Source: Oscillospiraceae bacterium (lineage in GTDB: Bacteria; Bacillota; Clostridia; Oscillospirales; Ruminococcaceae). Taken from it: a stretch of DNA of 38,643 nt. A model generated the notes under the pieces. The model was not told the origin of the DNA. It searched no databases and worked only from the letters and a program-made list of their open reading frames with translations. The stretch covers positions 1-38,643 of the forward strand of contig SVMV01000007.1 in assembly GCA_015067245.1 (NCBI GenBank). Reading direction: 5' to 3'. The stretch's first letter is position 1. The number at the start of each line of letters is the position of its first letter. The position numbers and the translations under genes are program-made. This document shows positions 1 to 38,643 of the stretch, piece by piece.

Positions 1-450
1 GTTGAATTTGTAGCGGTTATACGGCTTTTTCTGCTCCTTTCCTATAACTGCTTTTCAATTCACCACAAATGAGCCGCAGTCATATGTATTCGGGTGGAGA
101 AACCACCCTTTACATATTACATCTCATTTTGAAGTATTTTTGGTTTCTCCGGAGAGAGCATTTTTGGATTTTTTATTGTTACAATACATATAAGGTTAAA
201 GTTGCAACGTGACCTGCAAAGAAAACGATGGAGGACATCGGCTGGAAAAACGCTTTAGGCTGTGCATAGAGAGTATCTGCACTGATTTTGAGGGATGGGG
301 AAAATCAGCGCAAAACTGCAGTTTCTGTAAAAGCAGATGGGATTCTGTAGGGGATAAACAGCCTTAACAAACCCGGGGCCGGCAATGCCGCGGGAGCGGG
401 TAAAAAACCTTTTCAAAAGGTTTTGTCCCGCCAGGCGAAGCCGGCCCAGG

Positions 451-482
451 CTTCCATAAGGTAAGTATTACCCTTATGGAAG
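451..482. terminator. Strong hairpin upstream of xis (CTTCCATAAGG-TAAgtaTTA-CCCTTATGGAAG)
   Basis: 11-bp perfect stem, extended by 3 bp past a one-base bulge; intergenic, inside the element end. Confidence 0.6.
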
Positions 483-635
483 CAAATGTAGCGGTAGCAG
501 AAAAAGAGGTTTAAACAGATGTTCAGCCATAGAAAGAAAAAGCAGAAAGATATGCATCCATACGAAGCCCAAAAGCGGTTTTGCAGTGGTGTAAGCAAAG
601 GTTTTCATTTAAAGGACAGCGTCAGGAGGTTAAAC

Positions 636-833
636 ATGAAAGAAAGAATCAGCATCAAGGATAAGCCTACACTTACCATTGATGAAGCTGCAGAACTTTA
701 TAACATCGGCCAGCATAAACTGCGAGAACTTACAGATGACAGCAACTGCAATTTTGTACTATTTGTAGGCCGAAAAAAGCTTATAAAAAAGCGTCAGTTT
801 GATGAATACATCGCAAAGGCTTATTCAATCTAA
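636..833 (+). CDS. xis: Tn916-type excisionase (Xis-like) small DNA-binding protein
   Basis: MKERISIKDKPTLTIDEAAELYNIGQHKLRELTDD...FVLFVGRKKLIKKRQFDEYI resembles Tn916 Xis; RBS ggagg before ATG 636; directly upstream of a tyrosine integrase. ORF-track start 519 is probably too early. Confidence 0.85.
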   Translation: MKERISIKDKPTLTIDEAAELYNIGQHKLRELTDDSNCNFVLFVGRKKLIKKRQFDEYIAKAYSI

Positions 834-912
834 TATGTAGTAAAAGGGAAAAGGGTATGTTATAATTGCAGTAATATATCCTTTTTCTGCCTGTTAAGGA
901 AGGAGAATATAA

Positions 913-2145
913 ATGGCAGAAAGAAGAAAAGACTCTAAAGGCAGAGTTTTAAAGGAAAATGAATCTCAGCGCTCAGATGGTATCTACTGTTACAGATGGA
1001 GAACATCAGACCACAAAAGACATTATATCTATGCAGGAACACTTGAAGAACTGCGAGAAAAAGAGAAAAAAGTACAAAGAGATGTAAGTGATGGAATCCG
1101 TGTTGATGCCCAGCGTGTTACACTGAATGATATATACGAGCTGTGGGTGGTTCTGAAAAAAGGATTGAAACACAATACTTTTACCAATTATCAGTATATG
1201 TATAATCAGTTTGCGAGAAATGATATCGGCAATATCAAAATTGTAAACCTTAAACGTTCTGATGTGCGCAGATTCTATAATCGTCTGATAGATGACAAAG
1301 GACTGAAAATCGCAACGATTGATAATATCCATACCGTTATACATCAGGTGTTGGATGTTGCGGTTGATGACGGTTATCTGCGAAACAATGTAAGTGACAA
1401 TGCACTGAAAGAACTGAAAATGTCCCGCAATCTTTTTACCGAAAATCGAAAAGCACTTACTTTAGAAGAACAGCGTATTTTTCTTGAATATCTTCAAAAA
1501 ACGCCACAATACAACCACTGGTATCCCGTATTTGCATTTATGCTTGGCACAGGCTTAAGAGTCGGAGAAGCTACGGGTTTAAGATGGTGTGATATTGATA
1601 TGGAGAATGACAGTATCAGCGTCAATCACACTCTTGTATACTACAGCAGAGATAAAGGCCATTGCGGTTTTGCGGTAAATACACCTAAGACCAAAGCAGG
1701 TGAAAGAACAGTACCTATGATAGCAAGTGTAAAGGAAGCGCTGATGCTGGAAAAACAGTATCAGGAAGAAGCAGGGATACATAGCCGAGCACTGATAGAC
1801 GGATTTACAGATTTTATATTTGTCAACCGATTTGGCGATGTACAGCATTACGGAACACTCAACAAGGCAATCAACCGCATAGTCCGTGACTGCAACAATG
1901 AAACACTGAACAATACAAAAAATATCGAAAAAGCAGTATTGTTGCCACATTTCAGTTGTCACACCTTGAGGCATACATTTACAACCAGATTGTGCGAATC
2001 GGGAATGAATGTAAAGGTAATTCAAGAAGTTTTAGGTCATTCGGACATTTCAACTACACTTGATATTTATGCCGATGTAACAAGAGATTTGAAGAAAAGA
2101 GAAATGCAGAGGTTTGAAGATTTTATAGGTGAAACAAGAGTGTAA
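913..2145 (+). CDS. int: Tn916-family site-specific tyrosine recombinase / integrase
   Basis: Tyrosine-recombinase catalytic signature: GTGLRVGEATGLRW (Arg), HTLRHTFTTR (HxLR), LGHSDISTTLDIYADV (His, Tyr); N-terminal arm-binding region. Confidence 0.95.
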   Translation: MAERRKDSKGRVLKENESQRSDGIYCYRWRTSDHKRHYIYAGTLEELREKEKKVQRDVSDGIRVDAQRVTLNDIYELWVVLKKGLKHNTFTNYQYMYNQFARNDIGNIKIVNLKRSDVRRFYNRLIDDKGLKIATIDNIHTVIHQVLDVAVDDGYLRNNVSDNALKELKMSRNLFTENRKALTLEEQRIFLEYLQKTPQYNHWYPVFAFMLGTGLRVGEATGLRWCDIDMENDSISVNHTLVYYSRDKGHCGFAVNTPKTKAGERTVPMIASVKEALMLEKQYQEEAGIHSRALIDGFTDFIFVNRFGDVQHYGTLNKAINRIVRDCNNETLNNTKNIEKAVLLPHFSCHTLRHTFTTRLCESGMNVKVIQEVLGHSDISTTLDIYADVTRDLKKREMQRFEDFIGETRV

Positions 2146-2148
2146 ATT

Positions 2149-2181
2149 CACTGCACCCGTTACTGCACCCACACTGCACCC
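2149..2181 (+). repeat. Three direct repeats (C/T)ACTGCACCC immediately after int
   Basis: cactgcaccc-gt-tactgcaccc-a-cactgcaccc read directly; likely integrase arm-type sites at the element end. Confidence 0.6.
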
Positions 2182-2655
2182 AATTTGCGAAAACATATGA
2201 AAACAGGTGACAGTATATGTATGTTTTGTCTTGAAAAAGTGCAGCAAATGAGATAATATATAAACATATGAAAGCTTATGAAATGGTTTCAGGGGAATTC
2301 CCAACCATGAAGCCTCTTGACAAATAATAGAATTTATTTTGACAAAAGGTACTGTAAAAATGATTTTGCAGGTTTTAGGCAGTTATACCCCATATATACA
2401 CACATAAAATAAAGCAAAAATGCGGCCTTTTCAGGCTGCATTAATATGAAATCAATAAATAATCCCCACCAAAGCTCAGATTGATGTTTTGATGGGGATA
2501 TTTTTGTGCTGTATTCAGTGTTTTGTCCTGTTGTGTAAAGATTCCTTTTGGCTGCATTTTTCATTTGACTAATGCAGGGTAATAAAGGTACAATATAACT
2601 GTTATATATAAACAAATGCAGTCGCAAGGGCGGCTTTTGAATAAAGGAGAAAATT

Positions 2656-2886
2656 ATGGATTTCAAAGACATTGAACTTTTAGACCTGCAGGATTGCCCA
2701 TACTGCGGAGGTCCTGGCCAGCTTTGGCGTGAAGGCAACTGGGGCAGTTATATTGAATGTGTGGACTGTGGCGCACAGACACCTATTGTAGAGTACAAAA
2801 GCGAAGCAGAGCGCACCGAAGCAGAAAAAAGACTTGCTGACGCCTGGAATCAGGGCAAGGTTGTAAGCTTTGGCAGAGGTGAGTAA
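2656..2886 (+). CDS. Lar-like (restriction alleviation family) zinc-ribbon protein
   Basis: CPYCGGPGQLWREGNWGSYIECVDCG...W pattern: CxxC pair, CxxC pair and the C-terminal AWN typical of Lar-like small zinc-ribbon proteins. Confidence 0.6.
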   Translation: MDFKDIELLDLQDCPYCGGPGQLWREGNWGSYIECVDCGAQTPIVEYKSEAERTEAEKRLADAWNQGKVVSFGRGE

Positions 2887-2890
2887 TTTT

Positions 2891-3505
2891 ATGAATCAAT
2901 ATACAGACATAAAGACCACCCCCCTTAAATTCCATATGTTTTTCTGGAAAATATGGATACCAGTACAGATTATTCTTGGCGGCTGGAATTTTGGCACGCT
3001 ATCGGCAGATATGCAGGCCATAGACCTTTATACCGCCATAGATATGGTGTATTATCTGCTTAGCGGTGTGCTGTTTGCAGCCGCCCTTGGCGGCTTTTTT
3101 CGCTGGAAGCGCAGTGCACTTATAAGTGTATTTATACAGATGGCAGCAAATATTTTATATGTGCTTATTGCTTTTGTGCTTGCTTATTCACAGACGCCTT
3201 CCACCGCAAATCTTGCCTTTGGCAGTGTTGCAGGCACCTTTATCCGCTGCATACCTGTTGGAATATACTACTACAAACGCCGCAGGCTTTTTGTTAAGGG
3301 CGGCTACAGCAGGCAGCAGATGCAGGCAATGCAAAACAGCGGTTATTCTGCCAGCTTCAGCGGCAGCTTTGCGCAAAACAGCCGTACTTACAGCAGCACA
3401 CAGCAGGAAAACAGCGGTGAACAGCCGCATTTTTGCCACAACTGTGGCAGGCAGCTGCCAAACAACCCAAACTTCTGCATATACTGCGGAACAAAACTAA
3501 GATAA
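2891..3505 (+). CDS. Membrane protein with C-terminal zinc-ribbon
   Basis: Several hydrophobic segments; C-terminal CHNCGRQLPNNPNFCIYCGTKL zinc ribbon; ATG 4 bp after the preceding stop. Confidence 0.75.
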   Translation: MNQYTDIKTTPLKFHMFFWKIWIPVQIILGGWNFGTLSADMQAIDLYTAIDMVYYLLSGVLFAAALGGFFRWKRSALISVFIQMAANILYVLIAFVLAYSQTPSTANLAFGSVAGTFIRCIPVGIYYYKRRRLFVKGGYSRQQMQAMQNSGYSASFSGSFAQNSRTYSSTQQENSGEQPHFCHNCGRQLPNNPNFCIYCGTKLR

Positions 3506-3515
3506 GGAGCATTGC

Positions 3516-4046
3516 ATGAAACTTTATGTTGCAAGACACGGCCAGACCCAGTGGAATGCCGAAAACCGTGTGTGTGGCAGCACCAATCTGCCTCTTACCG
3601 ACCTTGGCAAAGATCAGGCAAAACTGCTGGCCGAAAAGGTTAAAGAATATAATATTGATGTGATTATTGCATCACCGATGATGCGTGCAATGCAGACGGC
3701 AGGTGCGGTGAGCATTGCAACAGGTATACCTGTTATAATGGACGACCGCCTGCGCGAGCACGACTATGGCAGTTTTGAAGGTGCAGACCGCAACAGTGAC
3801 GAATACTGGGCGCAGAAATATCAGTTTGCAGCAAAGTTCCCAAAAGGCGAAAGTGTGCTGCAGCTGGCACAAAGGGTGTACAACCTGCTGGGTGATGTAA
3901 AAAAGACCTATCCTGACAAAAACGTGCTGCTGGTAAGCCACGGCGGCGTAAGCCGAATGATAAAAACCTATTTTGAAGATATGACCAATGATGAGTTTTT
4001 TCACTATTCGCCCGAAAACGCATTTGTGGCAGAGTATGAAATGTAG
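3516..4046 (+). CDS. Histidine phosphatase (phosphoglycerate mutase-like) family protein
   Basis: LYVARHGQTQWNAENRVCG (RHG motif), SHGGVSRMI second catalytic His. Confidence 0.9.
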   Translation: MKLYVARHGQTQWNAENRVCGSTNLPLTDLGKDQAKLLAEKVKEYNIDVIIASPMMRAMQTAGAVSIATGIPVIMDDRLREHDYGSFEGADRNSDEYWAQKYQFAAKFPKGESVLQLAQRVYNLLGDVKKTYPDKNVLLVSHGGVSRMIKTYFEDMTNDEFFHYSPENAFVAEYEM

Positions 4047-4050
4047 TGAC

Positions 4051-4120
4051 CCTTTTACGTCAAAAGTATCCAAAAGCCTTTGCCAAGGCTTTGCTTGTGA
4101 CTTTTGACAAGGTCAAAAAA
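4051..4120 (-). repeat. Internally deleted copy of the dispersed repeat
   Basis: Complement contains TTTTTTGACCTTGTCAAAAG ... CTTTTGGATACTTTTG with a shorter spacer. Confidence 0.65.
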
Positions 4121-4233
4121 CAGACTTTCTTACAATTGCAATCCATTTATAAATGCTCACTGTTAACCAGCTTACAAAATATCAAAAAAACAATCTGAGT
4201 TTATAAATTGAGAAATACTCCATTGATATAACA

Positions 4234-4275
4234 ACAAACCACCGACTGTCACGGAGATAACAGTCGGTGGTTTGT
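4234..4275. terminator. 16-bp perfect hairpin terminator after livF
   Basis: ACAAACCACCGACTGT-cacggagata-ACAGTCGGTGGTTTGT followed by a T-rich tract. Confidence 0.85.
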
Positions 4276-4302
4276 TTTGTATATTTTACACTTTTAAGGG
4301 TA

Positions 4303-5004
4303 TTAGTTGCCGCCAAGGTATGCCTTTTTAATCTGGTCGCTTTCTTTAAGCTGTGCACCTGTGCCTGTAAGCACTACACGGCCGCTTTCCAGAACATAGG
4401 CACGGTCTGCAATGGACAGTGCCATTTCGGCATTCTGTTCAACAAGAAGAATTGTTGTACCCATTTTGTGAAATTCTTTGATAATGTCAAAGATACCCTG
4501 AACCAGAATAGGCGCAAGACCCATTGATGGTTCGTCCAGAATAAGCAGGTCAGGGTGGCTCATCATAGCGCGGCCCATTGCCAGCATCTGCTGTTCGCCG
4601 CCAGAGAGTGTGCCTGCAATCTGGTTTTGTCTTTCGCGCAGACGTGGGAAGTGGTTGTAAACACTTTCGATATCTGCCGCCATATTGTCGCCTTTTGTAT
4701 ACGCGCCCATCTCCAGATTTTCTTTAACGGTCATCTGCAGAAAGATGCGGCGGCCTTCGGGAACGTGGGCAAGGCCTTTGGAAACCAGTTTATATGCTTC
4801 CACCTTGCTTATGTCTTCGTCCTTGAAGGTGATATGGCCTGTTTTGGAACGCAAAAGACCAGAGATTGTTTTGAGAATTGTAGATTTGCCAGCGCCGTTT
4901 GCACCGATAAGTGAAACAATTTCGCCCTTGTGCACTTCAAAGGAAACATCCTTTATGGCGTGAATCTGGCCGTAATAAACATTTATATTTTCAACTTTTA
5001 ACAT
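4303..5004 (-). CDS. livF: Branched-chain amino acid ABC transporter ATP-binding protein LivF
   Basis: Walker A GANGAGKST, LSGGEQQMLAMGRAMM signature, LILDEPSMGLAP Walker B; operon context. Confidence 0.95.
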   Translation of the reverse strand: MLKVENINVYYGQIHAIKDVSFEVHKGEIVSLIGANGAGKSTILKTISGLLRSKTGHITFKDEDISKVEAYKLVSKGLAHVPEGRRIFLQMTVKENLEMGAYTKGDNMAADIESVYNHFPRLRERQNQIAGTLSGGEQQMLAMGRAMMSHPDLLILDEPSMGLAPILVQGIFDIIKEFHKMGTTILLVEQNAEMALSIADRAYVLESGRVVLTGTGAQLKESDQIKKAYLGGN

Positions 5005-5853
5005 TTATTTATCCGCCTTTTTACCAAGATAAGCTTCAATAACTTTAGGGTTGGCTTTGATTTCGTCAGGTGTGCCCTTTGCGATGATTTCGCCGTAGTT
5101 GAGAACACAGATACCTTCGCAGATACCCATAACCAAGTTCATATCGTGTTCGATAAGCATAATTGCAATCTGGAATTCGTCACGGATGCGACGGATGTTT
5201 TCCATAAGTTCTGCAGTTTCACTTGGGTTCATACCTGCAGCAGGCTCGTCCAGCAGCAGAATTTTTGGGTTTGTTGCAAGGGCGCGCACAATTTCCAGAC
5301 GGCGCTGTGCACCGTAAGGCAGGCTGCCTGCCTGATGGTGACGCAAATCTGCCATACCAAAGAAGTCCAGCAGTTCCTTTGCTTTGTCATAAGCCTGTTT
5401 TTCGGCCTGTTTATAGCCAAAACCGTGTGTTATGGAAGAAAGCAGGCTTGTGTGCAGCTGGTTGTGCATACCGATTTTAACATTGTCCATAACGGTCATT
5501 TTGCCGAACAGACGGATGTTCTGGAATGTACGGGCAATACCCATTTTGCTTACCTGGTCGCAGCTTTTGCCTTTTGTGTCGTAGCCGTCCAGCAATATTG
5601 TGCCGCGTGTTGGCTGATAAACGTTTGTAAGAAGGTTAAAAACTGTGGTTTTGCCTGCACCGTTTGGGCCGATAAGACCGCAGATTTCGGTTGGACCGAT
5701 AGCAAGGTTAAGGTTGTTAACAGCTGTAAGGCCGCCAAAGTCGATACCCAGCTGGTGTGTCTGCAGCACTGGTGCCTTGTGCATATCTTCGATTGGCACA
5801 ATTGAGTGGCTTGGAAGGGGAACCATAATACGTTCTGATGGTTTTACTGCCAT
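5005..5853 (-). CDS. livG: Branched-chain amino acid ABC transporter ATP-binding protein LivG
   Basis: GPNGAGKTT, PYGAQRRLEIVRALATNPKILLLDEPAAGMNPSE; LivG-type C-terminus VIEAYLG. Confidence 0.95.
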   Translation of the reverse strand: MAVKPSERIMVPLPSHSIVPIEDMHKAPVLQTHQLGIDFGGLTAVNNLNLAIGPTEICGLIGPNGAGKTTVFNLLTNVYQPTRGTILLDGYDTKGKSCDQVSKMGIARTFQNIRLFGKMTVMDNVKIGMHNQLHTSLLSSITHGFGYKQAEKQAYDKAKELLDFFGMADLRHHQAGSLPYGAQRRLEIVRALATNPKILLLDEPAAGMNPSETAELMENIRRIRDEFQIAIMLIEHDMNLVMGICEGICVLNYGEIIAKGTPDEIKANPKVIEAYLGKKADK

Positions 5854-5854
5854 A

Positions 5855-6871
5855 TTATTTTTCCTCCTTTGCCTGTTTTTTGTTTGCTAACTGTTTTTTG
5901 AAATATTCAACAGGTGAATATTTTGCCATAAACATTTTGATTTTGTCATTGGATGTGAAAATCATCATTACAATAAGAACTATTGCGTAGATAAGCATGC
6001 GGTAGTCCTGCAGGGAACGCAGCATTTCAGGAAGCATAACAATAAGTGCCCCCGCAATAACGCTGCCGCGGATAGAACCGATGCCGCCAAGCACAACCAT
6101 AACCAGAATTTCGATGGAATAGTTATAGTCAAATGTGCCTGCTGTAAGGATTGAGTAGTTGTGGCTGTAAAGCACCCCTGCTATACCTGCAAAGAAAGCG
6201 GATAGTGAAAAAACAATAAGTTTATAGCGTGTTGCATTTACGCCTACGCTGGTTGCGGCAATTGTGTTGTCGCGCAGGGCCTGGATTGCACGGCCGTGTT
6301 TTGATTTTACAAGGTTCTGGATAACAAACAGTGTGATAAACACAAGAATGATACCGTATGTAAAGCTTGCATCCTGTGGCACACCTTTAAGGCCTGCTGC
6401 ACCGCCTGTAAATTCAAGGTTGATAACAATACTGCGCAGAATTTCGCCAAATGCAAGTGTAACAATTGCAAGGTAGTCCCCTTTAAGACGAAGAACAACC
6501 AGACAAACCAAAGCACCAAATATTGCACCAAGGATGCCGCCTGCCAGCAAAGACAAAGGGAAACGCACTGCCACAGGAATCTGTGGAAAGCTGTTTGCCA
6601 AAAATTTGGATAAAAGACCGCCGGTGTAGGCACCTATGGACATAAATGCCGCATGGCCAAGGGAAAGTTCGCCCAAAAAACCGATAACAAGGTTAAGGGA
6701 AACTGCAAGGATAACTGCAACGCAGATTGGCACCAGCATACTTTTCATGTGACGTGTTGCGTTGCCTGTTTGTATCATAACTGTAACAACAAGATAAAAC
6801 GCCAGCACGATTGCATAGTTTATCAGGTTGTTTACAGTGCTTTTTCTAAGCTTTTTCTGTGATTTTTTCAT
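5855..6871 (-). CDS. livM: Branched-chain amino acid ABC transporter permease LivM
   Basis: LivM family permease (LSLGHAAFMSIGAYTGGLL..., LGGIGSIRGSVIAGALI); ATG 6871, with an alternative GTG at 6880. Confidence 0.95.
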   Translation of the reverse strand: MKKSQKKLRKSTVNNLINYAIVLAFYLVVTVMIQTGNATRHMKSMLVPICVAVILAVSLNLVIGFLGELSLGHAAFMSIGAYTGGLLSKFLANSFPQIPVAVRFPLSLLAGGILGAIFGALVCLVVLRLKGDYLAIVTLAFGEILRSIVINLEFTGGAAGLKGVPQDASFTYGIILVFITLFVIQNLVKSKHGRAIQALRDNTIAATSVGVNATRYKLIVFSLSAFFAGIAGVLYSHNYSILTAGTFDYNYSIEILVMVVLGGIGSIRGSVIAGALIVMLPEMLRSLQDYRMLIYAIVLIVMMIFTSNDKIKMFMAKYSPVEYFKKQLANKKQAKEEK

Positions 6872-6880
6872 ACCCTGCAC

Positions 6881-7756
6881 CTATACCTTTTCGTTGATTT
6901 TTTTGCCCAAGAGGCCTGTTGGCTTAAGGCAGAGAACAAGAACAAGCACGCCAAAAACAATAGCGTCAGAAAGTTCTGTGGAGATGTAAGCTTTTGCAAG
7001 GTTTTCGATAACACCAAGGAGAATGCCGCCCAGCATAGCGCCAGGGATGCTGCCGATGCCGCCAAATACAGCAGCAACAAAAGCCTTGATACCAGGCATA
7101 CTGCCAGAATATGGGCCGATAAAGCCGTATGTTGCGCCAAAGAAAAGACCTGCAACAGATGCAAGAGCAGAACCAATTGCAAATGTAACTGTGATTGTTT
7201 TGTTTACGCTGATACCCATAAGCTCGGCTGCGTCACGGTCTTCAGAAACTGCGCGCATTGCCTTGCCCATTTTTGTTTTATTGATAAACAGTGTAAGGGC
7301 AACCATGATGATAACTGTAACGATAAGTGTTTCGATACTTTCGCCCTTTACTGTGAGTTCGCCGATGTGGATAGGCTCCATATTGAAAACTTTTGGAAAG
7401 CTCTTCTGTGTGGAACCAAAGATAAGCAGTGCCAGCGACTGCAAAAAGTAGGATACACCGATAGCGGTGATAAGTACTGAAAGGGATGGTGAAGAACGCA
7501 GCGGTTTATATGCAATTCTTTCTATCAGCACACCCATTACAACACATACCAGAACGCTTACCAGTATACCTGCAACAGCAGGCAGACCCATGCTGTTTAC
7601 AGCGACAATAACGGTGAACGCACCTACCATAATAACGTCACCGTGAGCAAAGTTAAGCATCTTTGCTATGCCGTATACCATTGTGTAACCAAGGGCTATC
7701 AGGGCGTAGATACTGCCCAGGCTTAAGCCGCTTATAAGGTTTGAAAGAAAGTTCAT
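6881..7756 (-). CDS. livH: Branched-chain amino acid ABC transporter permease LivH
   Basis: SGLSLGSIYALIALGYTMVYGIAKMLNFAHGDVIMVGAF... LivH signature; ATG 7756 preferred over the ORF-track start. Confidence 0.95.
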   Translation of the reverse strand: MNFLSNLISGLSLGSIYALIALGYTMVYGIAKMLNFAHGDVIMVGAFTVIVAVNSMGLPAVAGILVSVLVCVVMGVLIERIAYKPLRSSPSLSVLITAIGVSYFLQSLALLIFGSTQKSFPKVFNMEPIHIGELTVKGESIETLIVTVIIMVALTLFINKTKMGKAMRAVSEDRDAAELMGISVNKTITVTFAIGSALASVAGLFFGATYGFIGPYSGSMPGIKAFVAAVFGGIGSIPGAMLGGILLGVIENLAKAYISTELSDAIVFGVLVLVLCLKPTGLLGKKINEKV

Positions 7757-7984
7757 AATAACGCTCCGTTTAAGGACAATATCGGGCAGGAGCACCTGCC
7801 CGATTTGTCTTTTTATTTTTTTGGTTTTAACTTAAAAGTGTGTAAAGTGTAATTTTTTCAAATTACTGTGCAGCATTTGCTGCCAAAAGTGTAAAAATGT
7901 TTTGATTTTTAAAGCTTTTCTGCTTTATGAATTATACAAATTTTCCGGATTGATTTTACCAAAACCGCCTGCCGCCACAAAAGC

Positions 7985-8190
7985 GGATTATTATAACCGC
8001 ACGGTAGGTTTCGGTCTTACCGTATAATTAGTCTGCGGTTTCAACGTTCTCGCCTTAAATAAGGCGGGGTTGTTATAACCGCACGGCAGAATTAATTTTT
8101 GTGTACTGATTAATCTGCGGTTTCAACGTTCTGACCGCGGAAATCTGTGATTTCCGAAAATGCGTATGCATTTCACAGCTTTAGCTGTGC
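7985..8190 (-). other. Structured RNA-like array (6 hairpins, two copies of AGAACGTTGAAACCGCAGA) between livK and livH
   Basis: Manual pairing: CACAGCT/AGCTGTG, AAATGC/GCATTT, GGAAATC/GATTTCC, CGCCTTA/TAAGGCG, and two AACCGCA...TGCGGTT stems in tandem. Confidence 0.6.
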
Positions 8191-8200
8191 GGGCAGGTTG

Positions 8201-9376
8201 TTATTTAACGTTGTCGTAGGAAACGTATACGCCGTCAACGATAACAACAGCTGTTGCGTTTTTGTCTGGTTCGCCAGAAGCGTCCCATCTCATTGTACCT
8301 GTTGTACCAACAACTTCGATTTCAAGCATTGCTGCGATCATTGCTTCGTTGAAGCCTTCTTCTTCAGGTGTAACGCCTGCTTTTTCGAATGCTGCTACGA
8401 TTGCGTATACTGCGTCGTATGCGTCTGCTGCAAACTGGTCAGGTGTTGTGCCGTATTTTGCTTTGTAAGCTGCTGTAAAGGATTTTGTTGGTTCTGTTTC
8501 GCTGTCTGCTGCGAATGGTGTAAGGAGCATAACGCCTTCAGCAAGTGGAAGGTTGTCCTGACCGATTTTTTCAAGGATACCGTCAAGGCCGTCACAGCCG
8601 AAGAATGTGATGTCAAGACCAGCTTTGTCAGCCTGTGTGATGATGTAAGCTGCTTCCTGTGCGTAGATTGGGAGGAAGAGAAGGTCTGCGCCAGATTCTT
8701 TAACTGCCTGAAGCTGTACGGAGAAGTCTGTGTTGGACTGGTTTGTGAAAGCTTCGTCTGCTACGATTTCAAGGCCGTTTTCTGCTGCTGTGTCAACAAA
8801 GGATTTTCTGAGGCCGTTGGAGTAGTCGTTGGATTTATCGTAGATGATAGCAACTTTTTCTGCTACTGCGTTGTCTTTGATAAAGTTAGCTGCGTAGAGA
8901 CCCTGTGCGCTGTCTTCGAAGCAAACGCGGAAGCAGTTGTCGTACTGTGTACATTCAAGCTGGCTGCCAGATGGTGTAAGGAAAAGCATATTGTCAACTT
9001 TAGCTTCTTCTGTGATTGCGATACATGCACCAGATGTTGTGCCGCCAAGTGTTACGTCCATGCCGTCGTCAAACATTGTTGCATAAGCCTGAACTGCCTG
9101 TGCGCCGTCTGCCTGGTCGTCTTCTACTCTTGCATAAACTGTCCAGCCATCTGCAAAGCCGCCGTTAGCGTTGATTTCTTCTGCTGCAAGTTCTGCACCC
9201 TGTTTAACGGATGTGCCGTATGTTGCATAGTCGCCTGTAAGTGGGCCTGTACCGCCGATGTAGAGAACTTTTTCTGTTTCTGCGCTGCCGCCTTCAGCTG
9301 CAGGTTCGCTGCTGCCGCAGGCTGTCATGCTGACCATCATAGCTGCTGCTAAAAATAATGCCATTAATTTTTTCAT
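8201..9376 (-). CDS. livK: Branched-chain amino acid ABC transporter substrate-binding lipoprotein (LivJ/LivK)
   Basis: Lipoprotein signal MKKLMALFLAAAMMVSMTACGSS; periplasmic-binding fold (GGTGPLTGDYATYGTSVKQGAELAAEEIN). Confidence 0.93.
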   Translation of the reverse strand: MKKLMALFLAAAMMVSMTACGSSEPAAEGGSAETEKVLYIGGTGPLTGDYATYGTSVKQGAELAAEEINANGGFADGWTVYARVEDDQADGAQAVQAYATMFDDGMDVTLGGTTSGACIAITEEAKVDNMLFLTPSGSQLECTQYDNCFRVCFEDSAQGLYAANFIKDNAVAEKVAIIYDKSNDYSNGLRKSFVDTAAENGLEIVADEAFTNQSNTDFSVQLQAVKESGADLLFLPIYAQEAAYIITQADKAGLDITFFGCDGLDGILEKIGQDNLPLAEGVMLLTPFAADSETEPTKSFTAAYKAKYGTTPDQFAADAYDAVYAIVAAFEKAGVTPEEEGFNEAMIAAMLEIEVVGTTGTMRWDASGEPDKNATAVVIVDGVYVSYDNVK

Positions 9377-9500
9377 AACTAATACCTCTTTTATAAAATA
9401 TTTTTTATTTCTGTTTATAATAACCATTCCAAAGCTCCGGACTCTTTGGGCTGGCTGTATACATATTTATGTTTACGGCCTTTTGGCCGTTAAACCCAAT

Positions 9501-9540
9501 TTAAAAGGCTGTACCCTTTTCAAAAGAGTACAGCCCATTT
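9501..9540 (-). terminator. Rho-independent terminator for the 94-aa ORF
   Basis: aaGGCTGTACcctttTCAAAAGAGTACAGCC hairpin, T-rich on the minus strand. Confidence 0.6.
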
Positions 9541-9560
9541 TGCCGTTTATACTGCGTGCT

Positions 9561-9845
9561 TTATGCCGCCGAAAACTCTTTTGCTTTAAATATCCTGTTT
9601 TCTCTTGCAATAATAATCAAACCGATAATGCCGATGTTAATTATTGCAACGCTAATAAGGACGCCAAGAGCGCCGCGAAGGATAGCGATAGCAAATAGAG
9701 CCAAAACAAAAGTGCACACTGCACAAAGAACAGCATGCACCAAATTAAACATATTTGCACAGGAAGAACTACCAGCCTGACAAGCAGCCCAGTTAAAGTT
9801 AGTATAGTCATTTGTATACAAGCCATTTGTAAACAGTTTTTTCAT
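9561..9845 (-). CDS. Small Cys-containing two-helix membrane protein of unknown function
   Basis: MKKLFTNGLYTNDYTNFNWAACQAGSSSCANMFNLVHAVLCAVC... two hydrophobic helices; RBS gaaagGAAG; followed by a terminator. Confidence 0.6.
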   Translation of the reverse strand: MKKLFTNGLYTNDYTNFNWAACQAGSSSCANMFNLVHAVLCAVCTFVLALFAIAILRGALGVLISVAIINIGIIGLIIIARENRIFKAKEFSAA

Positions 9846-10161
9846 AACTTTTTCTTCCTTTCGTGATGTTGTAATAAATTATATATCCGCAAATGCATAT
9901 TGTCAACATTTATTAACAAATTTTGAATTTTATTGTTAATTACTACAAATTTGCGGTTTATTAGTCCATATTTTTTGCATTATGCACAAAAAGTTATCAA
10001 CAAACGCTATGTTTAAAGCATTTGGAAACGTTTCATTGATTGTTAAAAAATCAACTATGTTAATTAAAATGCATAAATTATGAATATTAATGTATGCCCT
10101 TATGTATTATTATTTCAACGCGCTCAAACCGCTGCTGCATACAGTTTTTCCAAAACAAAAA

Positions 10162-10269
10162 GTCATTCTGAGTTATTGCCAAGAATCTGTTGCTCCCCCT
10201 GTGTAAAGAGAGGTGCCGTTATGGACGCAAGCAGAGAGATTCTTTGTCACAAAAGTTTCTCAGAATGAC
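10162..10269. repeat. MITE-like inverted-repeat element, GTCATTCTGAG family, copy A
   Basis: 108 bp with perfect 11-bp terminal IR GTCATTCTGAG...CTCAGAATGAC and inner AAGAATCT/AGATTCTT; same architecture at 17014..17120. Confidence 0.75.
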
Positions 10270-10302
10270 ATACTTTTAAATTTATTTTCAGCCTGAATAT
10301 TT

Positions 10303-11160
10303 TTAATCCAGGTCAAACATTATCTTATATATAGCATATTCTATGCTTTCATCTGTTATTGGGATAAATTTTTTAACCCCTGAGTGTGCGGCATAAATCT
10401 GTTCCACCTTGCCGTACATACACTGGCTTTTGATGTAAACCTTTACCCCTGCTGCCTGCAGACGTTCCAGCGCTGCCTCGCACACGGCAGGCATGCCCCC
10501 AGCACCAAGCAGAAGCACCAGCACCGCATCCATTGCAACATAGGAAAGGATAACCCCGCGGCTTAAATTTGGCGTGATATATATAACCCCAACCATATCG
10601 GTTTTTGGCTCAAGGTACCGTGGTTTGTCCGCAGGTTTTGGTATTGGGCGGTAAAGATACTGCTTGTTTACGTTGTCAAAGGCAGCAAAGCCTTCGGTTT
10701 CCATCTTTGTTACGCTGTCGGCAGGCAAAAGTCTGCCGCCTATGGCAATGCAGATGCCGTAATATTCACCTGTAAGTGCAGTTTTAAGGGCAAGGTTAAG
10801 GTTGTCCACCGCGTCGGTGCCAGGGTATACCATCGGCAGCTGGCTGCCTGTAAGCACCACAGTTTTGTCAAAGTTCTGCAGTGCACAGGCAAGATAAGCT
10901 GCGGTATAGGCCATGCTGTCGGTGCCGTGGGTGATTACAAAGCTGTCGTATTTATCACGGTTTTCCCATATAACCTTTGCAATTTCCTGACGTTCAGGGT
11001 CGGTCATAACGCTGGAGTCGATAAGTTTAAAATCCAGCACATCGCAGTAGTAGTTGGAATATTTTAAAAGGTCGGCACCTTTAAGGCCTGGCTTTAAGCC
11101 GTCAGCTGTTTCCACACAGCTTATAGTGCCGCCTGTTGTAATTAAAAGCGAATTAATCAT
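10303..11160 (-). CDS. L-asparaginase (type I/II asparaginase family)
   Basis: LLITTGGTISC and FVITHGTDSMAYTAAYL catalytic motifs. Confidence 0.93.
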   Translation of the reverse strand: MINSLLITTGGTISCVETADGLKPGLKGADLLKYSNYYCDVLDFKLIDSSVMTDPERQEIAKVIWENRDKYDSFVITHGTDSMAYTAAYLACALQNFDKTVVLTGSQLPMVYPGTDAVDNLNLALKTALTGEYYGICIAIGGRLLPADSVTKMETEGFAAFDNVNKQYLYRPIPKPADKPRYLEPKTDMVGVIYITPNLSRGVILSYVAMDAVLVLLLGAGGMPAVCEAALERLQAAGVKVYIKSQCMYGKVEQIYAAHSGVKKFIPITDESIEYAIYKIMFDLD

Positions 11161-11163
11161 ACA

Positions 11164-12102
11164 TTATTTCTTTTCAATATTTGTTTTGCGTGTAATGTAA
11201 ATCGGTCTGTGTTTTGTTTCCAGATAGGTTTTGGAAAGATACTGGCCCACAATGCCAAGGCAAAGCAGCTGCAGCCCCCCCAGCATAAGAATAACACTGA
11301 TAAGTGTTGGAAAACCGCTTACAGGGTCGCCAAAAATCAGTGCTTTGCCCGCATAGAACAGCATAAGGCAGAATGCCACAAAGCAGATGCCTATACCCAG
11401 CAGGCTGCTGATAACCAGCGGTGCTGTGGAGAAGGCCACAATGCCGTCGATGGAGTATACAAACAGTTTCCAGAAATTCCATTTGGTTGTGCCTGCAACA
11501 CGCTCGATATTTTCGTATTCAAGCCAAAGGGTTTTAAAGCCAACCCAGCTGAGAATACCTTTGGAAAAGCGGTTGTATTCGCACATTTTTACAACAGCAT
11601 CCACCATTTCCCTGCGCATCATGCGGAAGTCTCGTGCGCCGTCCACAATTTCGGTTTTGGAAATTTTTGCCATAAGCTTATAGAACATACGCGCAAAGAA
11701 AGAACGGATTGGCGGCTCGCCCTTGCGTGTAACACGGCGTGTGCCAACGCAGTCGTAATCGTTTTCTTCAATTTCCTTTACCATTCTGCCAAGCAGTGAT
11801 GGCGGGTCCTGCAGGTCGGCATCCATAAGCACTATATAATCTCCGCATGCATTTTCCAGCCCTGCATACATTGCGCTTTCCTTGCCGAAATTGCGTGAAA
11901 AGGAAAGATATTTTACCCTTTCGTCCTTTTGTGCAAGAGACTGCATAACCTGAAGGGTATTGTCTTTGGAGCCGTCATCAACAAGGACAAACTCCCAGGT
12001 TACATTCGGGATTTTTTCCAGCTCCTTTGTCGTTTCAACGTAAAATATTGGCAGAGCTTCCTGCTCGTTATAGCATGGAACAACAACTGATATTTTTTTC
12101 AT
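11164..12102 (-). CDS. Family 2 glycosyltransferase (GtrB/DPM1-like, polyprenyl-phosphate type)
   Basis: KISVVVPCYNEQEALPIFY..., VLVDDGSKDNT, MDADLQDPP; two C-terminal TM helices. Confidence 0.93.
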   Translation of the reverse strand: MKKISVVVPCYNEQEALPIFYVETTKELEKIPNVTWEFVLVDDGSKDNTLQVMQSLAQKDERVKYLSFSRNFGKESAMYAGLENACGDYIVLMDADLQDPPSLLGRMVKEIEENDYDCVGTRRVTRKGEPPIRSFFARMFYKLMAKISKTEIVDGARDFRMMRREMVDAVVKMCEYNRFSKGILSWVGFKTLWLEYENIERVAGTTKWNFWKLFVYSIDGIVAFSTAPLVISSLLGIGICFVAFCLMLFYAGKALIFGDPVSGFPTLISVILMLGGLQLLCLGIVGQYLSKTYLETKHRPIYITRKTNIEKK

Positions 12103-12288
12103 AAAAACCTCTTTAAAAAACGTTTTTTATTGTGTAATAAAACGGGGGTGTTTAGGGGGCTTGCCACCTTGCAACAATAAACGGCTGCGGCAAAGGTCGG
12201 CCTGTGTAAGCAGGGCGGTCGTTCCCGAAGCGGTGCCAGCCTTGGCGGCACGATGCAAGGGATAGCAGACCGTGCACATTGCTGCATG

Positions 12289-12342
12289 GGTCCGCCGCGT
12301 GCATCAGCGGCAGTTTTGGTTACTTTTGCTGCCAAAAGTGAC
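12289..12342 (+). repeat. Dispersed repeat fragment (GGTCCGCYGCG...TTTTGGWTACTTTTG...CAAAAGT family)
   Basis: Aligns by eye with 29922..29977; terminal stem GTTACTTTTG/CAAAAGTGAC. Confidence 0.65.
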
Positions 12343-12373
12343 GTCCAAAGGACAACGCTTTGTTAACTGCAGG

Positions 12374-12637
12374 TTAACCTATCTCCAGTGCTTTGTCCAG
12401 CACGGCTTTTACATCTTCCTTGCTGGCTGCTCCCTCGTGGTATTTAACCTCGTTTATATAAAAGCTTGGCACATAAAAATAGTCGTATTTTGTGGCGTGG
12501 AGTGCGTTTTCTTTTTCGTCTATTCTTGCAATTTCAATCTGTGCATACTTTGGATTTTCTTTGCACAGTTCTTCAATATATTTATCTGCCTTTTTGCAGT
12601 AAGGACAGTTTTTAAGCATAAACATAACAACTTTCAT
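12374..12637 (-). CDS. Thioredoxin/glutaredoxin-fold protein (CPYC active site)
   Basis: MKVVMFMLKNCPYCKKADKYIEEL...VPSFYINEVKYHEG; CxxC and cis-Pro. Confidence 0.85.
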   Translation of the reverse strand: MKVVMFMLKNCPYCKKADKYIEELCKENPKYAQIEIARIDEKENALHATKYDYFYVPSFYINEVKYHEGAASKEDVKAVLDKALEIG

Positions 12638-12646
12638 TTTGCACCT

Positions 12647-13033
12647 CTAACTGTTCTTTTCGTGATAGTTTTTAAAATAGAAATCCTTTATCTTGTTAAA
12701 GGTTTCGTCGGTCATGTGGTGCTCCAGACGGCAGGCATCCTGTGATGCGGTGTCCTTGCTTACACCAAGCTCCATAAGGATAAGGGTGAGCACAAGGTGG
12801 CGTTCGTATATTTTTTTTGCCAGCATCTCGCCCTTTGGAGTAAGATGCACAAAGCGCTGGTTATCTTCAAAGATATAGCCGTCTTCCACCAGCTTTTTAA
12901 GGGCAATGCTTACACTTGGCCGTGAAAAGCCCAGACTTTCGGCAATATCGGTTTTGCGCACAGCGTCTTCTGTTTTCTTTTTAAGCACCAATATGGTCTC
13001 CAGATAATCCTCGCGGGATTTTACACCGTCCAT
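12647..13033 (-). CDS. DtxR/MntR-family metal-dependent transcriptional regulator
   Basis: SREDYLETILVLKK...VRKTDIAESLGFSRPSVSIALKKLVEDGYIFE...LTPKGEMLAKKIYERH...LEHHMTDET: DtxR wHTH plus dimerisation/metal residues; RBS aggaggg before ATG 13033. Confidence 0.88.
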   Translation of the reverse strand: MDGVKSREDYLETILVLKKKTEDAVRKTDIAESLGFSRPSVSIALKKLVEDGYIFEDNQRFVHLTPKGEMLAKKIYERHLVLTLILMELGVSKDTASQDACRLEHHMTDETFNKIKDFYFKNYHEKNS

Positions 13034-13074
13034 ACAGCCCTCCTTTTTGTTTTGCATAGTATTCTGATTATATG

Positions 13075-13122
13075 TTAGCAGATACTAATCTTAAAGTCAA
13101 TTTTCTATTCAATTGAAAATTG
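13075..13122. promoter_or_regulatory. Candidate operators in the divergent dtxR-like / DUF2142 intergenic region
   Basis: TTAG-CAGATA-CTAA (13075..13088) next to a minus-strand TATAAT; CAATTTTC-tattcaatt-GAAAATTG (13098..13122). Confidence 0.45.
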
Positions 13123-13177
13123 GATATATATATGATAATATAAATATTAATTAAAAATATATAAAAGGACGTCTTTT

Positions 13178-15184
13178 ATGGATTTGAAAAATATACTTAA
13201 AACTGCAAAAAAGGTGCTGATACACGCCGTGGGGCTGGGCTGTGTTGCCGCTGTTGTTTTCTGCACCATGTTTTTTATTGAATACCGTTTTGTTGCCCCT
13301 GCAACCGCAAAAAGCGACAGGTACTATATCAACGATATATACGACCAGCCGATTGTTCAGCTTAAGCACCAGCAGGCTTTTGAACAGGAGTTTGAAGCAC
13401 ACGGCGACATTTTTGGTGTGCAGATACGCTGGCACAATCTGGCACAGCCGCAGAAAGGCACCGCTTTGATTGAGCTGGTGGAGGCCGATACACAAACCGT
13501 GCTGACAAGTACAGACTACAACCTTAAACTGATAGAAAATGACGTTTATAACGAAATTGCCTTTGACGCACCTTATTATAACAGCGAGGAAGGCTATCAG
13601 CCGTATATTCTGCGCATTACCCCAAACTTTAAAAATCCCGACGAAAACTATGTTAAAATATGGGGCGATATAAACACAGGCAATATAGCTTTTGGTATTC
13701 TGGAGTACATTGTAAACACCGAAAGCCTGTATGGCTGGTTTGGTCTGCTGCGCAAAATTGCATTTGCAGCAGCTTTTGCAGTATATGCAGCCTGCTTTAT
13801 CTTTAAGCTTAAAAAAGAAAATATGTTTATTGTATGCCTGCTGGCTGTAAGTATGCTGTTTACCCTTGTGTTGCCGCCATATTCCTCCCCTGACGAAGAA
13901 GGCCATTTTAACAGCGCATACAGGATGGTAAACAGCTGGGACTCCACCAACGAAGGCAGCCCAAGCAGCACCGTGTTTAAACGTGCTGACGACAAAAACA
14001 AGCTGTTTGAAGACAAATACACCACCGCATTAACTTATGAATATGTGTACGAAAATCTTACCGAAAAGGCAGAAAACACACAGTTTGTGCCTTTTGAAAA
14101 GATGTGGCTGGTAAACGACTTTGACGGTGTTTACTTTATGGGAGCTTTGGGTATAAAGCTTGCCCATATTTTAGGCCTTGGCTATGTACAGCTTATGTAC
14201 CTTGGCAGATTTATGAACCTTTTGTTCTTTGCCCTGTGTGTATATATGTCCATAAGAATAACCCCTGTTGGCAAGGAAATATTTATGGCCCTTGGTTTTC
14301 TGCCTATAACCTTGCACATTGCCAACAGCTTTTCGCGCGATGTGTTTGTAATCAGTCTTGGCTTTTTGTTCACCGCCTATATTCTGTATCTTATGAAGCA
14401 GGAAACCACATACAAGTGGTGGCAGCTGCTGCTTGCAGCAGTTATGTGTGTGCTGCTGGCCCCAAGCAAATTTATCTATGCTGCAATGTGCCTTGCCGTG
14501 TTTGCGCTTGATGTCAAAAAAGTGCCGCTTATCAACAGAATAAACTGGCGCATACCGCCGATTGCTATTGCCATTGCTGCAGCTGCAGTTATGCTGCCTG
14601 TTATGCTCAATACTATGCTGCAGCGGGACCCAGAGTTCAGATGGAAGATATTCCAGATGGGGCCTCTTGACGAAATGCTGCTTTATATGCCGCGCCAGTC
14701 CATAAGTCTGGAGATATTGCTGCGCAACCCTGGTTACACCCTTAAGCTTATCTGCAGCACCATTTTTGAAAACGGCGCTTACTATATCAAAAGCCTTGCG
14801 GGCGGTGTGCTAAGCTATAACAGTGTTATCATAAGCGATGCATTTATTTTTATACTGCTTATATGTGTTGTTATTGCCTGCTTTAACAGTCCTGACGACA
14901 AGCTTTGCCTTAAAATTCAGGACAAGCTGACATTTATCGGCATTTTTGTGCTTATTCTGGGTATGGTTTTATTTACCTGCATAAGCTGGACCTTTGTAAC
15001 TATGGAAACCCTATACGGTTTTCAGGGCAAATATCTTTTGCCTGTGCTGCCTATGCTGCTTATTGCCCTTAAAGGCAGCCGAATAGAAATTAAAAAAGAC
15101 ATCTCAAACATTTTGTGCTTTGTTATGGTATTTACCGACATTTTTGTGGCACTTAACGCCTTTGTGGTGATTTTGCAGAGATAA
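13178..15184 (+). CDS. DUF2142-type polytopic membrane protein
   Basis: PPYSSPDEEGHFNSAYRM motif after TM1-2, many TM segments, N-terminal extracytoplasmic domain. Confidence 0.8.
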   Translation: MDLKNILKTAKKVLIHAVGLGCVAAVVFCTMFFIEYRFVAPATAKSDRYYINDIYDQPIVQLKHQQAFEQEFEAHGDIFGVQIRWHNLAQPQKGTALIELVEADTQTVLTSTDYNLKLIENDVYNEIAFDAPYYNSEEGYQPYILRITPNFKNPDENYVKIWGDINTGNIAFGILEYIVNTESLYGWFGLLRKIAFAAAFAVYAACFIFKLKKENMFIVCLLAVSMLFTLVLPPYSSPDEEGHFNSAYRMVNSWDSTNEGSPSSTVFKRADDKNKLFEDKYTTALTYEYVYENLTEKAENTQFVPFEKMWLVNDFDGVYFMGALGIKLAHILGLGYVQLMYLGRFMNLLFFALCVYMSIRITPVGKEIFMALGFLPITLHIANSFSRDVFVISLGFLFTAYILYLMKQETTYKWWQLLLAAVMCVLLAPSKFIYAAMCLAVFALDVKKVPLINRINWRIPPIAIAIAAAAVMLPVMLNTMLQRDPEFRWKIFQMGPLDEMLLYMPRQSISLEILLRNPGYTLKLICSTIFENGAYYIKSLAGGVLSYNSVIISDAFIFILLICVVIACFNSPDDKLCLKIQDKLTFIGIFVLILGMVLFTCISWTFVTMETLYGFQGKYLLPVLPMLLIALKGSRIEIKKDISNILCFVMVFTDIFVALNAFVVILQR

Positions 15185-15200
15185 CACTTGTTTTTAAATC

Positions 15201-15240
15201 TGTTAAAGGTCAGGACATTTATTGTTCTGGCCTTTTTATA
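15201..15240 (+). terminator. Rho-independent terminator
   Basis: AAAGGTCAG...CTGGCCTTTTT. Confidence 0.65.
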
Positions 15241-15381
15241 TACGGCATTGCGGCATATTTTGCCATAAAAAATTAACGAAAAAAATTTTGTAAATTTTTT
15301 TAAAAAAAGTGTTGACAATTGCTGTGCGGTGTGTTATTATAATTAAGCGCTAAGGGATAGCGCAAAAATTGAATAACATAA

Positions 15382-15457
15382 GCTGGTGTAGCTCAGTCGG
15401 TAGAGCAGCTGATTTGTAATCAGCAGGTCGGGGGTTCAAGTCCGTCCACCAGCTCCA
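15382..15457 (+). tRNA. tRNA-Thr (anticodon TGT)
   Basis: GCTGGTG acceptor pairs CACCAGC; anticodon loop TTTGTAA; encoded CCA. Confidence 0.96.
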
Positions 15458-15466
15458 TTTTTTTGT

Positions 15467-15551
15467 GGGAGTGTTCCCGAGTGGCCAAAGGGGGCAGACT
15501 GTAAATCTGTTGTCAGTGACTTCGATGGTTCGAATCCATCCGCTCCCACCA
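15467..15551 (+). tRNA. tRNA-Tyr (anticodon GTA), type II with long variable arm
   Basis: GGGAGTG acceptor pairs CGCTCCC; anticodon loop CTGTAAA; T-loop TTCGAAT; encoded CCA. Confidence 0.96.
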
Positions 15552-15732
15552 AATAAGCAAAGCAGGTTCTGAATGGTGTTCAGAACCTTTTTTGTTTGCA
15601 TAATATTTCCATTCTTTGCGGTGGGAGCAGCTGTGCCGCAGGTGCAGCGTGGATTCGAACAGGGCGTTAAGAAAACAGTCCGGTGGACTGTTTTTAGCCC
15701 GCGGCTCGCGATATCCATCCGCTCCCACCAAA
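15534..15732 (+). repeat. 20-bp direct repeat of the tRNA-Tyr 3' end flanking a ~160-bp tRNA-like insert
   Basis: ATCCATCCGCTCCCACCAAA at 15534..15553 and again at 15713..15732. Confidence 0.8.
15564..15594 (+). terminator. Terminator after tRNA-Tyr
   Basis: AGGTTCTGAA-tggtg-TTCAGAACCTTTTTT. Confidence 0.9.
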
Positions 15733-15741
15733 AGATAAAAG

Positions 15742-15769
15742 AAAGACGTTCAAAAGAACGTCTTTTTTT
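15742..15769 (+). terminator. Second terminator after the repeated tRNA 3' end
   Basis: AAAGACGTTC-aaaa-GAACGTCTTTTTTT. Confidence 0.9.
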
Positions 15770-15871
15770 ATTTGCTGTTTTGCTCTTTTCTGTGCAAATT
15801 ATATATGATACAATTAATCTGTAAACAAAATCCGCAAACCTATACATTATATCTGTAAAAGGAGAGCGCCT

Positions 15872-16111
15872 ATGAAAACTTTATTCAGCAGTGCAGACGA
15901 ATATCTTAAACTTTCCAGCTGGAAAGACCTTACCCTTATAAAATTCTGTCTTTTCTCTATGGGTGTGCTGGTGGGCACATACGCAAAGCGTGATACCAAA
16001 AAACAGGTGCGCATTGCTGCTGCGGCTGTATTTGTGCTGACCTATATTCCGCTTATGGTAAAATACGCCCTTGTGCTGATCAAAACAATAAACGACAGCA
16101 AAAAAGTTTAA
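15872..16111 (+). CDS. Small two-TM membrane protein (often annotated as phosphate-permease-like; function unknown)
   Basis: MKTLFSSADEYLKLSSWKDLTLIKFCLFSMGVLVGTYAKRDTKKQ...; RBS aaaggaga. Confidence 0.7.
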   Translation: MKTLFSSADEYLKLSSWKDLTLIKFCLFSMGVLVGTYAKRDTKKQVRIAAAAVFVLTYIPLMVKYALVLIKTINDSKKV

Positions 16112-16125
16112 AAAGGAGATATATT

Positions 16126-16626
16126 ATGTCTAAAATGGAAAGCGCATATTTTGCAGGGGGCTGCTTTTGGTGCATCACCCCAACCTTTAAAGAAACACCA
16201 GGCGTTGCTGCCGTTGTAAGCGGCTATGCTGGCGGCGATTTGCAAAACCCAACCTACAAAGATGTTAAAAGCCAGAAAAGCGGCCACAGAGAAACCATTA
16301 AAATTGATTTTGACAGCGAGCAGGTAAGCTTTGAAGATTTATTTGGCACCTTTTTGTGCAGTGTAAATCCTTTTGATGACGGCGGCCAGTTTATCGACAG
16401 AGGGTTTTCTTACACACTTGCGGTTTATTACACAAGCGAAGAACAAAAAGAAACTGCCGCAAAGGGTATACACGACCTTGAACAGCTTGCAGGTATGAAA
16501 GCCCATATAAGCCTTGAGCCTTACAAAAACTTTTTTGAAGCCGAAGAAGAACATCAGGACTACTATCTTAAAAACCCTGAAGAATTTCACAAAGAACTGG
16601 TGGAAAGCGGCAGAATTAAAGAGTAG
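16126..16626 (+). CDS. msrA: Peptide-methionine (S)-S-oxide reductase MsrA
   Basis: YFAGGCFWCITPTFKETPGVAAVVSGYAGG...DGGQFIDRGFSY; MsrA GCFW motif. Confidence 0.96.
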   Translation: MSKMESAYFAGGCFWCITPTFKETPGVAAVVSGYAGGDLQNPTYKDVKSQKSGHRETIKIDFDSEQVSFEDLFGTFLCSVNPFDDGGQFIDRGFSYTLAVYYTSEEQKETAAKGIHDLEQLAGMKAHISLEPYKNFFEAEEEHQDYYLKNPEEFHKELVESGRIKE

Positions 16627-16687
16627 CAGAACTCTTGCAACGGTCTGACTGCAAATACCCATTTTTATAGAACAAAAGGAGAAAACA

Positions 16688-16999
16688 ATGTTTAACGAAT
16701 ACAACAGCGAAATTATCACCCTTACAGACGAAAACGGCCAGATTATTGTTGCCGATGTGGTTGACCAGCTGACCAGCAAAGATGGCAAAACCTATGTTGC
16801 CATTGTGCCTATTGGGGAAGATTTTAACGACGATGACCTTTACGCCCTTGAAAAACGCACCGATAAAAATGGCGAAGAATATATGGTGGACATTGAGGAC
16901 GATGCCGAATTTGAAAAAATTATCGGTATTTTTGTGCGCCGCATTGAAGAAAGAGAAGATGCCGCAGCCGCAGAAAGCGTAATGAAGTACGAATTATAA
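16688..16999 (+). CDS. DUF1292-type acidic protein
   Basis: EIITLTDENGQIIVADVVDQLTSKDGKTYVAIVPIGED...; small acidic beta-rich family. Confidence 0.75.
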   Translation: MFNEYNSEIITLTDENGQIIVADVVDQLTSKDGKTYVAIVPIGEDFNDDDLYALEKRTDKNGEEYMVDIEDDAEFEKIIGIFVRRIEEREDAAAAESVMKYEL

Positions 17000-17013
17000 A
17001 TGCAATACAAAAT

Positions 17014-17120
17014 GTCATTCTGAGTAACGTCAGTTGCGAAGAATCTCTCGGTTTGAACAAAACAGTGTCAGCCCCTGATTTGTGCTGACAAAGAGATTCT
17101 TCGCTAACGCTCAGAATGAC
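17014..17120. repeat. MITE-like inverted-repeat element, GTCATTCTGAG family, copy B
   Basis: Perfect terminal GTCATTCTGAG/CTCAGAATGAC and inner GAAGAATCTC/GAGATTCTTC; ~107 bp. Confidence 0.75.
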
Positions 17121-17171
17121 ATATTTTTATTCTCAGAATTACATATTTGTATTTTTGATAAACTTTAAATC

Positions 17172-17957
17172 TTATTCTTTTCTGTTGCTTTGCACGGTGT
17201 ATATAAACCATTTTGCAAAACTTCTTGGGGCAAGGCGCACGGCAAATGCGCCCAGTTTGCACATTATATCAGGCAGGGCAATAGCCTTGCCTTTTTTCAT
17301 TGCACTGTAGCCATATCGGCTTACCTGGGCGGCCTTGCCGTCCTCCTTGCCGCTGAACAGCAAACTCTTTTTAAAACCTGCGGCATCGGCAAAGCCTGTG
17401 TTTACAGGGCCTGGGCAAAGGGCAGTTACAGTTACACCGCTGCCTTTGAGCTCGGTGGCAAGGGCGTCGCTGAAATTGAGCACATAGGCCTTGCTGGCAT
17501 AATAGGTTGCCATGCCCGGACCTGGAGCAAAGCCTGCAATGGAAGCAACATTGAGAATGTGGCCTTTTTTCTGCGCCAGCATATAAGGCAGATAAAGATG
17601 GCACAGCTTTGTAAGGGTGATAATGTTAAGATTAAGCATCTGCTGCTGTTTTGCAAGGCTGGAGGGGGCAAAATCCCCTAAAATGCCAAAGCCTGCGTTG
17701 TTTACAAGCACATCTATGTTTATATTCTTCTGCTGTGTAAAGGCATAAATTTCTTCCGCTGCGCCTTGTGCAGACAAATCCTTGGTGATTACCGTTACAT
17801 CCACGCCGTATTCGCCTTCAAGGCTGTGTTTTATGGCGTTTAGCTTATCGGTGCTGCGTGCCACAAGCACAAGGTTATAGCCGTCCTTTGCAAAAAGCTT
17901 TGCAAACTGTGCACCAAAGCCAGAGGAAGCCCCTGTGATAAGTGCAGTTTTTGTCAT
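17172..17957 (-). CDS. SDR-family NAD(P)-dependent oxidoreductase
   Basis: TALITGASSGFGAQFA (TGxxxGxG), NNAGFG, YYASKAYV (YxxxK). Confidence 0.95.
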   Translation of the reverse strand: MTKTALITGASSGFGAQFAKLFAKDGYNLVLVARSTDKLNAIKHSLEGEYGVDVTVITKDLSAQGAAEEIYAFTQQKNINIDVLVNNAGFGILGDFAPSSLAKQQQMLNLNIITLTKLCHLYLPYMLAQKKGHILNVASIAGFAPGPGMATYYASKAYVLNFSDALATELKGSGVTVTALCPGPVNTGFADAAGFKKSLLFSGKEDGKAAQVSRYGYSAMKKGKAIALPDIMCKLGAFAVRLAPRSFAKWFIYTVQSNRKE

Positions 17958-18097
17958 AAAAATTCCACCCCGTTTTCACTTTTTGTTGATAACATTTTAT
18001 ACAATTTATCCGCCATTGTCAAAATTGACCTTGGCTGGTTATAAGAGTATAATAATATCAGCAGTTTAAATTACCAAAGCCGAAAGGGTGTTTATAT

Positions 18098-18859
18098 ATG
18101 AAAAATATCTTTACAATGAAAAACCTTATTGCCGCCATACTTGCAGGGCTGGTGCTGATGTTTATTATGGTTACAACGCCAAAAGGCACCGAGCCATTGT
18201 CACCGGACGGCAACTATACCTATCCTGAATACTGCATTGGCCACGAAAGCGAATTTGTGGTTAACAAGGCCGCAAACAGCTATATCAACCACGGCTTTGT
18301 AGGAGATGCCATAACTTATGTTGGCAGCAAAGGTTTTAACAGCTATGGGAATTTTGAGCTGACCGCCAGCAGCTTTGACGAAAGCACCAACAGCTTTTAT
18401 AACCCAAGCATCGACCTTGGCTTTAAGCTGCCTGAGGGCTGGCAGGCTGTGTGCGGCACACCAACCGCAGGCGAAAACAGCGCATATTTTTACGATTTCA
18501 GTGCCGTATCGCCAGACGGTGAATATATGCTTACGGTAAAATATCACGACCTTGAGGCCGACGGCATAACCATAAAAAACGAAAAGGATTATATCCTTTA
18601 TTACGGCGATGTAAAAACCGATAAATACTGGCAGGACGGATATAAAAATATAAGCGGCAGCAATGTTTTTTTGGGTGATAAATTCTGTCATCTCACCGAG
18701 ATGTACAGCCTTGAAACTGACGAAAAGGCTGTGGATATGGGCCGCATATTCCTTGCAAACCAGCTGATGAACAAAAAATATGTGCTGCTGGTGGAATACA
18801 GAACACCTTATTATAATGTCGACCACAGTGTGTGGCAGCAGTTTTTCTGTAAAAATTAA
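18098..18859 (+). CDS. Secreted or membrane-anchored protein of unknown function
   Basis: N-terminal hydrophobic segment then a soluble domain; own terminator at 18894..18930. Confidence 0.75.
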   Translation: MKNIFTMKNLIAAILAGLVLMFIMVTTPKGTEPLSPDGNYTYPEYCIGHESEFVVNKAANSYINHGFVGDAITYVGSKGFNSYGNFELTASSFDESTNSFYNPSIDLGFKLPEGWQAVCGTPTAGENSAYFYDFSAVSPDGEYMLTVKYHDLEADGITIKNEKDYILYYGDVKTDKYWQDGYKNISGSNVFLGDKFCHLTEMYSLETDEKAVDMGRIFLANQLMNKKYVLLVEYRTPYYNVDHSVWQQFFCKN

Positions 18860-18893
18860 ATTGAATATAATTAACCGATAAATAAACAAAAAC

Positions 18894-18930
18894 CCCTTTG
18901 GCATACGCACTTGCCAAAGGGATTTTTGCT
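18894..18930 (+). terminator. Rho-independent terminator
   Basis: CCCTTTGGCA-tacgcact-TGCCAAAGGG-atttttgctttt. Confidence 0.9.
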
Positions 18931-19076
18931 TTTCACAGTTTAAAGAGGGGTATTATGGTTTATACATAAAGTATCCGCAAATGCATAAACCGCTGTGATA
19001 AAAATTTGTCTTAAGAGGTTTGAAAAAATTTATATAAACTTGGGATAGTTTGCCTTTAATAACTGCTATATCTGCA

Positions 19077-20279
19077 TTAACCAAGGAAGGATACAAACAG
19101 TGTGATGATAATGCCGTTGCAGAAGTCGATAAAGAGCGAGCCTACCAGCGGAACAACAAGAAATGCTGTTGGTGAAGGGCCGTTTTTCTTTGTGATTGCC
19201 TGCATATTTGCCATTGCGTTTGGTGTTGCACCCATGCCAAAGCCGCAAAGACCGCCGCTGATAACAGCTGCATCGTAGCTTTTGCCAAGAAGATTGAAGC
19301 AGACAAATCTTGCAAGGATAAACATAAGTGCTGTCTGTGCAATAAGCATAACAACCATTGGGATTGCAAGGTCTGCAAGCTGCCACAGTTTAAGGCCCAT
19401 CATTGCAAGACCAAGGAACACAGACAGGCAGTAGCTGCCGATTGTGTCTATTTCTTCCATTGGCACATCCCAACCTTTAAATTCGAACACATTGCGGATA
19501 ACAGCAGCTGCCATCATAGCGCCGATATAGCCAGGGAATGTAAGTGTTGTGCCCATAATTGTAAGGCCGCTGAGTGCCTTGCCGATAATTGTGCCAATGC
19601 CAAGAGCAACAAAAAGGAACATAATTGCATTAAGGAAACGGCCCTGGTCAATTCTGCCTGCTTCCTTTTCTGCGCCGATTTCGCCGCCTGTTGCAGATTC
19701 GGTTGGTTTAAGGTTGTATTTTTTGATAACTGAAGATGCAATTGGGCCGCCGATAACACAGCCTGCCACAAGACCAAATGTTGCAGAAGCAACTGCCACA
19801 ACTGTTGCGCCGTCAAGGCCTGCTGCTTCAAGCACAGGGCCAAATGCTGCAGATGTGCCGTGGCCGCCAACCATTGGGATTGAGCCTGTTGCAAGGCCAA
19901 GCAGCGGATTTATGCCAAATGCTGTTGCAATGGCTGCACCCATTGTGTTTTGAATAACAACTGTGCCGATTGCAATTGCAAGAAAGATAAACACCATCTT
20001 GCCGCCTTTTTTGAGCATTTTGAACGCTGCTGCAAAACCAACGGAACAGAAAAACATATTCATAAAGATTGTCTGTATTGTTGCATCAAAGCTGATTTCA
20101 AGTATGCCTGCACTTCTTAAAGCAAGATGTGCCAAAGCAAAGATAACACCGCCTACAACAGGTTCTGGAATACAGTACTTTCTGAAAAAGCTGAACTTAG
20201 CCACCATAAAACGTCCAAGCAGCAAAACGCCCATTGCCACTGCGGCGGCCTGAAACATATCAAGATTGATAACCTTCAT
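19077..20279 (-). CDS. gltS: Sodium/glutamate symporter GltS
   Basis: GltS family: DMFQAAAVAMGVLLLGRFM..., GHGTSAAFGPVLE, FLVVPLVGSLFIDFCNGIIITLF. Confidence 0.93.
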   Translation of the reverse strand: MKVINLDMFQAAAVAMGVLLLGRFMVAKFSFFRKYCIPEPVVGGVIFALAHLALRSAGILEISFDATIQTIFMNMFFCSVGFAAAFKMLKKGGKMVFIFLAIAIGTVVIQNTMGAAIATAFGINPLLGLATGSIPMVGGHGTSAAFGPVLEAAGLDGATVVAVASATFGLVAGCVIGGPIASSVIKKYNLKPTESATGGEIGAEKEAGRIDQGRFLNAIMFLFVALGIGTIIGKALSGLTIMGTTLTFPGYIGAMMAAAVIRNVFEFKGWDVPMEEIDTIGSYCLSVFLGLAMMGLKLWQLADLAIPMVVMLIAQTALMFILARFVCFNLLGKSYDAAVISGGLCGFGMGATPNAMANMQAITKKNGPSPTAFLVVPLVGSLFIDFCNGIIITLFVSFLG

Positions 20280-20438
20280 AAAAATCCTCCATAAAATTTT
20301 CTCTCGTTTTTGTTGTACTTATCTTAAATATGCTCTTTCAAAAAAATACAAAAAAATACAGCGTTAAAACAAAATTTGTACAAATTCTATTAAAAAATCG
20401 GCCACATTTTATTTATTTTTTACAATTGTGTTTTTTCC

Positions 20439-20475
20439 TTTTGTAGCTTTTTGTAGCTTTGCGTAGTTTTTTTGT
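20439..20475 (+). promoter_or_regulatory. Direct-repeat operator TTTTGT-AGCT-TTTTGT-AGCT-TTGCGT-AGTTT-TTTTGT
   Basis: Four half-sites at 20439, 20449, 20459 and 20470 in the gltS/histidine-kinase divergent region. Confidence 0.7.
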
Positions 20476-20534
20476 AGAAAATATGCTATTCTTTTGTTAT
20501 TAAATAAAGTATTTAATTACATTTTGGTGTTTAT

Positions 20535-21848
20535 ATGAAAAGATTTTTAAGGCGTAATGATGACCTGACCATAATTGTTATAATCTCCCTTGTTGTAACT
20601 GTGGCAAGTCAGTTTTATTTTAATGCTTTTACCGACAGTTTCAGAATTTCGGTGGCGGTTATTGTGCTGCCGCTGCTGCTTATGACAATAGGGCAGGATG
20701 TATCTGCCGTAAAAACCTGCTTTGCAACTGCGGCGTGCATATTTGTGCTGCGTTTATCCATACATTACGGCATATATCACAACCTTGAAGGTGCTGTGGA
20801 TATGTATCTGCCAAATGCTGTTTTTTACATTGCCTACGGTTTTATATTCACCCTGCTTTGCCCAAACAGGCACACCGCAAGCTACCGCAAGATGTTCAGC
20901 GTTATACTTGTAAGCGATTTTTTGTCCAATATATGCGAAATCTGTGTGGCTGGCGCTGGGGAAGATTTTAAAAATATTGTCGAGATTGTAACCACCCTTA
21001 TCGGCGTTGCCTTTGTGCGTGGGGTTATAACCTGGCTGCTGCTTGTAGGTGAAAAGCAATACCGCACCTTGCTGCAGAAAGAAGAACACGAAAACCGCTA
21101 TCAGCGGCTGTTTCTTATGACAACAGGCCTTAAAAACGAAATCTATTTTATGAAAAAGAACAGCGAAGAGATAGAAAACGTTATGGGCACCGCCTATAAG
21201 CTGTACGAACGTTTAAGCCGCAGCGACCTGCCTGACGATATAAAAAATATGTCCCTTGCTCTTGCAAAGGACGTTCACGAGATAAAAAAGGATTATATCC
21301 GCATTATTCAGGGTATTGAAGACGAAATAAGCGAAGAATATGACGAAAAGCAGATGAAGTTCAGTGATATCCTTTATATACTTAAAGACACAACCCATCA
21401 TCTGCTGGAAGCAAAAAACCTTAACTTTATTTTAAATTTCAGCTGCAAGGATGATTTTTTAACTGCCGAGCATTATGCACTGATGAACATTTTTAAAAAC
21501 CTTGTTACCAACGCCATTGAAGCAATGGAAAACAGCGAAAGCGGCGACACTATAACTTTGGAGCAGGCCCTTGTGGACGATGAATTTATATTTGTGGTAA
21601 AGGACAACGGCCCTGGCATCTCCAAACGGCATCTGCCAAATATCTTTAAAATGGGCTATTCCACCAAGTTTGACTATGTAACAGGCAACATCTACCGCGG
21701 GGTAGGGCTGTACGGCGTAAAGGCTGCTGTTGAAGAACAGTTTGGCGGCAGCATAGATGTGCATTCGGTTTTTGGCCAGGGTACACAGTTTACAATAAAG
21801 GTGCCAAAAGCCGCCCTTGCGGTTGAAAAAAACCGCCAGCAGCTTTAA
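20535..21848 (+). CDS. Sensor histidine kinase (GlnK/YcbA-like, GHKL ATPase)
   Basis: N-terminal TM block; NLVTNAIEAMENSE (N box), VKDNGPGISKRHLPNIFKMGYSTKFD, GVGLYGVK. Confidence 0.9.
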   Translation: MKRFLRRNDDLTIIVIISLVVTVASQFYFNAFTDSFRISVAVIVLPLLLMTIGQDVSAVKTCFATAACIFVLRLSIHYGIYHNLEGAVDMYLPNAVFYIAYGFIFTLLCPNRHTASYRKMFSVILVSDFLSNICEICVAGAGEDFKNIVEIVTTLIGVAFVRGVITWLLLVGEKQYRTLLQKEEHENRYQRLFLMTTGLKNEIYFMKKNSEEIENVMGTAYKLYERLSRSDLPDDIKNMSLALAKDVHEIKKDYIRIIQGIEDEISEEYDEKQMKFSDILYILKDTTHHLLEAKNLNFILNFSCKDDFLTAEHYALMNIFKNLVTNAIEAMENSESGDTITLEQALVDDEFIFVVKDNGPGISKRHLPNIFKMGYSTKFDYVTGNIYRGVGLYGVKAAVEEQFGGSIDVHSVFGQGTQFTIKVPKAALAVEKNRQQL

Positions 21849-21931
21849 AAAATCATTATAACAACAAATATTTTTTACATATTGTATTTTTGCCAAAACA
21901 AATAACCAACAGTTATCAGCGAGGACCTTTT

Positions 21932-22777
21932 ATGCGCATATACATTATCGAAGACGATATATCTATAATAAACATACTTGAGGATATAATAGAAACCCAT
22001 GACCTTGGCGAAATATGCGGCGACTGCGGCGGAAATGTGCCTGATATTGCCAGTGTGCTGCGTGCAAAGCCTGATGTGGTGCTGGTGGATTTTTTGATGC
22101 CTGTTATGGACGGTGCCAGCTTTGTGGCCGAGCTGCGAAAATTTAACAGCAGCATAAAATGCATTATGATAAGCCAGGTTTCTTCCAAAGACCTTGTAAG
22201 CAAGGCATATATGGCAGGGGTGGACTTTTTTATAAGCAAGCCGATAAACCTTATCGAAATCAAATCGGTACTGGGCAATGTGCGCCAGCAGATTGAAAAC
22301 CAGCGCACCCTGGACAATATACGCAATATGTTTGTTGCAGGCAATGTGCAGACAGAGCACACCCCTTTGCAAACAGAGGACGAATACAGCCGCAAGCTGC
22401 GCATTATACTTAACAAGCTTGGCATAAGCGGCGAAAAGGGAAGCGCCGACATTGTAAAAATCTGCGAGTATCTTAAAAACAACTCTGCCGATGTTGCGTC
22501 GGTAAGCGTGGGGCAGATGTGCGAAGCTGTAAGCGACAGCCCCAAAAGCGTGGAACAGCGCATACGCCGCGCCATTGCCGCAGGTATGACAAACATCTCC
22601 CACATGGGCATTGAAGATTTTATGAACGAAACCTTTGTGGCTTTCAGCGCCACACTTTTCAGCTTTGAAGAGGTGCGCAGCGAGATGGACTTTATAAGAG
22701 GCAAGGCAAAATTTGGCGGCAAGGTTAGTATTAAAAAGTTTATTGACGGTCTTATGCTGGAGGCAGACAGATATTAG
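21932..22777 (+). CDS. Response regulator (GlnL/YcbB-like)
   Basis: RIYIIEDD...VVLVDFLMPVMDG...SKPINLIEI receiver domain; C-terminal domain of YcbB type; ATG 21932. Confidence 0.88.
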   Translation: MRIYIIEDDISIINILEDIIETHDLGEICGDCGGNVPDIASVLRAKPDVVLVDFLMPVMDGASFVAELRKFNSSIKCIMISQVSSKDLVSKAYMAGVDFFISKPINLIEIKSVLGNVRQQIENQRTLDNIRNMFVAGNVQTEHTPLQTEDEYSRKLRIILNKLGISGEKGSADIVKICEYLKNNSADVASVSVGQMCEAVSDSPKSVEQRIRRAIAAGMTNISHMGIEDFMNETFVAFSATLFSFEEVRSEMDFIRGKAKFGGKVSIKKFIDGLMLEADRY

Positions 22778-22881
22778 CGGGCAGCTACATTGGCTTTTTG
22801 TAAAAGGCAGCAGGCATTTATCCCCCAAATATAACCAGACAGACCGCAAAATTTATATTATTCAAATTATTATGCAAACAA

Positions 22882-22915
22882 AAAAGGCACTCGCAGGAGT
22901 GCCTTTTATTTTTTA
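22882..22915. terminator. Bidirectional terminator
   Basis: AAAAGGCACTC-gcag-GAGTGCCTTTT between convergent genes. Confidence 0.92.
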
Positions 22916-22939
22916 TATTTATGACAGACTGTATTTCAA

Positions 22940-24133
22940 CTATTCGTTGGAATAGTTGTCAAAGTAGCCCTGAATAAAGATAACAGGTGTGCCTTTATCG
23001 CCTGAACCAGATGTAAGGTCACAGAGAGAACCGATAAGGTCGGTAAGCTGACGAGGTGTTGTGCCCTGGCTTTCCATAGAACCCATAAGGTCTTTCTTTT
23101 TGTTTGCGATGTACTGTGTCATAGCGTCACGCAGTTCTTCGCCTTTCATGCCTGCAAACTGGTTGTCTGCAAGGTATTTGAGTTTAAGTTCGCTTGGAAG
23201 GCCAACAAGACCGTCTGTAAAGCCTGGGGAAACAACAGGGTCTGCAAGTTCCCAGATTTTGCCCTGTGGGTCTTTGAATGCGCCGTCGCCGTAAACCATA
23301 CATTCAATTTTTTTGCCTGTTTTTTCAAGGAGTTTTGCCTGAAGTTCTGTAACAAATTTTTCGCAGTCACGTGGGAAAAGTTTAACCTTTTCTTCTGTTG
23401 CTTTGTTGGAACCAAGCAGGCCGTACATTTCGTTATAGCCAGAGCCGTTGATGGATTCTGTCATCAGGTCATCAAGGCCGTAAACCTTTTCAGCACCTGC
23501 TGCTTTAAGCAGACGTTTGCTGCGTGCACGGGAATGGATATCTGCGCAGATAACGCTTTTTGCGTATGGAAGGATATCTGTTGCCTTGTTTGCAAAGATA
23601 ACTTCAGCTTCGCAGCCTTCATTCATTATAAGTTCTTTATAGTATTCCACATAGTCCACCTGTGTAAATGGATGTGGGTTTTTGCCAAACAGTCTTCTGT
23701 ATTCTGCTTCGTCCATAATTGTGGACCAAGGGTTAACGCCTTTTTCGTCCAGCTGGTCAAGGCTTACAAGGTGGTTGCCCACTTCGTCGGAAGGATAGCT
23801 GAGCATAAGCACAATTTTCTTTGCACCGCGTGCAATACCTTTGAGCACGATGGAGAAGCGGTTGCGGGAAAGGATTGGGAAGATAAGGCCGATTGTATCG
23901 TCACCAAATTTGTTTTTAACATCTGTTGCGATATCATCACATGTGATATAGTTGCCCTGTGCACGAGCAACAACAGCTTCGGTAACACCTACGATGTCAC
24001 GGTCGTTAACTTTGATATTTTCTTCTTCAAAAGCTTCAAGCAAGCTCTGAACTGTGATATCCACAAGGTTATCACCTTCAACAATTATAGGTGTTCTGAT
24101 ACCTCTGGATACTGCGCCTATTGTTCTTGACAT
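22940..24133 (-). CDS. Coenzyme F420-0:L-glutamate ligase (CofE)-like protein
   Basis: GIRTPIIVEGDNLVDITVQSLLE..., DRDIVGVTEAVVARAQGNYIT, EKTGKKIECMVYGDGAFKDPQG: CofE/F420 gamma-glutamyl ligase-like. Confidence 0.75.
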   Translation of the reverse strand: MSRTIGAVSRGIRTPIIVEGDNLVDITVQSLLEAFEEENIKVNDRDIVGVTEAVVARAQGNYITCDDIATDVKNKFGDDTIGLIFPILSRNRFSIVLKGIARGAKKIVLMLSYPSDEVGNHLVSLDQLDEKGVNPWSTIMDEAEYRRLFGKNPHPFTQVDYVEYYKELIMNEGCEAEVIFANKATDILPYAKSVICADIHSRARSKRLLKAAGAEKVYGLDDLMTESINGSGYNEMYGLLGSNKATEEKVKLFPRDCEKFVTELQAKLLEKTGKKIECMVYGDGAFKDPQGKIWELADPVVSPGFTDGLVGLPSELKLKYLADNQFAGMKGEELRDAMTQYIANKKKDLMGSMESQGTTPRQLTDLIGSLCDLTSGSGDKGTPVIFIQGYFDNYSNE

Positions 24134-24259
24134 AAAATGCCCTCCCTTAAATTTATCCGTACGGCAACTGGCTTTAAGTAAAATTTTCCACTTATTTTTG
24201 CCGACAAGATATTATATAGCAAAACATCTTTATTTTCAATAATTTTTAAAGATATTTTT

Positions 24260-24868
24260 TTAATGATTAAGCGATTTCAGCAAAATTGTGTAAGCATAGT
24301 CCTTTTTTTGTTCAATTTGACATACATTGCTTACCCCTGTTGGAAGATGCAGACAATAGTTAAGGCAGGAAAGGTTTGCCATAATTGCCATTGTGATGTA
24401 GTCTGCGTCAAATTCCAGACTGATAACGCCTTCGTCCACACCGCTTTGCAGTATATCCATTATAAGCTGGTTGCGGGTGGTCATAACCTGTTCGATATAC
24501 TCTTTGCTGTCGTTTATCAGTTTTGGGATATCCAGCATTTCATCGCTTGAAGAAAACTGGCTTACCGCTGCAAAACCGTCTTCAAAGCTTTTAAGGATAA
24601 GGTCGTACAGTTTGTAGACCTTATCTTTAAAAGAGATATTTTCCTGTGCAATTTTCTGGGCCTTCTGGTTTTCCAGCCCAAGAAAATATACAAGTGTATT
24701 TAATAGGATTTCCTCTTTTGAGGGAAAATATTCGTACAGTGTGCCCTTGCCCACATTTGCGGCCTTGGCAATGTCCTGCACAGTTATATTATATATCTTT
24801 TTTCCTGCTTTGGAAAGAGCCATCACACCATTAAATACACAAATTTCTTTTTCTGTGTAGTTTTTCAT
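24260..24868 (-). CDS. TetR-family transcriptional regulator
   Basis: N-terminal HTH: ITVQDIAKAANVGKGTLYEYFPSKEEIL. Confidence 0.95.
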   Translation of the reverse strand: MKNYTEKEICVFNGVMALSKAGKKIYNITVQDIAKAANVGKGTLYEYFPSKEEILLNTLVYFLGLENQKAQKIAQENISFKDKVYKLYDLILKSFEDGFAAVSQFSSSDEMLDIPKLINDSKEYIEQVMTTRNQLIMDILQSGVDEGVISLEFDADYITMAIMANLSCLNYCLHLPTGVSNVCQIEQKKDYAYTILLKSLNH

Positions 24869-27800
24869 TATTCTTCGTCCTCAAAATCAACATCGATAAC
24901 CTTGAGAGGTTTTTTGTGCATAATTGCATAAAGGCTTGGAACAAGGAACAGTGTAAGCAGGGTTGCGTATGCAAGACCGCCAATGGAAACAATTGCCATG
25001 CCCTGACTCATTTCTGCACCCATGCCAACGCCTATTGCCATTGTGCTCATGGCAAGGATTGTTGTAAGCGCTGTCATAAGTATTGGGCGGATACGGTCTT
25101 TGCCTGTCTGTACCAGTGCGTCATAAAGCTCCATACCTTCAGCACGCAGCTGGTTTACATAGTCGATAAACACAATACCGTTGTTTACAACAACACCTGT
25201 AAGAACAAGGAAACCTATCATAGATACGATGGAGAGCACTGTATTTGTCAGCTGCAGTGCCAGCAAGCCCCCTGTAAATGCCAGCGGAATTGTAAACAGA
25301 ACGATAAATGGTGAGCGCAGACTCTGGAACTGTGCCACCATAATAAGATAGATAAACACAATGGCAAGCAGAATCATAAGTGCCATATCGCCCATCATTT
25401 CCATAACCATCTGGTTTTCGCCGCCAACATCAATCTGATATCCGTCAGGAAGCTCAAAATTTTCCATTGCTGCTTCTGCCTGGCGGCTTACAAGGGTTGT
25501 GTTTACACCGTTTTCAAAGGTTGCGGTTACTGTATAGGTGCGTGACTGATTGTCACGGTTGATGGACTGTGGGCTTTGTGCTGTGGTGATTGTTGCCACC
25601 TGGCCCAGAGTGGTTATCTCTTCGTCGCCGTCTTCGTCCACAACAGAAGCAATTTTAAGGTTTTCGATTGTGTCACGGCTGTAGGCTGTGTCGGATGTGA
25701 TGTATCCGTCAAGGTCTTTGTTGTTGAATGTAAATGTGGTTGTGGTGGTTTCTTCGGTAAGGGCTTCGGCAACCTTTTGGTAAACCTGTGCGGTTGTAAG
25801 GCCCTTTTTCATTGCTGCTTCCTTGTTTATTTCGATACGCAGCTCGTTAGAGCGCTCTCCGCTGCCGTCGTCTGCTTTTGCAATGCCGTCAATTTTTTCC
25901 AGCTCTGCGGCAATATCGGCAGAAATTTCGCCCAGTTTGTCAAAGTCGTTGCCTTTTACCGCAACGCTGAAGCCGCTGCCGCCAAGGGCGGACATATCTA
26001 TACTTTCGGTGGTTACAGACAGGCTGTCTTTATATTCAGGCAGAGCTTCTTCTATAAGTGTGCCAACCTCTACGTTGGAGAGTGTGCGTTTTTCGGTCAT
26101 AACAACGTAGAAGGAGAGTGTTTTGTTGTTTTCGGCAGAGGAGGTCATTGAAGCAACGCTTGTGCCCTCGCTCATAACTGCAACAGTGTCAACGTCCTGT
26201 ACGTTCTGCACCTTCTGTGCAATGTCCCAACCCTGTTCATACAGGTCTTCATCGCTGGTTGTACCAGGCACGCTGAGTGTCATTGTCATCTGCGGGCCGT
26301 CCATTGCAGGAATAAATGCCATCGGCATAGAAAGTGCATTGAACACGCTGAGTGCCAGCAGACCAACAGAAAGCACAATTACAAACCATTTGTGTTTAAG
26401 GTTAAGGCGCAGTGCCTTTTCGTAAAGGTTTGTAATTTTAATCATAAATTTAGGTGTAACGTCGTTCTTTTCGCCAAGAACCTTGGAAGCAAGGCAAGGC
26501 ACAAAGGTGAGCGCAACCACCAAGCTTGCCACCAGAACATAGCCGATTGTAAGACCCATATCGGTAAAAATCTGGCGTGTAAGGCCTTCGGTAAATACAA
26601 TTGGCAAAAATACGCAGATTGTGGTGAGGGTGGATGCCGCAATGGCGCCGCCAACCTGTTTTGTGCCCACAACTGCAGCTTTAACTGCACTGTAGCCCAT
26701 GCTGCGCAGACGGAAGATGTTTTCGATAACAACGATACTGTTGTCCACCAGCATACCAACTGCAAGGGCAAGGCCAGAAAGTGAGATGATGTTAAGTGTA
26801 ACATCGGTAAAGTACATTGCCACAATTGCCACAAGCACAGAAAGCGGAATAGACATGCCGATAATCATTGTTGGTCTTGCTGATTTAAGGAATATGATAA
26901 GAACCAGCAGGGCGATGATACCGCCGTAAATAAGGTTGGAGAGAACGCTGTCTACAATCATGCCGATGTAGTCGCCCTGGTCCATAAGTGTTGTAACGTG
27001 CAGGCCAGGGGTTTTTTCTTCCAGTTCTTTTATTGCTTTTGTAACGCTTTCGCTTACTTCGCTTGTGGAAGCAACGGAAGATTTGTTAAGGGACAGCACA
27101 ATGCCGTCGTTGCCGTTGATTTTTACAAAGCTGTCGCCCGAGTTGTCTTTTATCTCCACTGTTGCAACATCTTTAAGATATATCGGGTCAACGCCGTCCA
27201 TATCCATATCCACAAGCAGAAGATTTTTAAGGCTTTCAAGGTCAGAGAACTTTTCGCCAACCTTAACTGTAACACGTTCGTCGCCCAGCATAATGTAGCC
27301 TGCAGGCATGGAGAAGTTTTGTGCTGTAAGGATATTGCTTATCATAGCCTGTGTAACAAGGCTGTCGATATTTGCCTGGCGCAAAGCGTCTTTTTTGGCT
27401 TTTTCAAACTGTTCGATGCCGTCTTCCAGCTGTTTTTCTGCATTTTCAAGTTCAGCTTCTATCTTTTCAAGCTCAATTTCAGCAGAAGCAATCTGTGCTT
27501 CACCTACAGCGATGCCGCTTACAGCTTCCATCTGGCCTTTTTCAAGCTCTTCGGCAAGTTTTTTTATCTTGTTTACTTCTTTGGTAAGGCTTTCTTTAAG
27601 TGCGTTTGCATCAATAAGGTCTGCCTGTGCTTCCGCTTTGTTCTGTGCTATCTGGGCAAGAGTTGCACTTGGGTCTGCAAGGCGGTCTTCGGTAAGGCCT
27701 GCTGCTACAATCGGTGCAAGCATTTCTGCCTTTGTTTTTTCAAGACCTGCAAGTGTAGCTTTTGTCTGTGCAAGCAGTTCTTCCATCTGCACAAGACCTG

Positions 27801-29010
27801 CTTCTGCTGCTGCCTTGGCAGCTTCAATATTTGCAATAACTGTATCTATTGTATCTGTATTTTCATCTGTTACAAAATTTGCAGCTTTAAAACCGTCAAA
27901 AACATCTGCAAGGGTGCTGTCTGCTGCTTTGATAACTGCTACTGATGCATTTTCAAGCGGAGTGCCTGCAAGCTGTGCTTTTATTGTCTGTGCACCTTCA
28001 AGACTTGCTGCAAGCTGACCGATTGCTGTTTTTGCATCGGCAATCCTTGTTTCAAGTTCATTAATCCCCTGCTTTGCGTCTGCTATGCCGTTAATAAGCT
28101 GCTGATATTCGGGCATCATGGTCATAGCCATATAGCCCTGCATTGCTTTTTCCTGACCTTCGTAAAGACCTATATCTGCCTGCAGTTTGCCAACTTCCCC
28201 TGTGATAACAGAAATCTGCGCCATACCTTCGTCCATCTGAACTGAGTATTTTGCAAGTTCTTCAAAACCTTTTTCTTTGCCGTCTTCCAGCTCTTTTTTG
28301 CCGTCTTCCAGCTCTTTTTTGCCGTCTGCAAGTTCCTGTTTGCCGTCTGCAAGCTCCTGTTTGGCTTTGTCAAGGTCTTTTTTTGTTTTGTAAAGCTCGC
28401 CGTCTACAGCCTTAAGGATATCATCGTTTATTGCATCAATCTTTTCCTGATTAAGCTGAATGCTGATATAATCTTCCACCAGACCCGTAACGTCAACGGT
28501 TGCAACGCCGTCTATACGTTCAAGATAAGGGGTAAAATCGTTTTCAATATAGCTGGAAAGCTCTTTTATATCCATGCCGTCCATATCAACGCTAAGCACC
28601 TGCACAGGCAGCATATCTGGGTTTAATTTCATAAGCATAGGGGCCGAGACGGTGTCTTCAAAATAGCCCTCTACCATATCAATACTGCTGCTCATCTCTA
28701 TCATGGCGCTGTCCATATTAACCTTCTGGTTAAATTCCATAATGATAATGGAAGCGTTTTCCATAGAGATACTCTGCATATTTTCCAGACCGCTTGTTGT
28801 GGCAAGCACACTTTCCAGCGGCTGTGTAACGGTGGTTTCCACACGTTCAGGGGAAGCGCCTGGGGCGGTTGTCATAACGATAACGTATGGCAGGTCCATT
28901 TTTGGCAGCAGGTCGGTTTTGAGGCGTGTAAAGGACACGATGCCCAAAACAAACACCAGCACCACTGCAACCAGAACGGTGAACGGTTTTTTAACTGAAA
29001 TTTTTGTCAT
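24868..29010 (-). CDS. RND-family (HAE1-like) efflux transporter with large coiled-coil insertion
   Basis: RND features (VKKPFTVLVAVVLVFVLGI, LPKMDLPYVIVMTTAPGASPERVE, GLALAVGMLVDNSIVVIENIFR, VGVVVNNGIVFIDY-like); residues ~200-555 replaced or extended by a coiled coil. Confidence 0.95.
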   Translation of the reverse strand: MTKISVKKPFTVLVAVVLVFVLGIVSFTRLKTDLLPKMDLPYVIVMTTAPGASPERVETTVTQPLESVLATTSGLENMQSISMENASIIIMEFNQKVNMDSAMIEMSSSIDMVEGYFEDTVSAPMLMKLNPDMLPVQVLSVDMDGMDIKELSSYIENDFTPYLERIDGVATVDVTGLVEDYISIQLNQEKIDAINDDILKAVDGELYKTKKDLDKAKQELADGKQELADGKKELEDGKKELEDGKEKGFEELAKYSVQMDEGMAQISVITGEVGKLQADIGLYEGQEKAMQGYMAMTMMPEYQQLINGIADAKQGINELETRIADAKTAIGQLAASLEGAQTIKAQLAGTPLENASVAVIKAADSTLADVFDGFKAANFVTDENTDTIDTVIANIEAAKAAAEAGLVQMEELLAQTKATLAGLEKTKAEMLAPIVAAGLTEDRLADPSATLAQIAQNKAEAQADLIDANALKESLTKEVNKIKKLAEELEKGQMEAVSGIAVGEAQIASAEIELEKIEAELENAEKQLEDGIEQFEKAKKDALRQANIDSLVTQAMISNILTAQNFSMPAGYIMLGDERVTVKVGEKFSDLESLKNLLLVDMDMDGVDPIYLKDVATVEIKDNSGDSFVKINGNDGIVLSLNKSSVASTSEVSESVTKAIKELEEKTPGLHVTTLMDQGDYIGMIVDSVLSNLIYGGIIALLVLIIFLKSARPTMIIGMSIPLSVLVAIVAMYFTDVTLNIISLSGLALAVGMLVDNSIVVIENIFRLRSMGYSAVKAAVVGTKQVGGAIAASTLTTICVFLPIVFTEGLTRQIFTDMGLTIGYVLVASLVVALTFVPCLASKVLGEKNDVTPKFMIKITNLYEKALRLNLKHKWFVIVLSVGLLALSVFNALSMPMAFIPAMDGPQMTMTLSVPGTTSDEDLYEQGWDIAQKVQNVQDVDTVAVMSEGTSVASMTSSAENNKTLSFYVVMTEKRTLSNVEVGTLIEEALPEYKDSLSVTTESIDMSALGGSGFSVAVKGNDFDKLGEISADIAAELEKIDGIAKADDGSGERSNELRIEINKEAAMKKGLTTAQVYQKVAEALTEETTTTTFTFNNKDLDGYITSDTAYSRDTIENLKIASVVDEDGDEEITTLGQVATITTAQSPQSINRDNQSRTYTVTATFENGVNTTLVSRQAEAAMENFELPDGYQIDVGGENQMVMEMMGDMALMILLAIVFIYLIMVAQFQSLRSPFIVLFTIPLAFTGGLLALQLTNTVLSIVSMIGFLVLTGVVVNNGIVFIDYVNQLRAEGMELYDALVQTGKDRIRPILMTALTTILAMSTMAIGVGMGAEMSQGMAIVSIGGLAYATLLTLFLVPSLYAIMHKKPLKVIDVDFEDEE
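28275..28363 (-). repeat. Tandem 21-bp coding repeat (7-aa ELxDGKx units)
   Basis: ELADGKQ-ELADGKK-ELEDGKK-ELEDGKE. Confidence 0.85.
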
Positions 29011-29183
29011 AAGTTTTTTCCTTTTTGCTTGTTGTTTCTATATAAGGTGTGTCAAAAGCACTTTCTCTCCCTCAATCAGCCTTGCTGACAGCTCCCTCGT
29101 CAGAGAGAGTCACATATAAACGGTCATATTTTCTGACATTTTATCAAAAAACTGAAAAAATGAAAATTTGGCGCACCAAAACT

Positions 29184-29199
29184 GACCGACCAGTCGGTC
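29184..29199. promoter_or_regulatory. TetR-type operator upstream of RND-tetR operon
   Basis: Perfect palindrome GACCGAC-ca-GTCGGTC. Confidence 0.75.
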
Positions 29200-29278
29200 G
29201 GCTTGTTTTTAGTATACTACCTTTTATATTTTATGCAACAGTTTTCACATAAATTTCGTAGAAAATTCACTATAAAAA

Positions 29279-29300
29279 AACGGGCAGGTAATACCCGCCC
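29279..29300 (-). terminator. Terminator of the RHH small ORF
   Basis: minus strand GGGCGGGTattaCCTGCCCGTTTTTTT. Confidence 0.8.
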
Positions 29301-29311
29301 ATACAGAACAA

Positions 29312-29482
29312 CTATTCTTTTTCCAGTTCAATTTTGCCGTGTTCTTTTTCGAAAGATTTGATGCAGTCACGGATAAGTATATTTATCTGACTGTTGGCCG
29401 AACGGCCTTCATACTCTGAAACAAAGTGTAATTTATGCAGCATTTCTTCTTCTATTCTTACAGATAAACTTTTAATAGACAT
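29312..29482 (-). CDS. Arc/MetJ-type ribbon-helix-helix DNA-binding protein (56 aa)
   Basis: Manual translation MSIKSLSVRIEEEMLHKLHFVSEYEGRSANSQINILIRDCIKSFEKEHGKIELEKE*; RBS ggag; missed by the ORF track (<60 aa). Confidence 0.88.
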   Translation of the reverse strand: MSIKSLSVRIEEEMLHKLHFVSEYEGRSANSQINILIRDCIKSFEKEHGKIELEKE

Positions 29483-29612
29483 AAATACACTCCACAGTAA
29501 ACATATTATAAAATCATAATATATCCAAAAATTACCTTATTGTATCAAATAGCTATAAAATATATCTAAAATGACGTCACCCAGACGTCGATAATTTTTA
29601 AGGAGATTTGTT

Positions 29613-29765
29613 ATGGATATTTACAAGGAAATGTATTTAAAATTATTCAATTCGGTTACAACAGCCATAAGGGCAATGGAGTGCAAAAACTATAACTGGG
29701 CGATAACCGAGCTTAAAACCGCCCAGCAGAAATGCGAAGAAATGTTTGTGGAAAAGGGAGACTGA
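29613..29765 (+). CDS. 50-aa small protein of unknown function
   Basis: MDIYKEMYLKLFNSVTTAIRAMECKNYNWAITELKTAQQKCEEMFVEKGD*; strong RBS aaggag; amphipathic helical. Confidence 0.65.
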   Translation: MDIYKEMYLKLFNSVTTAIRAMECKNYNWAITELKTAQQKCEEMFVEKGD

Positions 29766-29809
29766 TTTGCAGTGAGCAGATATTGTTTTTTCCGCAAGCA
29801 AGCAAGTCT

Positions 29810-29977
29810 TTTTTTGACCTTGTCAAAAATGAACAAAGGTGTTTGAGGATGAGCAAAATCGAAGATTTTGGTGTATCCGAGTTCTTTGTTCAAAGACCTT
29901 GCGGCTGTGAAAGGAAGGCGGGGTCCGCTGCGTCGCAATCAGCGCCACTTTTGGATACTTTTGGTGTCAAAAGTATC
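29810..29977 (+). repeat. Dispersed structured repeat (fullest copy)
   Basis: Shares TTTTTTGACCTTGTCAAAA and CTTTTGGATACTTTTG with the 4051..4120 complement, and its right part with 12289..12342. Confidence 0.7.
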
Positions 29978-30026
29978 ATGCGTAAGCATCATTATCCTTT
30001 TTGCAAAAAAATATCTGTAAACAAAA

Positions 30027-30064
30027 AAGTTTTCCACAATGGTTTTATCCAAAGTGGAAAACTT
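30027..30064 (-). terminator. Terminator of the rpmH-rnpA-yidD-yidC-jag operon
   Basis: AAGTTTTCCAC...GTGGAAAACTT with T-run on the minus strand. Confidence 0.85.
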
Positions 30065-30089
30065 GTTTTTCTTTTAATTTTATTAAAAA

Positions 30090-31115
30090 TTAAAGTTCAA
30101 TTTTACCGTACAGACCTGTAGAACCAAAATCGCCAAGGTCGTCAACAAGTTTTGTTTCTCTTGTTTTCTGTACCTGTGGTGCAGGTTTTTCTTTTCTGTC
30201 ACGGCCGCCTTTGCCTTTGCCGCCCTTGCGGTCGGAAGAAGGTTTTGCTTTGCGTGGGTTTGTTGGATAGATAACAACCTTGCGGTTGCTGCCTTCTCCC
30301 TTGCTTTCGCTTTTCACGCCGCTGATTTCGCTTACTGTTGCGTGAATGATGCGTCTTTCGTAAGGGTTCATTGGTTCAAAAGAGTAGCTGCGGCCGCTTT
30401 TGTTAACCTTTGCTGCCATTTTCTTTGCCATTGCAACAAGGTCTTTTTCACGTTTCTGACGGTAGTCAGCAACATCAACGCTGATTTTTTCGTCGCTGTC
30501 TTCAAAGCGGTTGGATGCAAGGGAAGTAAGGTAGCTTAAAGCTTCCATTGTTTCGCCTTTGCGGCCGATAAGGCAGCCTGCATCTTCGCCTACAATTTTG
30601 ATGATATAGCCTGTCTGTGTTTTTACGATGCGGAATTCTGCTTCTTTATCGTAGAACTGGCCGATAACGCTTTTGATAAATTCAACTGCGTATTTAACCT
30701 TTGCAGATGCATTTTCCAAAGCAATTTCTTCCACAGCTGTTTCTTCTGCTGTTTCTGCTTTAACTTCTTCTTTTGCTTCTGCTTTAGGTTCTTCTTTTTT
30801 TACTTCAGCCTTAACTTCAGCCTTTGGCTGTGGTTTTGGCTGTTTTTTGTTTTCTTTTTTAGCAGGTTTTTCTGCTTTTGTTTCTTTTTTAGGTTCTTCT
30901 TTAACTTCGGCTTTTGGTGCATCAAAGAGAGATTTTACGCTGAATTCTTCTTCAATTTCCATAACCTTAACCTTTGCAGGTTTTTTAAAGAAAAATCTTT
31001 TTTCAGGATACTCCAGCACTTCGCATGTAACCTGTTCTCTTGTAAGAGCAAGTTCTTTGAGAGCAAGGTCGATAGCTTCGTCAACTGTAGCTGCCTGTTT
31101 GATAACTTCTCTCAT
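30090..31115 (-). CDS. jag: Jag/KhpB (SpoIIIJ-associated) RNA-binding protein, KH + R3H
   Basis: Jag_N, Lys/Glu/Ala-rich linker, GCLIGRKGETMEALSYLTSL KH domain, R3H (PMNPYERRIIHATV). Confidence 0.95.
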   Translation of the reverse strand: MREVIKQAATVDEAIDLALKELALTREQVTCEVLEYPEKRFFFKKPAKVKVMEIEEEFSVKSLFDAPKAEVKEEPKKETKAEKPAKKENKKQPKPQPKAEVKAEVKKEEPKAEAKEEVKAETAEETAVEEIALENASAKVKYAVEFIKSVIGQFYDKEAEFRIVKTQTGYIIKIVGEDAGCLIGRKGETMEALSYLTSLASNRFEDSDEKISVDVADYRQKREKDLVAMAKKMAAKVNKSGRSYSFEPMNPYERRIIHATVSEISGVKSESKGEGSNRKVVIYPTNPRKAKPSSDRKGGKGKGGRDRKEKPAPQVQKTRETKLVDDLGDFGSTGLYGKIEL

Positions 31116-32179
31116 TATTTTGCTCCGTATGTTTCTCTTTCTTTAGCGCGTGCTTTTTCAAGACGTGCTGCCTGTTCTTCTGTAAGCTGTTCTTCTTCTG
31201 CCCAGCTGGAACGTGCCTTTTCAAGACGTTTTTTGCCAAGTTCTGCCTGGCTTGCTGTCATTTTGCCGTCAGCGCCTGGTGCAGCTTTTTTGTTGCTTGC
31301 ATTTTTTGCAGCTTTGCGTTTTGCTTTCATTTCTTCTTCAATTTTTGCTTTTTCTTTTTCTGGATCAAAGAAAAGACGAAGGAAGAAGTCTTTGCCGATG
31401 GAAAGTACGCTGGAGTAAATCCAGTAAACTGTAACACCTGCAGGCATTGCAAATGCAAAGTAACCAAACATAACTGTTGTGTAGATTGGCATCCATCTCA
31501 TTGCGCCTTCCATTTTCTGGCCGTTGAGCTTTGTCATGATAATCTGGCTGCCAAGCATGGAAGCAACAGAAAGGATTGGGATAATCCAAAGAAGGCTTGG
31601 TTCTTTGATGGATGGTATCTGTGTAAGGTCAAGACCAAGGAAGGACATGTTGATGTCCTGGATGTAAGCAATCTGGTCTGCAGAAAGAACACTGCCAAAA
31701 GCATCTGGGTTGCTTCTTACTGTTGTAAGGATTGTGGACTGTGGGCTGTAACGTGAGAATGTTGCGCCCAAAGTTGTTGCAATTTCCTGTGCTGCAGCGA
31801 TTGTTGTGTCGCTGAGCTTTGCAAGATGTGTAAGTGGTTCGTAGATAACGTTGATAAGACCAAAAAGAATTGGCAACTGGATAAGCATTGGCAGACAGCC
31901 TGCAGAAGCAGAAATGCCGTTTTCCTGCTGAACACGCATCATCTCTTCCTGACGTTTCTGCATGTTGTTTGCATACTTTTTGTTGATATCGTTGATAAGT
32001 GGCTGGATTGCAGCCATTCTGATGCTGGATTTTTTCTGTTTCCAGTCAAGTGGCAAAAGGATAATTCTTGTCACGAGAGTGAAAAGGAAAAGAGCCAGAC
32101 CGTAGTTTGAAACCATGTCGTAGATAAGTTTCAAAAGCATACCAAGTGGTATTGCGAAGATGTTAAAAATTCCGCCCAT
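31115..32179 (-). CDS. yidC: YidC/Oxa1 membrane protein insertase
   Basis: NYGLALFLFTLVTRIILLPLDWKQKKSS..., GCLPMLIQLPILFGLINVI; oriC synteny. Confidence 0.96.
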   Translation of the reverse strand: MGGIFNIFAIPLGMLLKLIYDMVSNYGLALFLFTLVTRIILLPLDWKQKKSSIRMAAIQPLINDINKKYANNMQKRQEEMMRVQQENGISASAGCLPMLIQLPILFGLINVIYEPLTHLAKLSDTTIAAAQEIATTLGATFSRYSPQSTILTTVRSNPDAFGSVLSADQIAYIQDINMSFLGLDLTQIPSIKEPSLLWIIPILSVASMLGSQIIMTKLNGQKMEGAMRWMPIYTTVMFGYFAFAMPAGVTVYWIYSSVLSIGKDFFLRLFFDPEKEKAKIEEEMKAKRKAAKNASNKKAAPGADGKMTASQAELGKKRLEKARSSWAEEEQLTEEQAARLEKARAKERETYGAK

Positions 32180-32231
32180 ATTTCCTCCGAGCTTTAGTTG
32201 CTTTGTTTATATGCCTGTGGCATATATGCTG

Positions 32232-32468
32232 TTATTTGTTTGTCCACCTGTGTTTAGGTGGCACAGGATCGTATCCGCCTTTGCAAAAAGGGTTGCAGCG
32301 CAGTATGCGCCATGTGCCAAGCACAAGCCCTTTTAATACCCCATGAATTTCGATAGCCTGCATCATATATTCGCTGCAGGTTGGGGCAAAGCGGCAGTTG
32401 TTGCCCAGCAGGGGAGATATACACGCCTTGTAAAATTTAATCGGCAGTATAAAGAGTTTCTTGATCAT
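32232..32468 (-). CDS. yidD: Membrane protein insertion efficiency factor YidD
   Basis: [59 protein letters not shown]. Confidence 0.97.
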
Positions 32469-32799
32469 TGTATTTTATCCCTGCTTTGTCCAATAGAGTT
32501 TTAAGCTGTGCCTGTACCTGCTGCTGCTTTACATAAGGTGTTTTGCCACGGGGAACAAGAATGATGTCCACACTTTGTGACATATCAATGTTAAGCCCAC
32601 GCACACTTGCACGCAAAAGGCGGCGCGCACGGTTGCGTTTTACCGCATTGCCTATCTTTTTGCTGCTGGTAACGCCAAAACGTGTAAAGCCATAGCGGTT
32701 TTTGATAACATATACTACTACAAGGCTGCCCACATAGCCTGCACCCTTGCGGTAGGCACGGATAAACTCTTTGTTTTTGTTTACTGCTTTTAATTTCAT
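32437..32799 (-). CDS. rnpA: Ribonuclease P protein component
   Basis: [24 protein letters not shown] RnpA signature. Confidence 0.96.
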
Positions 32800-32940
32800 C
32801 TTTACTTCTTTCTTGTTTTAAAAATCCCCGATAATAGAAACAAAGACCACCCATTTGCCAGCCGCTTATGGCTTTTGCACCGGTGGTCCTTTTACTTTTA
32901 TCTTTAGGATTTAGAACAACAAATTTTGTTTAACGATTAA

Positions 32941-33075
32941 TTAAACAGCTAATTTTGCTCTGCCTTTTTTTCTTCTTGCAGCGATAACTTTTCTGCCGTT
33001 TTTGGATGCCATTCTGCCCAAGAAACCGTGAACTTTAGCGCGGGAGCGTTTTTTTGGCTGGTAAGTTCTTTTCAT
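32941..33075 (-). CDS. rpmH: 50S ribosomal protein L34
   Basis: Manual translation [44 protein letters not shown]; missed by the ORF track (<60 aa). Confidence 0.98.
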
Positions 33076-33355
33076 TGTTTTCTTCCTCCTGTTAGTTTTT
33101 TATATGCAAACAGCGCCTTTTGCGCCGCTGCCGACTTATCTGTTGCAGGGCACACTACTCCCTGCAAGTTACAAGTATATAATAAAAAGACAATGATTGT
33201 CAAGCACAAATTTTTGCAAAAAACCTTTATCTGTCTGGGTTTTCCACATTTTTGGCAGATATTGTTGAAAAGTAAAAAAGCATTACAATATGTATTGCTT
33301 TTTTATAAAAATATAATAAAAAATTTATTTATATACAGGATTTATATACAGGAAA

Positions 33356-33380
33356 ACTGCCCTCCTTTTGAGAGGGCAGT
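33356..33380 (-). terminator. Terminator of the adhesin gene
   Basis: ACTGCCCTC-cttttga-GAGGGCAGT, T-run on the minus strand. Confidence 0.8.
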
Positions 33381-33419
33381 CAATCTGATGCGTTAATCAT
33401 AAGATTTCTTTTTCCTTTT

Positions 33420-35678
33420 TTAATTTAGATTGAGTTTTCTGCGTTTGTTGACAAGGATAAGCACTGCATAACCAGAAATAAGGTTTAACAGCAGCAAGAT
33501 TCCTTTTTTAGGACCAGAACTGTCCCCTGTATCAATATTGCCGCCGCCTGTTCCAAGGAAAATTTCTTCTTTTTCTTCCTCTTCTTCAGGGTCATACTTT
33601 GGCTTATCTTCAGGGTCGTCCTTTGGATCATCCTTTGGTTTATCCTCAGGGTCGTCTATCGGATCGTCTGAAGGGTCTTCATCGTTGATTGGTTCAAGGT
33701 CATAGGACATCTGATATTTCCATTCTCTTTCAATCTTTACGTTTGCTTCCTGCACGTCAAATTTAAGATTAACCTTTGCTTTTACATCAACAGCTGCTGT
33801 GCCGCTGCGCTTTGTAACAAAAGTCTGGGATGTTTCGCCATCTTGATAAACATTGCCTTCCTGGTCTGTGTAACCCATTGGTCTGTAGATGTAAACGCCT
33901 TCCTTAAGATGCTGTATACCTTCAAGTGTAAGGTCGAAGGATACATCAGAATTTTCGGCAAGCTTAAGGTCTTTGAATGTGTAGGAGTTTGGATTTTCGC
34001 TGCTTCTGAAAAGCTTTACAAAAATGCTTGCATCGTCGTTGGAATCGTCGCCTGCAATTCGTGCTTTCTGAATTACATTTCCAGCGGAATCCACAATACT
34101 TACAACAAGGTCGTCGTTTTCGCCTGGCTCAACATACAGTGCAAATGTAAGGTCTACATTGTAAACATCGTTGTCGTTATTGGCGTCTGTATTTACAGCT
34201 TTGTGCTCTTCAGACTGGGATTTCTGACCAACTGTTATGCTTAAATCTTTTATAAACTTGTCTTCGTTGATGATTTCTGTGCTTTCCTGATTATTTTCCT
34301 GTGCTTCCTCTGCAGACATTGTACCTTTTATAAGGTATTCATACAGTGCATTGATGCGGGCCGCCGCTGCTGCCTTTTCACTGTTGGAGGAATCTGTATT
34401 GGATGCTATAAAATCGTACAGTTTGCCTTCCTGGTTGCCGTAGCGCCAGATAGCCATCTGTGTTGCATTTGCAGCTTCTCTTGCTGTCAGCTTGGAGAAA
34501 TCAATGTCAGGATAAAGTGCATTGCCATCTTCGTCCTTTGCGTTTTTCATCATTTCGATAACAGCTTTAAGGCTTTCTGTGTTTTCGTCAACAGAAACCG
34601 ATGTCTGTCCTTCTGCAGGTTTTTCAAATGTGTATCCGTTGAGAACAATATAACGCAGGTGGTCTTCGGCAAGTGTGCCGTCCTCTGTGTCAGGATAGTA
34701 ACCACTGTCTTCCAGGTTTGCAAGACGGTAAAGAACATCTGTGCCGCTCAGCTCATCCTGCAAAGGTTTTGCTGGCACGTTTGTGCTTTCGTCAATACAA
34801 TATGCTGTGTCAAAAAGGGTATCATCTGTTTTGTCGTTCGGTGTGCCGTTGATATCCGCAATTGTAATCTGTCTTGCAGAATATTGGCTTATCCAGTTTT
34901 CACTGTCGGCAGGTTTATAGTAAAACACTATAGAACTGTCATTTTCAGGATGATTACTGGATACAAAACGATAGTCATAACCATCACCAAGATTGCTTTG
35001 ACTATAGTCACCTTCGGTTATTTCCACGCCTGTTGCATCTGCATCTGCAGTAACAACACGGTCTGTCTGTCCTGTAACTGTCTGGTTGTCATAAATTCTG
35101 CCGTAATCGCCGTAAACTGAATTCTCGCCTGTCATTTCAACAGGCTGGTCAAGAATAACTTCACCTGTGGCTTCGTCTGTTGGCGATCCGTCAGGCAACA
35201 GACCTGCATCTTCCGATGCAGAAGGATTTTCAACCTCTTCTCCTTCTTTTATAAGGTCTATCGTAACTTCAGGGGCATTTTCCGTACCGTCGGATTCTGC
35301 TTTGTATGTGTAAGAACCTTCAAGCGTGTCGGAAACTGTCTGTGTGCCGTCAGGGTTTACTGTTGAAGAACCTTCTTCTCTTTCTTTGTATACAACCTCT
35401 GCACCCTCTGGAGTTACAACTCCGCCAGGCTGGGTTTCGGTCACTCTTGTTACTTCGCCAGGATTGGCTGGGTTTTCTGTTATTGTAACTGTAACTTCTA
35501 CATTTTCTCCCTCAACCTGAACGCTGCTTTCAAAAACCTGAGGCTGTGCACCTTCGTCTGCAGAATCAGGCGGTGTTTGGTCTGCAAAAGCTGCAACTGG
35601 AAGCACTGTTACAAGCAGCATTGCCGACACCACCAGAGAGATGGTCTTTTTAAAAAGGCTTTTAAAATATTTTTTCAT
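33420..35678 (-). CDS. Surface adhesin with thioester domain (TED), C-terminal wall/membrane anchor
   Basis: Signal peptide MKKYFKSLFKKTISLVVSAMLLVTVLPVAAFA; AYCIDE ... TQMAIWRYGN thioester Cys/Gln pair; acidic Pro/Asp repeat stalk; C-terminal NIDTGDSS-TM-KRRK. Confidence 0.88.
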   Translation of the reverse strand: MKKYFKSLFKKTISLVVSAMLLVTVLPVAAFADQTPPDSADEGAQPQVFESSVQVEGENVEVTVTITENPANPGEVTRVTETQPGGVVTPEGAEVVYKEREEGSSTVNPDGTQTVSDTLEGSYTYKAESDGTENAPEVTIDLIKEGEEVENPSASEDAGLLPDGSPTDEATGEVILDQPVEMTGENSVYGDYGRIYDNQTVTGQTDRVVTADADATGVEITEGDYSQSNLGDGYDYRFVSSNHPENDSSIVFYYKPADSENWISQYSARQITIADINGTPNDKTDDTLFDTAYCIDESTNVPAKPLQDELSGTDVLYRLANLEDSGYYPDTEDGTLAEDHLRYIVLNGYTFEKPAEGQTSVSVDENTESLKAVIEMMKNAKDEDGNALYPDIDFSKLTAREAANATQMAIWRYGNQEGKLYDFIASNTDSSNSEKAAAAARINALYEYLIKGTMSAEEAQENNQESTEIINEDKFIKDLSITVGQKSQSEEHKAVNTDANNDNDVYNVDLTFALYVEPGENDDLVVSIVDSAGNVIQKARIAGDDSNDDASIFVKLFRSSENPNSYTFKDLKLAENSDVSFDLTLEGIQHLKEGVYIYRPMGYTDQEGNVYQDGETSQTFVTKRSGTAAVDVKAKVNLKFDVQEANVKIEREWKYQMSYDLEPINDEDPSDDPIDDPEDKPKDDPKDDPEDKPKYDPEEEEEKEEIFLGTGGGNIDTGDSSGPKKGILLLLNLISGYAVLILVNKRRKLNLN

Positions 35679-35940
35679 AAAATCCCTCCTTAACATAAAG
35701 TTAGATACATAGTCGTTAATGTATTAACAATGGTTGGTATGTTTTACATGCCAGCACGTTGCTTCGCTTTTTTTTATTAGGGCTGTGTAAGAAGCTTTAC
35801 GTACGGGGGGTAAATTTTTATTTTGTTTTGTTTTTTCAGAAATACAGTTGACAGATAATACCAGGACAGATAATTAACTTTTGCTGCAAGGGATTTTCTG
35901 CTGTTTCAGATGATATTTTTCGGTGGTACCTCCCACCTTT

Positions 35941-35969
35941 ACTATATTTTAATTTAATTAACTTGTCAA
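35941..35969 (-). promoter_or_regulatory. Sigma-A promoter of adhesin gene
   Basis: minus strand TTGACA-N17-TATAGT, ~260 bp upstream of the ATG. Confidence 0.75.
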
Positions 35970-36473
35970 TACCAAAAAATTATTTTAATATAGTGCAGTA
36001 TATAGTAAAACTACTAATTACTTTAGAAAATTAAGAATATTAACTGTATCAAAATTCCAGATATACGCAATTTTATGCATTTTTTAATAAAAAAATTTTT
36101 TTAATATTCATTCAAAATAAGTCTTTAAAATTTCACATTTTTATATAAAACAACATATATGTCATTATGTTTTTTATACATTAACCAATATAACTTTTTT
36201 CTTTACAATTATTTTGTATTTTTTATTTTTTTGCAACATTGCATATTTTAGATATTTTAAATATATAAGTTTTTAATTTTTAAATTTTTACTTAAAATTT
36301 TTATTATATTATTTATATTATTATATCCTTTATATATATTGTAATGTTGAAAATTATATGATATAATAATAGGGTTAATAGTAGTATCAAAAAGTGTGCC
36401 CTGCGGTAAGTTTTTCTGTGCAGGCAGGGCAGACAGACTTATTATAAATACATTTTACAACGGGAGAAAATTA

Positions 36474-37772
36474 ATGAATTCATACGCAGAAGTTTTTGAA
36501 GCGGTTAAAGAGCACTGCCGTGAAGCAGTGGTGGAAGCCAGTTTTAATCTTTTTATAAAGCCTTTGGAGCTTAAGGATATAGAAGGCAACACCGCAATTA
36601 TCTACACAAACAGCGAATGGGCAAAAGGCATTGTGGAAGAGCGCTTTACAGGTGCAATAAGAAAAGGCTTTGAAAAAATTCTTGGTTTTACAATCATTCC
36701 TAAATTTGAGGTTAAAAAAGAAGACGGCGCAACAGCCGAGCCTATAAACGGCGGCCATTATGCACTGACATTTGAAACATTTATTGTGGGTTCTTCCAAC
36801 AAGTTTGCACACGCAGCAGCTTTGGCAGTTGCACAGAACCCTGCAAGAGCATATAACCCTTTGTTTATATACGGTGACAGCGGTTTGGGCAAAACCCATC
36901 TGCTTAAGGCTATCCAGTACGAAATTCAGAGAAACAAGCCAACTGCAAACATTGTTTATGTTGACGGCGAAACCTTTACAAACGAGATTGTTAACGCAAT
37001 AAGAGAAAACAATACTAAGGCTTTTCACGATAAATACCGTCAGGTTGACGTGCTTTTGGTGGACGATATTCAGTTTATTGCAGGCAGGGAAAGAACACAG
37101 GAAGAATTTTTCCACACCTTTAATGCACTGCACAGTGCAGGCAAGCAGATTGTGCTGGTAAGTGACCGCCCTGCAAAAGAGATTAAAAACCTTGAAGACC
37201 GCCTTAAAACCAGATTTGAATGGGGTCTTACAGCTGATATTCAGGCACCTGACTTTGAGACACGCTGTGCAATTATAAAACGCAAAAGTGACCTTTTGAG
37301 ACTTGATATACAAAATGATGCTGTTGAGTTTATTGCAAGCAAGGTAAAAAGCAACATACGCCAGCTTGAAGGTGTTGTTAAAAAGCTGGACGCACTTAAA
37401 AGACTTGAAAACAAGCTGCCAAACCTTGTTAACGCACAGCTGGCTGTAAAGGATATTCTGGACGACGAACTGCCTGTGCCGCTGACAATTGAAAAGATTA
37501 TAGAAGAAGTAAGCCGCAGCTATGCAGTTAATCCTGCAGAAATAAAAGGCAAAAAGAGAACACAGAACATTGCCGAAGCAAGAAAGATGGCGATGTACAT
37601 TGTGCGCCAGGTGTGCGAACTTAGCATGGAAGATATTGGCAAAGAGTTTGGCGGCCGTGACCACAGCACAGTTGTTTACAGCATAAGCAATGTGGAAGAA
37701 AAGATGACAAAAGACAGCTTTTATAGAAGCAATATAGAAGATATTATAAAAAATGTAAAAACAGTAAATTGA
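36474..37772 (+). CDS. dnaA: Chromosomal replication initiator protein DnaA
   Basis: FIYGDSGLGKTHLLKAI, LLVDDIQFIAGRERTQEEFFHTFN, EFGGRDHSTVVYSI. Confidence 0.98.
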   Translation: MNSYAEVFEAVKEHCREAVVEASFNLFIKPLELKDIEGNTAIIYTNSEWAKGIVEERFTGAIRKGFEKILGFTIIPKFEVKKEDGATAEPINGGHYALTFETFIVGSSNKFAHAAALAVAQNPARAYNPLFIYGDSGLGKTHLLKAIQYEIQRNKPTANIVYVDGETFTNEIVNAIRENNTKAFHDKYRQVDVLLVDDIQFIAGRERTQEEFFHTFNALHSAGKQIVLVSDRPAKEIKNLEDRLKTRFEWGLTADIQAPDFETRCAIIKRKSDLLRLDIQNDAVEFIASKVKSNIRQLEGVVKKLDALKRLENKLPNLVNAQLAVKDILDDELPVPLTIEKIIEEVSRSYAVNPAEIKGKKRTQNIAEARKMAMYIVRQVCELSMEDIGKEFGGRDHSTVVYSISNVEEKMTKDSFYRSNIEDIIKNVKTVN

Positions 37773-37780
37773 TTGAAAAG

Positions 37781-38043
37781 TTATCAACAAAGTTTTTATA
37801 TTTAAACACACAGTTTTCAACAGTTTTAACACTGCGTAAAGTTGTTGGTTTTGTTTCAACAACTTTTCAACAGTTTTTGTTTAAAAACTTTTTTAAAAAA
37901 AACGGCTTGTTTTAAGGCTTTTTAAAGTTTTTAACATTTGCCGCGGCTCTACTACTACTACTGTTTATAAAACAGTGTGTTTAGAAATTTTTTGATTTTT
38001 TAATAAAAAGCGAATATAAAAAAATGCCATTAAATGTGGAAAA
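37781..38043 (+). other. oriC: Replication origin (oriC, unwinding region between dnaA and dnaN)
   Basis: DnaA-box-like TTATCAACA (37781), TTTTCAACA (37814, 37864), TGTGGAAAA (38035); GCCGCGGC then CTACTACTACTACTG (37949..37963); AT-rich flank. Confidence 0.8.
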
Positions 38044-38072
38044 CCCATTTTGGCACAGAAAGGACAGTAAAG

Positions 38073-38643
38073 ATGAAGATTATCTGCGACAAAAACACTC
38101 TGAACGAAGCTATACAGACAGTTTCACGTGCAGTTGCCGTTAAAAGCAATCTTGCATCTATTGAAGGTATTCTGTTTGTTGCCGAAAACGGCACACTTAC
38201 CCTTACAGGCTATGACTTTGAAATGGGTATAAAAACAACCTTTGAATGTGATGTGGAAATGGAAGGCGATATTGTTTTATCTGCAAATCTGCTGGGCAAC
38301 ATTGTAAGAAAATCTACAGACGACCAGATTTCCATTGAATGTGATGACAAAATGAACTGCAAAATTAAAAGCGGTATGACAGAATATAACATCAAAGGCA
38401 TTGACAGCACAGATTATCCAGATTTTCCGTCACCTGCACAGGACAACAGCATAAAAATTGAAAACCGTCTGTTCTGTGAAATGGTTGACTATGTTATCTA
38501 TGCAGTAAGCCAGGATGAAAAACGCCCTGCACATACAGGTGTTTTGGTTAAACTGGAAAACCGCAAGCTTACAATGGTTGCTTTGGACGGCTATCGCCTT
38601 GCTGTGTGCGAAAGAGAAGTGGATTTTGACGGCAACTTCAGCA
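38073..38643 (+). CDS. dnaN: DNA polymerase III subunit beta (partial, runs off window)
   Basis: MKIICDKNTLNEAIQTVSRAVAVKSNLASIEGILFVAENGTLTLTGYDFEMGI...; immediately downstream of dnaA/oriC. Confidence 0.96.
   Translation, partial: MKIICDKNTLNEAIQTVSRAVAVKSNLASIEGILFVAENGTLTLTGYDFEMGIKTTFECDVEMEGDIVLSANLLGNIVRKSTDDQISIECDDKMNCKIKSGMTEYNIKGIDSTDYPDFPSPAQDNSIKIENRLFCEMVDYVIYAVSQDEKRPAHTGVLVKLENRKLTMVALDGYRLAVCEREVDFDGNFS

Follow-up and report, generated by a model that had tools for sequence, protein, structure and literature searches.

The window analyzed here is a stretch of 38,643 nucleotides from an Oscillospiraceae genome (contig SVMV01000007.1), and on its minus strand the branched-chain amino-acid binding protein gene livK is followed by livH across a spacer filled with hairpins. 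The array in this spacer consists of a short, strongly folded repeat that codes for no protein and is present twice, head to tail; together the two copies occupy positions 8201 to 7992 of the window sequence. The original prediction had described a tandem hairpin array with a duplicated 19-nt motif; every hairpin that it named was found on the minus strand, and the motif (AGAACGTTGAAACCGCAGA) recurs exactly at 8132 to 8114 and 8050 to 8032. Folding of the region from the livK stop codon to window position 7780 gave −127 kcal/mol, compared to −86.6 ± 6.0 kcal/mol for 100 dinucleotide shuffles (z = −6.7).

Comparison with relatives changed how the array is parsed. The boundaries of the feature should be redrawn so that it starts with the livK stop codon TAA (8203 to 8201). 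The repeating unit, of about 80 to 130 bp, is [ACAACC - junction - AACGTTG - AAACCGC...GCGGTTA]TA, and its parts follow in the order X, closing stem, variable terminal part, Y, hairpin H, and TA (Table 1). X can be written as TAACAACC or as TAANAACC, and Y is AGAACGTTGAAAC, with the general form GAACN′TTGAAAC. The TAAN of X pairs with the N′TTG of Y; a 3-by-3 internal loop (AAC/AAC) and a 7-bp stem (CTGCCCG/CGGTCAG in the window) follow. The variable terminal part consists of three hairpins in a four-way junction in unit 1 and of a single hairpin in unit 2. A single four-way junction, with CTGCCCG/CGGTCAG as its closing stem, has as its arms the three short hairpins that precede the first 19-mer, and the CGCCTTA/TAAGGCG hairpin is the reduced form of the same part. 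A short hairpin does lie ahead of each long hairpin, as had been noted, but it belongs to an X-Y domain that unit 1 has in full and unit 2 in reduced form. Hairpin H opens with AAAC and a variable arm, ends with the complementary arm and GTTATA, and is 49 to 53 nt long in this genus (usually 50 or 51 nt). TTGAAA in Y and TATAAT at the right end were considered as a −35/−10 pair and rejected, their spacing being too great.

Table 1. Features of the livK-livH spacer array and its host gene (positions in the window)
Feature	Position	Strand	Details
livK, branched-chain amino-acid binding protein, insertion host gene	8201..9427	-	ORF and orthologues
livK stop codon TAA	8201..8203	-	T8203-A8202, presumed target TA; A8201, first element base; empty versus filled congener alleles
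Unit 1, 128 nt with terminal TA	8074..8201	-	Model match 8118-8208, 92.7 bits
X and 5′ side of closing stem	8190..8203	-	TAAC / AAC internal loop / CTGCCCG; TAAN pairs with N′TTG; N-N′ covaries C-G / G-C / U-A
Four-way junction hairpins	8138..8189	-	Hairpin 1, 8189-8174; hairpin 2, 8173-8158; hairpin 3, 8156-8138; helices 3, 4, and 5; double changes in every pair
3′ side of closing stem, AAC loop strand, and Y	8117..8137	-	CGGTCAG, AAC, GTTG AAACCGC; window sequence, unit coordinates
Hairpin H1, 50 nt	8074..8123	-	AAACCGC 8123-8117 with GCGGTTA 8082-8076, then TA 8075-8074
Unit 2, 82 nt with terminal TA, reduced form	7992..8073	-	Single hairpin CGCCTTATTTAAGGCG, 8066-8051; model match 8036-8080, 33.7 bits
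Hairpin H2	7992..8041	-	AAACCGC 8041-8035 with GCGGTTA 8000-7994, then TA 7993-7992

Conservation of the fold and spread of the repeat

Copies of the unit were aligned. The structure obtained in a first pass with MAFFT and RNAalifold was poor because arm lengths differ between copies, so the structure was set by hand and then retested on 46 distinct matches. Paired cells made up 78.8% of the first alignment, which had 17 sequences, compared to 66.7% in shuffles and 34 to 39% in slid controls. In the alignment of 46 matches, which was fitted to the model and in which two rows are weak opposite-strand matches, 89.9% of cells were paired and 25 of 29 pairs carried double changes (0 of 500 shuffles); the covariation score was 0.525, versus 0.148 for shuffles, and slid controls gave 31 to 39%. 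An alignment-free test was applied to 39 non-redundant units. N and N′ were complementary in 36 of them (C-G in 17, G-C in 11, and U-A in 8), against at most 25 in 2,000 shuffles, and 5.38 of 6 closing-stem positions were paired, against 3.37 after shuffling. The arms of hairpin H also covary: in a set that includes some copies from other genera, 3.4 of the 4 variable positions pair on average (shuffle maximum of 3.0 in 5,000), and in nearly all copies of this genus the arms pair at 7 of 7 positions despite their variable sequence. The fold has been kept under selection by compensatory change, as the comparison of copies shows, and the structure-conserved RNA unit proposed at the outset is borne out by strong covariation. 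Such a fold could work as single-stranded DNA, in mobilization, or as RNA, in the host mRNA, and the sequence is compatible with both.

The covariance model gave 11 matches in this genome, and of the 16 genomes available for the genus, 10 had the unit. When 199 genomes were drawn from the family, six were positive, from five genera (this one and four others). Under stricter filters, a search of 394 genomes of the order returned no match beyond this genome; such filters, together with a four-way-junction model, can miss reduced forms. A genome of another genus, G123, contains 71 X motifs, mostly in tandem arrays, compared to none with a reversed-pattern control. Matches that bear a name come from metagenome bins of Oscillospiraceae, including one sampled in goat rectum, and since the genomes are metagenome assemblies, some arrays may be misassembled or chimeric. 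A single match in a pattern scan of IMG/VR (L112) had the look of a coding region and was judged to be due to chance. We conclude that the repeat has multiplied within the genomes of a small number of gut Oscillospiraceae, chiefly by insertion at the stop codons of housekeeping genes. A small repeat element had been one of the options first raised, and it is the one that fits: multiple non-coding copies under about 200 bp lie at many unrelated loci and are polymorphic among close relatives.

Several loci (L178, L179, L181, and L189) hold a divergent, related repeat (AAGAACNCAGCAG...CTGCTGCAACCTTGCA), which shares the AAC/AAC layout but is bordered by conserved flanks of its own. In G123, loci L123 to L142 are tandem arrays of about 75- to 110-nt units in which a terminator-like GC hairpin and T-run are followed by TATGTTATAA(T/C); these units may be tiny transcription units in their own right.

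Insertion at stop codons and other TA sites

Empty and filled alleles of livK were compared among congeners. In G004 and G006 (LivK 95% identical), livK ends in ...gttaaR-TAG and ordinary spacer follows directly, with no element. In G000, G012, G014, and G002, it ends in ...gttaaR-TA/ACAACC...GCGGTTA/TA/..., with T as the fourth base in G002 (TAATAACC). The right flank of the filled allele in G014 (TA/GTTGTTCC) agrees with the sequence of G006, which has the empty allele (TA/GTTATTCC), and wherever a right flank is resolved, it goes on as the third base of the former stop codon would. The filled alleles thus indicate that the unit was inserted at the TA of the stop codon and that TAA was rebuilt; LivK is unchanged because the element's own first base completes the stop codon. 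Orthologues of livK occur in 12 genomes, and in 4 of these the element is present. Presence and absence between relatives were also seen after pyrF, pyrD, ackA, and dnaK, so that insertion polymorphism with identifiable empty sites is documented at these four loci and at livK. Precise excision was not seen among the alleles compared, and the single loss observed (ackA in G006) is an imprecise deletion remnant of the element. The pyrF and grpE copies of one genome are 95% identical, which indicates that copies disperse between loci. In tandem arrays, new units abut old ones at a shared TA. The G012 assembly (7% contamination) holds two different pyrD-pyrF loci (L145/L167 and L151/L159), with the element after pyrD in one and after pyrF in the other; these are possibly two strains that were binned together.

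We consider it highly probable that a non-autonomous, non-coding mobile repeat was inserted at the livK stop-codon TA and makes up the livK-livH array as two head-to-tail copies. The repeat would have landed at this TA, its first base A completing TAA, and tandem arrays arise as newer units join older ones at a common TA. A recombinase or transposase acting in trans would recognize the fold, most simply as single-stranded DNA hairpins, and the livK-livH mRNA would then contain the inserted repeat in hairpin form, any effect on the transcript being incidental.

In this genus, the TAA of the element is the exact stop codon of a gene at 13 of 17 sites, in 13 gene families: livK, ileS, pyrF, pyrD, a nifJ-like gene, an F420-ligase-like gene, a lipoprotein-like gene without a Pfam match, a PALP enzyme gene (ilvA-like), dnaK, ackA, a purL-like GATase gene, grpE, and a short-chain dehydrogenase gene (some of these names come from reading the translation only). 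The share expected at stop codons is about 9%, calculated as RARTA at stops over RARTA at stops plus non-coding DNA in one 38.6-kb window, and with the divergent repeat left out of the counts, the binomial tail for 13 of 17 is 4e-11, or 9e-8 with a conservative share of 17%. The four other sites are at tRNA-Thr(GGT), at tRNA-Arg(CCT), and in two arrays upstream of genes. At the tRNA-Thr site, the 3′ end of the element resupplies GCTGTTA, the first seven bases of the tRNA. The two gene-upstream arrays have a right end that is TGTTATAAT or nearly so, a promoter-like sequence of the extended −10 type, and in G123, where 11 right ends are resolved, 9 show such a putative extended −10 sequence.

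These sites would also suit a new class of structure-dependent element whose machinery prefers functional TA sites in transcribed DNA or RNA, inserts in the sense orientation, and rebuilds each site, whether a TAA stop codon, a tRNA 5′ end, or an extended −10 box. Single-stranded DNA could be inserted where transcription has opened the target, or the route could pass via RNA. We regard this reading as quite improbable.

Two details of the tRNA copies were noted separately. Copies at L056, L177, L180, L182, and L183 adjoin tRNA-Arg(CCT), with the 5′ half of the tRNA repeated on their left side, which looks like tandem growth that included the tRNA 5′ half. The tRNA-Thr copies (L028 and L006) match the model on both strands, their junction being nearly palindromic.

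The breadth of the host genes bears on whether the array regulates the liv operon. It had been suggested that a regulatory RNA here tunes binding protein against permease. A cis-regulatory RNA such as a riboswitch or attenuator would account for the position in the livK-livH spacer, the transcribed strand, and the strong covariation, but the unit also follows dnaK, grpE, ackA, pyrD, pyrF, ileS, nifJ, and others, and it is absent from the livK-livH spacers of congeners with near-identical LivK. An Rfam scan of the array gave no match at gathering or relaxed E-value thresholds, in line with the early impression that this was no known riboswitch. The tuning proposal is thus not supported, and a liv-specific regulator is very improbable. 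(A match to the ssNA-helicase RNA [RF03070] at window positions 452 to 499 on the plus strand, at 57.8 bits, is unrelated to the repeat.)

A domesticated role at mRNA 3′ ends was also considered, with the stop-codon hairpins protecting or processing the upstream mRNA and shifting the ratio of upstream to downstream products. Some REP elements have been reported to alter this ratio through 3′-end hairpins. All stop-codon copies are in the sense orientation, many are intra-operon (livK-livH, pyrD-pyrF, pyrF-pyrE, and dnaK-dnaJ), and their structure is conserved; moreover, a correlation with mRNA decay is reported for bcr3, a repeat of comparable kind in Bacillus cereus (PMC3446304). On the other hand, the stop codon can be kept only if the element lies in the sense orientation, and presence among close relatives is patchy. 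We think this role unlikely as the explanation of the array, although an incidental effect on the livKH mRNA is possible.

Mobilization and relation to known repeats

Carrier genomes were searched for Y1 transposases and integron integrases, and neither an autonomous copy nor a mobilizing enzyme was found. Y1_Tnp (PF01797) was not detected in carriers G000, G002, G007, G012, G014, and G011, which is no proof of absence because most of these assemblies are 77 to 85% complete. Other carriers (G006, G001, G004, G123, G163, G196, and G214) do have a Y1 transposase. These results bear on a reading of the unit as a miniature IS200/IS605 (HUH, Y1) derivative of the REP/PATE type, with a left target ending in TA, two subterminal hairpins, a right cleavage site at GTTATA, and no target duplication. 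Such an origin would explain the two hairpins in fixed order, the strand-specific and structure-dependent conservation, the resemblance of the right end to the left target, and, if the right end is itself a target, the tandem arrays. Against it stand the negative Y1 searches in the six carriers and the lack of a GTAG or CGTC tag, and we hold it to be doubtful.

Another candidate origin, which the TA on both sides of resolved insertions favors, is a miniature inverted-repeat element of the Tc1/mariner/IS630 type that duplicates TA, in the manner of RUP or Correia elements; RUP uses TA. One of the two TAs could, however, be the element's own end, the ends ACAACC and GCGGTTA are by eye not good mutual inverted repeats, and a transposase acting on double strands needs no covarying internal fold. 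This origin is rather unlikely.

The layout of the repeat led us to consider an integron attC site seriously. Like attC, it has a folded, recombination-like arrangement, with paired boxes around an unpaired spacer, a variable terminal structure, TAAC...GTT, and a stop-codon location. The G of GTT is invariant in attC, but the corresponding position covaries freely in the repeat. The integron integrase model TIGR02249 had no match above cut-off in 20 genomes, and no gene cassettes lie between the sites. Recombination by an integron integrase is therefore scarcely credible, and the attC reading was dropped. A 410-amino-acid ORF in the window (912 to 2145, plus strand) contains, in its C-terminal part, a weak tyrosine-recombinase match to TIGR02249 at 1918 to 2082 (52 bits, below cut-off).

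The mobile repeat at stop codons was also compared with described repeat families; a search of open-licence papers returned related kinds of repeat and not this family. MIRUs (mycobacterial interspersed repetitive units) are short mobile repeats that insert at start codons, disturb the host gene only minimally, and bring along a small ORF that is coupled with that gene (PMC12548453). The likeness lies in a short mobile repeat at a boundary codon with little effect on the host gene. In contrast, the repeat reported here is non-coding and junction-folded: units of this genus are hairpins that start at stop codons, and an internal ORF coupled at a start codon is not among their parts. BOX, RUP, and SPRITE are small structured mobile repeats; BOX and RUP are short and interspersed, have extensive RNA structure, insert into each other, and are polymorphic (PMC3049150). 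BOX and RUP, of Streptococcus pneumoniae, thus resemble the repeat in being short, structured, interspersed, nested, and polymorphic, but by their descriptions they favor gaps between convergently transcribed genes and have terminal inverted repeats, whereas this repeat lies at exact stop codons. REPs are structure-defined, recognized as single strands, often transcribed, and clustered (PMC3733652), all of which recalls the repeat. REP/RAYT systems differ in that REPs are 20 to 40 bp long with a GTAG or CGTC tag, while the units here are 80 to 130 bp with no such tag in the conserved parts of aligned copies, and in that the Y1 transposase went undetected in six, mostly incomplete, carrier assemblies. 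The bcr1 to bcr18 repeats of Bacillus cereus are likewise intergenic Firmicute families, some MITE-like, some with conserved secondary structure, and many cotranscribed; they belong to another host group, and their description, as far as it was compared, mentions no stop-codon targeting (PMC3446304). We call the repeat a new family of small structured mobile repeats with an unusual stop-codon preference; it resembles BOX/RUP, MIRU, and REP but fell outside the families that were tested, and it is set apart from BOX/RUP and bcr by their descriptions.

The structural conservation of the repeat exceeds that of a merely decaying parasite, and it may have a host-level RNA role. With empty and filled alleles, covariation, and tandem growth, it offers a well-resolved case for testing the selection that keeps a bacterial repeat folded. 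It is also a caution against inferring a riboswitch from covarying hairpins in an operon spacer and nothing more. Should complete genomes bear out the stop-codon preference, this would be a mobile repeat that avoids harm by hitting the stop codons of core genes precisely and rebuilding them.
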